This document shows positions 1 to 64,000 of a DNA stretch of 64,000 nucleotides, piece by piece. This DNA comes from Quadrisphaera sp. DSM 44207. Its GTDB lineage: Bacteria > Actinomycetota > Actinomycetes > Actinomycetales > Quadrisphaeraceae. Both the position numbers and the translations under genes were made by a program. Numbering within the stretch: position 1 is the stretch's first letter; each line of letters begins with the position of its first letter. Under the pieces are notes generated by a model, which was not told the DNA's origin, ran no database searches, and saw only the letters and a list, made by a program, of their open reading frames with translations. Where the stretch lies: the NCBI RefSeq assembly GCF_900101335.1, contig NZ_FNKA01000001.1, forward strand, positions 682,001-746,000. Reading direction: 5' to 3'.

Positions 1-581
1 GCGGCGGTGGCGGCGTCCGGCTTCTCGACGAAGTCGGCGGCCCGGTGCGCCAGCGGCGCACCGTCCAGGCCCAGCGGCTCGCCGGTGCGCACGTACCCGA
101 AGCCCGTGGCCGGCGACGTCGGCTCGATGCCGATGGTGACGACCCAGCCCGCCTCGGCGGCGACCACCGCCTGGCGCACGGCCTCGGCGAAGGCGGGCAG
201 GTCGGCCGGGGCCACGACGTGGTCGGCGGCGAAGGAGCCGACCACGACGTCCTCGCCCTCCCGGCGCGCGAGCACGGCCGCGGCCAGGCCGATCGCGGCC
301 ATCGAGTCGCGCGGGGACGGCTCGGCGAGCAGGGCGGAGGCCGCCAGGCCGGGCAGCTGCTCGCGCACCGCGCCGGCGTGCGCGGCGCCGGTGACGACGA
401 GCACCCGCTCCGGGCCCGCCAGGGGCGCGAGGCGGTCCCACGTGGCCTGCAGCAGCGTGCGGCCCGTGCCCGTCAGGTCGTGCAGGAACTTCGGGCTGGA
501 GGCCCGCGAGAGGGGCCACAGGCGGGTGCCGGCGCCGCCGGCCGGCACGACGGCCGCGAAGCCGGGCAGGGCGCTGGTCAC
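1..581 (-). CDS. manC: Mannose-1-phosphate guanylyltransferase, N-terminal part (runs off window)
   Basis: Makes GDP-mannose from mannose-1-phosphate and GTP for mannosylated glycans. About 193 N-terminal residues lie in the window; the C-terminus is beyond position 1. The nucleotidyltransferase signature PAGGAGTRLWPLSR follows the GTG start within about 12 residues, then SSPKFLHD (the PKQF-like substrate loop), AADH near residue 105 (metal-binding Asp), GYVRTGEPL and VEKPD. All are in the order expected for the GDP-mannose pyrophosphorylase family. It is divergent from sdhC with a 193-bp gap. I saw no strong Shine-Dalgarno before the GTG at 581. A related sugar-phosphate nucleotidyltransferase is less likely because of the RLWPLSR and PKFL pair. 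Confidence 0.9.
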   Translation of the reverse strand, partial: MTSALPGFAAVVPAGGAGTRLWPLSRASSPKFLHDLTGTGRTLLQATWDRLAPLAGPERVLVVTGAAHAGAVREQLPGLAASALLAEPSPRDSMAAIGLAAAVLARREGEDVVVGSFAADHVVAPADLPAFAEAVRQAVVAAEAGWVVTIGIEPTSPATGFGYVRTGEPLGLDGAPLAHRAADFVEKPDAATA

Positions 582-774
582 GGCACCCGATCCTGGCACG
601 CCCCCTCCCTCCTGCCCCGTCGTGAGGTGTTGGTCACGTCCTGGCACCGGCGAGGCCGCCGGCGGCGCTCCACTCAGTACGCTCCTGCTGTTCACCTGCA
701 GTCCTGAAGCGTGGACGCCGCCGTCCCACCGCCCCGCCGCGGACGACGCGCCCCGAGCACCCGAGGAGGCGCCC

Positions 775-1176
775 GTGCCCACCCTGCCGGCCATCCCCAC
801 CGTCTCCGGTCGCACCGGCACCCTGTACCGCGGCCGCGAGGGCATGTGGTCCTGGGTCGGCCACCGGATCACCGGTGTGCTGATCTTCGTGTTCCTCCTG
901 GTCCACGTCCTCGACACCGCCCTGGTCCGGGTCTCCCCCGAGGCCTACAACGCGATCATGGCGAGCTACAAGAACCCGGTCGTCGGCCTGGGCGAGGCGG
1001 GCCTGGTGGCCGCCGTCCTCTTCCACGCCCTCAACGGCGTGCGCGTGGTGCTCGTCGACTTCTGGCGCCGGGGCTCGCTGTACCAGCGGCACATGTTCTG
1101 GGCGGCGATGGGGCTGTTCGTGCTCCTGTTCGTGCCCTTCCTCGTCCGCCACATGGGCATCGTCCTCTCCCACTGA
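775..1176 (+). CDS. sdhC: Succinate dehydrogenase cytochrome b556 subunit
   Basis: Membrane anchor that, with SdhD, binds heme b and the quinone site of complex II. It is 133 aa from GTG 775, which has GAGGAGG at 763-769 five bases upstream; the frame stays open far upstream but that stretch is shadow of manC. Three membrane segments are visible (about residues 30-50, 75-95 and 108-128). The SdhC signature is present: W-S-W-V-G-H-R-I-T-G near residue 22 with the Ser/Arg of the quinone pocket, and a conserved His in LFHALNGVR for heme. It is the first gene of the sdhCDAB operon, with 42 bp to sdhD. Confidence 0.93.
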   Translation: MPTLPAIPTVSGRTGTLYRGREGMWSWVGHRITGVLIFVFLLVHVLDTALVRVSPEAYNAIMASYKNPVVGLGEAGLVAAVLFHALNGVRVVLVDFWRRGSLYQRHMFWAAMGLFVLLFVPFLVRHMGIVLSH

Positions 1177-1218
1177 CGCCACCCGGCACCGACGCCACTC
1201 CTGGAGGAAGGCGCTCCG

Positions 1219-1695
1219 ATGGCCCTGCAGACCACCCCCGCCACGTCCCCGCCGGTCGACGCGCCCCGCTCGCCGTACCGCCGCACCCGCTCCACGCGCA
1301 GCAACTACGAGATGTACGCGTGGCTGTTCACCCGCATCTCCGGCGTGCTGCTCGTCGTCATGGTGCTCGTGCACCTGTTCGTCAACCTCGTCGCCGGCGA
1401 CGGCATCAACCAGGTCGACTTCGGCTTCGTCGCCGGCAAGTGGGCCAACCCGTTCTGGCAGGTGTGGGACCTGCTGCTGCTGTGGCTGGCGATGCTGCAC
1501 GGCACGATCGGCGTGCGCACGATCATCAACGACTACACCGAGCGCAACAGCACCCGCATGGTCCTCAAGACCCTGCTGTGGACGGCGTTCGCGGTCACCG
1601 TGCTCCTCGGCACCCTGGTGATCTTCACGTTCGACCCGTGCCCCGTCGGCGCCGCCGCCGCGGACCTGCCCTCCTTCTGCCCGTCCGCGGCCTGA
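1219..1695 (+). CDS. sdhD: Succinate dehydrogenase hydrophobic membrane anchor subunit
   Basis: Second membrane anchor of complex II. It is 158 aa from ATG 1219, preceded by GGAGGAAGG at 1202-1210. Three hydrophobic helices are evident (about residues 35-58, 75-97, 112-135). The motif EMYAWLFTRISGV near residue 30 is typical of actinobacterial SdhD, and MLHGTIGVR supplies the heme-ligand His. The C-terminus is short and has two cysteines (DPCP and FCPS). It sits between sdhC and sdhA with 39 bp to sdhA, so the four genes are surely one transcript. Confidence 0.92.
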   Translation: MALQTTPATSPPVDAPRSPYRRTRSTRSNYEMYAWLFTRISGVLLVVMVLVHLFVNLVAGDGINQVDFGFVAGKWANPFWQVWDLLLLWLAMLHGTIGVRTIINDYTERNSTRMVLKTLLWTAFAVTVLLGTLVIFTFDPCPVGAAAADLPSFCPSAA

Positions 1696-1734
1696 CCAGC
1701 GCGACCGCGACCCCCGCCACCCCCGGAGGCCCTC

Positions 1735-3504
1735 GTGGACACCACCCACCTGCACACCCACCACTACGACGTGGTCATCGTCGGCGCTGGCGGCGCCGGC
1801 ATGCGCGCGGCCCTGGAGGCCGGCCAGCGCACGCGCACCGCGGTGCTGACGAAGCTGTACCCCACCCGCTCCCACACCGGCGCGGCGCAGGGCGGCATGT
1901 GCGCCGCCCTCGCCAACGTCGAGGAGGACAACTGGGAGTGGCACACCTTCGACACCGTCAAGGGCGGTGACTACCTCGTCGACCAGGACGCCGCCGAGGT
2001 CATGTGCAAGGAGGCCATCGACGCGGTCCTCGACCTGGAGAAGATGGGCCTGCCCTTCAACCGCACGCCCGAGGGCCGCATCGACCAGCGCCGCTTCGGC
2101 GGACACACCCGCAACCACGGCGAGGCCGCCGTGCGCCGCTCCTGCTACGCGGCCGACCGCACCGGCCACATGATCCTGCAGACCCTCTACCAGCAGTGCG
2201 TCAAGCACGAGGTGGAGTTCTTCAACGAGTTCTACGTCCTGGACCTGCTGCTCACCGACGTCGACGGCGTGCGCACCACCGCCGGCGTGGTCGCCTACGA
2301 GCTCGCCACGGGCGACGTGCACGTCTTCCGGGCCACGTCCGTGGTGCTGGCCACCGGCGGCGCGGGCAAGGTCTACAAGACCACCTCCAACGCGCACACC
2401 CTCACGGGCGACGGCATGGGCATCGCCTACCGGCGCGGCCTGCCGCTGGAGGACATGGAGTTCTTCCAGTTCCACCCCACGGGCCTGGCCGGCCTGGGGA
2501 TCCTGCTCTCCGAGGCCGCCCGCGGCGAGGGCGGGATCCTGCGCAACGGCGACGGCGAGCGCTTCATGGAGCGCTACGCGCCGACGATCAAGGACCTCGC
2601 GCCGCGCGACATCGTCGCCCGCTCGATGGCCAACGAGGTGCGCGAGGGGCGCGGCGCCGGCCCCGACAAGGACTACGTGCTGCTGGACCTCACGCACCTC
2701 GAGCCCGCGCACATCGACGCCAAGCTGCCGGACATCACCGAGTTCGCGCGCACCTACCTCGGCGTCGAGCCGTACACCGACCCGGTACCGGTCTACCCGA
2801 CCGCCCACTACGCCATGGGCGGGGTGCCGACGACGGTGACGGCGGAGGTCCTCGCCGACAACGAGACCGTCGTGCCGGGCCTGTACGCCGCCGGGGAGGT
2901 CGCGTGCGTGAGCGTGCACGGCTCGAACCGCCTGGGCACCAACTCCCTGCTCGACATCAACGTCTTCGGCAAGCGGGCGGGCGTCGCGGCCGCCGACCAC
3001 GCCCTGCGCAGCACCACGCCGGAGCTGCCCGAGGCCCCGGAGGCCCTCGTCGTCGACATGGTCGAGGGCATGCGCTCGTCCACCGGCAGCGAGCGCGTGT
3101 CCGTGCTGCGGCGCGAGCTGCAGGAGACCATGGACCTCAACGCCCAGGTCTTCCGCACCGAGGTCACCCTCAAGCAGGCCCTGGCCGACGTGCAGGGGCT
3201 GCGCGAGCGCTACGCGCGCGTGTCCGTGCAGGACAAGGGCCGCCGCTACAACACCGACCTCCTCGAGGCGATCGAGCTGGGCTTCCTGCTCGAGCTCGCC
3301 GAGGTGATCGTCGCGGGCGCGCTGGAGCGCAAGGAGTCCCGCGGCGGGCACTTCCGCGAGGACCACCCCCACCGCGACGACGTGAACCACATGCGGCACA
3401 CGATGGCCTACCGGACGGTGGACGCCGGCGGGCGCGAGGGCGTCCGCCTGGACACCAAGCCGGTCGTCACCACCCGCTACCAGCCGATGGAGCGCAAGTA
3501 CTGA
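1735..3504 (+). CDS. sdhA: Succinate dehydrogenase flavoprotein subunit
   Basis: Catalytic FAD subunit that oxidises succinate to fumarate in the TCA cycle and passes electrons to SdhB. It is 589 aa, the usual length. The start is GTG 1735, ten bases after GGAGG. The dinucleotide-binding motif VIVGAGGAGMRA spans residues 14-25. His47 in TRSHTGAAQGG is the covalent FAD attachment residue of the family. The substrate-site signature FHPTGL lies near residue 246, and ARSMANEVREGRG and HGSNRLGTNSLLD are also present. The stop overlaps the sdhB start (TGATG), consistent with translational coupling. Confidence 0.97.
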   Translation: MDTTHLHTHHYDVVIVGAGGAGMRAALEAGQRTRTAVLTKLYPTRSHTGAAQGGMCAALANVEEDNWEWHTFDTVKGGDYLVDQDAAEVMCKEAIDAVLDLEKMGLPFNRTPEGRIDQRRFGGHTRNHGEAAVRRSCYAADRTGHMILQTLYQQCVKHEVEFFNEFYVLDLLLTDVDGVRTTAGVVAYELATGDVHVFRATSVVLATGGAGKVYKTTSNAHTLTGDGMGIAYRRGLPLEDMEFFQFHPTGLAGLGILLSEAARGEGGILRNGDGERFMERYAPTIKDLAPRDIVARSMANEVREGRGAGPDKDYVLLDLTHLEPAHIDAKLPDITEFARTYLGVEPYTDPVPVYPTAHYAMGGVPTTVTAEVLADNETVVPGLYAAGEVACVSVHGSNRLGTNSLLDINVFGKRAGVAAADHALRSTTPELPEAPEALVVDMVEGMRSSTGSERVSVLRRELQETMDLNAQVFRTEVTLKQALADVQGLRERYARVSVQDKGRRYNTDLLEAIELGFLLELAEVIVAGALERKESRGGHFREDHPHRDDVNHMRHTMAYRTVDAGGREGVRLDTKPVVTTRYQPMERKY

Positions 3505-4250
3505 TGCCCGCCGACAAGCCCGCCACCCCCCCGGGCGTGCCGTCCTTCGACGTCACCATCCGGGTGCGCCGCTACGACCCGGAGCAGGACCAGGCGCCGC
3601 ACTGGGTCGACTACACCGTCACGGCGCACGGCACCGACCGGCTGCTCGACGCCCTGCACAAGATCAAGTGGGACCTGGACGGGTCCCTGACCTTCCGCCG
3701 CTCCTGCGCGCACGGGGTCTGCGGCTCCGACGCCATGCGCATCAACGGCCGCAACCGGCTGGCGTGCAAGGCGCTGCTGAAGGACCTCGACCCGTCCAAG
3801 CCGATCCTCGTCGAGCCCATCAAGGGCCTGCCGGTGGAGAAGGACCTCGTGGTGGACATGGAGCCGTTCTTCCAGTCCTACCGCGAGATCATGCCCTTCC
3901 TCATCACCTCCGGGCACGAGCCGACCCGCGAGCGCCTGCAGTCGGCGCAGGACCGCGAGCGCTTCGACGACACCACCAAGTGCATCCTGTGCGCCGCGTG
4001 CACCAGCTCGTGCCCGGTGTTCTGGACCGACGGGCAGTACTTCGGCCCGGCGGCGATCGTCAACGCGCACCGGTTCATCTTCGACAGCCGCGACGAGGGC
4101 GCCGACCTGCGCCTGGAGGTCCTCAACGACCGCGAGGGCGTGTGGCGCTGCCGCACCACCTTCAACTGCTCGGAGGCCTGCCCGCGCGGGATCCAGGTGA
4201 CGAAGGCGATCGCCGAGGTCAAGCAGGCGCTGCTGACGCGCAAGCTCTGA
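3504..4250 (+). CDS. sdhB: Succinate dehydrogenase iron-sulfur subunit
   Basis: Electron-transfer subunit carrying the three Fe-S clusters of complex II. It is 248 aa, starting at the ATG that overlaps the sdhA stop. The 2Fe-2S ligands are in SCAHGVCGSD (Cys68, Cys73, Asp76) with a later Cys88; the Asp in place of a third Cys is also seen in E. coli SdhB, so it is not a defect. The C-terminal ferredoxin part has CILCAACTSSCP and CSEACPRGI for the 4Fe-4S and 3Fe-4S clusters. It is the last gene of the operon, followed by 33 bp to the convergent UPF0761 gene. Confidence 0.96.
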   Translation: MPADKPATPPGVPSFDVTIRVRRYDPEQDQAPHWVDYTVTAHGTDRLLDALHKIKWDLDGSLTFRRSCAHGVCGSDAMRINGRNRLACKALLKDLDPSKPILVEPIKGLPVEKDLVVDMEPFFQSYREIMPFLITSGHEPTRERLQSAQDRERFDDTTKCILCAACTSSCPVFWTDGQYFGPAAIVNAHRFIFDSRDEGADLRLEVLNDREGVWRCRTTFNCSEACPRGIQVTKAIAEVKQALLTRKL

Positions 4251-4283
4251 CCCGGCGCCGCTCCGCGGGGCGGGGCTGGGCCC

Positions 4284-5429
4284 TCAGGCGCCGGCGCGCC
4301 GTCGGGAGCGGGTCCGCAGGACCTCGGTCGCCGTCCTCGCGCTCAGCGCCGCCCCGGCCCCCAGCAGCGCGCCGGCGGCCAGGACCGCTCCCGTGCCGGC
4401 GCGTCCCCGTCCCCCGGCGGGCAGGACGACACCGGCCGGGAGGTCGGCACCGGCGGGCAGCGCAGCGCCGCTGAGCACCGCCGCGCCGACCGCGGCGACC
4501 GGCCCGACCTCGGGCCCGAGGACGGGCTGCGCCTCCCGGGCGGTGACGACGGCGACGACGCCGGGCGAGGTCGCGGCCCAGGCGGCGGCGAACAGCACCA
4601 CGCGCGAGACGACGTTCATCCACAGCAGCAGGCCGACGAGCACGGCGGACGTGGCGAGGACCGGGTTGCTGCTGTTCGTGGTGATGGCGCGCAGGAGGAT
4701 CCCGCCGAAGAGCTTGAGCGCCCCGAGCCCGACGGCGCCCACCAGGGCGGCGGTGCGCACCTCCCGCCACGGCAGGGGCACCCCCGACAGGCCGCGCAGG
4801 ACGACGACGAAGATCGTCGTGTCGACGACGAGCACCGCGAGCACGCTGAGGACCCGCAGCAGCGCGGCGCCCGCCGGGCCGCCCTCGAGGCCGACCAGGC
4901 GCAGCAGCCAGCCCCCGAAGGCGTTGACGGTCACGGACAGCACGGCCGAGGCGAGCAGGACCACGCCGAAGGTGAGCAGGCCCCGCAGGTCCCTCAGCCG
5001 CCGGGCCAGGACGCCGACGTCCAGCTGGGGGACGCCGAACATCGCCCGCACCCCGTCGCGCAGCGCCCCGACCCAGCCCAGCCCGGAGACCAGGGCCGTG
5101 ACGAAGAACAGGGCGCCGGTGCTGCTGAGCAGGTCGCGCCGGAACAGGTCCTCGACCCCCAGGACGCCCTGCGGGTCCTGCTCCGTGCGCAGCAGCCCGG
5201 GCACCTGCGTGTCGATCGCCGCCACCACCTGGTCGCGCAGGAGGAAGTCCTGCCCGACCACGAGCCCGACCACCGTGAAGGCGGCGATGACGGAGGAGAC
5301 GAGGGAGAACAGCGCCACGTAGGCGAGGCCGCCGGCGAGCACGGTGCCGCGGTGCGCCGCGTAGTGCGCCACCGCGCGGCCGGGGTGGCTGATCGCCAGG
5401 CGGTGCAGGAGGGAGGCGAGCCGGGCCAC
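4284..5429 (-). CDS. YihY/UPF0761 family integral membrane protein
   Basis: An inner-membrane protein of the YihY (formerly 'RNase BN') family whose real function is unknown. It is 381 aa from GTG 5429. The family hallmark is seen early: HYAAHRGTVLAGGLAYVALFS, where G-G-L-A-Y replaces the usual ALAYR. About six membrane segments follow, with the conserved WREV and a run of helices around residues 140-330. The C-terminal 70 residues are Ala/Gly/Pro-rich and low complexity. The start lies 8 bp after the stop of the RNA ligase-like gene, so trpS, the ligase-like gene and this gene probably form one operon. Confidence 0.85.
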   Translation of the reverse strand: MARLASLLHRLAISHPGRAVAHYAAHRGTVLAGGLAYVALFSLVSSVIAAFTVVGLVVGQDFLLRDQVVAAIDTQVPGLLRTEQDPQGVLGVEDLFRRDLLSSTGALFFVTALVSGLGWVGALRDGVRAMFGVPQLDVGVLARRLRDLRGLLTFGVVLLASAVLSVTVNAFGGWLLRLVGLEGGPAGAALLRVLSVLAVLVVDTTIFVVVLRGLSGVPLPWREVRTAALVGAVGLGALKLFGGILLRAITTNSSNPVLATSAVLVGLLLWMNVVSRVVLFAAAWAATSPGVVAVVTAREAQPVLGPEVGPVAAVGAAVLSGAALPAGADLPAGVVLPAGGRGRAGTGAVLAAGALLGAGAALSARTATEVLRTRSRRRAGA

Positions 5430-5437
5430 GGCGGGGG

Positions 5438-5965
5438 TCAGCCGGCGCCGAGGAGGAACTCGGTGACCGGCCGCCACACGCCGTCCGGGCCGTGGGCGTA
5501 CAGCGTCATGGCCGAGACGGGGAAGTCCGCCTCGTAGTCGCAGAGCGTCTTGGCGGCGCGGTCCAGGGACTCGTCGTCCACCTCGTGGGCGACGGTGACG
5601 TGGGGGTGGTACGGGAAGCGCCGGCGGCCGTCCAGCGGACCGGTGCGCACGCACCGCTCCAGCAGCTCGCACTCCCCCGCGCCGTCCCCGACCCGCACGA
5701 AGACGACCGGGGAGACCGGGCGGAAGCTGCTGGTGCCGCTCAGGCTCATCCGGAACGGGCGCGTGCGGGCGGCGCACGTCGCCAGGTGCTCGCGCACCGC
5801 GTCGAGCGAGCCGGCGTCCACCCCGGTCGGGGGCACGAGCGTCACGTGCGCGGGGATCGCCCAGGCCAGCGGGTCGCCGAAGTCGGCGCGCCACCGCTGC
5901 AGCTCCTCGGCGTGCGGGGCGGGCACGGGGATCGCCACGCCGATGGTGACCTCGTCGGTCGACAC
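5438..5965 (-). CDS. 2'-5' RNA ligase / cyclic phosphodiesterase (LigT-like) family protein
   Basis: A 175-aa 2H-phosphoesterase. The two catalytic HxT/S motifs are visible: HVTLVPP near residue 40 and HVTVAHE near residue 125, spaced as in the LigT/2H family. Members cleave 2',3'-cyclic phosphates or ligate 2'-5' bonds in RNA; the physiological substrate here cannot be told from sequence. Start GTG 5965 is chosen because it follows the trpS stop by 8 bases and gives a normal-length family member. It is co-directional with trpS and the YihY gene, with spacings of 8 bp each. Confidence 0.82.
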   Translation of the reverse strand: MSTDEVTIGVAIPVPAPHAEELQRWRADFGDPLAWAIPAHVTLVPPTGVDAGSLDAVREHLATCAARTRPFRMSLSGTSSFRPVSPVVFVRVGDGAGECELLERCVRTGPLDGRRRFPYHPHVTVAHEVDDESLDRAAKTLCDYEADFPVSAMTLYAHGPDGVWRPVTEFLLGAG

Positions 5966-5973
5966 GGGGCGCG

Positions 5974-8224
<2,251 letters not shown>

Positions 8225-8228
<4 letters not shown>

Positions 8229-9511
8229 ACCCCGCCGCGCACGCCTCCCCGACCTGGCTGCCCGCGCGCGACCCGGCCGAGGCGGCGCGCGCGGTGGCGG
8301 CCGCGTTCTCCGAGGCCTTCGGCGGCGGCGGCGGCGGCGGCAGCAGCGACGACAGCAGCGGCGGCGGCGGCGGGCCGGACGGCGTGTGGGCCGCGCCGGG
8401 GCGCGTGAACCTCATCGGCGAGCACCTGGACTACAACGGCGGCCCGGTGCTGCCCCTGGCGCTGCCGCACCGCACGGTCGTCGCGGTGCGCGTGCGCGAG
8501 GACGACGCGGTGCGGCTGGTCTCCGCGTCCGCCCTCGGGGAGGACGCGGCCCGCTGGGAGGGCCGCCTGCCCGACGTGGGGCCGGGGTCGCCGTCCGGCT
8601 GGGCCGCGTACGCGGCCGGGGTGCTGTGGGCGCTGCGCGAGGCGGGCCACGACGTGCCGGGCGTCGACGTCGCGGTCGACTCCGCCGTGCCGATCGGCGC
8701 GGGCCTGTCCAGCTCCGCGGCGCTGGAGTGCGCCGTCGCGGTGGCCCTCGCCGACGCCCTCGGCCTGCCGACCGACGACGCGGGCCGGGCCGCGCTGGCC
8801 GCCGCGTGCGTGCGGGCGGAGAACGAGGTCGCCGGGGCCCCGACCGGCGGCATGGACCAGGCGGCGTCGCTGCGCTGCACGCCCGGGCAGGCGATCCTGC
8901 TCGACACCCGGGACTCCTCGGTGCAGCAGGTGCCCCTCGACCTCGCCCCCGCCGGCCTGGCGCTGCTGGTCGTGGACACCCGCGCCTCGCACTCGCACAG
9001 CACCGGCGGGTACGGGGACCGGCGCGCCGAGAGCGCCCGGGCCGCGCAGGCGCTCGGCGTCGAGCACCTGGCGGCCGTGGCCGACCTCGACGACGCCCTG
9101 CGGCGGCTGGGCGGCGCGGGCACCGACCCCGACGCCGCGGAGGTGCTGCGCCGGCGCACGCGCCACGTCGTCACGGAGACGGCGCGGGTGCGCGAGGCCG
9201 TCGCGCTGCTGCGCGAGGAGCGGTACGAGGCGGTGGCGCCGCTGCTCAGCGCCTCGCACGCCTCCATGCGCGACGACTACGAGATCTCCAGCCCGGAGCT
9301 GGACACCGCCTGCGAGGCGGCCGAGGCCGCCGGCGCGCTCGGGGCGCGGATGACGGGCGGCGGGTTCGGCGGCTCCGCCGTCGCGCTCGTGCGCGCGGAC
9401 GACGCCGGGCGCGTCGCCGCCGCCGTGCACGAGGCGGCCGCGCGGGCCGGGCACCCGCAGCCGGCGTTCCTCCTCGCCGTCCCGAGCGCGGGAGCGGCCC
9501 GGGTCGCCTGA
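8225..9511 (+). CDS. galK: Galactokinase
   Basis: Phosphorylates galactose to galactose-1-phosphate, the substrate of GalT. It is 428 aa. GHMP-kinase landmarks are in order: GRVNLIGEHLDYNGG near residue 60 (galactose binding), the ATP loop IGAGLSSSAALE near residue 158, the aspartate base in ENEVAGAPTGGMDQ, and MTGGGFGGSAV near residue 377. Start GTG 8225 overlaps the galT stop, so the two are translationally coupled. A Gly/Ser/Asp-only stretch (about residues 36-54) interrupts the N-terminal region just before the galactose-binding loop and is unusual for galactokinases. Confidence 0.95.
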
Positions 9512-9563
9512 CCCGGGCCGCCGGTCGTGCCGCTGGGAGTGCCGCTGGGAGTGCAGGGGGTGG

Positions 9564-9788
9564 TCAGCCGAGCAGGCCGCCCAGCTTGCCGCCGACGCCG
9601 CCGCCCTGGCCGCCACCGCCGGAGACCATGCGGATCACGTCCTGGACGTCGAAGCCGAACTTGCTCAGCAGCCCCGCGTGCTGGTCGGTGTCGACCTGGC
9701 CGGGCAGCTCGGCGTCGGCCTGCTGCGCCTGGTCACCCCTGCCCTGGGAGCGGAGGAGGTCGAGGATCTGCGACTTGTCGATCTGCAT
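9564..9788 (-). CDS. Small conserved actinobacterial protein, function unknown
   Basis: A 74-aa acidic protein starting MQIDKSQILDLLRSQG, followed by a Gln/Asp-rich stretch with ELPGQVDTDQHAGLL and a glycine-rich tail. I recognise this as a family of roughly 60-80 aa hypotheticals common in actinobacteria, with the invariant ELP-x-QVDTD core; no function is known to me. The longer frame upstream is rejected because ATG 9788 follows GAGGGCGGC as ribosome binding site and gives the family N-terminus. It is convergent with galK (52 bp) and divergent from the permease gene. Confidence 0.8.
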   Translation of the reverse strand: MQIDKSQILDLLRSQGRGDQAQQADAELPGQVDTDQHAGLLSKFGFDVQDVIRMVSGGGGQGGGVGGKLGGLLG

Positions 9789-9901
9789 GCCGCCCTCGTA
9801 CCCGGCCGCGGCGGCGGCCACACCTCGGCTGCAGCTCCCCGGAGCACGAGCGCGGGCCACCCGGTGCAGGCCCGGGCGAGGGGGCACCGCAGGATGAGCG
9901 C

Positions 9902-10993
9902 ATGAGCACGCCCCTCCTGCCCGCGCCGACCGGCCGGGCCCCGGCGCGGCGCACGCTGCTCGGCGCCGGCGTCGTCGCCCTCGTCGCCGCCGCCGGGCTC
10001 GCGTGGGCCAAGTGGCTGCCCTACTCGGCGCGGACGGCGGACCTGCTGGCCGACCCGGTCTGGCCCGGCTCCTCCCTCCTGCAGGCCGGCGCGGACGCCG
10101 GCACGGGCGCGCTCGCGCGGGCGTGGACGTTCACCGCGACGTACACCGCCTCGGTGTGGAAGGCCCTGCTCGTGGCCCTCGTCGTGGCCGCGTGCGTGCA
10201 GGTGCTGCTGCCGCGGCGCTGGCTGCTGCGCGTGCTGGCCCGGCGCACCGCCCTGGGCTCCTCGGCCGCGGGTGGGCTGCTGGCGCTGCCGGGGATGATG
10301 TGCACCTGCTGCACCGCGCCGCTGGCCGTCACCATGCGCCGGGCGGGGGTGCCGACGTCCGCCGCCGTCGCCTTCTGGCTCGGCAACCCGGTGCTCAACC
10401 CCGCCGTGCTCGTCTTCCTCGCGCTGCTGACCCCGTGGCCGTGGGTCGCCGTGCGCGCCGGGCTGGGGCTGCTCCTGGTGGTCGGGGTCGCGGCCGTCGT
10501 GGGCCGGGTCGCCGACCGCCGCGCCGCCGCGCCGGCCGCCGCCGAGCAGGAGGTCGCGGCCGCGGCCCGCGAGGTCGCGCAGGCCGAGCCGCCCCTGCGG
10601 GAGCTGCCGGGCCGCCTCGCCCGCGCGTTCGCGCGCCTGGCCGTCGTGCTGGTGCCCGAGTACCTGCTGCTGGTGTTCGTGGTCGGCCTGGTCGGCGCCC
10701 CGCTCGGGCAGCTGCTGGGCACCGGCGGTGCGCTCGCGGTGCTCCTCGCCGCCGCCGCGGGCGCCGTGGTGGTGCTCCCCACGGGCGGGGAGATCCCCGT
10801 CGTCCTCGCCCTGGCCGCGGCCGGCGCCGGGGCCGGGGTGCTGGGCGCGCTGCTCATCGCGCTGCCGGCGCTGAGCCTGCCGTCGGCGCTCATGGTCGGC
10901 AGGGCGCTGGGCTGGCGCGTGACCGGCGCCGTGTGCGCGAGCACGGTGGCGGTCGCCGTGGTCGCGGGCGGCGCGCTCGCCGTCCTGTCCTGA
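9902..10993 (+). CDS. YraQ/DUF318-type permease (ArsP-like superfamily)
   Basis: A 363-aa polytopic membrane protein with about eight to ten hydrophobic helices in two repeated halves. The first half has the family motif GMMCTCCTAPLAV near residue 135 followed by GNPVLNPAVL; the second half has the matching LPTGGEIPVVLAL. These are hallmarks of the permease family that includes the organoarsenical exporter ArsP and YraQ. The adjacent cysteines could bind a thiophilic metal or trivalent arsenical, but no ars genes are nearby, so the substrate is unknown. ATG 9902 has a CAGGAT box ending 6 nt upstream, compatible with a leaderless transcript. Confidence 0.83.
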   Translation: MSTPLLPAPTGRAPARRTLLGAGVVALVAAAGLAWAKWLPYSARTADLLADPVWPGSSLLQAGADAGTGALARAWTFTATYTASVWKALLVALVVAACVQVLLPRRWLLRVLARRTALGSSAAGGLLALPGMMCTCCTAPLAVTMRRAGVPTSAAVAFWLGNPVLNPAVLVFLALLTPWPWVAVRAGLGLLLVVGVAAVVGRVADRRAAAPAAAEQEVAAAAREVAQAEPPLRELPGRLARAFARLAVVLVPEYLLLVFVVGLVGAPLGQLLGTGGALAVLLAAAAGAVVVLPTGGEIPVVLALAAAGAGAGVLGALLIALPALSLPSALMVGRALGWRVTGAVCASTVAVAVVAGGALAVLS

Positions 10994-11026
10994 CGGCGGC
11001 GGCCCCGGCGCGGGGCTGCGCCGCCG
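10994..11026. terminator. Hairpin between convergent genes
   Basis: CGGCGGC (10994-11000) pairs with GCCGCCG (11020-11026), and an inner stem GCCCCG/CGGGGC closes a GCG loop. It lies one base after the permease stop and before a convergent gene, with no T-run, as is common for actinobacterial terminators. Confidence 0.55.
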
Positions 11027-11060
11027 GGCCTCGACCGGGCCCGACCGGCCTCGACCGGGC
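11027..11060. repeat. Two direct copies of a 14-bp sequence, 20-bp period
   Basis: GGCCTCGACCGGGC occurs at 11027-11040 and 11047-11060, just after the hairpin and before the stop of the convergent gene. No function is evident. Confidence 0.6.
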
Positions 11061-11672
11061 TCAGCCGGACGCGGTCTCGGGCGCGGAGGGGTGCAGCAGC
11101 GTCGAGGCGACGGCGGCGCCGACCTCCCGCTGGGCGCGCAGCCGGGCCCGCTCGAGGATCGCGTCCTGGGCCGAGCGGTAGGAGGCCGTGCACGCCCGGG
11201 CGCCGCCGCCCTCGGCCTGCGCCGCCTCCACGCAGCGGGCGTAGGAGCGCCGGGCGGCGGCGAGCACCGGGTCCTCGAGCACCAGCTCCCCGGCGCGCTC
11301 GTCCACGGCCCGCACCAGGGCCTGGCGGACGGCGACCGGGTCGCTCCTGTCGACCCCGCTCAGCAGCCCGGCGGCCGGCCCGGCGGCCGGCCCGGCGGCG
11401 GCCGACGACTCGGCGTCGGAGCGGGCCGCCTGCTGGGCGCCCCAGCCGGTCCCCAGCACCGCGGCGACGGCCACCGCGCCGAGCGCCCTGCGCCGCCGGG
11501 TGCGCCGCCGGGTGCGCTGCGCGCCGCGATCGCCGGCCGCGCCCGCTCCCGCCGCGTCCGGCCCCTGCGGCGACGGGCCCGGAGACGGCGTCCGCGCCAG
11601 GAGCGCCGGGGCGTTGAGGTCGGCGTCCAGCTCCGCGCCGGCGCCCGGCTCCGAGACTCGCTGCCGGGCCAC
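11061..11672 (-). CDS. Hypothetical single-pass membrane protein
   Basis: A 203-aa protein with no family I recognise. The first 60 residues are acidic then strongly basic (Arg-rich just before the helix), one membrane segment spans about residues 64-82, and the remainder should be outside the cell under the positive-inside rule. The C-terminal domain is helical and contains two cysteines (YARCVEA and RACTASY) that could form a disulfide. A short ProAla repeat (GPAAGPAAG) links helix and domain. GTG 11672 is the likely start; the ribosome site is weak. It follows the M42 peptidase gene on the same strand by 59 bp and might be its distal operon partner. Confidence 0.6.
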   Translation of the reverse strand: MARQRVSEPGAGAELDADLNAPALLARTPSPGPSPQGPDAAGAGAAGDRGAQRTRRRTRRRRALGAVAVAAVLGTGWGAQQAARSDAESSAAAGPAAGPAAGLLSGVDRSDPVAVRQALVRAVDERAGELVLEDPVLAAARRSYARCVEAAQAEGGGARACTASYRSAQDAILERARLRAQREVGAAVASTLLHPSAPETASG

Positions 11673-11731
11673 CCCTGCAGGATCCCACGTCCGGGAGGCG
11701 GGTCCTCGCGCCGGCCCGCGGCGCGGGCGCC

Positions 11732-12925
11732 TCAGGCGTGCGGGTGCACCACCTCGCGCGGCGCCGGCTGGACGCTGTCGCTCGGGAAGTCGTCGAGGGG
11801 ACCTTCGGGGCGGCGGTCCCACTCGGCGAAGGTCAGGTCGGACTGCAGGTACACGGTCAGCAGCCGCGCGAGCGCCAGCAGGCCGTCGAGGTGGGTGCGC
11901 TCGTGCCCGTGGCTGGACTCCACGCCGACCCCGAGCAGCGCCGCGCGGGCCTCCACCCCGGCCTCCAGCGCGGGGGCGGCGTCGGAGCGGTAGTGCCGGT
12001 AGACGTCGCGGCGCACCGGGATCCCCGCGCCGTCCGCGAGGCGCAGCAGCCGCCGCGACAGGTGGTAGTCGAAGGGGCCGGTCATGTCCATCATGCCGAC
12101 GTTGGCGGTGGTCTCCAGGGACTGCTGGCCCTCGGCGACCACGGCGTTGTCGACGGCGACGAGCTCGGCGATCTCGGGGTCGAAGCCGTGGGTGGCGCCG
12201 AAGCCGACCTCCTCGCCGATCGTCACGAGCAGCTCCGCCGCCACCGGCAGGTCGGCGCTGCTCTCGGTGACGGCCTTCAGCGCCGCCAGGCACGCCGCCA
12301 GCCCGGCCTTGTCGTCCAGGTGCCGGCTCTTGACGTACCCGCTGGGCGTGATGCGCGGGTCGGCGTCGAGCGCCACGAAGTCCCCGACCTGGATGCCGAG
12401 GGCGGTCAGGTCGGTGGCGGAGGCGACCGGCTCGTCGACGCGCACCTCCACCTGGTGCCAGCCGACCCCCTGGGTGTCGATCTCGTCGCCGTAGGTGTGC
12501 CCGCTGCTCAGCAGCGGCAGCACCGTGCCCGTGTACACGCGCACCGGGTCGTCGGTGAGGATCGTCACGTGCGCGCCCTCGGAGAAGCGGGCGCTGTGGC
12601 TGCCGACCGGCACGACCTCCAGGCGCCCGTCGTCCTTGAGGCGCTTGACCATGCAGCCGATCGTGTCCGCGTGCACGACGACGGCGCGCCGCACCGTCTC
12701 CGAGCGCCCGGTGACGCGCGCGCGCAGCAGACCCCGGCGGGTGAGGGTGAAGGGGACCCCGAGCTCGGTGATGAGGTTGCCGATCAGCTGCATGACCGCG
12801 TCGGTGCGCCCCGACGGGCTGGGCACGCGCAGCAGGTCCACCATCGTGCTGCGCAGGTAGTCGGCGTCGATCGGCAGGGCGGCCAGCGCCGGGGCCTCGC
12901 GAGGCCGGGGGGTGCGGGAGTCCAC
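11732..12925 (-). CDS. M42-family aminopeptidase of the NAGGN osmoprotectant system
   Basis: A 397-aa metallo-aminopeptidase-like protein. Metal-site landmarks of the M42/M20-type fold are present: VVHADTIGCM near residue 87 (His-x-Asp), SRHLDDKAGLAA near residue 193 (bridging Asp), IGEEVGFGATHG near residue 230 (catalytic Glu-Glu), and HGHERTH near the C-terminus. Peptidases of this subfamily are known next to the N-acetylglutaminylglutamine amide genes, as here, where it follows ngg by 19 bp. Its exact role (precursor processing or breakdown of the osmolyte) is not established. GTG 12925 has TAGCGT ending 8 nt upstream, so it may also have its own leaderless promoter. Confidence 0.85.
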   Translation of the reverse strand: MDSRTPRPREAPALAALPIDADYLRSTMVDLLRVPSPSGRTDAVMQLIGNLITELGVPFTLTRRGLLRARVTGRSETVRRAVVVHADTIGCMVKRLKDDGRLEVVPVGSHSARFSEGAHVTILTDDPVRVYTGTVLPLLSSGHTYGDEIDTQGVGWHQVEVRVDEPVASATDLTALGIQVGDFVALDADPRITPSGYVKSRHLDDKAGLAACLAALKAVTESSADLPVAAELLVTIGEEVGFGATHGFDPEIAELVAVDNAVVAEGQQSLETTANVGMMDMTGPFDYHLSRRLLRLADGAGIPVRRDVYRHYRSDAAPALEAGVEARAALLGVGVESSHGHERTHLDGLLALARLLTVYLQSDLTFAEWDRRPEGPLDDFPSDSVQPAPREVVHPHA

Positions 12926-12944
12926 GGGCGGCCACGCTAGCCGC

Positions 12945-14738
12945 TCACCGCTGCGGTGACCGGCGGGTCTCCGGGAAGAGCAGGTCGACGAACCGCTGCG
13001 CCGTCGGCTGCGGCTCGTGGTTGGCCAGCCCGGGGCGCTCGTTGGCCTCGATGACCACGTGCGCCGGCCCCTCGACGTCCGGCACGAGCAGGTCGACGCC
13101 CGTGACGGGGATGCCGATGGCGCGGCTCGCGGCGCGGGCCGCCTCCCCCAGCGCCGGGTGCAGCCGGGCGGTGACGTCGTCGATCGTGCCGCCGGTGTGC
13201 AGGTTGGCGGTGCGCCGCACGGGAAGCACGTGGCCCCGCGGCAGGACGTCGTCCATGGACCACCCGGCCTCGCGCACCACGGCGGCGGTGGTGGCGTCGA
13301 GGGGGATGGAGGACTCCCCGCCGGTGGCCTGCTGGCGGCGGCGGGACTGGCGGCGCACCAGCTCCTCGACCGGGTCGCGGCCGGTGCCGACCACCGCGGC
13401 CGGGCGGCGCACCGCGGCCGCGACGACCTCGTGGTCGATGACGACGACGCGCAGGTCCTCGCCCTCGACGCGCTCCTCGACGAGGACGTCGGGGCAGTAG
13501 GCCAGGGCGTGCCGGACGGCGGCCACGAGCGCCTCGTCGGTGGGAGCGCCGACGGTGATGCCCCGGCCCTGCTCCCCCCGCGCGGGCTTGACCACCACGT
13601 CGCCGACCTCGGCGAGCAGCGCCCGGGCGGCCTCCAGGGCGCCGCCCTGCAGCCGCTCGGGGTCCGCCCCGGTGACCTCCGCGCCGCGCGCGACCGCCAG
13701 CCCGGCCCCCGCCAGCAGGCGGCGGGTCACGCGCTTGTCGTCGCAGCGGCTCATGGCCACCGCGCTCGTCAGCTCCGACAGCGACTCGCGCGTGAGCACC
13801 GAGCGGCTGCCGCTGTGCAGGCGCATCTCCCCCGACGCCGCGTCGGTGACGGCGACGCGCAGCCCGCGGCGCAGCGCCTCGTCGGCGATGATCCGCGCGT
13901 AGGGGTTCAGCTCGTCCAGGCCGCTCGGCAGCGGCGCGTACAGCGGCTGGTTGATGGGGTTCTTGCGCTTGACGCACACCGGCGGGGCCAGGTGGAAGCC
14001 GAGCTTGCGGTACAGCGTGATCGCGCCGGTGTTGCTGTGCAGCACCGACAGGTCCAGGTAGGCGCGCCCGCGGGCGAGGTAGCGCTCGGCGAGGCGGCGC
14101 ACGAGCGCCTCCCCCGTGCCCGGGGGCGCCGCCTGCCCGTCGACGGCCAGGCACCACAGGCTCGCCCCGTTCTCGGGGTCGCGGAAGGCGAGCGCGTGGT
14201 CGACGCCGGTGACGGCGCCGATGATCCGGCCGGTGCGCTGGTCGAGCGCCACGAGGTGGGTGAAGGTGCGGGTGCGCTGGTTGGCCCACATCACGTCGAC
14301 GTCGGCCTGCACCATGCCCGCGGTGGCGTAGATGCGGTTGACCTCGTCCAGCTCCTCGCGCGCCTGGAGGGTGCGCACCTCCACGTCCCGCACGGCGTCC
14401 CGGCGCTGGCGGTAGGTGTGCAGCGGCAGCCGGTACGTGTAGGAGGGGTCGATGAACAGCTCGTGCGGGGAGACCCCGACGAGGACCTGCGGGTTGGGCA
14501 CGTAGCAGGCGATGTCGCGGCGCCCGCTCTCCTCGGCGCGCAGGGCCTCCAGGACCCCGCGCTGGTCGGCGAAGGTGTGCCCGAAGACCAGCCGGCCCCA
14601 GCCCATGTCGAGGACGACGTCGGACGCGCGGCGCTCCCCGGGCCGACCGGGAGCGCCGTCCCACGGCCGGGCGGCGGCGGCGTCCTGGCGGCGGCGCAGG
14701 CCGGCCACCCGGGCGCGGGCGCGTGCCGGTGCGGCCAT
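12945..14738 (-). CDS. ngg: N-acetylglutaminylglutamine synthetase
   Basis: Builds N-acetylglutaminylglutamine from glutamine, the backbone of the osmoprotectant NAGGN. It is 597 aa and bifunctional: an N-terminal GNAT acetyltransferase half (about residues 95-250, with TGAGEALV-like acetyl-CoA loop seen as GTGEALVRRL and LHSNTGAITLYRKLGF) and a C-terminal ATP-grasp half (about residues 320-590, with VVKPARGEQGRGI and VIEANERPGL). That fusion is diagnostic for Ngg. The ATG at 14738 shares one base with the asnO stop (TGATG), so translation is coupled. Confidence 0.9.
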   Translation of the reverse strand: MAAPARARARVAGLRRRQDAAAARPWDGAPGRPGERRASDVVLDMGWGRLVFGHTFADQRGVLEALRAEESGRRDIACYVPNPQVLVGVSPHELFIDPSYTYRLPLHTYRQRRDAVRDVEVRTLQAREELDEVNRIYATAGMVQADVDVMWANQRTRTFTHLVALDQRTGRIIGAVTGVDHALAFRDPENGASLWCLAVDGQAAPPGTGEALVRRLAERYLARGRAYLDLSVLHSNTGAITLYRKLGFHLAPPVCVKRKNPINQPLYAPLPSGLDELNPYARIIADEALRRGLRVAVTDAASGEMRLHSGSRSVLTRESLSELTSAVAMSRCDDKRVTRRLLAGAGLAVARGAEVTGADPERLQGGALEAARALLAEVGDVVVKPARGEQGRGITVGAPTDEALVAAVRHALAYCPDVLVEERVEGEDLRVVVIDHEVVAAAVRRPAAVVGTGRDPVEELVRRQSRRRQQATGGESSIPLDATTAAVVREAGWSMDDVLPRGHVLPVRRTANLHTGGTIDDVTARLHPALGEAARAASRAIGIPVTGVDLLVPDVEGPAHVVIEANERPGLANHEPQPTAQRFVDLLFPETRRSPQR

Positions 14739-16534
14739 CACTCGATCCCGTGCGACTGCAGCCACAGCTCCAGCAGCCCCAGCTGCCACAGCTGGTTGCC
14801 GCGCAGCGGGGTCAGCCGCTCGTTGGGGGCGGCGACGAGGCCGGAGACGACCTCGCGGCGGAACAGCCCGCGCCGCCGGGCGGCCTCGGAGGTCAGCGCG
14901 TCGCGCACCAGGCCGAGCACCTTGCCCTCCAGGTGCGTCAGGGCCGGGACGGGGAAGTAGCCCTTGGGCCGGTCGATGACCTCGGGCGGGATGGTGCGCC
15001 GCCCGATCGCCTTCAGGACGCCCTTGCCGCCGTCGGCGAGCTTCAGCTCCGGCGGGCAGGTGGTGGCCAGCTCGACGAGGTCGTGGTCGAGGAAGGGCAC
15101 GCGCGCCTCCAGGCCCCACGCCATCGACGTGTTGTCGACCCGCTTGACCGGGTCGTCGACGAGCATCACCTCGGTGTCCAGGCGCAGCGCGGCGTCCACG
15201 GCGGTCTGCGCGCCCGGGCGCGCGAAGTGCGCGGCGACGAACTCGCGCGAGGCGTCGACGTGCGGGCCGAGGGCCTGCACCCACTGCGGCTGCAGCAGGG
15301 AGACCACCCCGGCGCCGTCGCGGTCGAAGAAGGCCCTCGCGTAGGTGTCGACGGCCCGCTCGCGCGAGGCGCCGGCCAGCGGCGGGTACCAGTGGTAGCC
15401 GGCGAAGACCTCGTCGGCGCCCTGCCCGGACTGCACCACCCGGACGTCCTGCGCCACGCGCTCGCACAGCAGGTCGAAGGCGACGACGTCGTGGCTGACC
15501 ATCGGCTCGTGCATCGCGCCGATGGTGTGCCCGAGCGCGCCGACGAGCGCGTCGCCGTCCACGCGGATGCGGTGGTGGTCGGTCTGGTAGCGCTGCGCGA
15601 TGACGTCGGAGTACTGGAACTCGTCGCCCTCGCGCCCGCCGGCGGCCTCGAAGCCGATGCTGAAGGTGGCCAGGCCGGTCTGGCCCTCCTCGGCGAGCAG
15701 GCCGACGATGAGGCTGGAGTCCAGGCCCCCGGAGAGCAGCACCCCGACCGGGACGTCGGCGACCAGGCGGCGGCGCACGGCGGTGCGCAGGGCGTCCTCG
15801 ACGGCGTCCTCCCAGTCGCGGGCCGACCAGGAGGCGCGGTCCTCGCGCCGCTCGAAGCGGGGCTGCCAGTACACGTGCTCGCGGCTGGTGCCGTCCGGCT
15901 CGATCGTGCGCACCGTGGCGGGCGGCAGCTTGCGCACGCCGTTCAGGATCGTGCGCGGCGGCGGGACGACGGCGTGCCAGGAGAGGTAGTGGTGCAGCGC
16001 GACCGGGTCGATGGAGGTGTCGACGCCCCCGCCGCGCACCAGCGCCGGCAGCGAGGAGGCGAAGCGCAGCCGGCCCGGGCTCTCGGCCAGGTACAGGGGC
16101 TTGATGCCGAGGCGGTCGCGGACCATCACGACCCGCCCGGTGCCGCGCTCGTGCAGGACGACGACGAACATGCCGACGAGCCGGTGCACGAACCCGGTGC
16201 CCCACTGCGCGTACGCCTTGAGCACGACCTCGGTGTCGGAGGTGGAGCGGAAGCGGTGGCCGGCCCGCTCCAGCTCCGCCCGCAGCTCCTGGTAGTTGTA
16301 GACGCAGCCGTTGAAGACGCCGACGAGGTCCGTCGGCTCGTCGACCATCGGCTGGGCGCCGCCCTCGGACAGGTCGATGACCGCCAGCCGCCGGTGGGCG
16401 AAGGCGACGGGCCCGGAGGACCAGGCGCCCTCGCCGTCCGGGCCGCGCGGCGCGAGGACCTGCGACATGGCGTCCACGGCGGCCGTGTCCGCCGCCCGGC
16501 CGTCGAACCTGATCTCTCCGGAGAGCCCGCACAT
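14738..16534 (-). CDS. asnO: N-acetylglutaminylglutamine amidotransferase (asparagine-synthetase family)
   Basis: Amidates N-acetylglutaminylglutamine to NAGGN using glutamine nitrogen. It is 598 aa. Cys2 in MCGLSGE is the class II glutaminase nucleophile, fixing the start at ATG 16534. RGPDG and NGCVYNYQELR belong to the glutaminase domain, and LSGGLDSSLIVGLL near residue 262 is the ATP-pyrophosphatase loop of the synthetase domain. It is distinguished from plain asparagine synthetase mainly by its coupling to ngg and the M42 peptidase. The leader has an odd start-stop ATG ahead of the real start (see separate entry). Confidence 0.9.
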   Translation of the reverse strand: MCGLSGEIRFDGRAADTAAVDAMSQVLAPRGPDGEGAWSSGPVAFAHRRLAVIDLSEGGAQPMVDEPTDLVGVFNGCVYNYQELRAELERAGHRFRSTSDTEVVLKAYAQWGTGFVHRLVGMFVVVLHERGTGRVVMVRDRLGIKPLYLAESPGRLRFASSLPALVRGGGVDTSIDPVALHHYLSWHAVVPPPRTILNGVRKLPPATVRTIEPDGTSREHVYWQPRFERREDRASWSARDWEDAVEDALRTAVRRRLVADVPVGVLLSGGLDSSLIVGLLAEEGQTGLATFSIGFEAAGGREGDEFQYSDVIAQRYQTDHHRIRVDGDALVGALGHTIGAMHEPMVSHDVVAFDLLCERVAQDVRVVQSGQGADEVFAGYHWYPPLAGASRERAVDTYARAFFDRDGAGVVSLLQPQWVQALGPHVDASREFVAAHFARPGAQTAVDAALRLDTEVMLVDDPVKRVDNTSMAWGLEARVPFLDHDLVELATTCPPELKLADGGKGVLKAIGRRTIPPEVIDRPKGYFPVPALTHLEGKVLGLVRDALTSEAARRRGLFRREVVSGLVAAPNERLTPLRGNQLWQLGLLELWLQSHGIE

Positions 16535-16556
16535 GCTGCTACATGCAACTCCTCCC
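16535..16556 (-). promoter_or_regulatory. Shine-Dalgarno with a start-stop ATG-TAG ahead of asnO
   Basis: Read on the minus strand: GGGAGGAG (16556-16549), TTGC, ATG-TAG (16544-16539), CAGC, then the true ATG of asnO at 16534. The Shine-Dalgarno is 4 bases from the start-stop ATG but 14 from the real one, so ribosomes should load first on a one-codon ORF and then reinitiate or slide. Confidence 0.6.
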
Positions 16557-16641
16557 GGCGCCCGGGAGCGACTCGGGGTCATCGGTCCGGCGGCCGCCGT
16601 CGCCGTTCCGCGACCTGGCCGGGCGGCCCCGGAGGGGTGTC

Positions 16642-16674
16642 GAGCTGGCCCGGAGCTGGCCCGGAGCTGGCCTG
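16642..16674. repeat. 11-bp tandem repeat in the asnO / RsbW-like divergent region
   Basis: GAGCTGGCCCG occurs three times head to tail (third copy ends CTG), followed by a partial GAGC. It sits in the 204-bp region between the divergent starts. The 11-bp period is close to one DNA helical turn. Nothing else is recognisable in this intergenic stretch. Confidence 0.8.
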
Positions 16675-16738
16675 GAGCGGGTCCGGGGCCGATCTGGGGC
16701 GACGAACGCGGCGGAAGTGCTGGCGAGGATGCTCTGTG

Positions 16739-17446
16739 ATGGGTACAACACTGGGTGTGAGCAGCATGCCCGTCGCCTCGGGACCGTCGGCGCTCCCGGC
16801 CGCGGTCTCGGCGCCGCTGCCTCCGGAGGACCCGACCGCCGGCGGGACGCCGCCGCCGGTGCCCGCCCCGGCCCCCGCGCCGCCGCGCCTCCCGGCGCCC
16901 GCCCCGCGCGCGGCGCCCGCGATCTCGAGCCCGACGCCCGTGGTGACCTGGGCCCCGCGCCCCGCGCGCACGGCCGGACCCACGACGGGCCCGATGTCCG
17001 TGGCCGTGCCCGCCGCCGTCCCGGCCGGCCCCCCGGCCTCGCCCGCGGGCGCCGGCACCGGGGACGACCGGCTCGCCCTGCGCACCCGCTGCCGCCTGCG
17101 CGCGGAGCCCGCGTCCGTGCCGGAGGCGCGCCGCTTCGTCGGCGACGCCCTCATCAACGCCTCGGAGCGGGGCATCTCCAGCCTGGACGTCGCGCTGCTG
17201 CTCACCTCGGAGCTGACGAGCTTCGTCATCCGGCGCGGCGCCGCGGACAGCTTCTCCGTGGACGTCGCGGCGTCGGTGAACAAGTTCCTCGTCGTGGTCA
17301 CGGAGCAGACCCCGCCGTGGATGCTGCCCGGGACGATGGAGGCCGAGGGGCGCCAGCTGAAGCTCGTGGCTGAGCTCGCGGAGTCCTGGGGCATCACGGC
17401 GTCCCCGGGCGCCGGCGAGTCCTGCTGGTTCCGCCTGGCCATCTGA
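16739..17446 (+). CDS. RsbW/HATPase_c-like protein with degenerate ATP site and Pro-rich N-terminus
   Basis: A 235-aa protein. Residues 1 to about 110 are Pro/Ala-rich and disordered. The rest has the fold of short ATP-binding anti-sigma/serine kinases (RsbW/SpoIIE-partner type): VPEARRFVGDAL, LLLTSELTSFVIRRG and LVAELAESWGI. Key ATP residues are altered: the N-box ELxxNAxxH reads ELTSFVIRR, with no Asn, and the G-box GLGLxLV reads RQLKLV. It therefore may bind a partner without kinase activity. ATG 16739 has GAGGAT ending 8 nt upstream. It is divergent from the NAGGN operon, so a stress-signalling link is possible but unproven. Confidence 0.68.
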   Translation: MGTTLGVSSMPVASGPSALPAAVSAPLPPEDPTAGGTPPPVPAPAPAPPRLPAPAPRAAPAISSPTPVVTWAPRPARTAGPTTGPMSVAVPAAVPAGPPASPAGAGTGDDRLALRTRCRLRAEPASVPEARRFVGDALINASERGISSLDVALLLTSELTSFVIRRGAADSFSVDVAASVNKFLVVVTEQTPPWMLPGTMEAEGRQLKLVAELAESWGITASPGAGESCWFRLAI

Positions 17447-17477
17447 GGCGCCGCGGCGGTGCGGCCGGGCACGGGGC

Positions 17478-17672
17478 TCAGCCGCCGACGACGGCGAGGA
17501 CCTGCTCGATCGTGCGCCGCGCCGTCGCGACGAAGCCCGGGTTCGAGCGCGCGCAGTACAGCACGATCAGCACCGCCTGGTGCAGCAGGCCGGGCAGGTC
17601 CGGCATCTGCTGGGCCAGCAGCCGCTCCACCAGGGCGGCGTCGACGGGGATCTCGCCCTCGTGCAGCACCAC
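17478..17672 (-). pseudogene. Remnant of an aminoglycoside phosphotransferase-like gene (middle deleted)
   Basis: A 64-codon frame whose first 25 residues match the usual N-terminus of APH-family kinases (HEGEIPVDAALVERLLAQQ) and whose last 33 match the usual C-terminus (ALI-type helix then YCARSNPGFVATARRTIEQVLA). The whole ATP-binding and catalytic core (HGD, DFD) is missing between them at about residue 29. The joint is in frame, so a short product could still be made. This reads as a large internal deletion of a normal gene of about 300 codons. It is convergent with the RsbW-like gene. Confidence 0.65.
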
Positions 17673-17767
17673 GCCGGTGAGCGGTCGACCCGCCGCGGTC
17701 GTGCGCGGCGGCGTCCTCGCCGAGCCCCCGCGCTCTCGGCTGGCGGGGCTGCAACGGCGCCCGCGGC

Positions 17768-17867
17768 TACCCATGCAGAGCCGCGCTACCCATGCAGGGC
17801 CGCTGCGGAGGTGCCTGAGGACGCCGATCGGACGGCTTCTCGTGGATATCGCGGCTCTGCATGGGTA
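17768..17867. repeat. Inverted repeat with 18-bp perfect arms and an internal third copy
   Basis: TACCCATGCAGAGCCGCG at 17768-17785 is exactly inverted at 17850-17867. The 64-bp loop starts with a direct near-copy of the left arm (CTACCCATGCAGGGCCGC). The element fills the 262-bp gap between the APH remnant and the GNAT gene, where I see no other coding signal. It resembles a mobile or REP-like palindromic element or a cruciform/terminator. Confidence 0.85.
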
Positions 17868-17934
17868 CGGCCGCGGGTCCGCGGCGCCGCCGGCGCGGGA
17901 TCGCCGCTGCCCGTCCCGGAGTAGCGTCCCCGTC

Positions 17935-18573
17935 GTGCCCGAGGCGGACGCGCGCCCCGCAGCCCCCGTGGACGGCGTCCTGGCGTGGCGCCCGCTGGCG
18001 GCGGAGGACCTGCCGCTGCTCGCGACCTGGCTGGCCGAGCCCGGCGTCGCCCGCTGGTGGCACCACGAGACGTCCCTCGCCGCCGTCGAGCGGGACTTCG
18101 GCCCGAGCGTGCGCGGGGAGGAGCCCGGCGAGGACCTCGTCGTCCTGCTCGACGGGGCGCCGGTGGGCCTGCTGCAGCGCTCGCGGATCCGCGACCACGC
18201 GGAGGACCTCGAGCAGTTCGCCGCGCTCGTGGACGTGCCCGAGCACGCGATGACCATCGACTACCTCATCGCCGACCCGGCGCTGCGCGGCCGCGGCCTG
18301 GGCACCCGCGTGGTCGCCGCGGCGGTGGCGCGCACCTGGGTCGAGCACCCGGACGCCGAGGCGGTGCTCGTCGCGGTGGTCGCCGCGAACACCGCGTCGT
18401 GGCGGGCGCTGGAGAAGGCGGGGTTCACCCGCGTCGCCGAGGGCGACCTGCCTCCGGACGACCCCGTCGACGACCCGCTGCACGTCGTCTACCGGATCGA
18501 CCGCCCGACGTCGGACCGCCCGACGTCGGACCGGCCGCTGTCCGACCGGCCGCTGTCCGACCGGCCGGCCTGA
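17935..18573 (+). CDS. GNAT N-acetyltransferase, AAC(6')-like
   Basis: A 212-aa acetyl-CoA-dependent acetyltransferase. The N-terminal part (WRPLAAEDLPLLATWLAEPGVARWW) and the acetyl-CoA loop LRGRGLGTRVVAA near residue 120, plus NTASWRALEKAGF, match the aminoglycoside 6'-N-acetyltransferase-like branch; similar sequences also act in siderophore biosynthesis, so the substrate is open. The last 22 residues are a simple repeat (TSDRP then LSDRP) from 15-bp tandem units and are probably not folded. GTG 17935 has TAGCGT ending 7 nt before it, suggesting a leaderless message. It is convergent with the tam remnant. Confidence 0.8.
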   Translation: MPEADARPAAPVDGVLAWRPLAAEDLPLLATWLAEPGVARWWHHETSLAAVERDFGPSVRGEEPGEDLVVLLDGAPVGLLQRSRIRDHAEDLEQFAALVDVPEHAMTIDYLIADPALRGRGLGTRVVAAAVARTWVEHPDAEAVLVAVVAANTASWRALEKAGFTRVAEGDLPPDDPVDDPLHVVYRIDRPTSDRPTSDRPLSDRPLSDRPA

Positions 18574-18577
18574 CGCG

Positions 18578-18887
18578 TCACCCCCCGGCGCGCTGCGCCA
18601 CGACGAAGATCCGCCGCAACGGGAGCACCGCGGCCGCACGGCAGCGGCGGGTGCGCCTCGCGCAGCAGCGCGCCGTGCTCGGCGAGGAACTCCTCCTGCT
18701 CGCCCTCGTCGAGGGCAGCCAGCACCGGGCGCAGGGCCGTGCCCGGTCGTCCACCGCAGGACGGCGTCCTCGCCGGGCAGCACGTGCAGGTGCGTCGTCT
18801 CCCACGCGTCGACGCGCGCGCCCCGCAGGGCTCGAAGGGCCGGCCCCGCTCGTCGGCGAAGCGCTGGTACGCGCCCGGGTCCTCCAC
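18578..18887 (-). pseudogene. Frameshifted 3' fragment of a trans-aconitate methyltransferase-like gene
   Basis: Pieces of the C-terminus of Tam-like methyltransferases can be read in three different frames in the right order: YQRFADERGRPFEPCGAR, then VDAWETTHLHVLPGED, then TALRPVLAALDEGEQ, then PLRRIFVVAQR before a stop at 18578. At least three frameshifts would be needed to join them, and the N-terminal SAM-binding half is absent. It is a decaying remnant. The neighbouring xth gene is intact, so the damage is local. Confidence 0.72.
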
Positions 18888-18899
18888 GGCGCTCAGGCC

Positions 18900-19721
18900 T
18901 CACCCGACGTCGTAGCCGACGACGACGGGGGCGTGGTCGCTGAAGCGCTCCGCGTAGGACGGCGCGCGGTCCACGCGCGCGTGCACCGCGCGGGCCGCGA
19001 GGTCGGGCGTGGCCAGGTGGTAGTCGATGCGCCAGCCGGTGTCGCGGTCGAACGCCTGCCCGCGCCAGGACCACCACGAGTACGGACCGTCGACGTCCGG
19101 GTGCAGGGCGCGGACGACGTCCACCCACCCCAGCTCGTCGAACCAGCGGTCCAGGTGCGCGCGCTCGCCGGGCAGGAAGCCGGCCCGCTTCAGGTTGCCC
19201 CGCCAGTTCCTGATGTCGACCTCGCGGTGGGCGACGTTGAGGTCCCCGCACACCAGCGCCGTGCGCCCTCGCGCGGACAGCTGGCCCATCCGCTCCCCCA
19301 CCGCCTCGAGGAAGGCGGACTTCTCGTCCTGGCGGGGGGTGTCGGCCTCCCCGGTGTGCACGTAGGCGCTGACGACGGTGACGGGCCCGCCGGGGGCCTC
19401 GACGTCCAGCTCCACCCACCGGCCGGAGCCGTCGAAGCGCGGGTGCAGCGCCGCGCGCTGCTCGCCCACCGGCAGCCTCGTCGCCACCGCGACGCCCGCG
19501 CGGCCCTTGGTGCCGGCGTCGGTGGGCTCGCTGTGGGCGGTGCGCCAGCCCTCCCCCAGGGCGTCGTCGAGCAGGCCCAGCAGGACCTCGTCGGAGGCCC
19601 GCACCTCCTGCAGGCACAGCACGTCGGGGGCGGCCTCGCGCAGCCAGGGCACCATGCCGCGGCGCACGGCGGCGCGGATCCCGTTGACGTTGACGGTGGC
19701 GACGGTCAGCACCCGCGACAT
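18900..19721 (-). CDS. xth: Exodeoxyribonuclease III (AP endonuclease)
   Basis: Base-excision-repair nuclease that cuts at abasic sites. It is 273 aa from ATG 19721. Family motifs are complete: NVNGIRAA near residue 11 (Asn), LCLQEVRA (metal-binding Glu), YVHTGEADTPRQDEK, CGDLNVAH near residue 160 (Asp/Asn pair), YSWWSWRGQAFDRDTGWRIDY and the C-terminal SDHAPV catalytic Asp-His. The sequence upstream on this strand stays open but is shadow of the metallophosphoesterase. It is divergent from that gene with a 58-bp gap; GGGCAGG precedes the ATG. Confidence 0.94.
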   Translation of the reverse strand: MSRVLTVATVNVNGIRAAVRRGMVPWLREAAPDVLCLQEVRASDEVLLGLLDDALGEGWRTAHSEPTDAGTKGRAGVAVATRLPVGEQRAALHPRFDGSGRWVELDVEAPGGPVTVVSAYVHTGEADTPRQDEKSAFLEAVGERMGQLSARGRTALVCGDLNVAHREVDIRNWRGNLKRAGFLPGERAHLDRWFDELGWVDVVRALHPDVDGPYSWWSWRGQAFDRDTGWRIDYHLATPDLAARAVHARVDRAPSYAERFSDHAPVVVGYDVG

Positions 19722-19779
19722 CCTGCCCGCCGCCGCCGACGGCGCCCGGGCGCGGCGCCGCCGTCCTACCCTGGCGAGG

Positions 19780-21396
19780 GTGCGCCTGCGCCTCCGCTCC
19801 GCCCCGCCGTCCACCTGGTCCCGCGCCGCCGCGCTGCTCGGGCGCGCGGGGCGCTCCCGCGTCGTGCGCGCGGCGCTCGTCGTCGGCGTCGCGCTCGCGG
19901 CGGCCGGCTCGGCGATGGCGGCGCTGGGCGCCACGGAGCGCTCGGTGGGCCCGGTGCAGGTGCGCCTGAGCGTCGTCCCGGACCTGCACGGCGGCACGCG
20001 CGTCGACGTCCCGCCGCTGGGCCAGCTGGCCATGGCCACCCACGCCGGGCCGCTGCAGCTGCGCGCGCGCGTCGAGGGCATCGAGCTGGACGCCGCGACG
20101 CAGCTGGTCTCCGGCGGCACGACGCGCGCGGCCCTCGTCGAGCGGGTCACCGGCGACGTGCGCGCCGGCCTGCGCGACCTCGCGCTGCGCTCGGGCGCCG
20201 CCGCCCTGCTCGGCGCCGGGGCGGCGTGCGCCGTGGTCTTCCGCCGCCGCGCCGCGGTCGTCACGGGCGTCGGCGCGGCGGCGGCGGTGCTGGCGGCGTC
20301 CGGTGGGATCGCGGCGGCCACGCTGCGCACGGCGGCGCTGACGGAGCCGACGTTCACGGGGCTGCTCGGCCAGGCGCCGGCGCTCATCGGCGGCGTGCGC
20401 GAGATCGGCACGCGCTTCGACCAGTACAGCCAGCAGGTGACGAAGCTCGCGACGAACGTGACGTCCCTGTACGGGGCGCTGTCGACGCTGCCCACCGACG
20501 TCGGCGGCGAGGGCGACGTGCGGGTGCTGTGGGTCTCCGACGTCCACGACAACCCCGAGACCTTCGCCGTGCTGCCGGAGCTGGTGCGCCAGTTCGACGT
20601 GGCCGCCGTCGTCGACACCGGCGACGTCTCCGACCACGGCACCGCCGCGGAGAACCGGCTGTACGACCCGATCGCCGACCTGCCGGTGCCGTACGTGTAC
20701 GTGCGCGGCAACCACGACAGCCGCCTCACCCAGGAGCACCTGGCGGCGATGCCGAACGTCGTGGTGCTCGACGAGGGCGCGGTCGCGGACGTCGCCGGGC
20801 TGCGCTGGGCGGGCACGGGCGACCCGCAGTTCACCCCCGACAAGCGGGTGCGGCTCGACGAGGACGCCGTGCAGGAGCTGATGACCCGCGCCGGGCAGCA
20901 GGTCGCCGCCGGGGCGGCAGCAGCGCGGGCGCAGGGGCGGCCCGTGGACGTCGCGCTCGTGCACCGGCGCACCATGGCCGGCCCGCTGTACGGGCGGGTG
21001 CCGCTGGTGCTCGACGGGCACACGCACCGGCGCAGCTCGCACGTGCAGGACGGCACGCTGAAGCTCACGCAGGGCTCCTCGGGCGGTGCGGGGCTGCGCA
21101 CGCTCGAGGGCGGGCGGCCGCACCCGCTGCAGATGTCGGTGCTGCACTTCGACGGGCAGGAGCGCAGGCTCCTCGCGGTCGACGACATCACCATCGGCGG
21201 CCTGGGCGAGCGCTCGGTGACGGTGGAGCGCCACGCCGCGGACTCCTACCTCGCCGGGGAGGTCCCCGAGGCCGAGGCGCCCGCCGAGGAGGCGCCGGCC
21301 GAGGAGGCGCCGGCCGAGGAGGTGCCGGCCGAGGAGGCGACCGCGTCGCCGGCTGCCTCCCCCGCGCCGTCCACCGCCCCCTCCCCCGCCCCGTGA
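19780..21396 (+). CDS. Membrane-anchored calcineurin-like metallophosphoesterase
   Basis: A 538-aa protein. An Arg-rich start and a helix at about residues 28-48 anchor it; two more helices occur at about residues 140-185. The phosphoesterase domain follows with ordered metal motifs: VSDVHDNPE near residue 252 (Asp-x-His), DTGDVSDHG (Gly-Asp), VRGNHDSR (Gly-Asn-His-Asp) and LDGHTHRR near residue 412. It may act on extracytoplasmic phosphoesters. The tail has a near-perfect repeat of APAEE (15-bp DNA unit, about 21277-21336), then Pro/Ala/Ser. GTG 19780 has TACCCT at 19767-19772, 7 nt upstream, so it is probably leaderless. Confidence 0.82.
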   Translation: MRLRLRSAPPSTWSRAAALLGRAGRSRVVRAALVVGVALAAAGSAMAALGATERSVGPVQVRLSVVPDLHGGTRVDVPPLGQLAMATHAGPLQLRARVEGIELDAATQLVSGGTTRAALVERVTGDVRAGLRDLALRSGAAALLGAGAACAVVFRRRAAVVTGVGAAAAVLAASGGIAAATLRTAALTEPTFTGLLGQAPALIGGVREIGTRFDQYSQQVTKLATNVTSLYGALSTLPTDVGGEGDVRVLWVSDVHDNPETFAVLPELVRQFDVAAVVDTGDVSDHGTAAENRLYDPIADLPVPYVYVRGNHDSRLTQEHLAAMPNVVVLDEGAVADVAGLRWAGTGDPQFTPDKRVRLDEDAVQELMTRAGQQVAAGAAAARAQGRPVDVALVHRRTMAGPLYGRVPLVLDGHTHRRSSHVQDGTLKLTQGSSGGAGLRTLEGGRPHPLQMSVLHFDGQERRLLAVDDITIGGLGERSVTVERHAADSYLAGEVPEAEAPAEEAPAEEAPAEEVPAEEATASPAASPAPSTAPSPAP

Positions 21397-21474
21397 TCAC
21401 GGGCGAGGTGCAGGTGCGCGCGCCGATCGGCTGCACCTCGGCCATGATCACGCGCACGTCGGCCATGATCACCG
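21392..21474. repeat. GTGATCA-type inverted repeat with an extra copy
   Basis: CGTGATCACGGGCGAGGTGCAG (21392-21413) is inverted with two mismatches at 21431-21452, and GTCGGCCATGATCACCG follows at 21458-21474 as a third, direct partial copy. The left arm overlaps the metallophosphoesterase stop codon. It belongs to the GTGATC palindrome family seen at 23500, 30465 and 49965. Confidence 0.8.
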
Positions 21475-21527
21475 CGACTGCGGGCGATCCCGCCGGACGG
21501 CGCGGCGGCGCGACCTAGTCTCGGGGC

Positions 21528-23450
21528 ATGCGAAGGGGACGGGGTCGCACCCTGCTCGTGGTCCTGGCGTCGGTCCTCGTGCTCGCCCTGGTCGCCGCCG
21601 CGGTGGTCCTCCAGCGGGTGCGCGCGGCCGACGCGGCCCGCGACGAGGCCGCCCGCGCCGCCGCCGAGGCGCTGGCGAGCGCGTGGGAGGCGGACGACCT
21701 CACCGGTGCGCGCTTCGCCGCGGCCGAGCCGGCCGCCGTCCAGGAGCAGTACGCCGCGATCACCGACGGGCTCGGCGAGGTCGCGCCGCAGGTCGACGTC
21801 ACGGCGGTGGGTCGCACGGAGCTGACCGGCACGGCGCGGCTGAGCGTCACCTGGCCCGTCGGGCAGGGGTGGCGGTACGAGACGACGGCGGCGCTGGCGC
21901 CCGTGGGCGGGAGCGAGGACGCCGACGCCCCGTGGGGCGCGCGGTGGGAGCCGGCGCTCGTGCACCCCGACCTCGCCGAGGGCGACCGGCTGACCGCCGA
22001 GCGCACCGCGGCCCCGCGCGCGGAGGTCCTCGGCCGCGACGGCGCCGCGATCGTCACGGAGCAGCCGGTGGTCGAGGTCGGCGTGCAGCCGTCCCGCACC
22101 AGCGACCCGGCCGGGCTGGCGGCGCAGCTGGCCGACGTCCTCGACGTCGACGCCGAGGCCCTGACCGAGCGGATCACCAGCTCCTCCCCGGACGCGTTCG
22201 TGCCGGTGGTCACCCTGCGGCGCCCGGACTACGACGCCGTGCGCGAGCGGGTGCAGCCGCTGCCCGGCACGGTCTTCCGCGAGTCGACGCTGCCGCTGGC
22301 GCCCACCCGCGAGTTCGCCCGCGCCCTGCTCGGCACGGTGGGGACGGCGACCGAGGAGCTGGTCGAGCAGAGCGAGGGCCGCCTGCAGCCGGGCGACGCC
22401 ACCGGCCTGTCGGGCCTGCAGCGCCGCTACGACGAGCGGCTGACCGGCACGCCCGGCGTCGTGGTGCGCCGGGTGCCCGCGCAGGGCGAGGCGGTGGAGC
22501 TGCACGCGCAGCAGCCCGTGGCCGGCGAGCCCGTGCAGCTGACCCTCGACGCCGCCGTGCAGCGGGCCGCCGACGCGGCGCTGGGCAGCGCGCCCGGCGG
22601 CAACGGCAACGCGGCCCTGGTGGCCATCGACGTCCCGAGCGGCGACGTCCTCGCCGTGGCGAACACCCCGGTCAGCGGCGCGGACCGCGCGCTGAGCGGC
22701 CAGTACCCGCCCGGCTCGACGTTCAAGACGGTGAGCACCCTGGCGCTGCTCGGCACCGGCCTGACCCCGGACGAGGTGGTCGACTGCCCGCCGACCACGA
22801 CGGTGCAGGGCCGCTCCTTCCGCAACTTCGAGGGCGGGGCCTTCGGCGCGGTGCCCTTCCGCACGGACTTCGCGCAGTCGTGCAACACCGCGTTCGTGCA
22901 GCTGTCGTCGCGGCTCGGCGAGGGCGACCTGACGGACGCCGCGGCCTCCGTGGGCCTGGGCGGCGACTGGTCGGTCGGGGTCGACGCGTTCCCGGGTGAC
23001 GTGCCGCCCGCCGAGGACGCCGTCGAGCGGGCCGCCGCCACCATCGGGCAGGGGCGGGTGCTGGCCAGCCCGCTGGCGATGGCGTCCTCGACCGCGACCA
23101 TCGCGCGCGGCGGCTGGGTCGCGCCCCGCCTGGTGACGACGCCGGCGCCGCAGGCCCCGGCCGGCCCCGCGCCGTCCCCGGACCCGGCGCGCCTGGCCGT
23201 CGTGCGCGACCTCATGCGCGAGGTGGCGACGTCCGGGACGGCGAGTGCGCTGGCCGACGTCCCCGGCTCCCCGGTGCACGCCAAGACGGGCACGGCCGAG
23301 CACGGCACCGAGGTGCCGCCGCGCACGCACGCGTGGACGGTCGGGTTCCGCGGCGACGTCGCGTTCGCCGTCCTCGTCGAGGACGGCGCGAGCGGCGGCA
23401 GCACCGCGGTGCCGGTCGCGGAGGCCTTCCTCCGGGCCCTGCCCGCCTGA
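21528..23450 (+). CDS. Class B penicillin-binding protein with MecA_N-type domain
   Basis: A peptidoglycan transpeptidase of 640 aa. One membrane anchor (about residues 8-28) is followed by an NTF2-like MecA_N domain (about 35-150), a dimerisation region, and the transpeptidase domain. All three active-site motifs are present: SxxK as STFK with Ser397, SxN as SCN at Ser451, and KTG at Lys586. No glycosyltransferase domain is present. Such proteins cross-link septal or lateral wall, and MecA_N-type ones are often low-affinity for beta-lactams; resistance here is not demonstrated. ATG 21528 has TAGTCT ending 6 nt upstream, suggesting leaderless expression. Confidence 0.92.
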   Translation: MRRGRGRTLLVVLASVLVLALVAAAVVLQRVRAADAARDEAARAAAEALASAWEADDLTGARFAAAEPAAVQEQYAAITDGLGEVAPQVDVTAVGRTELTGTARLSVTWPVGQGWRYETTAALAPVGGSEDADAPWGARWEPALVHPDLAEGDRLTAERTAAPRAEVLGRDGAAIVTEQPVVEVGVQPSRTSDPAGLAAQLADVLDVDAEALTERITSSSPDAFVPVVTLRRPDYDAVRERVQPLPGTVFRESTLPLAPTREFARALLGTVGTATEELVEQSEGRLQPGDATGLSGLQRRYDERLTGTPGVVVRRVPAQGEAVELHAQQPVAGEPVQLTLDAAVQRAADAALGSAPGGNGNAALVAIDVPSGDVLAVANTPVSGADRALSGQYPPGSTFKTVSTLALLGTGLTPDEVVDCPPTTTVQGRSFRNFEGGAFGAVPFRTDFAQSCNTAFVQLSSRLGEGDLTDAAASVGLGGDWSVGVDAFPGDVPPAEDAVERAAATIGQGRVLASPLAMASSTATIARGGWVAPRLVTTPAPQAPAGPAPSPDPARLAVVRDLMREVATSGTASALADVPGSPVHAKTGTAEHGTEVPPRTHAWTVGFRGDVAFAVLVEDGASGGSTAVPVAEAFLRALPA

Positions 23451-23497
23451 CCCCCGCCCCCTCCCCGCTCCTTCCTCCCCCGCTCCCCCCTCCCCCG
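23451..23497. other. 47-bp polypyrimidine tract (G-quadruplex potential on the minus strand)
   Basis: Immediately after the PBP stop the plus strand is C/T only, apart from three G residues, with runs of C3-C6. The minus strand therefore has many G3-G6 runs able to fold into G-quadruplexes. It ends at a single GTGATCATGCAG element (about 23500-23511). Confidence 0.75.
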
Positions 23498-23562
23498 TCG
23501 TGATCATGCAGTTCCGGACCCTCGTGGTGGCGGGACGGCGCGAGCGCCGCGAGGCTGGGCGG

Positions 23563-24234
23563 ATGAGGATCGCCGTCGCCGGGGCCCACGGCCAGATCGC
23601 CCGCCCGCTGATCCGCCTGCTCGCCGCCGAGGGCGACGAGGTCGTCGGGCTGGTGCGCGACGCCGACCACGTCGCCGACGTCGAGGCGGACGGCGCGAGC
23701 GCCGCCGTGGTGGACCTCGAGCACGCGGACGTCGAGGACGTCGCCGCGGCCCTGCAGGGCTGCGAGGCCGTCGTCTTCGCCGCCGGCGCCGGGACCGGCA
23801 GCGGCGCCGCCCGCAAGGAGACGATGGACCGCGGCGGCGCCGCGCTGCTGGCCGACGCCGCCGAGCGCGCCGGGGCGGACCGGTACCTGCTCGTCTCGGC
23901 GATGGGCGTGGAGTCGGTGCGCGACGGCGCGGTGCCGCAGGGCCTGCCCGAGCCGATGCTGCCCTACCTGCGCGCCAAGCTCGCCTCCGAGGACGACCTG
24001 CGCTCGCGCGACCTGGCGTGGACGGTGCTGCGCCCCGGCGCCCTCACCGACGAGCCCGGCTCCGGGCGGGTGCGGCTGGCGCCGAGCGCGGAGCCCGGCA
24101 GCGTCCCGCGGGCCGACGTCGCCGCCGTCCTCGCGGCGCTGCTGCGCTCCGGGCGCGCCGGCGGGCTGGTGCTCGAGCTGGTCGAGGGCGGGGACCCGGT
24201 GCCCGACGCCGTGGCCGCGGCCACGAGCGGCTGA
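23563..24234 (+). CDS. NAD(P)-binding, atypical SDR-type oxidoreductase (NmrA/YwnB-like)
   Basis: A 223-aa Rossmann-fold protein. The N-terminal glycine motif VAGAHGQIARPL (residues 4-15) and the ASAAVVDLEHAD and FAAGAGTGSG segments are typical of the atypical short-chain dehydrogenases that sense NAD(P) or act as epimerase-like enzymes; the classical YxxxK is replaced by YLRAK in PMLPYLRAKLASE. The substrate is unknown. ATG 23563 has GAGGCT ending 6 nt upstream rather than a clear Shine-Dalgarno. It is convergent with folD over a gap holding three imperfect GGCGCGAGCGGC copies. Confidence 0.82.
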   Translation: MRIAVAGAHGQIARPLIRLLAAEGDEVVGLVRDADHVADVEADGASAAVVDLEHADVEDVAAALQGCEAVVFAAGAGTGSGAARKETMDRGGAALLADAAERAGADRYLLVSAMGVESVRDGAVPQGLPEPMLPYLRAKLASEDDLRSRDLAWTVLRPGALTDEPGSGRVRLAPSAEPGSVPRADVAAVLAALLRSGRAGGLVLELVEGGDPVPDAVAAATSG

Positions 24235-24293
24235 CCCCCGGCGCGAGCGGCCGACCCTGGCGCGAGCGGCTGGGCGCCGGGACGCCGGCGGCG

Positions 24294-25178
24294 TCAGGAC
24301 GGCGCGAGCGAGCGCTCCGCCGCCTCCACCACGTTGGCGAGCAGCATCGCGCGCGTCATCGGCCCGATCCCGCCCGGCACCGGCGTGAACCAGCCGGCGA
24401 CCTCGGCGACGGCGGGGTCGACGTCCCCGACCAGGCGGTCGCCGACCTCGGGGTCGTGCACGCGGTTGATGCCGACGTCGACGACGACCGCGCCCGGGCG
24501 CACCACGTCGGGCGTGATCATCCCGACGACGCCGGCCGCCGCGACGACGACGTCCGCGGCCCGCGTGTGGGCGGCGAGGTCGCGGGTGCCGGTGTGGCAC
24601 GACGTCACGGTGGCGTCGATGCCGCGCCGGGTGAGCATCAGCCCGAGCGTGCGCCCGACGATGACGCTGCGGCCCACGACGCAGACCTCGGCGCCGGAGA
24701 GGTCGACGTCGTGGCGCAGCAGGATGTCGACCACGCCGCGCGGCGTGCACGGCAGCGGCGTCGTGATCGGCCCGGACACGCGCGCCACCAGCTCCCCGAG
24801 GTTCGCCGGGTGCAGGCCGTCGGCGTCCTTGAGCGGGTCGACGAGCCGCACCACCCGGTCGGCGTCGAGGCCGGCGGGCAGCGGCAGCTGCACGATGTAG
24901 CCGGTGCAGGCCGGGTCGGCGTTCAGGCCCCGCACGGCGTCCTCGACCTGCGCCTGGGAGGCGGTCGCCGGCAGGTCCACGCGCAGGGAGGCGATGCCGA
25001 CCTCGGCGCAGTCGCGGTGCTTGCCGCGCACGTACGCCCGGCTGCCGGGGTCATCTCCCACGAGCACCGTGCCGAGCCCGGGGCGCACGCCGCGCTCGGC
25101 GAGGGCCTGCACGCGCTCGCGCAGCTCGGCCTTGATCGCCGTCGCGGTGGCCTTGCCGTCGAGCAGTCGGGCGGTCAT
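24294..25178 (-). CDS. folD: Bifunctional methylenetetrahydrofolate dehydrogenase/cyclohydrolase
   Basis: Interconverts 5,10-methylene- and 10-formyl-tetrahydrofolate for purine and formyl-Met synthesis. It is 294 aa, the normal length. Signatures include [17 protein letters not shown] (with the catalytic Lys), GYIVQLPLP, the folate motif [14 protein letters not shown], the NADP motif [13 protein letters not shown], and [14 protein letters not shown] at the C-terminus. ATG 25178 is preceded by TACCCT ending 8 nt upstream on the minus strand, which fits a leaderless transcript. It works with glyA, purU and purN-purH in this window. Confidence 0.95.
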
Positions 25179-25215
25179 GGTCGGGCAGGGTAGTGCCGCG
25201 CGCCGCCCGCCCTCC

Positions 25216-25245
25216 TTGACACCCTCCGCGCGGGTTCCCTACGTT
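25216..25245 (+). promoter_or_regulatory. Sigma-A-type promoter for the aldose epimerase gene
   Basis: TTGACA (25216-25221) and TACGTT (25240-25245) are separated by 18 bp. This is the best -35/-10 pair I see in the window and points towards the gene at 25367, leaving a leader of about 115 nt. Confidence 0.6.
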
Positions 25246-25268
25246 CGCGGCGGGTCCAGGACCGCACA

Positions 25269-25316
25269 CCGGGTGCCGCCCCGGGCGCCAGCAGGACGGC
25301 GCCCGGCGGCACCCGG
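25269..25316 (+). promoter_or_regulatory. Long stem-loop in the 5' leader of the aldose epimerase gene
   Basis: CCGGGTGCCG pairs with CGGCACCCGG and an inner CCGGGCGCC pairs with GGCGCCCGG, with a 2-nt bulge on the left and an 8-nt loop. It lies between the predicted transcription start and the ATG at 25367. It could attenuate or stabilise the mRNA; no riboswitch family matches. Confidence 0.55.
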
Positions 25317-25366
25317 CCCCGCCGCGCGACGACGCCGGCGGGCCGCCACGCACCCCTGGAGCCCGC

Positions 25367-26635
25367 ATGTCCGCACACCCGATCCGAACTCCCCGCACGA
25401 GGCCCGCGAGGGCGCGGCGGCGGCGCCGGGCGCTCGCCGCCGCCCTCGGCGCCGGCCTGCTCACCTGCACCGCCGCGGCCCCGGCCGGCGCCGACGGCGA
25501 CAGGGCCCGGGGCGGGGGCCACCCGCGCGGGGACTTCCGGGACCCCGCGGCCAGCACCACCGTCGAGCCCTTCGGCACCGCTCCCGACGGCACGCCCGTC
25601 GAGCGCTGGACCCTGGCCAACGGCGAGATGACGGTGCGCGTGCTGACCTACGGCGGCGTGATCCAGACGCTGGAGGTGCCCGACGCCGAGGGGGACGTCG
25701 AGAACGTCGTCCTCGGCTTCGACGACCTCGCCGGCTACGTCGGCGACGAGGACCCCTACTTCGGCTCCCTCATCGGCCGCTACGGCAACCGGATCGCCGG
25801 CGGCCGGTTCACCCTCGACGGCACCGAGCACCAGCTGCCCCTCAACGACGGCCCGAACACCCTGCACGGCGGGCCGGAGGGCTTCGACGACCGGGTGTGG
25901 GAGGCCACCGACGTCGGGGACGACGACGTGGCCGCCCTGCGGCTGGAGCTGGTCAGCCCGGACGGCGACCAGGGCTTCCCGGGCACCCTGACCACGACCG
26001 TCACGTACAGCCTGGACGAGGCCTCGCGCCTGAGCGTGCACTACGAGGCCACCACCGACGCGCCGACCGTGGTGAACCTGACCCAGCACACCTACTGGAA
26101 CCTCGCGGGCGAGGGCTCCGGGGACGTGTACGACCACGAGCTGCAGATCGACGCCGACGGGTTCACCCCGGTCGACGAGACCCTCATCCCCACCGGGGAG
26201 GTCGCGCCGGTGGCGGGCACGCCGTTCGACTTCCGCGAGCCCACGGCCATCGGGGAGCGGATCCGCGAGGCCGACCAGCAGATCCTGTTCGGGCAGGGCT
26301 ACGACCACAACTGGGTGCTCGACCGCGACGACGACGGTGCGCGAGAGGGCTCGGACAGCGAGGACGCCCTGGAGGAGGCGGCCGTGCTGCACGACCCGGA
26401 CAGCGGGCGGACCCTGACCGTCTCCACCACCGAGCCGGGCCTGCAGTTCTACTCCGGCAACTTCCTCGACGGCACGCTCGTGGGCACCGGCGGCCGCACC
26501 TACCGCCAGGGCGACGGGCTGGCGCTGGAGACCCAGCACTTCCCCGACTCCCCGAACCAGCCGGAGTTCCCCTCCACCGAGCTGCGCCCGGGCCAGGTCT
26601 ACGACAGCACCACGGTCTTCGAGCTCTCGCGCTGA
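25367..26635 (+). CDS. Secreted aldose 1-epimerase (galactose mutarotase)
   Basis: Interconverts alpha- and beta-anomers of aldoses. It is 422 aa, of which about 60 are an Arg-rich Sec signal peptide (hydrophobic core ALAAALGAGLLTCTAAAPAGA) and linker. The mature part starts TVEPFGTAPDGTPVERWTL. Catalytic landmarks are NRIAGGRFTLDG (Asn/Arg), TQHTYWNLAG near residue 240 (His) and the late ALETQHFPDSPNQPEFPS (Glu). The LLTC sequence is not a good lipobox because Thr precedes Cys. Export suggests it handles sugar outside the cell, while galT-galK act inside. A short acidic insertion follows VLDRDDDG near residue 325. Confidence 0.92.
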   Translation: MSAHPIRTPRTRPARARRRRRALAAALGAGLLTCTAAAPAGADGDRARGGGHPRGDFRDPAASTTVEPFGTAPDGTPVERWTLANGEMTVRVLTYGGVIQTLEVPDAEGDVENVVLGFDDLAGYVGDEDPYFGSLIGRYGNRIAGGRFTLDGTEHQLPLNDGPNTLHGGPEGFDDRVWEATDVGDDDVAALRLELVSPDGDQGFPGTLTTTVTYSLDEASRLSVHYEATTDAPTVVNLTQHTYWNLAGEGSGDVYDHELQIDADGFTPVDETLIPTGEVAPVAGTPFDFREPTAIGERIREADQQILFGQGYDHNWVLDRDDDGAREGSDSEDALEEAAVLHDPDSGRTLTVSTTEPGLQFYSGNFLDGTLVGTGGRTYRQGDGLALETQHFPDSPNQPEFPSTELRPGQVYDSTTVFELSR

Positions 26636-26674
26636 GGACGGCGTCCTGAGCAGGACGCCGCGCAGGACGCCGCA

Positions 26675-26705
26675 CCGGCCCCCGGCACCGTGCGCCGGGG
26701 GCCGG
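26675..26705. terminator. Bidirectional terminator between aldose epimerase gene and glyA
   Basis: CCGGCCCCCGGC (26675-26686) pairs perfectly with GCCGGGGGCCGG (26694-26705) around a 7-nt loop. It lies between two convergent genes. Confidence 0.75.
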
Positions 26706-26713
26706 CGCGGCCC

Positions 26714-28009
26714 TCAGCCCAGGCCCGGGTAGAGCGGGAACGCCTCCGTCAGCTCCCGCACCCGCGCCCGCAGCGGCGCGAGGTCGCGGGAGGGGTCCAG
26801 CGCGCCGGCGACGACGTCGGCGACCTCGGCGAACTCGGCCTCCCCGAAGCCGCGGGTGGCCAGGGCGGGCGTGCCGATGCGCAACCCGGAGGTCACCATC
26901 GGCGGGCGCGGGTCGAACGGGACGGCGTTGCGGTTGACGGTGATGCCCGCCTCGTGGAGGCGGTCCTCGGCCTGCTTGCCGTCGAGGGCCGAGCGGCGCA
27001 GGTCCACGAGCACGAGGTGGACGTCGGTGCCGCCGGTGAGCACGCTGGCGCCGGCCGCCGCGACGTCCGGGGCCGAGAGGCGCTCGGCGAGCACCTGCGC
27101 GCCGGCGAGCGTGCGCGCCTGGCGCTCGCGGAACTCCTCGCTCGCCGCGATCCTGAAGGCGACGGCCTTGCCCGCGACGGCGTGCATGAGCGGCCCGCCC
27201 TGCTGGCCCGGGAAGACCGCGGAGTCGATCTTCTTCGCGTGCTCCGCGCGGGAGAGGACGATGCCGCTGCGCGGGCCGGCGAGGGTCTTGTGCACGGTGG
27301 TGGTCACGACGTCCGCGTGCGGCACCGGGGAGGGGTGCAGCCCCGCCGCGACCAGGCCCGCGAAGTGGGCCATGTCGACGAGCAGCAGGGCGCCGACCTC
27401 GTCGGCGATCGCGCGGAACGCGGCGAAGTCCAGGTGGCGCGGGTAGGCGGACCAGCCGGCGATGATCAGCTTCGGGCGGCGCTCGAGCGCGACGCGCCGC
27501 ACGGCGTCCAGGTCGACGAGGAAGGTGTCCTCGCGCACCCCGTACGTGGCGACGTCGTAGAGGCGGCCGCTGAAGTTCGCCTTCATGCCGTGCGTGAGGT
27601 GCCCGCCGTGCGCCAGCTCCAGGCCGAGGATGGTGTCGCCGGGGCGGATCAGCGCGTGCATGACCGCGGCGTTCGCGGAGGCGCCCGAGTGGGGCTGGAC
27701 GTTGGCGTGGTCGGCGCCGAAGAGCTCCTTCGCGCGGCTGCGCGCCAGCTCCTCGGCGACGTCGACCTGCTCACAGCCGCCGTAGTAGCGGCGGCCCGGG
27801 TAGCCCTCGGCGTACTTGTTCGTCAGCACCGAGCCCTGCGCCTCGAGCACGGCGCGGGGGGCGAAGTTCTCGCTGGCGATCATCTCCAGCGTCCCGCGCT
27901 GGCGGGCCAGCTCGCCGTCCAGGACGGCGGCGATCTCGGGGTCGACCTCGGCGAGCGGCAGGTCGGTCACGGACGTGCCCGCGGCGGGGCGGGTCGGGGT
28001 CTGCGTCAC
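26714..28009 (-). CDS. glyA: Serine hydroxymethyltransferase
   Basis: Converts serine and tetrahydrofolate to glycine and 5,10-methylene-THF, the main one-carbon entry. It is 431 aa from GTG 28009, which has GAGGAGCC a few bases upstream; the longer frame is not needed for the fold. PLP-enzyme landmarks: [19 protein letters not shown] near residue 43, [25 protein letters not shown], and the PLP lysine in [14 protein letters not shown]. It lies behind a ZTP riboswitch on the same strand. A promoter could be read from TAGGCT at 28142-28137, which overlaps the zwf stop. Confidence 0.96.
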
Positions 28010-28049
28010 GGGAGGCTCCTCGGGCGTGGTGGTGCGCTGACGGCGGCGA

Positions 28050-28134
28050 CGCTGGGCCCAGGCGGACGACCCGCGGTCGGTGCTCGTGCGCCGCTCCCCG
28101 GTGGTTGCCCACCTCACGCCAGTCGCGACGCGGG
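28050..28134 (-). promoter_or_regulatory. ZTP (pfl) riboswitch upstream of glyA
   Basis: On the minus strand, the conserved pfl/ZTP aptamer blocks occur in order: GCGACTGGCG (about 28128-28119), GTGGGCAACCACCGGGGAGC (about 28111-28092), a variable hairpin, then CCGCCTGGGC (about 28064-28055). This riboswitch binds ZMP/ZTP, which accumulate when 10-formyl-THF is short, and is known in front of glyA, folD and purH genes. The glyA start is about 40 nt downstream, and the glyA Shine-Dalgarno region would be the expression platform. There is no obvious terminator, so translational control is likely. Confidence 0.88.
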
Positions 28135-28139
28135 ACAGC

Positions 28140-29561
28140 CTAGTGCAGGCCGGGGCCGGCCTGGGTCAGCCAGCCGTGCGGGGCGGCCAGCTCGTCGGCG
28201 CCCCGCGGCCCCCACGTGCCGGGGGCGTACGGCTGCACGGGCGGGCGGTGCGCCAGGAGCGGGTCGACGACGCGCCAGGCCTCCCGCAGCCCGGCGGCGC
28301 TGGTGAACAGGGCCCGGTTCCCCCGCAGGACGTCGAGCAGCAGCGCCGCGTACGCCGGGAACGGCTCGGCCTCGGGCAGCTCGGCGAGGTCCAGGCGCAG
28401 CGTCCCCTGCACCAGCTCCCCCTCGAACCCGGGCCGGGCGGCGGTCAGGCGCACCTCCACGCCGCCGCTGCCCTTGAGGTCGACCGTGAGCACCTCGGGG
28501 ACGTCGCGCCCCTGCGCCGCCCCGGGGATGTGCGTGTCCGGCTCGCGCAGCACGAGGTGGACCTGCTGCGCGGAGCCGGCGAGGCGCTTGCCGGTGCGCA
28601 TCAGGAAGGGCACGTCGCGCCAGCGGTCGGTGTCGACGAGCATGCGGGCGGCGACGAAGGTGTCGGTCGTGGAGCCGTCGGCGACCTCCGGCAGGTCGAG
28701 GTACCCCTGCGCCTGCCCCAGGACGACGTCGTCCGGGTCGATCGGGCGGAAGGCGGCGATCACCGCCTCGCGGGCGGTCTGCAGGTCCTCCGGCGCGGGC
28801 CCGGCCGGCGGCTCCAGCGCCACCTCGGCGGCCACCTGCACCAGGTGGGTGACGAGCATGTCCAGGACGGCGCCGGTCTCGTCGTAGAACTCGGCCCGGT
28901 CGGCGACGTCGAGGGTCTCCGGGACGTCGATCTGCACGGCCGCCACGTGCTCGCGGCTCCAGACCTGCTCCAGCACCCGGTTCGCGAAGCGCAGGACGTG
29001 CAGCTGCTGGGTGGCCTCCTTGCCGAGGAAGTGGTCGATGCGGAAGACCTGCTCCTCCTCCAGCACCGAGCGCACGAGGGCGTCGAGCTCCTCGAAGTCG
29101 CCGGCCGAGCGCCCGTAGGGCTTCTCGTAGACCACGCGGGCGCCGTCGGTGAGCCCGTGGGCCGCGAGCGCCCTCGTGTAGGGCGCGAACGTCGACGGCG
29201 GCAGCGCGAGGTAGTGCACGAGCTGGACGTCGTCGCCCAGCTCCCCGCGCACGCGGCCGAGGACGTCGAGGAGCTGGCCCGGGTCGTCCTCGGCGAAGCC
29301 GCCGCCGGCGTAGTGCAGGTGCGGCGCCATCGCGCCGGCGGCCTCGTCGTCGTCGACGGCCTCGCGCAGCTCGGCGCGGAAGTCGTCGTCGGAGCGCTGC
29401 GAGCGGCCGCTGCCGACGAGCGCCCACCGGCGCGGCAGGCGCCCGGCGCGGTGCAGCGCCGCGAAGGAGGGCAGCACGAGGCGGCGCGCCAGGTCGCCGG
29501 TCGCGCCGTAGAGGACGAAGACGACGGGCCGGTCGGAGGGCTGCTCCCCGGGCTGGCTCAT
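28140..29561 (-). CDS. zwf: Glucose-6-phosphate 1-dehydrogenase
   Basis: First step of the oxidative pentose phosphate pathway, producing NADPH. It is 473 aa, at the short end for the family. NADP-binding [12 protein letters not shown] lies at residues 17-28, and the catalytic signature RIDHFLGKE near residue 173 contains the His base. YEKPYGR and the sugar-phosphate-binding regions follow. ATG 29561 has TACGGT (29573-29568) 6 nt upstream, so it is probably leaderless. It is divergent from purU by 38 bp. No opcA, tal or tkt genes are next to it, unlike the usual actinobacterial pentose phosphate cluster, so this may be a second zwf copy. Confidence 0.92.
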
Positions 29562-29599
29562 GGCCCGACCGTAGGGACTCCTCGCTACTCTCGCCGCTC

Positions 29600-30460
29600 G
29601 TGAGCGCGCCGGCCTACGTCCTGAGCCTGACCTGTCCCGACGGGCCCGGCATCGTCCACGCCGTCACGGGGGTGCTGGCCGACCTCGGCGGCAACATCAG
29701 CGACAGCCAGCAGTTCGGCGACCCCGACACCGGGCGCTTCTCCATGCGCGTGCAGGTGCACTTCCCGCAGGCGGCCGGCGTCGACGCCGCGGCGCTGCGG
29801 GAGGCGTTCGCCCCCGTCGCGGCGAGCTTCGCGATGGACTGGCAGGTCGACGTCCTCGGACGCCGCCTGCGCACCCTGGTGATGGTCAGCCGCGCCGGGC
29901 ACTGCCTCAACGACCTGCTGTTCCGCCAGCGCTCGGGGCTGCTGCCGATCGAGGTCCCGGCCATCGTCGGCAACCACGCGGACCTGGCGCCGCTGGCGGA
30001 CTTCTACGGCGCGCCCTTCCACCACGTGCCGGTCGCCCCGGACACCCGCGAGGCCGCCGACGACCGCCTGCTGGGCCTGGTCGCCGACCTCGACGTCGAG
30101 CTGGTGGTGCTGGCCCGGTACATGCAGATCCTGTCCCCGCGCCTGTGCGAGGCCCTGGCGGGGCGGGCCATCAACATCCACCACTCGTTCCTGCCGAGCT
30201 TCAAGGGCGCGCGCCCCTACGCGCAGGCGCACGAGCGCGGCGTGAAGATCATCGGCGCGACGGCGCACTACGTCACCGCCGACCTGGACGAGGGGCCGAT
30301 CATCGAGCAGGACGTCCAGCGCGTCACCCACGCGATGGACGTCGCCCAGCTGCAGGCGATCGGCCAGGACGTCGAGGCGCAGGTGCTGGCCCGCGCGGTG
30401 CGCTGGCACGCCGAGCACCGAGTGCTGCTCGACGGCCACCGCACCGTCGTCTTCGCCTGA
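29600..30460 (+). CDS. purU: Formyltetrahydrofolate deformylase
   Basis: Hydrolyses 10-formyl-THF to formate and THF, balancing the one-carbon pool. It is 286 aa: an N-terminal ACT domain (about residues 1-85, starting YVLSLTCPDGPGIVHAVTG) and a C-terminal formyltransferase-like domain. The catalytic Asn-His-Asp set is visible in NIHHSFLPSFKGA near residue 194 and in GATAHYVTADLDEGPI. GTG 29600 has TACTCT (29586-29591) 8 nt upstream, suggesting leaderless translation. It ends four bases before a perfect 48-bp palindrome. Confidence 0.95.
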   Translation: MSAPAYVLSLTCPDGPGIVHAVTGVLADLGGNISDSQQFGDPDTGRFSMRVQVHFPQAAGVDAAALREAFAPVAASFAMDWQVDVLGRRLRTLVMVSRAGHCLNDLLFRQRSGLLPIEVPAIVGNHADLAPLADFYGAPFHHVPVAPDTREAADDRLLGLVADLDVELVVLARYMQILSPRLCEALAGRAINIHHSFLPSFKGARPYAQAHERGVKIIGATAHYVTADLDEGPIIEQDVQRVTHAMDVAQLQAIGQDVEAQVLARAVRWHAEHRVLLDGHRTVVFA

Positions 30461-30464
30461 CCCG

Positions 30465-30512
30465 CGCCGTGATCGTGCGCGTCCGGCCGGCCGGACGCGC
30501 ACGATCACGGCG
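30465..30512. terminator. Perfect 48-bp palindrome between purU and icd
   Basis: The two 24-bp arms meet with no loop between 30488 and 30489; the left arm starts CGCCGTGATCGTGCGCGTCC. It fills the gap between two convergent genes (stops at 30460 and 30519) and can end transcription in both directions. Its CGTGATCnTGC core is shared with the element at 49965. Confidence 0.85.
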
Positions 30513-30518
30513 GAGGCG

Positions 30519-31733
30519 TCAGGCGAGCGTCTTCGCGAGGTTCTCGTCGAGGGCGGCGAGGAAGTCCTCGGTGGTCGCCCAGCCCTGGTCGGGGCCGACG
30601 AGCAGCGCGAGGTCCTTCGTCATCGTGCCGGACTCCACGGTCTCCACGCAGACGCGCTCCAGGGCCTCGGCGAAGCCGGTGACCTCCGGGGTGCCGTCGA
30701 GCGCGCCGCGGTGCTTCAGCCCGCCGGTCCACGCGAAGATCGACGCGATCGGGTTCGTCGAGGTCGGCTTCCCCTGCTGGTGCTGGCGGTAGTGCCGGGT
30801 CACCGTGCCGTGCGCCGCCTCCGCCTCCACGGTCCGCCCGTCGGGCGTGGTGAGCACCGAGGTCATCAGGCCCAGGGAGCCGAAGCCCTGCGCGACGGTG
30901 TCGGACTGCACGTCGCCGTCGTAGTTCTTGCAGGCCCACACGTACCCGCCCTCCCACTTCAGGGAGGCGGCGACCATGTCGTCGATGAGCCGGTGCTCGT
31001 AGGTGATGCCGGCGGCGTCGAAGTCGGCCTTGAATTCGGTCTCGAACACCTCGGCGAAGACGTCCTTGAACCGCCCGTCGTAGGCCTTCAAGATCGTGTT
31101 CTTCGTCGACAGGTACACCGGGTACCTGCGGGCCAGGCCGTAGTTCAGCGACGCGCGCGCGAAGTCGCGGATCGAGCTGTCGAGGTTGTACATCGACAGG
31201 CTCACGCCCGGGCCGGGGGCCTTGAACACCTCGTGCTCGATCGGCTGGGAGCCGTCGTCCGGGGTGAAGGTCACGGTGAGGGTGCCGGGGCCGGGGAAGG
31301 TGAAGTCGGTGGCCCGGTACTGGTCGCCGAAGGCGTGGCGGCCCACGATGATCGGCTTGGTCCAGCCCGGTACCAGCCGCGGGATGTTGCTGATGATGAT
31401 CGGCTCGCGGAAGATCACGCCGCCGAGGATGTTGCGGATCGTCCCGTTCGGGGAGCGCCACATCCGCTTCAGCCCGAACTCCTGCACGCGCGCCTCGTCG
31501 GGGGTGATGGTGGCGCACTTGACGCCGACGCCGTGGCGCTTGATGGCGTTGGCCGCGTCGATCGTGACCTGGTCGTCCGTGGCGTCGCGGTGCTCGATGC
31601 CGAGGTCGTAGTACTCGAGGTCGACGTCGAGGTAGGGGTGGATCAGGCGGTCCTTGATGAACTGCCAGATGATGCGGGTCATCTCGTCGCCGTCGAGCTC
31701 GACGACCGTGCCCTCGACCTTGATCTTGGCCAC
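30519..31733 (-). CDS. icd: NADP-dependent isocitrate dehydrogenase (dimeric, eukaryotic-like type)
   Basis: Oxidatively decarboxylates isocitrate to 2-oxoglutarate. It is 404 aa from GTG 31733, with AAGGGGAG just upstream. The N-terminus [21 protein letters not shown], the segment KSPNGT-like ([14 protein letters not shown]) and [10 protein letters not shown] identify the homodimeric type II enzyme, found in many actinobacteria, rather than the monomeric type. [17 protein letters not shown] near residue 305 contributes to the NADP and substrate pocket. A TACGTT box at 31779-31774 is a plausible -10 with a leader of about 35 nt. Confidence 0.96.
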
Positions 31734-32190
31734 TGCGCTCCCCTTGGTGCGACACCGCTGTCCGTCGCGACGCAACGTATCGGACGCCCGCACCGGCGCA
31801 GGACCGGACTCGGGACGGAGTCGGACCGGAGTGGGACCGGCGTCGGGTGGCGCTCCGGCACGACCTCGCGGAAGGGTGGTGCAGGTGATCGCGCCACGGG
31901 ACGTCGTCGCCGCCATCGCACGCCGCGCCAGCACCGCAGGCCGCCCCGCTCCGGGAGGCCCCGCGGAGGCGGCGGAGCCGCCGCCGGAGGAGCCAGAGGA
32001 GCTGGAGCAGCCCGCAGCGCTGGCTGCCGCCGATCCCGCCGACGGCTCTGGTGGCGTGGAGCAGCCCGCGCCCCCTACGTTGATCGGACGACACCGGGCG
32101 GACGGGTCCGACGGCCTGGATGAGGCCATGACCCGCCCGCATGAACAGCACGTGACGTCTCGGAACAGAGCGTACACCAAGGAGGGTCCT
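31734..32190. other. 457-bp intergenic region between icd and the DICT-GGDEF gene
   Basis: It holds the icd leader and -10 candidate, an imperfect GGACCGGAGTCGG-type repeat (about 31801-31850), and from about 31885 a reading frame continuous with the downstream gene that is Glu/Pro/Ala-rich. That part has fair GC3 until about 32060 and then loses coding character. TACGTT at 32076-32081 could be the -10 for the downstream gene. An N-terminal extension of the downstream protein from GTG 31885 cannot be excluded. Confidence 0.5.
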
Positions 32191-33783
32191 GTGGGCGACC
32201 AGCAGGACGGCACGGCAGGAGCGGCCGTCGCGCGCGTGCATCCGCTCCGGCCCATGACCAAGCGCAGCCTGATCACGATCTCGCACGCCATCGAGCAGGC
32301 GGCCATCACCTCGCAGGCCACCCGCGACGAACCCGTGGTCCTCATCGCGATGTTCCAGCGCCCGCTGTACTTCGACCGCGAGCGCGCGTCCTACCGGCAG
32401 CTGAGCAGGGCGACCACCCTGACCGTCGTCGGCGTGGTCGACCCGGAGCCGGACGTGCCTCCGGGCGTGGAGGGCATCGCCGTCGACCCGGACGAGCCGC
32501 TGGCGGCCGAGTGGTCGGTGGTCATGCTGACCCCCCGCGCCGGCGCGGCGCTCGTCGCGGTCGACCAGGAGCGCATCGTGCCGGGCGAGACCAGCGTGGA
32601 GACGGGCCGGGTGTTCCAGGGGTGGTACAGCTTCCACCGCCGTGACGCCGAGACGGAGGTGGACCGCCTGCGCCAGGTCTTCGGCGACCGGCTCAGCCAC
32701 CGGGCCCTGACGATCATCGACGACGTCCTCGACGAGGCCGACAACCGGCGCAGCAGCTCCGCCGAGGACCGCACGGCCGCCGCGGTGCAGCTGTTCGTGA
32801 GCGCCCTGGAGAAGTCCGAGCGGCGCGTGCGCGAGCTGCGGGCCCTGACGGAGCCCGGTGGGCCCTCCTCGCAGCGCGACCCCCTGACCGGCCTGCCGAA
32901 CCGCGCCTTCCTGCGCTCCTGGATCGGCTCGGGGGCGCACACCGCCAGCGGCACGCTGCCGGTGGCCCTGGTGCTGCTCGACGTCAACCGGCTGCGCGAC
33001 GTCAACGAGTGGTTCGGCCGCAACGTCGGTGACGACGTCCTCCGGGGCGTCGCGGAGGTCCTCTCGCTGCCGCTGCGAGAGACCGACCACGCCGTGCGGC
33101 TGGACGACGACGAGTTCCTCGTGATCCTGCCGGGGCTGTCGCTGGACCAGGCCACGCGGATGGCCTACCGGCTGTGCGCCGACATCGCCACGATGCGACG
33201 GCCCAGCCTCGACCCGCGCTCGGGGGTCACGGCCTTCGCCGCGGTCATGACGACCCGCGAGCGCCCGCTGCCCGTCGAGGAGCTGCACCAGGCGCTGCGG
33301 CGCGGGAAGGACGAGGGTCTCTCGGTCAGCATCGTCCCCTCCCCCGGCGAGGGCTCCAGCACCTCCCGCGCCCTCGTGCCGGAGGCAGCGGCCGGGGACG
33401 GCGCCCCGCAGGGCGCCACGGGCCAGGACGGCGCTCGGCGGGACGGCGCTCACCAGGACGGCGCGGCCCTGGCCACCTCGGTGCCGGCCACCTCGGTGCC
33501 GGCCACCTCGGTCCCGGCCACCTGGAGCCCGGTCGTCTCGGGCGCGACGCCCGGGGCCCTGACGTCGGAGGCCCTGACGTCGGAGGCCCCGCCGCCCGAG
33601 GTCCTGACGCCCCAGGCCCCGTCGCCCGAGGCCCTGACGTCGGAGGTCCCGGTCGCCGCCGTCGCGGCGTCCGAGGTCCCCATCTCCGTCTCCGCCGTCC
33701 CGCTGGGCGCGGATCCGGGCTCTCTCGGTCCGGGCGGGCGCGTCCTGGGCCCGCCGACGGTGGTGCGGCCGCCGCAGCCCTGA
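32191..33783 (+). CDS. DICT sensory domain plus degenerate GGDEF domain protein
   Basis: A 530-aa signalling protein. GTG 32191 is preceded by an ideal AAGGAGG at 32179-32185. Residues about 25-190 resemble the DICT domain (found with diguanylate cyclases and two-component proteins): [12 protein letters not shown] and [25 protein letters not shown] domain follows (about 230-390): [13 protein letters not shown] near residue 231 is canonical. The signature loop, however, reads [13 protein letters not shown] with Asp-Asp-Asp-Glu-Phe at residues 305-309, losing both glycines needed for GTP cyclisation. It is therefore likely a c-di-GMP/GTP sensor or inactive. The last 130 residues are Pro/Ser/Thr/Val repeats. 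Confidence 0.78.
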
Positions 33784-33787
33784 CGGT

Positions 33788-33810
33788 CCGCGCCGGGGGC
33801 CCCGGCGCGG
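33788..33810 (+). terminator. GC-rich palindrome after the DICT-GGDEF gene
   Basis: CCGCGCCGGGG and CCCCGGCGCGG are inverted around a single G, starting five bases after the stop codon. Confidence 0.6.
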
Positions 33811-33859
33811 CGTCCGACCGCCGCGGGCCTCCCGAGCGCCGTCCTGGGACGATCGCCGG

Positions 33860-34336
33860 GTGTTCCACGTCGTCCTGCTCCACCCGGAGATCCCCCCGGA
33901 CACCGGCAACGCCATCCGGATGGTCGCCTGCACCGGCGCCTCGCTGCACCTGGTCGAGCCGCTCGGCTTCGTGCTGGACGACGCCCGCCTGCGCCGCGCC
34001 GGCCTGGACTACCACGACCTCGCCCGGGTGCACGTGCACGCGGACCTGCCGGCGCTGTGGGAGGCGCTGGCCGGCGACGGGCCCCTGCCGCGCGTCTACG
34101 CGTTCTCGACGGCGGCGACGACGCGCTACACCGACGTCGCCTACGCGCCCGGCGACGCGCTGCTGTTCGGCCGGGAGTCCACCGGCCTGCCCGAGGAGGT
34201 CCAGCGCGCGCCGCAGGTGACCGAGCGGCTGCGGATCCCGATGGTGCCCGGGCGCCGCTCGCTGAACCTGTCGAACTCGGCCGCGATCGCCGTCCACGAG
34301 GCGTGGCGCCAGCACGGCTTCGCCGGCGGGGCGTGA
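33860..34336 (+). CDS. trmL: tRNA (cytidine/uridine-34 2'-O)-methyltransferase
   Basis: SPOUT-fold methyltransferase that modifies the wobble base of leucine tRNAs. It is 158 aa, the normal compact size. The N-terminus FHVVLLHPEIPPDTGNAIR, the middle LLFGRESTGLPEEV near residue 100 and the knot motif GRRSLNLSNSAAIAVHEAWRQ near the C-terminus are diagnostic for TrmL. GTG 33860 has no Shine-Dalgarno, but GACGAT ends 6 nt upstream, so leaderless initiation is possible. Confidence 0.92.
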   Translation: MFHVVLLHPEIPPDTGNAIRMVACTGASLHLVEPLGFVLDDARLRRAGLDYHDLARVHVHADLPALWEALAGDGPLPRVYAFSTAATTRYTDVAYAPGDALLFGRESTGLPEEVQRAPQVTERLRIPMVPGRRSLNLSNSAAIAVHEAWRQHGFAGGA

Positions 34337-34396
34337 GCGGCGCACGATCCCGGGGTTCGCGCGCCGGCGGTGCACCGGCCTCCACGGCGGCGGCCC

Positions 34397-35311
34397 TCAG
34401 CCGAGCAGCAGCGCGATCACGACGAGCACGGGCACCGCCAGCACGGTCGTCACCAGCACGGCGTCGCGCGCCAGCTGCACGGCGCGGTCGTAGCGCACGG
34501 CGTAGACGAAGACGTTCTGCGCGGTCGGCAGCGCCGCGACGACGACGGCGCCCTCCAGCGCCGGCCCGCGCAGCCCCAGCGCGCTCGCGACCAGGTAGGC
34601 GACCACCGGCTGCACGACCAGCTTCAGCCCCGCCACCAGCCACACGTCCGCGCTGGCCAGGCGCGGACGGGCGCCGCCGTGCAGGGACAGCCCGAACGCG
34701 AGCAGGGCGCACGGCACGGCGGTGCCGGCGAGCAGCCCGAGGGGGTCCGCGACCACCGCGGGCAGCGCGGCGCCGGAGACGGCGAGCGCGATCCCGGCGG
34801 CCGAGCCGAGCACGAGCGGGTTGCGCAGCGGCTGCACCAGGTGCGCCAGGCGCGGGCGGCGGGAGCCGGACCCCACGGCGTCCAGGACGGCGATCCCCGC
34901 CGGTGCCAGCACGGCGAGCTGGAACAGCAGCGCCGGCGCCACGACCGAGGGGTCGCCGAGGACGTACAGGGCCACCGGGAGGCCGATGTTGGCGGCGTTG
35001 ACGTAGCTGGCGGCGAGCGAGCCGAGGACGACGTGCTCGGCGGAGCGCCGCCAGCCCAGCCGCGCGACGAGCGCGAAGGCGGCGGCGCTGGTGAGGGCGG
35101 CGGCCGCGGTGACGAGCAGGGGCGCCGCCAGCACGGCACCCGCGTCCGCGGTCGAGAGCGTGCGCACGAGCAGCGCCGGGGTGCCGACGTAGAAGACCAG
35201 CCGGGCGAGCACGACCTGCCCGTGCGGGCCGAGCACCCCGGTGCGCCCCAGCAGCCAGCCGACGGCGACGACGGCGATGACGACGGCGAAGCCGGTCAGG
35301 ACGCCGCTCAC
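34397..35311 (-). CDS. AEC-family (auxin efflux carrier-like) transporter
   Basis: A 304-aa membrane protein with ten predicted helices arranged in two five-helix halves. Conserved features of the AEC/malonate-transporter family are LARLVFYVGTPALL near residue 36, SYVNAANIGLPVALYVLG near residue 105, and VAALPTAQNVFVYAVRYD near residue 270. Bacterial members move small organic anions; the substrate here is not predictable. It lies downstream of the SAM-riboswitch-controlled monooxygenase, but a very strong hairpin separates the two, so co-transcription is doubtful. GTG start at 35311. Confidence 0.85.
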   Translation of the reverse strand: MSGVLTGFAVVIAVVAVGWLLGRTGVLGPHGQVVLARLVFYVGTPALLVRTLSTADAGAVLAAPLLVTAAAALTSAAAFALVARLGWRRSAEHVVLGSLAASYVNAANIGLPVALYVLGDPSVVAPALLFQLAVLAPAGIAVLDAVGSGSRRPRLAHLVQPLRNPLVLGSAAGIALAVSGAALPAVVADPLGLLAGTAVPCALLAFGLSLHGGARPRLASADVWLVAGLKLVVQPVVAYLVASALGLRGPALEGAVVVAALPTAQNVFVYAVRYDRAVQLARDAVLVTTVLAVPVLVVIALLLG

Positions 35312-35364
35312 CGCGCGCTCACGCCGTCCTCACCGCGCGCCCACGACGGCGAGGGTGCCAGCGC

Positions 35365-35413
35365 GCGGCGGCGGGGCGCCTCCTGGACTCCCCGGGAGGC
35401 GCCCCGCCGCCGC
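35365..35413 (-). terminator. Strong terminator hairpin after the LLM monooxygenase gene
   Basis: Arms of 19 bp (35365-35383 and 35395-35413) pair perfectly around an 11-nt loop. It lies 13 bp downstream of the monooxygenase stop codon on the minus strand. Confidence 0.8.
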
Positions 35414-35426
35414 ACGTCGGGCGGCC

Positions 35427-36881
35427 TCAGGAGGCGCCCAGCGCCACCTCCGCGGCGGCCGCGTCCGTGATCTTCGACGGGCGCTGGCCGTCGAGGGCGC
35501 TCGGGGCGTTCGCGAAGGCCCCGTGGTAGCGGCGGGCGGGGTGGGTGTCCTCGGCGAAGACCTGCCCCGGGCCGTAGAGGTTCTCGCGCAGGGTGCGCCC
35601 CTCGTACTCGGTGCGGGCGCGGCCGCGGCGCTGCAGCTCGGGGACGACGAGCTCGACCAGGTCGACGAACGTGCCGGGGGTGATGGCGTAGGCGAAGTTG
35701 AAGCCGTCGATGCCGCCCTCGTCCACCCACCGCTCCAGCTCGTCGGCGACGGTCCGCGGAGAGCCGACGATGACCGGGCCCATGCCGCCGACGCTGCGCT
35801 GCTCGATGATGTCGCGCGGCGTCCAGCGGCGCTCCGGGTCGATGTTGGCCAGCGAGGCCAGCACCGAGCGCAGGCTGTCGTTCTCGACCTCGACGAGCGG
35901 GGTGTCGGGGTCGTACTGGGAGAAGTCGATGCCGGTCCAGCCGCCGTACAGGGCCATCATCCCCTCCGCCGAGGCGTAGGAGAGGTACTCGGCGTGCTTG
36001 GCGCGCGCCGCCTCGTCGGTCTCGGCGGTGATGACGGTGACGAGGGCGAAGATCTTCACCGAGTCGCGGGAGCGGCCGCCCGCCTCGGCGCGGTCGCGCA
36101 CGTCGTCGCTCGTGGCGCGCGCCTGCGCGATGGTGGCCGGGCTGATGAAGACGCCCTCGCCGTGCTTGGCCGCGAACGCCCGCCCCCGCGGCGACGCCCC
36201 GGCCTGGAAGATCACCGGGGTGCGCTGCGGGCTCGGCTCGGTCAGGTGGATGCCGGGGACGGAGTAGTGCTCCCCGCGGTGGCCGATCGGGTGCACCTTG
36301 GCGGGGTCGGTGTAGACGCCGCGCTCCTTGTCGCGCAGGACGGCGCCGTCCTCCCACGAGCCTTCCCACAGCTTGTAGGTGACGTCGAGGAACTCGTCCG
36401 CGATGTCGTAGCGCGCGTCGTGGCTGATCTGCTGGGTGTAGCCGAGGTTGACCGCGGCGCTGTTGAGGTAGCTCGTGACCACGTTCCAGGCCACCCGGCC
36501 CTTGGTCAGGTGGTCGAGGGTGGAGAACTTGCGGGCCAGCGCGTACGGCTGCTCGTAGGTCAGGGCGCTGGTGACCCCGAAGCCGAGGTGCTCGGTGACC
36601 ACGGCCATGGCCGGCACCTGGAAGAACGGGTCGTTGACGGGCACCTGCGCGGCGTCCACCAGGGACGGCGCGACGCTGTCGCGGTAGACGTCGTAGACGC
36701 CGACCACGTCGGCGATGAAGAGGGAGTCGAAGCGGCCGCGCTCGAGCAGGCGCGCCAGGTCGGTCCAGTACTCCAGGTCGTTGTAGCGCCACGCCTGGCT
36801 GTCGGGGTGGCGCCAGGTGCCCGCCGACTGGTGGGTGATGCAGGTCATGTCGAAGGCGTTCAGGATGATGCGCTGACCCAC
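35427..36881 (-). CDS. LLM-class flavin-dependent monooxygenase (NtaA/SnaA/DszA family)
   Basis: A 484-aa FMNH2-dependent monooxygenase of the nitrilotriacetate/DszA branch of the luciferase superfamily. Typical segments are LNAFDMTCITHQSAGTWRHP at the N-terminus, FFQVPAMAVVTEHLGFGVT, LDHLTKGRVAWNVVTSYLNSAA, and VIFQAGASPRGRAFAAKHGE. GTG 36881 has GGAGGACC a few bases upstream. The SAM-I riboswitch in its leader indicates that it is expressed when SAM/methionine is scarce, so the substrate is most likely an organosulfur compound (sulfone, sulfonate or thioether). No flavin reductase gene is adjacent, so reduced FMN must come from elsewhere. Confidence 0.9.
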   Translation of the reverse strand: MGQRIILNAFDMTCITHQSAGTWRHPDSQAWRYNDLEYWTDLARLLERGRFDSLFIADVVGVYDVYRDSVAPSLVDAAQVPVNDPFFQVPAMAVVTEHLGFGVTSALTYEQPYALARKFSTLDHLTKGRVAWNVVTSYLNSAAVNLGYTQQISHDARYDIADEFLDVTYKLWEGSWEDGAVLRDKERGVYTDPAKVHPIGHRGEHYSVPGIHLTEPSPQRTPVIFQAGASPRGRAFAAKHGEGVFISPATIAQARATSDDVRDRAEAGGRSRDSVKIFALVTVITAETDEAARAKHAEYLSYASAEGMMALYGGWTGIDFSQYDPDTPLVEVENDSLRSVLASLANIDPERRWTPRDIIEQRSVGGMGPVIVGSPRTVADELERWVDEGGIDGFNFAYAITPGTFVDLVELVVPELQRRGRARTEYEGRTLRENLYGPGQVFAEDTHPARRYHGAFANAPSALDGQRPSKITDAAAAEVALGAS

Positions 36882-36961
36882 GGGGGTCCTCCGGTCGAGT
36901 TCGGGCAGGCCGTGAGAACGGCGCGCTGGAGGGCGTGCTGGGCGGTGCTGAGGGCGGTGCG

Positions 36962-37064
36962 TTCCTCATCGGTCCTGGCGGGAGCACCGGCCCGCGCGCG
37001 AGGCGCGGAAGCGGTTGCTGCGGCGTCGACGAACCAGGTCTCTCGGCCGCTCTGGATGGGCAGG
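36962..37064 (-). promoter_or_regulatory. SAM-I (S-box) riboswitch in front of the LLM monooxygenase gene
   Basis: Read on the minus strand, conserved S-box elements occur in order: CATCCAGAG (37058-37050), GGCCGAGAGACCTGG, GACGCCGCAGCAACC (the GCAACC of the binding core), GGTGCTCCCGCCAGGACC, and the closing GATGAGGAAC (about 36970-36961), which pairs with the 5' CATC. SAM binding is known to lower expression of sulfur genes. No terminator follows, and the Shine-Dalgarno is about 70 nt downstream, so control may be translational. TTGACG at 37097-37092 with TTTGCT at 37074-37069 is a possible promoter. Confidence 0.88.
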
Positions 37065-37093
37065 CACAGCAAACCCGTCGCGGACGACGGGCG

Positions 37094-37441
37094 TCAAGCG
37101 CAGCCGGCGTCGCTGCTCGCCCCGCCGCCCCTGGCGGCGTCCACCAGCGCTCGCGCCTCGGGGCTGCGAGCGCACGCGGCCAGCTGCTCCAGCCGCTCCT
37201 CGGGGACCTCGCGCACCGCGCGGACGGCGTCCCACAGCTGGGTCGCCGTCTGCGCGAGGACGGTCCGGCCGGTGGCGCCCCCGACCGACCAGGCCGCCCC
37301 GGTGCTGGTCACGCGCGCCGGGTGCCCGGTCTCGCGCAGGAAGGCGTCGAGCACCCGGGCCGCCTGCCACCGGGCGCGGGCGCTGGACAGCTGCGGGGAC
37401 CAGGCGTCGCGCGCGACGGCGCGCCCGCACGCCCCGCACAC
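37094..37441 (-). CDS. Small hypothetical protein with N-terminal CxxC
   Basis: A 115-aa protein without a family I recognise. It begins with CGAC (Cys-x-x-Cys) directly after a GTG start, which could be half of a zinc ribbon or a redox site; there is a further Cys near residue 90 and one at the C-terminus. The rest is predicted helical, with an Arg/Ala-rich character (ARARWQAARVLDAFLRETGHP, then TATQLWDAVRAVREVPEE). It starts 24 bp after the SDR stop, so it is probably the last gene of the operon read from 42335. The SAM-riboswitch promoter overlaps its 3' end. Confidence 0.62.
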   Translation of the reverse strand: MCGACGRAVARDAWSPQLSSARARWQAARVLDAFLRETGHPARVTSTGAAWSVGGATGRTVLAQTATQLWDAVRAVREVPEERLEQLAACARSPEARALVDAARGGGASSDAGCA

Positions 37442-37465
37442 CTCAGCGCTCCCCCGTCCTGGCGG

Positions 37466-38206
37466 TCACGGCATCACGTCCCCGGAGTTCGGCCCGAGGG
37501 TCTGCCCGACGTACAGGTCGCCGCCCGGGGAGCTGGCCAGGAGCACGGCGGTGGGCGCGACCTCCTCCGGGCGGCCGAAGCGGCCCAGCGGCAGCTCGGC
37601 GCGCTTGGCCCGCTTCCAGTCCTCGGAGATGCCCGCGACCAGCGGGGTCTCCACCGGCCCCGGGGCGATGGCGTTGACGAGGACGCCGGAGCGCGCGACC
37701 TCCAGCGCGAGCGCCTTCGTGAGCCCGAGGACGCCGGCCTTGGCGGCGCTGTAGTGGGTCAGGGACTCCCCGCCCTTGATCGCCAGCTGGGAGGCGATGT
37801 TGATGACGCGGCCGTCGCCGCGCGCGACCATGCCCGGCACCACGTGCCGGCACAGCAGGAAGACCCCGGTCAGGTCGACGTCGATGGTCTGCTGCCACTG
37901 CGCCAGCGACATCTCCACCAGCGGCGCCTGGGTCAGCAGGCCCGCGGCGTTGACGAGGACGTCGGTGCGCCCCAGCTGCTCCTCGGCGGCGGCGACCGCG
38001 GCGCGCACGGCCTCCTCGTCCGAGACGTCGGCGGCCACCGACCCCGACGCCCCGAGGTCCGACGCCGCGGCCCGCGCGGCGTCGGGGTCCCGGTCGAGCA
38101 CCACGACCCGGGCCCCGGCGGCGGTGAAGGCCGCGGCGATGGCGCGGCCGATGCCGCTGGCGCCGCCGGTGACCAGGGCGGTCCGTCCGTCCAGCACCCC
38201 GCTCAC
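37466..38206 (-). CDS. SDR-family oxidoreductase (first of two adjacent copies)
   Basis: A 246-aa classical short-chain dehydrogenase. The NAD(P) motif [11 protein letters not shown] lies at residues 13-23, the NNAG-equivalent reads VNAAG near residue 85, the catalytic Ser is in NIASQLA near residue 138 and Tyr-x-x-x-Lys in YSAAK near residue 153. GFGRPEEVA-like text ([17 protein letters not shown]) is typical of the FabG-like branch. It starts at a GTG overlapping the upstream SDR stop (GTGA). The two SDRs are different enough to act on different intermediates. Confidence 0.9.
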
Positions 38207-38988
38207 GCGCGCATCCTCACGGTGAGGCCGCCGTCGACCACGACCGCCTGCCCGGTGACGTAGCCCGCCTGCGGGGAGGCGAGGAAGCGGATGACGTCCG
38301 CGACCTCCTCCGGGCGCCCGACGCGCCCCCACGGGATGTCCTCCCCGGCGCGGCGCAGCCCCTCCGGCCCGAGCGAGGTGACCGGGTCGAGCGACTGCGG
38401 GGTCTCGATCAGGCCCGGGACGACGGCGTTGACCCGGATCCCGCGCGGGGCCAGCTCGACCGCCAGGCTGCGGCACAGCCCCAGCACCCCGGCCTTGGCC
38501 GCGGCGTAGTGGGCGTGGTCCTCCCAGCCGTAGACGCCCCCGGCGATGGAGGAGACGGCGACCATGGCGCCGCCGCCGTGCATGTGCGCCGCGCACGAGC
38601 GGAACGTGCGCAGCACACCGGTCAGGTCGACCGAGAGCACGTCGTCCCACGCGGCGTCGGTCATCTCGGCCAGCGGGGCCCGGCGCAGCACACCGGCGTT
38701 GGCGACCGCGACGTCGAGGCGACCGAACTCCTCCACCGCCCGGGCGGCGAGGGCGTCCACCTGCTTGCCGACCCGGACGTCGACCTCGACCACGACGCCC
38801 CTCCCGCCCGCCGCCCGCACCCGGCGCAGCGTCTCGTGCGGGTCGTGGGGGTCGCCGGGGAAGGTCCCGATCACCGCGGCACCGCCCTCGCGGCCGTACC
38901 CGACCGCGAGGGCGCGGCCGATGCCGCTGGCCGCCCCGGTGATCACGGCGACGGGGGCGGCGCCCTGCGCTCCTGCGTCCTGGCTCAC
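38203..38988 (-). CDS. SDR-family oxidoreductase (second of two adjacent copies)
   Basis: A 261-aa classical [23 protein letters not shown] lies at about residues 17-36, VANAG near residue 96, catalytic Ser in AVSSIAGG near residue 145 and YAAAK near residue 162; the C-terminus [17 protein letters not shown] is standard. GTG start at 38988. It lies 28 bp after the MFS transporter gene and overlaps the next SDR by four bases, so it belongs to the same operon. The reaction is not predictable beyond alcohol/ketone redox. Confidence 0.9.
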
Positions 38989-39016
38989 GGGGACCTCCTG
39001 CTCGCTGCCGCGGGTG

Positions 39017-40399
39017 TCAGCCCTGGTGGCGGATCTCGGCGACCGGCTTCGCCCAGAGCATCAGGACGCCGGAGAGGAACGTGCCGAGGGCGCCGACCCA
39101 CAGGGCCGCGGTGCCGGTCGAGGAGGCCGCTGCCAGGGCGGTGAAGAGGAACCCGCCGATGATGGTCCCCGGCTGGCTCATCGCGCCGATGATCACCGTG
39201 CCGGTGCCGCGGCAGTCCGCCGGGTAGCACTCCCCCATGTAGAACAGGATCGCGGCGTAGGGCCCGACCAGGAAGAACAGCCCGACGGCGTAGGTCACCA
39301 CGATGAGCGCCGGGGTGGACACCAGCGGCGAGAGCATCGCGGCGAACGCGACGCCGGAGACCATCCAGCCGATGACGATGGTCCGCTTGCGCCCGATCCG
39401 GTCGCCCAGCCAGCCGTGGAAGACGTAGCCGAAGTAGGCACCCAGGTTGATGATGACCAGCATCCAGAACGCGGCGCTGAGCTCCACGCCCTTGGCGTTG
39501 GCCAGGATCGAGCTGCCCAGGACGCTGAAGATGTTGATGCCGAAGAAGTTGACGATCCACGCCAGGGACAGCACCACCGTGTTGCGGCGCAGCCCGGGCC
39601 CGAAGATGCGCGCCAGCGGCGACTCCTCCGAGACCTCGAGGCCGTGCTCGGCGGCGAGGGTGCTCGCCTCGGCGGCCTGGCCGGCCCTCCTCATCTGCTG
39701 CAGGCGGTGCTGCAGCTCGAACTGCGGCGTCTCGCGCAGCTTCCTGCCGATGACGACGACGAGCACCAGCGCCGGGACGGTGGCGACGAGGTAGAGAGCG
39801 CGCCAGCCGAGGGGCTCCAGGAGCACCAGCGCCAGGGCGCTGGCGAGCAGGAAGCCCAGCGGCCACCCGCCCTGGACCCACGCGTAGTAGAAGCCGCGCC
39901 GCTCGCGCTTGCGGCGGTCCTCGGTGACCGAGAAGACCTCGTTGAGGTAGGTGGCGTTCACCGACTGCTCGGAGAAGCCCAGGCCGCCGAGCGAGCGGAT
40001 CGCGACCATCGCCGCGTTGCTGACGAGCCCGAGCCGGGCCGGGATGAGGGCGGTGAGCACCGAGGCCACCGCCGTGCCGCCGATCGTCAGCATCATGCCG
40101 CGGCGCCGGCCGAGGCGGTCGATGACCGGGCCCACGCCGAACGCGACGACCGCGGTGCCCACGGCGATGAGCGTGTTGATCAGGTAGGACTGCTCGGGTG
40201 TCCAGCCGAAGTCCTCGGTCATCGCCGGCAGCAGGGTGCCGAAGAGGCCGTAGTCGAACACCGCGACGGTCCAGGCCAGCAGGGCCAGGACCATCGCGAG
40301 GTTGGTCTCGCGGGCGGTGAAGCTGGGGAACCGCCGCGTCCCCGCGACCTCCTCGGGCAGGTGCCCGACCGCTGACGGGGTCCCCTCGCCGTCCCTCAC
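39017..40399 (-). CDS. MFS transporter, sugar/aromatic-acid:proton symporter-like
   Basis: A 460-aa, twelve-helix carrier. Family marks are the loop-2/3 motif [15 protein letters not shown] near residue 90 and the equivalent [17 protein letters not shown] near residue 335, both matching the D-R-x-G-R-R/K signature. A central cytoplasmic loop of about 60 residues separates the two halves. It probably imports the compound degraded by the surrounding operon. Start GTG 40399 is 2 bases after the deacetylase stop, so translation is coupled. The first 35 residues are a hydrophilic extension. Confidence 0.9.
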
Positions 40400-40401
40400 G
40401 G

Positions 40402-41286
40402 TCAGCCCCCGCTCCGGGGGTTCTTCGCGAGGAAGTCGTCGGCGATCTCGTCGAAGGTCAGCCAGCGCACGCCCTCGTGGCCGTTCACGTGCTCGATCAG
40501 GCGCTCGAGCATGAGCAGCACCTGGGGGCGCCCCGCGACGTCGGGGTGGATGGTGATCGGGAAGACCGCGTCGTCCATCTCGCGGTGGACCCAGTCGAAC
40601 TGGTCCTGCCACATCTCGCCGAGGTGGCGGGGGCTGACGAAGCCGTGGGAGTTCGGGCTGGTCTTGACGAACATCATCGGCGGCAGGTCGTCGAGGTACC
40701 AGCTCGCCGGGATCTCGACGAGGTCGGTCTCCCGCCCGCGCACCAGCGGCTCCATCCACTCCGACGCCCTCTTGTCGTAGTCGATCGGAGTCCACGAGTC
40801 CCCCACCCGCACGTAGTAGGGGCTGAAGTCGTCGTGCATGAGGGAGTGGTCGTACTTGATGCCCCGCTCGAGCAGCAGCTCGTTGGTGACGGGCGAGAAC
40901 TCCCACCACGGGGCCACGTAGCCGGTCGGGCGGCGCCCGGTGCGCTCCTCGACCAGGCCGATGCAGCGGTCGAGGACCTCGGTCTCCTGCTCGCGGCTCA
41001 TCGCGGTCGGGTTCTCGTGGGAGTACCCGTGCACGCCGACCTCGTGGCCGGCGGCGACGACCGCGTCGGTCAGGTCGGGGAAGGTCTCGATCGAGTGCCC
41101 GGGGATGAACCACGTGGTGGTCAGGCCGTACCGCTCGAACAGCCGCAGCAGCCTCGGGCCGCCGACCTCCCCGGCGAACAGACCGCGGGAGATGTCGCCC
41201 GGCGAGTCCTGGCCGCCGTAGGAGCCGAGCCAGCCCGCGACGGCGTCGACGTCGACGCCGAGGGCCACCTTGATGTCCTTCGCCAT
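40402..41286 (-). CDS. Polysaccharide-deacetylase-fold hydrolase, PgdA/cyclic-imidase type
   Basis: A 294-aa NodB-fold metal hydrolase. The N-terminus [18 protein letters not shown] and [20 protein letters not shown], then [11 protein letters not shown] near residue 87 (metal His pair), [20 protein letters not shown] and [12 protein letters not shown], mark the subgroup that, as I recall, holds Helicobacter PgdA (HP0310) and the Pseudomonas putida cyclic imide hydrolase of nearly the same length. Intracellular (no signal peptide) and next to an asparaginase and a permease, so hydrolysis of a small cyclic imide or amide is more likely than peptidoglycan deacetylation. ATG 41286 follows AGAGGAACG. 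Confidence 0.82.
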
Positions 41287-41336
41287 GGAGCGTTCCTCTC
41301 TCTCGCGCCTGTCGTGCCTGTCGTGCGCTTCGGGGG

Positions 41337-42335
41337 TCACCACAGGGCCAGCACGGCCCGGAGGCGGTCGGGGTCGTCGGTCGTGGCCAGCAGCGCGGCG
41401 AGCAGGACGACGGCCTGCAGGGTGCGCAGCCGGGTCAGCGGCACGGCGCCGGCGGCCACGAGGTCCGCGCCCCCGCCGCCGCCGTACGCGGGCGCGACCG
41501 GCCCGGCGTGCACCCGCGTGGTGACGGCGACGAGGACGCCGCGGTCCGCGACGTCGGCGACGGCCGCCACCAGGGCGGGGTTGGCGTTGCCGGCGCCGGT
41601 GCCCTCGAGGACCACGGCGCGCGCGCCGGCGTCCACCGCGGCGCGCAGCAGGGCGCCGTCCGCGCCGGGGTAGCTGGGCACGACGTCGACGCGGACCCCG
41701 TCGAGGTCCAGCTCGCGGCCGGTCAGGCCCGTGGCGCGCAGCCGCTCGGCCTCGGCGTCGGCCAGGCCGCGCAGCGGGACGAAGGCGCCCCCGGTGACGT
41801 GCCCCAGCGGGCCGGCCTCGGGGTGCGCGAACGCCGCGGTGCGCGCGGTGTGGACCTTCTGGGTGCCCGTGGCCGGCAGCACCTCCCCGTCGAAGACCAC
41901 CAGGGCGCCCAGGCCGCGGGCCTGCGGGCTGGCCGCCACGGCGACGGCGTCGGTGAGGTTGCGCGGCCCGTCGGCGTCCTCGACGTCCGCCGCGCGCATG
42001 GCGCCGGTGAGGACGAGGGGGCGCGGGTCGTCGTGGACGAGGTGAGCCAGCAGGGCGCTGGCCTCGAGGGTGTCGGAGCCGTGGGTGACGACGACGCCGA
42101 GCACGTCCGGGTCGCCCAGCGCCGCCTCGGCGCGGGCGACGAGGCGGGCGATGTCGACGGGACCGAGGGCGAAGGAGCTGCGCCGGTCCGCCTCGACGCC
42201 GACCAGCTCGACGCCCTCGGGGGCGCGCGCGGTCCGCAGGAGGACGTCGACCGGGTCCTCGGCGCGCGTGACGCCGTCCGCGCCGGTGCGGGACGCGATC
42301 GTCCCTCCGGTGGACACCACGACGACCCGGGCCAC
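41337..42335 (-). CDS. Type I/II L-asparaginase-family amidohydrolase
   Basis: Hydrolyses an amide side chain to acid and ammonia. It is 332 aa. The first catalytic Thr is in [13 protein letters not shown] near residue 12 and the second set in [15 protein letters not shown] near residue 87 (normally HGTDTME; Ser replaces the first Thr here). [22 protein letters not shown] and [10 protein letters not shown] support the family. Being the promoter-proximal gene of an operon with an imidase-like enzyme, it may act on the half-amide released by ring opening rather than on asparagine itself. GTG 42335 has GGAGG upstream; two operator palindromes begin 15 bp upstream of the start. Confidence 0.85.
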
Positions 42336-42349
42336 TCCGCCTCCACGAG

Positions 42350-42371
42350 CAAAGGTTTGCACAAACGTTTG
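42350..42371. promoter_or_regulatory. Pair of LacI-type operator palindromes
   Basis: CAAAGGTTTG (42350-42359) and CAAACGTTTG (42362-42371) lie in tandem, 12 bp centre to centre. The second is a perfect palindrome with the central CG typical of LacI/GalR operators. They lie in the 153-bp divergent region between the asparaginase operon and the LacI-family gene, so that regulator is the obvious ligand. Confidence 0.75.
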
Positions 42372-42488
42372 GCCGCGCACACTAGAGGTGGGAGGAGGTC
42401 ACCCGTCAAGAGGTGGCCCCGAGATCGGCACCAGCCGTTACCGTGGCGCGGCAGATGGCGGCATGGGACGGGCGGGAGGTGGTGCGCC

Positions 42489-43595
42489 GTGGCGGCAGGG
42501 GGGCCCGGCGGCGGCCGGTCCCCGGCGGTGGTGACGCTGCAGATGCTCGCGGACGAGCTGGGGCTGCACGTGTCCACCGTCTCCCGCGTGCTCAACGGCC
42601 GGTACGGCGCGACCGGGGCCGGCAGCGAGACGGTCGCGCGCATCCGCCGCCTGGCGCAGGAGCGCGGCTACCGGCCGAACCCCCACGCGACGAGCCTGCG
42701 CACGCGGCGCAGCCACCTCGTCGGGGTGCTCGTCCCCCGCCTCGCGGACATCGTGCTCGCCACGATCTACGAGGGCGTCGAGGAGGCCGCGACCGCCCTC
42801 GGCTACTCGACGTTCGTCACCAACTCCCGCGACGAGCCGGAGCTGCAGCGGGCCAAGACGGAGATGATGCTCTCCCGCCGCGTCGACGGGATGGTCTTCG
42901 GCGACGCCCGCTCCGACGCCCGCTTCGTCGACGAGCTCGCCGCCCGGGGCGTGCCGTTCGTGCTGACCAACCGGCGCGCCGGCGACCACCCGTCGGCCAC
43001 CTGCGACGACTACGACGGCGGCCGGCAGGTGGCCCGCCACCTGCTCGAGCTCGGCCACGAGCGGGTCGCCGTCCTGGCCGGGGAGCCCTACGCCAGCACC
43101 GGCATCGACCGCACCCGCGGCTGCCTGGACGGGCTGCGCGAGGGCGGGGTCGACGTGCCCGCGGCCTGGGTCGTGCACTCGCCGTTCGACGCCGCCGGCG
43201 GCCGGGCCGCCGCCGAGCAGGTGCTCGCTGGTCCCGAGCGGCCCACCGCCGTCTTCGCCGTCAACGACTTCGCCGCGATCGGCGCGATGGGCGCCCTGCG
43301 CGACCGCCACCTGCAGGCCGGCGAGGACGTCGCCGTGGTGGGCTTCAACGACACCCCGCTGGCGCGGCAGCTGCCGATCCCCCTGACCTCGGTGCGCTCG
43401 CCCGTGCGGGAGATGGGGCGGGAGGCGATGCAGCTGCTGCACCGCCTGCTCGCGGGCGAGGCGGTGCAGTCGCTGCTGCTGCCGCCGCGGCTGGTGGTGC
43501 GGGCCTCCTCGGCCGGGCACCTGGGCGACCCCGCGGTCGTGGAGGCCCCCGCCCTCACCCGTCGTGCAGGGCCAGCGCCAGCCGGCAGCAGGTGA
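42489..43595 (+). CDS. LacI-family transcriptional regulator
   Basis: A 368-aa regulator. The helix-turn-helix is at about residues 16-37 (LQMLADELGLHVSTVSRVLNG), with the hinge segment ERGYRPNPHATSLRTRRS that inserts into the operator minor groove. The effector domain resembles periplasmic sugar-binding proteins: VGVLVPRLADIVLATIYEGVEEAA, LARRVDG-type loop and CDDYDGGRQVARHLLELGHERVAVLAG. GTG 42489 follows GGGAGGTGG. It is divergent from the asparaginase/imidase operon and most likely represses it until the substrate, or an intermediate, appears. Confidence 0.9.
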   Translation: MAAGGPGGGRSPAVVTLQMLADELGLHVSTVSRVLNGRYGATGAGSETVARIRRLAQERGYRPNPHATSLRTRRSHLVGVLVPRLADIVLATIYEGVEEAATALGYSTFVTNSRDEPELQRAKTEMMLSRRVDGMVFGDARSDARFVDELAARGVPFVLTNRRAGDHPSATCDDYDGGRQVARHLLELGHERVAVLAGEPYASTGIDRTRGCLDGLREGGVDVPAAWVVHSPFDAAGGRAAAEQVLAGPERPTAVFAVNDFAAIGAMGALRDRHLQAGEDVAVVGFNDTPLARQLPIPLTSVRSPVREMGREAMQLLHRLLAGEAVQSLLLPPRLVVRASSAGHLGDPAVVEAPALTRRAGPAPAGSR

Positions 43596-43609
43596 GCGCC
43601 GAGCGGGCC

Positions 43610-44839
43610 TCACACCTTGGCGGTGCGCACCGTGCCGGTGCGGGTCTGGACCACCCCGGCGGCGAGCCCGAGCAGCAGGACGACGATGAGCAGGGCGAGC
43701 GTCGTCGTCGCTCGCAGGTCCAGGGCCGTCACCGCCGCCACCGCCAGCACCGCCGCTCCCGGCCACGCCAGCGCCGCCCGCACCTGCCGGGTCAGCACCG
43801 CCTGCATCACCGCGGCGCTGAGCAGGTACACCGCCAGGCCCGCGCCCAGGACCGCCCGGGTGCTGGCCACCAGGTGGCCCTCGGGGGAGTACAGCACCGC
43901 GTGCTCCAGGCCCACCGCCACCACCGCCAGCCCGACCGCCAGGGGCATGTGGATGTAGACGTAGAAGTCGTGCACCCCGTGGCGGGTGGTGGCCCGCCCG
44001 GCCCGCTCGTCCCCCTCCTCCTCCTCCACCAGCCGCCGCTTGGCGGCGCCGCCGGCGAAGTCGAAGTACAGCCACCACATCGTCACGGCCACGACGAAGG
44101 CGAGGGCCGCGGCGAGGACGATCGAGGGCTCCCACCCGCCGTCGTGCACGGCCGTGCCGATGCCGACCACGGACTCGCCGAGCACGAGGATGACCAGCAG
44201 CGCGAAGCGCTCCGGCAGGTGCTCGCTGTGCAGGGGCACGCCGTCCTCGACGCGCGCGGCGACGGCGGGGCCGACCAGGTCCACCGCGATGCCGACGCCC
44301 CACAGCACGAAGCGCAGCGGCTCGTCCACGAAGATCGACGCCGACCAGATCGCCGCGCCGGCCGCGTGCCCGAGCAGGTAGGGCCGGATGCTCGCGCGGG
44401 CGGCGGGCACGTGCCGCCAGGCCCGGACGTAGCCGAGGACCAGCATCCCCCGCACCAGCACGTACCCGAGGGCGAACCAGTGCCCCGTGGCGCCGTCGGC
44501 CTCGTCCGCGCTGGCCGCCATCGCCACCACGCCGGCCATCGAGGCCAGGGTGAGCAGCCGGAAGACCACGTCGTCGGTGTCGAAGCGGTTGCCGTGCAGC
44601 GTCACGCTCGCCCAGGTCCACCACCCGACGACCATCAGCCCCACGAACTCCCGCGCACCGACCCAGCTCTCGTCCGCCGCGAGCACGTCGGCGCAGCTGG
44701 CGACGAAGAAGACGAACGCGAGGTCGAAGAACAGCTCGAGCCGGCTCGCGCTGCGCTCGGTGTCCTGGTTCAGGTCCGGCGGGCGGACCAGCTGCTGCTG
44801 CTCCTGCTCCTGGACGTCGAGCGGTCGCTCGTCAGGCAC
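43610..44839 (-). CDS. Low temperature requirement protein A (LtrA) family membrane protein
   Basis: A 409-aa polytopic protein with about ten to twelve helices. The family signature SRLELFFDLAFVFF near residue 37 and the conserved HLPERFALLVILVLGESVVGIG in the middle are diagnostic for LtrA, first described in Listeria cold growth; the biochemical function is unknown. A longer frame exists, but GTG 44839 is preferred because GGGGAGG lies eight bases upstream. A Glu-rich loop (VEEEEGDE) sits between helices near residue 265. It is convergent with the LacI gene, with 14 bp between the stops. Confidence 0.85.
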   Translation of the reverse strand: MPDERPLDVQEQEQQQLVRPPDLNQDTERSASRLELFFDLAFVFFVASCADVLAADESWVGAREFVGLMVVGWWTWASVTLHGNRFDTDDVVFRLLTLASMAGVVAMAASADEADGATGHWFALGYVLVRGMLVLGYVRAWRHVPAARASIRPYLLGHAAGAAIWSASIFVDEPLRFVLWGVGIAVDLVGPAVAARVEDGVPLHSEHLPERFALLVILVLGESVVGIGTAVHDGGWEPSIVLAAALAFVVAVTMWWLYFDFAGGAAKRRLVEEEEGDERAGRATTRHGVHDFYVYIHMPLAVGLAVVAVGLEHAVLYSPEGHLVASTRAVLGAGLAVYLLSAAVMQAVLTRQVRAALAWPGAAVLAVAAVTALDLRATTTLALLIVVLLLGLAAGVVQTRTGTVRTAKV

Positions 44840-44965
44840 TGGTCGTCCTCCCCGCGCAGCGGTGGTCACCCGGGTCCTGCCCGGCAGGCGGCCTGGTCCT
44901 ACCCATGACCACCGCCGGCAACCAGCCGGGGACGGCGGTGTCGGGGCGCGGGGCCCCGCCGGCCG

Positions 44966-45253
44966 TCAGTACCCGCCGGCGGGGGCGAGGAGCGCGAGCA
45001 GGCCGACGCCGACGGCGAGCGTGCCGGCCGTGGCGACGTCCACGGCCCGCGAGCGCACCGCCAGCGGCCCGGCGCTGACCACCGGCAGGACGGCGCGCGC
45101 GACCGCGACGCCGGCGAGGGTGGCCGCGAGCACCAGCCCGCCGACGCGGAACCACACCAGCGCGCCGGTGAGCGCCGCGAGGAGGATCCCCGCGGCCAGC
45201 CAGACCAGGGGCCCCGCGCGCCGGCGCGGAGGAGCCGGGACGGGCTGCTGCAC
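44966..45253 (-). CDS. DUF3017 small membrane protein
   Basis: A 95-aa protein with three helices. The conserved actinobacterial core [11 protein letters not shown] near residue 63, between helices two and three, identifies DUF3017; these genes usually lie beside folD or purH, and purH is one gene away here. Function is unknown. GTG 45253 has TAGCCT ending 6 nt upstream on the minus strand, so it is probably leaderless. A GC palindrome about 20 bp beyond its stop may terminate it. Confidence 0.82.
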
Positions 45254-45336
45254 CGGGGAAGGCTATCCGCGCCCGAACGGGTGGCGGTGCGCCGCGCCGG
45301 GGTTGCGGCGCGGCTGGCAGGGGTAGGTGCCCGCCC

Positions 45337-47013
45337 GTGCCGCGCACGAGCTCCCGACGCCGAGGGCGTCCGACCGTCGACGACCTGAGCCGCATCGCCG
45401 CGGAGCGCTTCGGCTGGCAGCAGCTGCGCCCGGGGCAGCGGGAGGCGGTCGAGCACCTGGTCACCGGGCAGGACGTGCTGGCGATCCTGCCGACCGGCCA
45501 GGGCAAGTCCGCGATCTACCAGGTGACGGCCCTGGCCACCGACGGGCCGACCGTGGTGGTCTCCCCGCTCATCGCCCTGCAGGCCGACCAGGTCGCCTCC
45601 CTGGAGCGCACCGGGACGCAGGACGCGGTGGTGGTCAACTCCTCGCGCACCCGGGCGCAGAACGAGGCGGCGTGGGAGGCGCTGGAGTCCGGGGCCGCCG
45701 AGTTCGTCTTCCTGGCCCCCGAGCAGCTGGCGCACGATGACGTCGTCGAGCGCCTGCGCGCCGTCGGGCCCTCGCTGTTCGTCGTCGACGAGGCGCACTG
45801 CGTCTCGGCGTGGGGCCACGACTTCCGGCCCGACTACCTGCGCCTGGGCGACGTCGTGGACCGCCTCGGCCACCCTCCGACCGTGGCGCTGACGGCGACG
45901 GCGTCCCCGCCGGTGCGCGACGAGATCCTGTCCCGGCTGCGGATGCGGGACGCCCACGTGGTCGTGAGCGGCTTCGACCGGCCCAACATCCACCTGGAGG
46001 TCCAGCGGGTCCTCGACGACGCGACCAAGCGGGCGGAGGTCGTGCTGCGCGCGGCGACCTCGGCCAAGCCGGGCCTGGTGTACGTGGCCACCCGCAAGGA
46101 CGCCGAGGCCTACGCCGACGAGCTGGCCGACCTCGGCCTGGACGTCGAGGCCTACCACGCGGGCATGTCCGGCGCCGACCGCGACTGGGTGCACGAGGCG
46201 TTCCTGCTCGGGGACCTCGACGTCGTCGTCGCGACGTCCGCGTTCGGGATGGGCATCGACAAGCCGGACGTGCGCTTCGTGCTGCACGCCTCCGTCACCG
46301 ACTCCCTGGACTCCTACTACCAGGAGGTCGGGCGCGCCGGCCGGGACGGGGAGCCGTCGCTGGCCGCGCTGGTCTACCGCCCGGAGGACCTGGGGCTGCA
46401 GCGCTTCCTCTCCTCCGGCGGGCCGGACCCGCTCGTGCTCGCGGCCGTGGCCGCCGCCGTCCGCGACGCCGCCGGGCCCGTTCCCGCCGAGGACCTGCGC
46501 CACGAGTTCGACCTCAGCGCCGCGAGGGTGACGGGCGCGATCAACCTGCTCGAGGAGGCCGGCGCCGTCGTCGCCGACGGCGAGCGCGGGACGCTGGCCT
46601 GGGCGCAGGACGAGCGGCCCGTCGGCCGTGCCGTCGAGGACGCCGTGGAGGTCGCCGAGGCCCGCCAGCGCCTGGAGCGCACGCGGCTGGAGATGGTGCG
46701 CGGCTACGCCGAGACCACCGGGTGCCGGCGCCGGTTCCTGCTGGGCTACTTCGGCGAGGACGTGCCCCGGCCGTGCGGGAACTGCGACGCCTGCCGCTCG
46801 GGCAGCGCGGCCGAGGCCGCCGCGCAGGTCGAGACCTCCGAGGACGCCGCCGCCTGGCCGGTGGGCGCCCGGGTCGTGCACAGGGCCTGGGGCCCCGGCG
46901 TCGTGATGCGCCCGGAGGGCGACCGGATCACGGTGCTGTTCGAGCAGGAGGGCTACAAGACCCTCGCGCTGCGGGCGATCCGCGAGCACGCCCTGCTCCA
47001 GCGCGCCTCCTGA
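45337..47013 (+). CDS. recQ: ATP-dependent DNA helicase RecQ
   Basis: A 3'-5' DNA helicase for recombination and fork repair. It is 558 aa. Helicase motifs are ordered: LRPGQREAV (motif 0), Walker [14 protein letters not shown] near residue 52, [17 protein letters not shown]-box [19 protein letters not shown] near residue 149, LTATASPPV, then [22 protein letters not shown] and [10 protein letters not shown]. The RQC zinc site is [11 protein letters not shown] with CGNCDAC near residue 480. There is no HRDC domain; instead a short beta-rich tail ([20 protein letters not shown]) closes the protein, a known short-form architecture. Confidence 0.93.
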
Positions 47014-47058
47014 CCCCTAGGGCCCGCCGCGCGGGCGGGGCGGTCAGTGGCGGGGCGG

Positions 47059-48678
47059 TCAGTGGGCGAAGTGGCGCGCACCCGTGAGGTACATCGCCGC
47101 CCCGGCGGCGCGGGCGGCGGCGACGACCTCCTCGTCGCGCACCGAGCCCCCGGGCTGGACGACGGCGCGCACCCCGGCGTCCAGCAGCACCTGCAGGCCG
47201 TCGGCGAAGGGGAAGAAGGCGTCGGAGGCCGCCGCGGCGCCGCGCGCCCGCTCCTGCCCCGCGCGCGCGACCGCGAGGCGGCAGGAGTCGACCCGGTTGA
47301 CCTGGCCCATGCCGACGCCGACCGAGGCGCCGCCGGCGGCGAGCAGGACCGCGTTGGAGCGCACCGCGCGCACCGCCCGCCAGGCGAAGACGAGGTCGGC
47401 CAGCGTCGCGTCGTCCGCGGGCTCGCCCGCCACCAGCCGCCAGGCACCCGGGTCGTCGCCGGGGGCGTCGAGGGCGTCGGCGTCCTGCAGCAGCAGCCCG
47501 CCGGAGACGGCGCGCCACTCCGGGCGCGGGCCGGGCTCGGGCAGCGGGCAGCGCAGCACCCGCACGGCCTTCTTGCGCGTGAGGACGTCGAGGGCGCCCG
47601 GCTCGTAGCCGGGGGCGACGACGACCTCGGTGAAGACCTCGGCCACCTGCTCGGCCATCGCCACGCTCACCGGCCGGTTCGCCGCGACCACCCCGCCGAA
47701 CGCGGAGGTCGGGTCGCAGGCGTGCGCGCGGGCGTGGGCGGTCGCGACGTCCTCGCCCACGGCGATCCCGCACGGGTTGGCGTGCTTGACGACCGCCACC
47801 GCGGGGGCGTCGAAGTCGCAGGCGGCCCGCCGGGCGGCGTCGGCGTCGACGTAGTTGTTGTACGACATCTCCTTGCCGTGCAGCTGCTCCGCGGTGGCCA
47901 GCCCGGACGCCGCCCCGGACGCGGAGCCGCCGCCGACGTAGACCGCCGCGCTCTGGTGGGGGTTCTCCCCGTAGCGCAGCACCCGGCCCAGCCGCCAGGT
48001 CGCGCCGAGGAAGTCGGGGAAGCCGGGCGCCGCCTCGTCCTCGTCGATCTCCTCCGTGGCGAGGCTGTTCGCCCACCAGCTCGCCACGGCGACGTCGTAG
48101 GCGGCGGTGGCGGCGAAGGCGCGGGCGGCCAGCGAGCGCCGCTGGGCCAGGGTGAACCCGCCGGCGGCGACGGCGGCCAGCACGCTCGTGTAGTCGGCCG
48201 GGTCGGTGACGACGGCGACGCCGGCGGAGTTCTTCGCCGCCGCCCGCACCATCGACGGGCCGCCGACGTCGATCTGCTCCACGCACTCGTCCGGCTCGGC
48301 GCCGGAGGCCACCGCCGCCTCGAACGGGTACAGGTTCACCACGACCAGCTCGAACGCCTCGACGCCGAGCTCGGCGAGCTGGCGCACGTGGTCGGGGTCG
48401 CGGGGATCGGCCAGGATCCCCGCGTGCACCCGCGGGTGCAGCGTCTTCACGCGCCCGCCCAGGCACTCGGGGAAGCCGGTGAGCTCCTCCACCGGCGTCA
48501 CCGGCACCCCGGCGGCGGCGACGGCCGCGGCGGTGGACCCGGTGGAGACGATCGCCACGCCGTGCCCGTGCAGCCCCGTGGCCAGGTCCGCCAGGCCGGT
48601 CTTGTCCGAGACGCTGAGCAGCGCCCGGCGCACGGGCCGCCGCTGCACGTCGGGGGCCGAGCTGTCGAGGGTGCTCAC
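47059..48678 (-). CDS. purH: Bifunctional AICAR formyltransferase/IMP cyclohydrolase
   Basis: Last two steps of IMP synthesis, using 10-formyl-THF. It is 539 aa. The N-terminal MGS-like cyclohydrolase domain (about residues 1-200) has [23 protein letters not shown] and [13 protein letters not shown]; the formyltransferase part has [35 protein letters not shown] (catalytic Lys-His) and a C-terminal [12 protein letters not shown] 48678 overlaps the purN stop by four bases (GTGA). The 15-bp GGCGGGGCGGTCAGT occurs twice around its stop codon. AICAR/ZMP, its substrate, is the signal read by the glyA riboswitch. Confidence 0.96.
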
Positions 48679-49292
48679 GGGAACGTGACCTTCCTGCCGG
48701 TGACGGTCCAGCCGGTGCGGACCATGCGGGTGAGGACGTCGACGAGCATCTCCCGCTCGACGACCTTGATGCGCTCGTGCAGGGCCGCCTCGTCGTCGCC
48801 GTCCTCGACGCGGACGGCGCGCTGGTCGAGGACGGGGCCGGTGTCGACCCCGGCGTCGACGAGGTGCGCGGTGGCGCCGGTGACGCGCACCCCGGCGGCC
48901 AGGGCGTCGCGGACGCCGTGGACGCCGGGGAAGGCGGGCAGCAGCGCCGGGTGGGTGTTGACGACGCGGCCGCCGAGGGCGCCCAGCACCGCGGGGCCGA
49001 GCACGCGCATGAACCCGGCGCAGACCACGAGGTCGGGCTCGCGGGCGACCAGCTCGGCGGCCAGGGCGGCGTCCCACGCGGCGCGGTCGGGGTGGTCGGC
49101 GAGCCGGACGACGAAGGTCGGCACCCCGGCGGCCCGGGCGCGCTGCAGCCCGGGGGCGTCGGCGTCCGCGCCGACGGCCGCGACCGAGAACGGCGCGCAG
49201 GCGTCGCGGGAGGCGTCGAGCAGGGCCTGCAGCAGCGTGCCGCCGCCCGAGACCAGCACCACGAGCCGGGCCGGCGTCGAGGGCGGGGTCAC
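48675..49292 (-). CDS. purN: Phosphoribosylglycinamide formyltransferase
   Basis: Adds a formyl group from 10-formyl-THF to GAR in purine synthesis. It is 205 aa. The GAR-binding [16 protein letters not shown] near the N-terminus, [13 protein letters not shown], the catalytic Asn-His in [15 protein letters not shown] near residue 108, and [17 protein letters not shown] with the catalytic Asp are all present. GTG 49292 lacks a Shine-Dalgarno, but TATGGT (49306-49301) ends 8 nt upstream, indicating a leaderless transcript that continues into purH. Confidence 0.95.
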
Positions 49293-49352
49293 GGTCAGGA
49301 ACCATAGCCAGGGCCGGAACCGCTCCGGTCGACGAGGAGGGTGGGAGGACCC

Positions 49353-49964
49353 GTGGCAGACCCGTACGCACCGCCGGGTTCCTCGCCCCCGCCCCCCGGC
49401 TCGGCGCCGCAGCCCGGGGGCGGTGCGCCGCAGCCCGGGAGCGGTGACCAGCCGCCGGGCCCACCGCCCTGGCCGGGGCCGGCCCCCGGCGCCCAGCACG
49501 GACCCCAGCACGGCCCGCCGCAGGGTCCGGGGCGCTCCGGGCGCGCGCCCCGGCCGGCGGGCCCGCGCCGTTCCGCACCGGTCGACCGCGCGGCGGCGCT
49601 GCGCACCGCGCGCCTGGCCGGTCGCTTCGCGCTGCTGCTCCTGGCCGGGCTCCTGGCCTCGTCGCTGCGCCACCCGTGGAACTTCGGCGGCACCGCGTTC
49701 TTCGTCGCCGCCCTCGTGGTGGGCGTCCTCGCGCTGCGCTCGGCCGTGCGCGCCCACCTGCCGGCGCTGCCCCTGCTCGTGCTGGGCCTGGGGCTGGCGC
49801 TGACCGCCCTGATGACGCTGGTCTACGTCGTGCTGCTGCTCCTCTGGCCGGCCAGCGCCGAGCGCCAGGAGTGCCTCGACTCCGCGCTGACCGAGCGGGC
49901 GCGGCAGGCCTGCGAGGTGCAGTTCCAGGACGGCGTCACCGACATGCTGCTCCCCGGCCGCTGA
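49353..49964 (+). CDS. Pro-rich membrane protein, unknown function
   Basis: A 203-aa protein. The first 75 residues are Pro/Gly/Gln-rich and disordered. Three membrane helices follow (about residues 88-103, 115-130 and 140-170). The extracellular C-terminus carries two cysteines (ECLDSA and ACEVQF), spaced for a disulfide. GTG 49353 has GGGAGGACCC directly upstream. It is divergent from purN and convergent with sucD, separated from it by a perfect palindrome. I do not assign it to a named family. Confidence 0.7.
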
Positions 49965-50031
49965 CCCCCCCGTCGTGATCTTGCACGTCGCGACCGGCGC
50001 GGTCGCGGAGTGCAAGATCACGACGGGGGGG
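49965..50031. terminator. Perfect 22-bp-arm inverted repeat between convergent genes
   Basis: Arms 49965-49986 and 50010-50031 are exactly complementary (left arm starts CCCCCCCGTCGTGATCTTGC). Inside lies a second stem, CGCGACCG/CGGTCGCG, around a GCG loop. The left arm follows the membrane-protein stop directly. It shares the CGTGATCnTGC core with the 30465 palindrome. Confidence 0.85.
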
Positions 50032-50063
50032 TGGCACGCGACGGGGTGGCGCCGGGCGAGGGG

Positions 50064-50963
50064 TCAGGTCCGGGAGGACAGGCCCTGCATCACCTCGCGC
50101 ATCAGCGACGCCGTCTCGGACGGCGTCCTGCCGACCCTCACCCCGGCGGCCTCGAGGGCCTCCTTCTTGGCCGCGGCGGTGCCGGAGGAGCCGGAGACGA
50201 TCGCGCCGGCGTGGCCCATGGTCTTGCCCTCGGGCGCGGTGAACCCGGCCACGTAGCCGACGACGGGCTTGGTGACGTTCTCCCGGATGTAGGCGGCGGC
50301 GCGCTCCTCGGCGTCCCCGCCGATCTCGCCGATCATGACGACGGCGTCGGTGCCCGGGTCGGCCTCGAAGGCGGCGAGGGCGTCGATGTGGGTGGTGCCG
50401 ATGATCGGGTCCCCGCCGATGCCGACGCAGGTGGAGAACCCGAAGTCCCGCAGCTCGTACATCATCTGGTAGGTCAGCGTGCCGGACTTGCTGACCAGGC
50501 CGATGCGCCCGGGCGGGGTGATGTCGGACGGGATGATCCCGGCGTTCGACTCCCCCGGCGTGATCAGGCCGGGGCAGTTCGGCCCGATGATCCGGCTGGT
50601 GCCCGTGGACCGCGCGTGGGTGAAGAGCTCCGCGGTGTCCTTGACCGGCACGCCCTCGGTGATCACCACGACGAGCGGCACCCCGGCGTCGACCGCCTCC
50701 ACGGCCGCGCTCTTGGTGCCGGCGGCCGGCACGAAGACGACCGAGACGTCGGCGCCGCTCTCGCGGACGGCGTCCGCGACGGACCCGAAGACCGGCACCT
50801 GCACGCCGCCCTCGAACTCCACGCTCTGGCCGGCCTTCCTGGGGTTCACGCCGCCGACGACGTCGGTGCCGGAGCGGAGCATGCGCTGGGTGTGCTTGCG
50901 GCCCTCGGAGCCGGTCATCCCCTGGACGATGACCTTGCTGGCCTTGGTGAGGAAGATCGCCAT
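50064..50963 (-). CDS. sucD: Succinyl-CoA synthetase alpha subunit
   Basis: Carries the CoA-binding site and phospho-histidine of succinyl-CoA ligase. It is 299 aa from ATG 50963. [19 protein letters not shown] near the N-terminus (CoA site), [22 protein letters not shown] and the phosphorylated His in [19 protein letters not shown] near residue 250 are all in place. It follows sucC by 30 bp on the same strand. Confidence 0.96.
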
Positions 50964-50993
50964 GTCGTGTTCCTGCGGTCCCTTCGGGCGGCG

Positions 50994-52175
50994 TCAGGCG
51001 GCGCTGTTCGAGCGGGCGGCGAGCTCGGCGGCGGTGCGGGCCGCGCCGTCCATGGTGTCGACGACGGTGACCAGCGGGTGGTCGGCCTCGGCGAGGATGC
51101 GCCGCCCCTCGGCGACGTTGTTGCCGTCGAGGCGGACCACGAGCGGCTTGGACGCCTCGTCCCCGAGCAGCCGCAGGGCCTGCACGATGCCGTTCGCGAC
51201 CTCGTCGCAGGCGGTGATGCCGCCGAAGACGTTGACGAAGACGCTCCGCACCTGCTCGTCGGAGAGGATGACGTCGAGCCCGGCGGCCATGACCTGCGCG
51301 GAGGCGCCGCCGCCGATGTCGAGGAAGTTCGCCGGCCGCACGCCGCCGAGCTCCTGCCCGGCGTAGGCGACGACGTCCAGGGTGCTCATCACCAGGCCGG
51401 CGCCGTTGCCGATGATGCCGACCTCGCCGTCGAGCTTGACGTAGTTGAGGTCCGCGGCCCTGGCCCTGACCTCCAGGGGGTCGGTCTCGGCGTCGTCGCG
51501 CAGCTGCGCCTGCACCGGCTGCCGGAAGGCGGCGTTCTCGTCGAGGCTGACCTTGGCGTCCAGGGCGAGGACGCGACCGTCCTCGACCTTCACGAGGGGG
51601 TTGACCTCGACGAGCGTGGCGTCGGCCGCGGAGTACACCGTCCACAGCTCCTGCAGCACCGCGGCGACCTGGTCGGCCACGTCGTCCCCGAAGCCCGCGG
51701 CGGCGGTGATCTCCTGGGCCTTCGCGGCGTCGACGCCGACGAGGGGGTCGACGGCGACGCGCGCGAGGGCCTCGGGGCGCTCGACGGCGAGCTGCTCGAT
51801 CTCCACGCCGCCCTCGCGGCTGGCCATGGCCAGGTAGCGGCGCTCGGCGCGGTCCAGGAGCAGGGAGACGTAGTACTCCTCGGCGATCGAGGCGCCCGCG
51901 GCGACCATCACCCGGTGGACGGTGTGGCCCTTGATGTCCATGCCGAGGATCGCGGCGGCGTGCGCCTCGGCCTCCTCCGGGCTGCGGGCGACCCTGACGC
52001 CGCCCGCCTTGCCGCGCCCGCCGGTCTTGACCTGCGCCTTGACGACCACGACGCCGCCGCCCAGCTGCTCCGCGGCCGCGCGCGCCTCGGCCGGGGTGCT
52101 CGCGACGATCCCCGGCAGCACCGGGACGTCGTGGGCCTCCAGCAGGTCCCGGGCTTGGTACTCGTACAGGTCCAC
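50994..52175 (-). CDS. sucC: Succinyl-CoA synthetase beta subunit
   Basis: ATP-grasp subunit that binds nucleotide and succinate. It is 393 aa. [21 protein letters not shown] at the start, [15 protein letters not shown] near residue 45, [31 protein letters not shown] near residue 200, [12 protein letters not shown] and [13 protein letters not shown] are the expected motifs. The start is GTG 52175, with GAGAGGTGAGGACC upstream. The pair sucC-sucD supplies succinate to the sdh operon at the start of the window. Confidence 0.96.
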
Positions 52176-52270
52176 GGGGGCGGTCCTCACCTCTCGCAGC
52201 GGTCGTCGGTCCGGCGGCGGCCGCCTCCAGCGCCGGCCGGTCGTCGCCGCGGCGAGAGTACCCGTGACGC

Positions 52271-53458
52271 TCAGCCGCGGCCGTGATCCCCCTCGCGCTC
52301 GTCCTCGTCCTCGCCGCCGTCCTCGCCGTCCTCCGCCTCGAGGAAGAGCCGGCGCGACTCCACGCCCGTGTCGGGGTTGTCGGTGAACAGGCCGTCGACG
52401 CCGAGCTCCCAGAACAGCCGCTGCTCGTCCAGGGCCCGCCCGTAGTCGTCGGGGGCCGGGCCCTCCTGCAGCTCCGCGGGCAGGAAGGTGTTCTCGTTGC
52501 GGAACGTGTAGGGGTGCACGAGCAGCCCGGCGGCGTGGGCGTCGTCCACCAGCGTCGTCGGCTCGCCGAGCGTGCCGTCCGCCTCGCGCGGGACCACCTG
52601 GTCCTTGGCCGGGCCGACGCCGTCGGCGTACCCGGCGACCTCCTGCAGGCCCTCGGCGCTGGACAGGTCCGCGTAGGTGCGCGGGTCGCCCGCCGCCACG
52701 AGGTCGTAGGGGGCGCCGGTCGCGGACAGCAGCTGCACCAGCGGCACCCGCACGCCCGCCGCGTCGAGCTCGCGCAGGTTGGTCGTCTCGAAGGACTGGA
52801 CGAAGACCGGGGAGCGGCGCCGGTCCAGGCCGGCCTCGTCGAGGTCCTCCAGCAGCGGCTCCTCGAGGGAGAGGCCCGCGGCGTCGAAGTAGGTGGGGTG
52901 CTTGGTCTCGACGTAGACGCCGATCTCCCGGTCGAGCTCCTCGGACAGCTCCTCGCGCAGGTCGAGGACCTCGTCGAGCGTGGGCACCTGGTACAGCCCG
53001 TCGTAGAGGGTGTTCTCCTCGCGCACCTCGGGCAGCCGCTCGACCGCGCGCAGCGTCTTCAGCTCGGCGAGGGTGAAGTCCTCGGTGAACCAGCCGGTCA
53101 GCTCGACGCCGTCGATCGTCCTCGTCGTGCGGCGGTCGGCGAACTCCGGGCGCTCGGCGACGTCGGTGGTGCCGGAGATCTCGTTCTCGTGACGGGCGAC
53201 GAGCACGCCGTCGCTCGTGCTGACGACGTCGGGCTCGATGTGGTCCGCGCCCATGCGGGCCGCCAGCTCGTAGGAGGCCAGGGTGTGCTCCGGCCGGTAC
53301 CCGGAGGCGCCGCGGTGGCCGATGACGAGCAGCTCGTCGCTCAGCGCCTCTCCCGGCCGCGGCGCCGCGTCGGCGAGCGCGGACGGCGCCAGCAGGGCGG
53401 CGGGGGCGGCCAGGGCTGCGGCGGCGCCGAGCGCGAGCAGCGTGCGGGGACCGGGCAC
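52271..53458 (-). CDS. Secreted glycerophosphodiester phosphodiesterase
   Basis: Splits glycerophosphodiesters into glycerol-3-phosphate and an alcohol. It is 395 aa, with a Sec signal peptide ([23 protein letters not shown], cleavage after about residue 28). The GDPD signature [16 protein letters not shown] near residue 47 has the catalytic His/Arg, [23 protein letters not shown] provides Glu/Asp and the second His, and ETKHPTY follows. The last 25 residues are extremely acidic (Glu/Asp/Gly). GTG 53458 follows GGAGGTCCC. A paralogue lies at 59248. Confidence 0.92.
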
Positions 53459-53593
53459 GGGACCTCCAGCGGCGCACGGACGGCGACGGTCGCCGTCGGC
53501 CCGCAGCCCCACCCCACCCCCTGCGTCCCGTGCGGCGCAAGGGGCGCGGACGAACAGCCGGTGCACGGGCGGAGCACAGCGGGTGACACCCAC

Positions 53594-53637
53594 GGCGTCG
53601 GCGCGGCGTCGGCGCGGCGTCGGCGCGGCGTCGGCGG
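53594..53637. repeat. Four tandem 11-bp repeats between divergent genes
   Basis: GGCGTCGGCGC occurs three times and GGCGTCGGCGG once, head to tail, in the 216-bp gap between the glycerophosphodiesterase and FAD-monooxygenase starts. The period is about one helical turn. No other signal is obvious there. Confidence 0.85.
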
Positions 53638-53674
53638 GGCGGCGCCGCGGGCCGGGAGCCCGCAGGATGGCGCG

Positions 53675-54847
53675 GTGGGGAGCGCGGGCCGGCCCGGGGA
53701 GCCGCTGCGGGTCGGGGTCGTCGGCGGCTCGCTGGCCGGCCTGCTCGCCGGCACCGCCCTGCGCGCGGCCGGCCACGACGTCGACGTCTTCGAGCGCTCC
53801 GGCGCGGCGCTGCACGAGCGGGGGGCGGGGGTGGCCCTGCAGCCCGCGGTGGCGGCCGCCCTCGCCGCGCTCGGCACCGCCGCCGAGGACCTCAGCACCT
53901 GCTCCCCCGGCCGGCAGGTCCTCGACCGGGACGGCGCCGTCGTGCGCGTGGAGCCCGCCGCGCAGCGGCTGACCTCCTGGGACGCGCTCTACCGGGCGCT
54001 GAGGGGCGCCTTCCCCGACGAGCGGTACCACCGCGGGCGCCGCCTGAGCGACCTGCAGCAGCGGCCGGGCGCCGTGGTGGCGCGCTTCGCGGACGGCGGG
54101 CGGGCCGAGCTCGACGTCCTCGTGGCGGCCGACGGCGCGCGCTCGACCGCGCGGTCGCTGCTGCTGCCGGGGACGGCGCCGCGCTACGCCGGCTACGTCG
54201 CCTGGCGCGGCCTGGTGCCCGAGGCCGCGCTGCCGGCCGCGGTGGCCCGGCGGCTGGCCGGCCGCGCCTCGCTCTTCCAGGGCGAGCGCACCCAGGCGGT
54301 GGCGTACCCGGTGCCCGGCCCGCGCGGCGAGCTGGACGCCGGGCGGCGGCGGATGAACTGGGTCTGGTACCTCCCGCTGCCCGCCGACCGCCTGCCGGCG
54401 GTGCTCACCGACCGCGCGGGGGCGGCGCGGGCGTGGTCGCTGCCGCGCGGCGCCGTCCCCGAGGAGCGCGCGGGCGCCCTGCGGGACCGCGCCGGCGAGC
54501 AGCTGCCCCCGGTGCTCGCCGCGCTCGTGGCCGCCACGCCGGACCCGTTCGTGCAGGCGGTGCTCGACGTCCCGGTGCCGCGGATGGCGCTCGGGCGCGT
54601 GGCCCTGGTGGGGGACGCGGCCTGCGCCCCCCGGCCGCACACCGGGTTCAGCACGGCCAAGGCCGCCGTGGACGCCCGCACCCTCGCCGCCGCCCTGGGC
54701 CGCCGCCCCGGGGACGTCGAGGGCGCGCTGGCGGCCTGGGAGCCCGCCCAGCTCAGGCTCGGCGACCGGCTCGGGCGGCTGGGGGCGAGCCTGGCCGAGC
54801 GCTTCGGCCTCGCCGCGGCGCCCGCGCCCGCCCGGCCGGGCGCCTAG
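53675..54847 (+). CDS. FAD-dependent monooxygenase (PHBH-type)
   Basis: A 390-aa class A flavoprotein monooxygenase. The FAD motif [24 protein letters not shown] lies at residues 13-36; the second NAD(P)H/FAD motif is [18 protein letters not shown] near residue 150; and the third, [23 protein letters not shown] near residue 308, has the GD motif. [10 protein letters not shown] is common in the 2,6-dihydroxypyridine/salicylate hydroxylase-like branch. The substrate is unknown. GTG 53675 has only a weak CAGGAT box 6 nt upstream and no Shine-Dalgarno. Confidence 0.87.
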
Positions 54848-54857
54848 GGTGCCCGGC

Positions 54858-55430
54858 GTGGAGGAGCCTCCCCCGCCGCCCCCCGGACCGGTCCCCGTCC
54901 CGCCCGCCGGCACCCGGGTCAGGAACGCCTCCGCGGACGACGCGGCCGCCTGCGCGGCGGTCTACGCCCCCTACGTGACGGGCACGGCGACCACGTTCGA
55001 GCTGCAGCCGCCGACGCCCGCGCAGATGGCGCAGCGCATCGCCGCCGCCGCGGCCGCGCACGCCTGGCTCGTCCTCGAGGACGGCGGCCGGGTCGTCGGC
55101 TACGCCTACGCCGTCCCGTACGGGGCGCGGCCGGCCTACCGGTGGTCCTGCGAGGTCAGCGTCTACGTCGACGCCGGCTCCCGCGGGCGCGGCGCCGGCC
55201 GGGCCCTGTACGGGGCGCTGCTGGCGCGGCTGGCCGAGCGGGGCTTCCGCACGGCGACCGCGCGGATGACCGTTCCCAACGAGGCCAGCGCCGCCCTGCA
55301 CCGGGCGATGGGCTTCGAGCCGGTGGGCACCTTCCGGCGCATCGGCTTCAAGCACGGCGCCTGGCACGACGTCACCTGGCTGCAGCGCTCGCTCGCCGAC
55401 GGGGACGACCCGCCGCCCGACCCGCGCTGA
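54858..55430 (+). CDS. GNAT acetyltransferase, phosphinothricin N-acetyltransferase-like
   Basis: A 190-aa acetyltransferase of the Pat/Bar/YncA-type subgroup that N-acetylates phosphinothricin or methionine-sulfone-like compounds. Characteristic are DDAAACAAVYAPYVTGTATTFEL near residue 27, GYAYAVPYGARPAYRWSCEVSVYVD, the acetyl-CoA loop SRGRGAGRALYGALL near residue 112, and HRAMGFEPVGTFRRIGFKHGAWHDV near the end. Two GTG starts are possible (54849, 54858); the second is preferred because TAGGGT ends exactly 7 nt upstream, as in other leaderless genes here. It begins just after the FAD-monooxygenase stop. Confidence 0.85.
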   Translation: MEEPPPPPPGPVPVPPAGTRVRNASADDAAACAAVYAPYVTGTATTFELQPPTPAQMAQRIAAAAAAHAWLVLEDGGRVVGYAYAVPYGARPAYRWSCEVSVYVDAGSRGRGAGRALYGALLARLAERGFRTATARMTVPNEASAALHRAMGFEPVGTFRRIGFKHGAWHDVTWLQRSLADGDDPPPDPR

Positions 55431-55495
55431 CGCTCCCCGCACCGGACCGCTCGCCCGGGCTCCCGCGACGGGCGGTGCGCGGCTACGGTCGACGG

Positions 55496-56743
55496 GTGCG
55501 CGCGCGAGCCCGCGGACGAGGGCGCCGGCGCTGCGCCGGCGCCCTCCTCGTCGCGGTGGTGTGCGCCGGCTGCACGGGCGGCGGGGGCTCCGCCCCGCCG
55601 AGCAGCGCGCCGTCCAGCGCCGCACCGTCCAGCTCGCCGTCCAGCGCCGCACCGTCCAGCTCGCCGTCCAGCTCGCCGCCGGTGGCGGACCCGCCGCGGT
55701 CGGTGTCCCTCGTGGCCACCGGCGACGTCCTGCTGCACCCGCCGCTGTGGGAGCAGGCCCGCCGCGACGCCGCTGCCGCGGGCGCGGGCGCCCTGGACTT
55801 CGCGCCGCAGCTGGCCGCGGTGCAGCCGCTGGTCGCCGCGGCGGACCTGGGCGTCTGCCACCTCGAGACGCCGCTGGCGCCGCCGGAGGGCCCCTTCCGC
55901 GGCTACCCGGCCTTCGCGGCCCCGCCGCAGGTCGTGCCCGCCCTCGCGCAAACCGGCTACGACGCCTGCACCACCGCCTCCAACCACAGCTTCGACGCCG
56001 GCGCCGAAGGCGTCACCCGCACCCTGGACGCGCTGGACGCCGCCGGCCTCGCCTCCGCGGGCACCGCACGCACGCCGGAGGAGGCCGAGCGGCCGACCGT
56101 GCTGGACGTGCCCGGCCCCGCGGGCGCGGTGCGCGTGGCGCTGGTGTCGGGCACCTACGGCTTCAACGGCGTCCCGGCCCCCGGCGGGCAGGAGTGGCGG
56201 GGGGACGCGCTCGAGGAGGAGGCGCTCCTGCGCGAGGCGGCCGCCGCCCGCGCCGCGGGCGCGGAGGTCGTGGTGCTGGCCCTGCACTGGGGCGAGGAGT
56301 ACGAGCAGGAGCCCAGCGCCCAGCAGCTGCAGCTCGCGCCGCGGCTGCTGGCCTCCCCGGACGTCGACCTGCTGCTCGGGCACCACGCCCACGTCGTCCA
56401 GCCGGTCGAGCAGGTCGGCGGGGAGTGGGTCGCCTACGGCCTCGGCAACCTGCTCGCGGCGCACAGCACGCAGGGCGAGCCGCTGCGCGAGGGCCTGGCG
56501 GTGCGCTTCGTGCTCACCGAGCAGCCGGACGGCCGGTTCGCGACCACGCAGGCCGGGTACGCGCCCCTGCTCGTCACCGACGCGCCGCCGCACCGCGTCC
56601 TGGACGTGGCCGCCGCGCTGCGCGCCGGCGGGGCGCCGGGCGCCTCGCCGGAGCGGCTGGCTCAGGCCTGGGAGCGGACGACGGCCGTGGTCGGCGCCCG
56701 CGGTGCGGCGGGCGCCGGGCTGGTGCCGCTGAGCACGCCCTGA
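55496..56743 (+). CDS. CapA-family metallophosphoesterase-like lipoprotein
   Basis: A 415-aa exported protein of the CapA/PgsA family, linked in other bacteria to capsule or poly-gamma-glutamate export. The Arg-rich start and helix end in the lipobox VVCAGC near residue 25, predicting lipid attachment. A Ser/Pro/Ala linker (residues 30-62) encoded by a 30-bp repeat follows. The domain has LVATGDVLLHPPLWEQ, VCHLETPLAPP, ASNHSFDAGAEGV, VVLALHWGEEYEQEP and LLGHHAHVVQPVE, the expected metal/active-site order. No capB/capC is nearby. GTG 55496 has TACGGT ending 6 nt upstream (leaderless). Confidence 0.88.
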   Translation: MRARARGRGRRRCAGALLVAVVCAGCTGGGGSAPPSSAPSSAAPSSSPSSAAPSSSPSSSPPVADPPRSVSLVATGDVLLHPPLWEQARRDAAAAGAGALDFAPQLAAVQPLVAAADLGVCHLETPLAPPEGPFRGYPAFAAPPQVVPALAQTGYDACTTASNHSFDAGAEGVTRTLDALDAAGLASAGTARTPEEAERPTVLDVPGPAGAVRVALVSGTYGFNGVPAPGGQEWRGDALEEEALLREAAAARAAGAEVVVLALHWGEEYEQEPSAQQLQLAPRLLASPDVDLLLGHHAHVVQPVEQVGGEWVAYGLGNLLAAHSTQGEPLREGLAVRFVLTEQPDGRFATTQAGYAPLLVTDAPPHRVLDVAAALRAGGAPGASPERLAQAWERTTAVVGARGAAGAGLVPLSTP

Positions 56744-56788
56744 CGCACGCGTCGACGCACACCCTGACGCGCGCCCCGGCGCGGCTCG

Positions 56789-59206
56789 CTACAGCTTCTG
56801 CACGGGCGCGTAGCGCAGCAGCAGGCGCTTGGTGCCCTCGCTGCGGAAGTCCACGTGCGCCACCGCCTTGTCACCCGCGCCCTCGACGAGGACGACGGTG
56901 CCCAGGCCGAAGGCGTCGTGGGTGACGCGGTCGCCCGGCTCCAGGGAGATCACCGGCCGGGTGCCCGCCGTGCGCACCCCCGGGGTCGCGGCCAGCCGGG
57001 CCCCGGCGGGCAGCGCCGCGCCGCCCGAGCCGCCCGAGCCCCCCGAACCGGCACCGGCGGCCGCGGCCCCCGTCGGCTCGGAGCGCTCCCAGCGCACCAG
57101 GTCGCCCGGCAGCTCGTCGAGGAACCGGCTGGCCGGGAAGTACTGCGGCTGCCCCCAGGCGCTGCGCACGGCGGCGCGGGAGACGCGCAGGTGCCGGCGC
57201 GCCCGCGTGATGCCCACGTAGGCCAGGCGCCGCTCCTCCGCCAGCTCCACCGGGTCGGCGAGGGAGCGCATGTGCGGGAACGTGCCGTCCTCCAGGCCCG
57301 TGAGGAAGACCGCGGGGAACTCCAGGCCCTTCGCGGTGTGCAGCGTCATCAGCGTGACGACGCCCTCGTCGGGCTGCTCCTCGCCCTGCACGGCCTCCTC
57401 GGAGGAGCCGGCTGCGACGGCCTCGCCGGGGATCTGGTCGGAGTCGGCCACGAGGGAGACCGTCTCGAGGAAGTCGGCGAGGGTGCCCTCGGGGTCCGCC
57501 CGCTCGAACTCCCCGGCCACGGCGGCGAGCTCGGCGAGGTTCTCCACGCGCGACTCGTCCTGCGGGTCGGAGCTCTCGCGCAGCTCCGCGAGCAGCCCGG
57601 AGCGGTCGAGCACGGCCTCGAGCACGGTCGCCGGGCCGGCGCCGCCCTCGACGAGGGTGCGCAGCTCCTCGAGCATCGTCGTGAAGGAGCGGATGCACGC
57701 CACCGAGCGCGAGGCGATGCCGGGCGCCTCCTCCGCGCGCTCCAGCGCCGCGGCGAAGCTGATCCGCTCGCGCTCGGCGAGGGCCGCCACGCACGCCTCG
57801 GCCCGCTCGCCGATGCCCCGCTTGGGCGTGTTGAGGATGCGGCGCAGGCTCACGGTGTCGTCGGGGTTGGCCAGCACGCGCAGGTAGGCGAGGGCGTCGC
57901 GCACCTCGCGGCGCTCGTAGAAGCGGGTGCCGCCGACCACCTTGTACGGCAGGCCGACGCGGACGAAGACCTCCTCCAGCGCCCGGGACTGCGCGTTCGT
58001 GCGGTAGAAGACCGCGACGTCGCCGTAGCGCAGCCCCTCCTCGTCGTGGAGGCGGTCGATCTCGGCGGCGACGAACGCGGCCTCGTCGTGCTCGCCGTCG
58101 GCCACGTACCCGACGATCTGCTCCCCCGCCCCCTGCGCCGTCCACAGGTTCTTCGGGCGCCGGTCGGGGTTGCGGGCGATCACGGCGTTGGCGGCCGACA
58201 GGATCGTCTGCGTGGAGCGGTAGTTCTGCTCCAGCAGGATCGTGCGGGCGTCGGGGTAGTCGGCCTCGAACTCGAGGATGTTGCGGATCGTCGCGCCGCG
58301 GAAGGCGTAGATCGACTGGTCGGCGTCGCCGACGACCGTCAGCTCCGCGGGCGGCAGGCCCTCGGTGGGCGCGGTCGCGCCGGAGCCGCCGACCAGCTCG
58401 CGCACGAGCGCGTACTGGGCGTGGTTGGTGTCCTGGTACTCGTCGACGAGCACGTGGCGGAAGCGGCGGCGGTAGTGCTCGGCGACGTCCGGGAACGCCT
58501 GCAGGACGTGGACGGTCGTCATGATCAGGTCGTCGAAGTCCAGCGCGTTGGCCTGGCGCAGCCGCTGCTGGTAGCGGGAGTACACGTCGGCGAGCACGCG
58601 CTCGGCGTGCGTGCCGTCGGCCGCGCGGGCGGCGAAGGCCTCCTCGTCGACGAGCTCGTTCTTGAGGTTCGACACCTGCGCGGCCAGCGAGCGCGGCGGG
58701 TAGCGCTTGGGGTCGAGGTCGAGCTCGCGCACGACGAGGGCGAGCAGGCGGCGCGCGTCGTCCGCGTCGTAGATGGAGAAGCTCGGGCGCAGGCCCACGG
58801 TAGAGGCCTCGCGGCGCAGGATCCGCACGCACGCGGAGTGGAACGTGGACACCCACATCGAGGACGCCGCCGGGCCGACGAGCGCGGCCACGCGCTCCTT
58901 CATCTCGCCGGCGGCCTTGTTCGTGAACGTGATCGCGAGCACCTGGCCCGGGCGCACCCCGCGCGCGGCGAGCAGGTGGGCGATGCGGTGCGTGAGCACC
59001 CGGGTCTTGCCGGAGCCGGCGCCGGCGATGAGCAGCAGCGGGCTGCCGCTGTGCAGCACGGCCTCGCGCTGCTGCGGGTTCAGCCCCTCCAGCAGCGCCT
59101 CGGGGTCGGCCGGACGGCGCGCCGGGACGTCCTCGCCCGCGCCCGGCGCGCTCGGCGGCCCGGTCGGCGGGAGGGGCAGGGGGAGGTCGTCGAAGAGGGT
59201 GCTCAT
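56789..59206 (-). CDS. pcrA: ATP-dependent DNA helicase PcrA/UvrD
   Basis: SF1A 3'-5' helicase for nucleotide excision and replication conflict repair. It is 805 aa. LNPQQREAVLHSGSPLLLIAGAGSGKTRVL carries the Q motif and Walker A near residue 62; ITFTNKAAGEM (Ia), VDEYQDTNHAQY (II), VVGDADQSIYAFRGA (III), LEQNYRSTQTIL (IV), LMTLHTAKGLEFPAVF (V) and RRLAYVGITRARR (VI) follow. A Gly/Ser linker near residue 715 precedes a Tudor-like tail (GDRVTHDAFGLGTVV), typical of actinobacterial PcrA. ATG 59206. Confidence 0.96.
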   Translation of the reverse strand: MSTLFDDLPLPLPPTGPPSAPGAGEDVPARRPADPEALLEGLNPQQREAVLHSGSPLLLIAGAGSGKTRVLTHRIAHLLAARGVRPGQVLAITFTNKAAGEMKERVAALVGPAASSMWVSTFHSACVRILRREASTVGLRPSFSIYDADDARRLLALVVRELDLDPKRYPPRSLAAQVSNLKNELVDEEAFAARAADGTHAERVLADVYSRYQQRLRQANALDFDDLIMTTVHVLQAFPDVAEHYRRRFRHVLVDEYQDTNHAQYALVRELVGGSGATAPTEGLPPAELTVVGDADQSIYAFRGATIRNILEFEADYPDARTILLEQNYRSTQTILSAANAVIARNPDRRPKNLWTAQGAGEQIVGYVADGEHDEAAFVAAEIDRLHDEEGLRYGDVAVFYRTNAQSRALEEVFVRVGLPYKVVGGTRFYERREVRDALAYLRVLANPDDTVSLRRILNTPKRGIGERAEACVAALAERERISFAAALERAEEAPGIASRSVACIRSFTTMLEELRTLVEGGAGPATVLEAVLDRSGLLAELRESSDPQDESRVENLAELAAVAGEFERADPEGTLADFLETVSLVADSDQIPGEAVAAGSSEEAVQGEEQPDEGVVTLMTLHTAKGLEFPAVFLTGLEDGTFPHMRSLADPVELAEERRLAYVGITRARRHLRVSRAAVRSAWGQPQYFPASRFLDELPGDLVRWERSEPTGAAAAGAGSGGSGGSGGAALPAGARLAATPGVRTAGTRPVISLEPGDRVTHDAFGLGTVVLVEGAGDKAVAHVDFRSEGTKRLLLRYAPVQKL

Positions 59207-59247
59207 CGCGGGGACAGCGTACGGGCGTCCCCCGACAGCGGCGGCCG

Positions 59248-60384
59248 CTAGCGCGGCGGCGGACCGGCCTGGTGCGGCACCGCGCCGCGCCCGTCGACCC
59301 GCTCCAGCCACAGGCGGCGCGCCTCGTGCCCGGTGTCCGGGTGGTCGGTGAAGATGCCGTCGACGCCGGCGCCCAGGAAGGCGAGGTGCTCCTCGACGGC
59401 GCGCCCGTGCCCGCCGGGCGCCGCGCCGACCTGCAGGACGGCGGGCAGGTGGGCGTTCTCGTTGCGCAGCGTCCACACGTGCACGGCCAGCCCGGCGCGG
59501 TGCGCCTCCTCCACCAGCCCCGTGGGCCGGCCGAAGCGGCCGTCGGGCGTCAGCGGCAGCACCATCTCCTTCGCCGGGGCGAGCACCTGGGCGTACGTGG
59601 AGACCTCGCGCAGCCCCCACGGGGTGCACAGCCGGGCGCACTCGGGCAGGTCCGCGTCGACCAGCTGCACCAGCGGCACCCGCAGCCCCTCGGCGCGCAG
59701 GCGCCGCAGGAAGCCTGGCTCGAAGCACTGCACCGCCACCGGAGCGGCGGGCGAGGCGTCGTCCGCCACGCCCGCGGCGTCCAGCTGCGCCAGCAGCAGG
59801 CGCGCGACGTCGAGGCCCTCGGCGCGGTAGCGGGAGGGCTCCTTGACCTCGGCGCTGACCACGAGGGGGCGGCCCAGCTCCTCGCGCAGGCGGTCGGCCA
59901 GCGCGAGGAGCTCCGCGAACGTCGGCACCGGGTACAGGCCGTCGTAGACGGTGGTGCCCTGGCGCAGCTGCGCCTGCGGCTCCACGGCGCGCAGGGAGCG
60001 CAGCTCCTCCAGCGTCAGGTCCTCGGTGAACCAGCCGGTGACGGGCCGCCCGTCCACGCGCCGCGTCGCCCGCCGGCCCGCCAGCTCCCGGCGCTCGGCC
60101 ACGTCCGTGCTGCGGGTGAGCTCGCTCTCGTGGCGCAGCACCAGCACCCCGTCCCGCGTGGGCACGACGTCCGGCTCCAGCCGGTCGGCGCCCATGCGGG
60201 CGGCCAGCTCGAACGCCGCCAGCGTGTTCTCGGGGCGGTAGCCGCTCGCGCCCCGGTGGGCGATGACGGCGGGGGTGGCGGAGGCCTGGCCGACGCGGGG
60301 CCGCGTGGACTGGAGCACGCGTCGAGCATGCGCGGTCGGGCGGTCGGCCGTGGTGCGTTCCGGTGAACTCACGATGACGTGCAT
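59248..60384 (-). CDS. Glycerophosphodiester phosphodiesterase (second copy, no signal peptide)
   Basis: A 378-aa [26 protein letters not shown] near residue 40, MGADRLEPDVVPTRDGVLVLRHE and AEVKEPSRY correspond closely to the copy at 52271, as do DVAERRELAGRR and GWFTEDLTLEELRSLRAVE, so the two are paralogues. Unlike that copy, no signal peptide is visible from the ATG at 60384, which suggests a cytoplasmic enzyme. A later GTG (60318) would remove a poorly conserved leader and cannot be excluded. It lies 41 bp upstream of pcrA on the same strand. Confidence 0.85.
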   Translation of the reverse strand: MHVIVSSPERTTADRPTAHARRVLQSTRPRVGQASATPAVIAHRGASGYRPENTLAAFELAARMGADRLEPDVVPTRDGVLVLRHESELTRSTDVAERRELAGRRATRRVDGRPVTGWFTEDLTLEELRSLRAVEPQAQLRQGTTVYDGLYPVPTFAELLALADRLREELGRPLVVSAEVKEPSRYRAEGLDVARLLLAQLDAAGVADDASPAAPVAVQCFEPGFLRRLRAEGLRVPLVQLVDADLPECARLCTPWGLREVSTYAQVLAPAKEMVLPLTPDGRFGRPTGLVEEAHRAGLAVHVWTLRNENAHLPAVLQVGAAPGGHGRAVEEHLAFLGAGVDGIFTDHPDTGHEARRLWLERVDGRGAVPHQAGPPPR

Positions 60385-60491
60385 CGGACGATCGCGCGCT
60401 CTCCTGGAGGGGTCGCGGGCCCCGGCGCACCGGCGCGGGGTCCACCCGACCGGGCGCTGCGGGCGGGGACGGCGACACCTACGCTCCGCAG

Positions 60492-61010
60492 GTGCCCACT
60501 CCCGCCGTCCTGCGCCGCCGCCTCTACACCGCGGCGCTGGTCGCCTTCCGCCGGCTGCCGGCGCCGGTGCGCCGGGGGCTCGTGCGCGCCGGCACGCCCG
60601 GGTTCACGGTCGGCGCGGTGTGCGCGATCGAGCACGAGGGCCGGCTGCTGTTCCTGCGCCAGCCGCACCGGCCGGGCTGGTCCCTGCCCGGCGGCCTGCT
60701 GGACCGCGGCGAGGACCCGGCCACGGGCGTGCAGCGCGAGCTGCTGGAGGAGACCGGGCTGCGCGTGCGGGTGGGCCTGCCCCTGGCCACCCAGGTGAAC
60801 CCGCGGGTGCGCCGCGTCGACGTGATCTACCGGCTGCGCGTGGACTCCCGGCCCGCCGTGGCCGCCGGCGGCGAGGCGCAGGAGGCGGCGTGGCTGCGCC
60901 CCGAGGAGGCGCGGGAGGGCTCCGACGCGCCCACCCTGGAGATCCTCGACCTGCTCGAGCGCGCGCAGCGCCCGGGCAGCCACGACGGCCGGGTCCTGCC
61001 CGCCCCGTGA
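60492..61010 (+). CDS. Nudix hydrolase
   Basis: A 172-aa Nudix protein. The complete Nudix box starts at GGLLDRGEDPATGVQREL and continues LEETGL (G-x5-E-x7-R-E-x-x-E-E-x-G), near residues 74-97, and will bind Mg2+ for pyrophosphate hydrolysis. The preceding WSLPGG is typical. The N-terminal 35 residues are basic and helical. The substrate is not predictable. GTG 60492 has TACGCT at 60480-60485, 6 nt upstream, so leaderless. It is followed by the nucleotidyltransferase gene after 18 bp. Confidence 0.88.
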   Translation: MPTPAVLRRRLYTAALVAFRRLPAPVRRGLVRAGTPGFTVGAVCAIEHEGRLLFLRQPHRPGWSLPGGLLDRGEDPATGVQRELLEETGLRVRVGLPLATQVNPRVRRVDVIYRLRVDSRPAVAAGGEAQEAAWLRPEEAREGSDAPTLEILDLLERAQRPGSHDGRVLPAP

Positions 61011-61028
61011 CGCGCCGGTGAGCCCCTC

Positions 61029-61865
61029 GTGAGCGGGCCGCGCCCGGGCCTGGCGGGCGTGGTCCTGGCGGCGGGCCTGGGCACCCGCCTGCGCCCCCTG
61101 ACCGACCTGCGCCCCAAGGCGCTCGTGCCCGTGGGCGGCCGGCCGCTGCTGGACGCCGCGCTGCAGCGCCTCGCGCCGCACGCGGGCACCGGGCCGGAGC
61201 GGGTGGCCGTCAACGCCCACCACCACGCCGAGCGGGTCGTGCGCGCCGCGGGCGCGCGGGCCCACGCGTCCGTGGAGGCCCGCGAGCCCCTCGGCACGGC
61301 CGGGGCGCTCGGGGCGCTGGCCGGCTGGCTGGGCGGGCGCGACGTGCTGGTCACCAACGCCGACGCGTGGTCCCCGACCGGCGCCCGCGCGCTCGACGAC
61401 CTCGTCGCCGGGTGGGACGGCGAGCGCTGCCGCCTCCTGTGCACGCCCGCGCGCGCCGGGGAGCGGGGGGACTTCGCGGACGCCGCGGGCCGCGCCGTCC
61501 GCTACGTCGGCTCGTGCCTGCTGCCGGGCCCGCTCGCCGCGGGCCTGGCACCGAGCCCCTCGGGCCTGTACGAGGTGCTGTGGCGGGACCTCGCCGAGCA
61601 GGGGCGCCTGGACCTGCTCGTGCGAGGGGGCGGGCCGGGCGAGCCGCCGCTGGCCGTGGACTGCGGCACCCCGGCGGACTACCTGCGCGCGAACCTGCTC
61701 GCCTCCGGCGGCGCCAGCGTCGTCGGGCAGGGCGCCGTCGTGCTCGGTCGCCTGGAGCGCTGCGTGGTCTGGGACGGCGCGTGGGTGGGCCCGGGAGAGC
61801 ACCTCGTGGACGCCGTGCGCGCCGGCACGCGGGAACGGCCGGTGACGGTGGGCGCCGGGACCTGA
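61029..61865 (+). CDS. Sugar-phosphate/NDP nucleotidyltransferase-family protein
   Basis: A 278-aa nucleotidyltransferase. VVLAAGLGTRLRPLTDLRPKALVPVGGRPLLD at residues 12-43 is the classic nucleotide-binding loop and PKxLxPV motif; VTNADAWSP near residue 107 supplies the metal Asp; VDCGTPADYLRANL near residue 214 is the C-terminal motif. It resembles MurNAc-1-P uridylyltransferase (MurU) and mannose-1-phosphate guanylyltransferases; which sugar is used is not clear. It is downstream of the Nudix gene and probably co-transcribed. Confidence 0.85.
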   Translation: MSGPRPGLAGVVLAAGLGTRLRPLTDLRPKALVPVGGRPLLDAALQRLAPHAGTGPERVAVNAHHHAERVVRAAGARAHASVEAREPLGTAGALGALAGWLGGRDVLVTNADAWSPTGARALDDLVAGWDGERCRLLCTPARAGERGDFADAAGRAVRYVGSCLLPGPLAAGLAPSPSGLYEVLWRDLAEQGRLDLLVRGGGPGEPPLAVDCGTPADYLRANLLASGGASVVGQGAVVLGRLERCVVWDGAWVGPGEHLVDAVRAGTRERPVTVGAGT

Positions 61866-61895
61866 CGCGGGCGGCTGCTCCCCCGCCGCTGGGGG

Positions 61896-61926
61896 TTGCC
61901 GCGGCACGGGGCTCCCCGTGTACGGT
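61896..61926 (+). promoter_or_regulatory. Candidate cspA promoter with a dyad in the spacer
   Basis: TTGCCG (61896-61901) and TACGGT (61921-61926) are 19 bp apart, a little wide. The spacer contains CACGGGG-CT-CCCCGTG (61905-61920), a perfect 7-bp inverted repeat that could be an operator. The resulting leader is about 83 nt, in keeping with cold-shock mRNAs. Confidence 0.4.
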
Positions 61927-62015
61927 TGGCCGCGGTTTGCGGTTGCACCTCTGCTCGTCCTCGGGCTCGCGGATGTGGTCGCGACACCCCGACACCAGCA
62001 CAGAGGGAGATCAGC

Positions 62016-62219
62016 ATGGCCCAGGGCACCGTCAAGTGGTTCAACGCCGAGAAGGGGTTCGGCTTCATCACCCCCGACGACGGCGGCGCCGACGTCTTCT
62101 GCCACTACAGCGCGATCAACGCCAGCGGCTACCGGTCGCTGGAGGAGAACCAGCGCGTCGAGTTCGACATCACGCAGGGCCAGAAGGGCCCGCAGGCGGA
62201 GAACGTCACACCGGTCTGA
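62016..62219 (+). CDS. Cold shock protein
   Basis: A 67-aa single CSD protein that binds single-stranded nucleic acid and acts as RNA chaperone. [14 protein letters not shown] holds the RNP1 motif (KGFGFI) and DVFCHYSAI the RNP2 motif; Cys replaces the usual Val and Tyr the usual Phe in the latter. ATG 62016 has AGGGAGA six bases upstream. A perfect 38-bp palindrome follows 51 bp after the stop. Confidence 0.95.
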
Positions 62220-62270
62220 GCGCACCGAGCGCACCGCGCGCGGTGCTCACCGGCACCGCGCGCACGCACC

Positions 62271-62308
62271 ACGAGGGGGACCCGGCGAGCTCGCCGGGTC
62301 CCCCTCGT
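62271..62308. terminator. Perfect 38-bp palindrome after the cold shock gene
   Basis: Arms ACGAGGGGGACCCGGCGA (62271-62288) and its exact complement (62291-62308) flank GC. It lies between the cold shock gene and the methyltransferase gene, whose Shine-Dalgarno starts 13 bp later, and should be a strong intrinsic terminator. Confidence 0.8.
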
Positions 62309-62332
62309 CGTCCCGGCACGAGGAGGTCGGTC

Positions 62333-62959
62333 GTGGGGCGGGTGGCGCACCTGCACGCCGAGCAGGTCGTGCCGCGCGCGATGGTGCTGGCGCTCGGCGG
62401 ACGGCGCCTGGCTCCCCTGCGCGCCCGGGCGTGCGCGCCGCTGGCCGGGCACGTCCTCGAGGTCGGCTTCGGCGCCGGCCCGAACGCGCCGCACTACCCG
62501 CCGGCGGTCACCCGGGTCAGCGCCGTCGAGCCCTCGGACGTCGCCTGGCGCCTGGCCCGGCGGCGCGTCGCCGCCGCGCCGGTGCCGGTGGAGCGGGTGG
62601 GGCTGGACGGCCAGCGCCTGCCGCTGCCCGACGCCTGCGTCGACGCCGCCCTCTCGACGTGGACGCTGTGCAGCATCCCCGACCCCGTCGCGGCCGCGGC
62701 CGAGGTGCGCCGGGTGCTGCGCCCGGGCGGGACCTGGCGCTTCGTCGAGCACGGCCTGGCCCCGGACGCGTCGGTGCGGCGCTGGCAGCACCGCCTCGAC
62801 CCCTTCCAGGCCCGCCTGGCCGGCGGCTGCCGCCTGACCGTGCCCGTCGCCGAGGTGCTCGCCGCCGCCGGGCTGCGGCTGGAGGAGCTGCGCACCGGGT
62901 ACCTGCCGGGGGCGCCGCGGCCGCTGGCGTTCCTCTACGAGGGCAGCACCGGCGCCTGA
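62333..62959 (+). CDS. Class I SAM-dependent methyltransferase (type 11)
   Basis: A 208-aa methyltransferase. The SAM motif I reads GHVLEVGFGAGPNAPHYP near residue 40, the acidic loop AVEPSDVAWRLARRR follows, and motifs for type 11 enzymes (LPLPDACVDAALSTWTLCSIPDP, then EVRRVLRPGGTWRFVEHG) are clear. The substrate is unknown. GTG 62333 has AGGAGG six bases upstream. Its last 25 bases overlap the correct 3' end of the convergent DUF2277 gene. Confidence 0.88.
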   Translation: MGRVAHLHAEQVVPRAMVLALGGRRLAPLRARACAPLAGHVLEVGFGAGPNAPHYPPAVTRVSAVEPSDVAWRLARRRVAAAPVPVERVGLDGQRLPLPDACVDAALSTWTLCSIPDPVAAAAEVRRVLRPGGTWRFVEHGLAPDASVRRWQHRLDPFQARLAGGCRLTVPVAEVLAAAGLRLEELRTGYLPGAPRPLAFLYEGSTGA

Positions 62960-63224
62960 GCGCCGTACCGCTGCGCCGCCGGGCGCGGGCCCGGGCGGCC
63001 TCGACCTCCCGGTCCCTCGGCGGCGCGCTCGTCACGAGCTCGGCCAGCAGGCGCGCGGAGGCTGCGGCGACCTCCTCCACGGCGCGCTCGAACGCCGCGG
63101 CGTTGGCGCGCGAGGGCCTCGCGGTGCCGCTGAGCTTGCGCACGCACTGCACCGCGGCGCTGCGCACCTCGTCGTCGGTGGCCGGCGGCTCGAGGTTGGA
63201 GAGGGTGTGGATGCTGCGGCACAC
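62935..63224 (-). pseudogene. DUF2277 family gene with a 1-nt deletion near its 3' end
   Basis: Begins MCRSIHTLSNLEPPATDDEV and continues with VQCVRKLSGTARPSRANAAAFERAV and LLAELVTSAPPRDREVEAARARA, a clear DUF2277 protein (usually about 85-95 aa). Near 62985 the frame slips: one missing base turns the family ending (A-A-Q-R-Y-G, then stop at 62935) into an Arg/Pro-rich read-through that runs antisense through the methyltransferase gene to 62517. The coding length to 62935 is 290 bases, one short of a whole number of codons, which fits a single deletion. GTG 63224 has TACGCT ending 7 nt upstream. Confidence 0.75.
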
Positions 63225-63550
63225 GCCGGCGAGCGTAGCCGCGCGCCGGGCGCCGCGTCAGCGGTCACCTGACCGCCGCCTCGATGCCCGGCACCACGCT
63301 GGCCTCGGAGCAGCTCCTCCGGGGCGGACCACGCGGATGAGCGGGTCCAGGACGTCGCGGACGTCACGGACGTCGCGCCGGGCGGCGTCGACGCCCTGCG
63401 CACAGGCGGATCCGGGCGTCATCGCCACACCCTCCAGGCCGTAGGTCGATCACCGCGATCAGCAGCCTCGCACGCCGTCGGCACGCCCGTTCCGCTCGTC
63501 ACTGCCTGCCACCGGCGGCTGCTGTCGGTGGTCCCTGTCAGGGTCGCCCC
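63225..63550. other. 326-bp region without a convincing gene
   Basis: It holds the DUF2277 leader with its -10 box and a short GACGTCGCG/GACGTCACG repeat (about 63350-63378). Scattered minus-strand codons (for example DVRDVRDVLDPLIRVVRP) look like decayed coding sequence but do not form an intact frame. A TGTCAGGGTCGCCCC stretch directly precedes the protease ATG. Confidence 0.4.
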
Positions 63551-64000
63551 ATGGTGATCGCGCGCTGCAGCATCGTCCCCCCGTACCTGCTCGACCGCCT
63601 CGAGTCCGCCGGCGCCGCCCCGGCGGAGGCGCTCGCGGAGCCGGCGCGGCGCACCCGCGCGCTCGACGCGCGGCTGCGCCGGCAGCGGCCCGCACGGGCC
63701 AGGGCCAGCGCGGGCGCCGTGGAGCCGGGCCCGCAGCGCACCGTCAGCGACGCCGAGGGCGGCACCGAGCTGCCCGGCCGCACCGCGCGCCGCGAGGGCG
63801 AGGGCCCCACGGGCGACGTCGCGGTCGACGAGGCCTACGACGGCCTGGGCGCCACGTGGCGCATGCTGCGGGAGGCCTTCGAGCGCGACTCCCTCGACGA
63901 CGCGGGGCGGCCCCTGCCGGCGACGGTGCACTACGGGCAGCGCTACGACAACGCCTTCTGGGACGGCGAGCGCATGGTCTTCGGGGACGGCGACGGGCGC
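63551..64000 (+). CDS. M4-family metalloprotease, protealysin type, N-terminal part (runs off window)
   Basis: The first 150 residues of a thermolysin-family peptidase. The start ARCSIVPPYLLDRLE is the PPxxL propeptide motif of protealysin-like enzymes, which have a short propeptide and no Sec signal, as here. It is followed by TVSDAEGG, LPGRTARREGEGPTGDVAVDEAYDGLGATW and TVHYGQRYDNAFWDGERMVFGDGDG, the standard start of the M4 catalytic domain. The HExxH zinc site lies beyond the window, so activity cannot be judged. ATG 63551. Confidence 0.88.
   Translation, partial: MVIARCSIVPPYLLDRLESAGAAPAEALAEPARRTRALDARLRRQRPARARASAGAVEPGPQRTVSDAEGGTELPGRTARREGEGPTGDVAVDEAYDGLGATWRMLREAFERDSLDDAGRPLPATVHYGQRYDNAFWDGERMVFGDGDGR

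Follow-up and report, generated by a model that had tools for sequence, protein, structure and literature searches.

A SAM-I (S-box) riboswitch aptamer and, behind it, a gene for a monooxygenase related to the dimethyl-sulfide (DMS) monooxygenase DmoA were found in the window, i.e. the whole 64,000-nucleotide stretch of DNA that was analysed. The RNA is of an ordinary kind. What appear to be new are its target and the recurrence of the arrangement, in which oxygenases of the DmoA type, and the reductase that probably serves them, belong time and again to SAM regulons. We consider it probable that SAM represses this dmoA-like gene through the aptamer, and that the encoded enzyme would cleave DMS or another thioether to methanethiol, from which MetY would form methionine. 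A wider reading is put forward with a little less than even confidence. Actinobacterial enzymes of the DMS-monooxygenase type may have entered the SAM regulon by repeated recruitment of SAM-I and SAM-IV switches, with a different class at the window gene and at its Cellulomonas counterparts. Oxygenase and reductase would be joined only by their matching riboswitches, the assimilation of volatile sulfur via methanethiol and MetY would be gated by SAM, and some related loci would carry a combined SAM-plus-cysteine gate.

Identification of the SAM-I aptamer

The aptamer lies at positions 36963-37062 of the minus strand, where RF00162 was aligned over its full length (model positions 1-108) with 44.0 bits and an E-value of 4.4e-9. 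The initial annotation had placed a SAM-I riboswitch at 36962-37064 of this strand, which was right to within one or two bases, and had named the S-box blocks CATCCAGAG, GCAGCAACC and GATGAGG, all of which are present there. It had also proposed a search with the RF00162 covariance model; the full-length match was obtained, though at 0.4 bits below the gathering score of 44.4, so that the window copy is absent from a default Rfam scan. As this absence reflects a shortfall of only 0.4 bits, it was not counted against the riboswitch. The same site was recovered in a whole-genome RF00162 search. In order to settle the question of the cut-off, a clade model (R3) was trained on 21 actinobacterial SAM-I sequences, all taken from genomes other than the host. 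With this model the window aptamer scored 81.9 bits (E 1.6e-20), and no other place in the window rose above 14.9 bits.

Covariation was assessed in an alignment (A1) of 32 actinobacterial copies, 31 of them distinct. Changes on both sides were observed in 11 base pairs, compared with 4.3 in shuffled alignments, and both the P2 stem and the pseudoknot covary. The pseudoknot is formed by CCTGG in the P2 loop (37034-37038) and CCAGG (36974-36978); it is paired in 100% of the relatives, with both-side changes in three of its five pairs. Wherever the relatives show no variation in the core or the pseudoknot, the window copy is intact as well. The plain folding energy of the aptamer was not unusual (z 0.15), which is evidence neither way and is to be expected of a G+C-rich sequence. 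The window RNA is thus an ordinary SAM-I aptamer of the actinobacterial type, as the two covariance models and the covarying helices of the relatives bear out. It shares with RF00162 the conserved core, P2/P3 and the pseudoknot, but is a G+C-rich form whose target gene is outside the classical S-box targets. Assignment to the SAM-IV or SAM-I/IV class was rejected, as no RF00634 or RF01725 match was present at the locus, and a match to HOTAIRM1_3 was attributed to chance.

Organisation of the locus and putative expression platform

As the initial annotation had claimed, the aptamer stands ahead of an NtaA-family monooxygenase gene. The gene (35427-36881) is on the same strand, with its GTG start codon at 36881, 81 nt past the aptamer. 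A Shine-Dalgarno (SD) sequence, GGAGG, is present at 36888-36892, 6 nt ahead of the GTG. A 16-bp G+C hairpin past the stop codon (35368-35410), which has no U tract, is from its sequence the likely transcript end. Directly upstream of the aptamer, a weak promoter candidate, TTGACG-18-TTTGCT (37068-37097), was seen by eye; a consensus promoter scan reported none, this candidate included. The stop codon of a 115-aa open reading frame (ORF; 37094-37441, minus strand), which has no Pfam or NCBIfam match, overlaps the TTGACG, a possible -35 element of the riboswitch transcript. Elsewhere in the window, a ZMP/ZTP riboswitch was detected at 28049-28136 of the minus strand (52.5 bits, gathering score 39), ahead of a glyA-like gene.

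P1 has the 3' strand GATGGAGG in most of the actinobacterial relatives, which puts the SD within the SAM-stabilised helix with the start codon immediately after it; this layout favours translational control in the group. The leader of the flavin reductase in the host genome is arranged in the same way. The window copy differs from this usual form, as its P1 reads GATGAGGA instead. The 5' strand CATC (37055-37058) pairs with GATG (36967-36970), which is followed by AGGA where GAGG is usual; the embedded SD is absent and that of the gene is farther downstream. The coupling would therefore have to run through the 81-nt leader (36882-36962), which on its sequence, a leader scan and a weak folding proxy is the putative expression platform. 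Between the aptamer and the gene, no terminator with a U tract was found in the sequence, and no leader-peptide ORF in the leader scan. When the aptamer fold was forced in the folding proxy, the accessibility of the SD became slightly lower, a weak shift. The window switch is most likely SAM-OFF, with SAM binding, the OFF direction and translational control all predicted.

The odd 3' strand of P1 and the 81-nt gap might also indicate a genuine aptamer whose coupling is poor or which is in decay, with the SD of P1 lost and expression of the gene now largely independent of SAM. The window copy has the lowest clade-model score of the four SAM-I copies in the host genome (81.9 bits versus 85.5-95.2 for the others), and the Cellulomonas orthologues are under SAM-IV instead. 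We regard such decay as quite unlikely, as the window copy has kept every core and pseudoknot position that the relatives hold invariant.

The monooxygenase is of the DmoA type

DmoA converts DMS, with FMNH2 and O2, to methanethiol and formaldehyde. The 484-aa window protein belongs to the NtaA/DmoA family of FMNH2-dependent monooxygenases (TIGR03860, 561 bits versus a cut-off of 280), and was the only enzyme of this type found in the host genome. Its best match among solved structures was DmoA of Hyphomicrobium sulfonivorans (PDB 6AK1; 718 bits, 63.9% identity over the whole length), followed by the alkane monooxygenase LadA (501 bits, 50.4%) and HcbA1 (369 bits, 40.5%). In a tree of 104 rows, the window protein and four proteins of Cellulomonas/Actinotalea formed a group (support 98), nested in a clade of 40 rows (SH-aLRT 100) to which DmoA 6AK1 itself belongs. 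Twenty-two binding sites were tabulated, namely the DmoA residue list in PMC9259527 plus C14 and L311. Twenty of these are the same as in DmoA, including Q18, Y138, A229 and L311, where LadA differs; the two departures are G231P and L367M. The window gene also differs from dmoA in its wiring: it lies behind a riboswitch, whereas no riboswitch was detected at the proteobacterial homologues, and its likely reductase is encoded away from it, under a second SAM-I switch.

Among candidate substrates, DMS or a small thioether like it comes first. The description in the initial annotation, a flavin monooxygenase of unknown substrate, was right about the monooxygenase and too modest about the substrate. 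Assignment by homology to DmoA is weak with regard to chemistry, because recombinant DmoAs reduced FMN with NADH and yet did not act on DMS (PMC9259527). Since the family takes in LadA and HcbA1, the protein could be a generic flavin monooxygenase that acts on an alkane, an aromatic compound or a xenobiotic and came under a SAM switch for reasons other than sulfur supply. This is very improbable, given that two SAM riboswitch classes were recruited independently, that the gene is co-regulated with sulfur genes and a flavin reductase, and that the residues at sites 18, 138, 229 and 311 are those of DmoA and not of LadA.

The SAM regulon of the host genome

Four SAM-I sites were found in the genome-wide RF00162 search: the window site, C3:101198 (53 bits), C1:288683 (44.1 bits) and C2:452758 (43.2 bits). 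Behind the other three sites are a flavin reductase (reductase-domain protein, PF01613), an ssuBAC-acs-metY operon and a cysteine-dioxygenase-like cupin. The operon consists of an ssuB-ssuA-ssuC-like transporter followed by an acetate-CoA ligase and an O-acetylhomoserine sulfhydrylase (MetY); both the SsuA_fam match (212 bits) and the sulfhydrylase match (592 bits) are above cut-off. The cupin, of about 140 aa (L007:6326-6853, minus strand), lies directly behind its SAM-I in this sulfur-scavenging regulon. Three SAM-IV sites (G000:C2:782455, C2:15319 and C2:645710; L154-L156) precede metY, metNIQ and metE, as judged by eye. In the host genome, SAM-IV (with targets assigned by eye) thus accompanies core methionine genes, and SAM-I accompanies organosulfur genes. 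The division does not hold generally, as Kocuria reverses the two classes for dmoA and acs-metY.

The host genome encodes ssuBAC behind SAM-I, but when its 11 luciferase-like (LLM) proteins (the window protein and ten others) were examined for SsuD or SfnG as alternative sulfur oxygenases, neither was found, so that the window enzyme might serve another substrate. With the riboswitch as proposed, the enzyme could stand in for SsuD as the partner of SsuBAC, cleaving sulfonates or sulfones and releasing sulfite rather than methanethiol; in some related operons a single SAM-I heads genes for an ABC transporter, the dmoA-like enzyme and a DszC/SfnB-like protein. This alternative is unlikely. The window protein reached 65 and 69 bits with the SsuD and SfnG equivalog models, far from the cut-offs of 518 and 383, and it is 64% identical to DmoA. 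Furthermore, the ssu operon contains metY, and in Kocuria acs-metY stands beside dmoA, both of which suit methanethiol or sulfide better than sulfite.

The route that we favour ends in methionine by way of methanethiol. When SAM is plentiful, the SAM-I switch would repress the monocistronic dmoA-like gene. At low SAM, and hence low methionine or sulfur, the monooxygenase would be made along with the flavin reductase, which is encoded separately under its own SAM-I switch. Together these two proteins would oxidatively cleave DMS, or a closely related small thioether, to methanethiol. MetY-type enzymes can use methanethiol, and the SAM-I-controlled MetY may fix it into methionine, while Acs would recycle the acetate. 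The likely reductase partner is thus named through the regulon and not through its neighbourhood, and the sensor would be a defined riboswitch. In Acinetobacter, one reductase serves several sulfur monooxygenases (PMC13352529).

The initial annotation had expected a sulfur-scavenging oxygenase rather than a generic LLM protein, and this expectation is supported. DmoA is the closest characterised enzyme, SAM-I control is shared with the flavin reductase and with ssuBAC-acs-metY, and SAM-I or SAM-IV precedes orthologues elsewhere. From the recurrent SAM-switch wiring of the enzyme and its likely reductase, the function is very probably sulfur scavenging that feeds methionine.

Recurrence in related genomes

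Orthologues of the flavin reductase (62-68% identity) were present in eight other sampled genomes, each about 30-200 nt behind a SAM-I aptamer; with the copy of the host genome, this applies to nine of nine close orthologues. Among the more distant reductases listed (≤41% identity), none was seen directly behind SAM-I. Genes similar to dmoA were found behind SAM-I in seven related genomes. In two of these (G011 and G012) the aptamer directly precedes the gene. In the other five (G001, G004, G007 and G009 of the same family, and G057 of the same order) it heads a run of an ABC transporter, the dmoA-like gene and a third gene with an acyl-CoA-dehydrogenase fold, whose resemblance to DszC/SfnB was judged by eye. 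An unusually high number of SAM-I sites for the sampled genomes, 13, was observed in G085, from family f14, which includes Kineococcus siccus.

SAM-IV was found directly before dmoA at 27 loci (three in Cellulomonas, 23 of Kocuria/Rothia type and one in G051), and in Actinotalea solisilvae it precedes a series of genes on its strand that begins with metN and ends with dmoA. In Kocuria palustris, acs-metY behind SAM-I diverges from the neighbouring dmoA, and many other Kocuria/Rothia loci have a comparably placed divergent SAM-I. In the divergent leaders of L102 (3582-3918), L045 and L046, SAM-I and SAM-IV aptamers stand back to back at a distance of about 100 nt; relative to dmoA, Kocuria and the family of the host genome have the two classes exchanged. 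The SAM-IV loci of Cellulomonas, Kocuria and Rothia have the same ligand class and an orthologous or homologous target as the window locus, but the riboswitch (RF00634) is of another class and no SAM-I is on the gene's strand there. For the window gene and its nearest Cellulomonas orthologues (81-84% identical), the class therefore differs at the same gene. On the 104-row tree, the SAM-IV label changes at least five times and the directly placed SAM-I label twice, which a single inherited event does not explain; several independent recruitments of SAM switches to dmoA-like genes would be needed on this tree.

An enzyme family to which SAM switches of two classes were recruited repeatedly offers a useful example of convergent regulation. 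The finding at the window locus also turns a generic LLM monooxygenase annotation into a testable role, the assimilation of DMS or small thioethers as a source of methionine sulfur in actinobacteria. Terrestrial DMS assimilation is an active question, and PMC13352529 describes a different route through DMSO, DMSO2 and sulfite. In Pelagibacter, SAM-V precedes metY, bhmT and mmuM (PMC5069961), similarly placing methionine formation from organosulfur compounds and methanethiol under SAM switches, but with another riboswitch class and without a DMS monooxygenase. In the literature consulted, no tie between DmoA and a riboswitch was found, nor any paper that combines SAM-IV with riboswitch and monooxygenase; key older papers may contain a prior mention. 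The main text of a riboswitch-regulon survey (PMC3766115) contains neither 'sulfonate' nor 'monooxygenase'.

Leader peptides at related loci

In many relatives, and likewise ahead of the ssuBAC genes of the host genome, a short leader ORF (e.g. MRCCVTVPLTRRVRVDLLRTASDLCRG), and not the enzyme gene, is served by the SD inside the P1 of SAM-I (loci L006:4784-4880, L152, L017, L018, L011 and L012; L148-L151). Compared with NF042934 ('putative leader peptide'), two of the short ORFs were above the cut-off and the others matched below it. The layout resembles a SAM riboswitch combined with attenuation by a cysteine leader peptide. A cysteine-containing leader peptide after the SAM switch suggests a combined SAM-plus-cysteine gate in several of the related loci, not in that of the window. 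The leader ORFs in the dmoA operons of G001, G004, G007 and G009 read MS(A/S/P)CMxxR. In the SAM-IV leaders of Cellulomonas and Actinotalea (L066:3817-3850, L067 and L068), tiny Cys-rich ORFs (MRMRCCHP, MRMRSCRD and MRMCCCRH) were observed before dmoA or metN.
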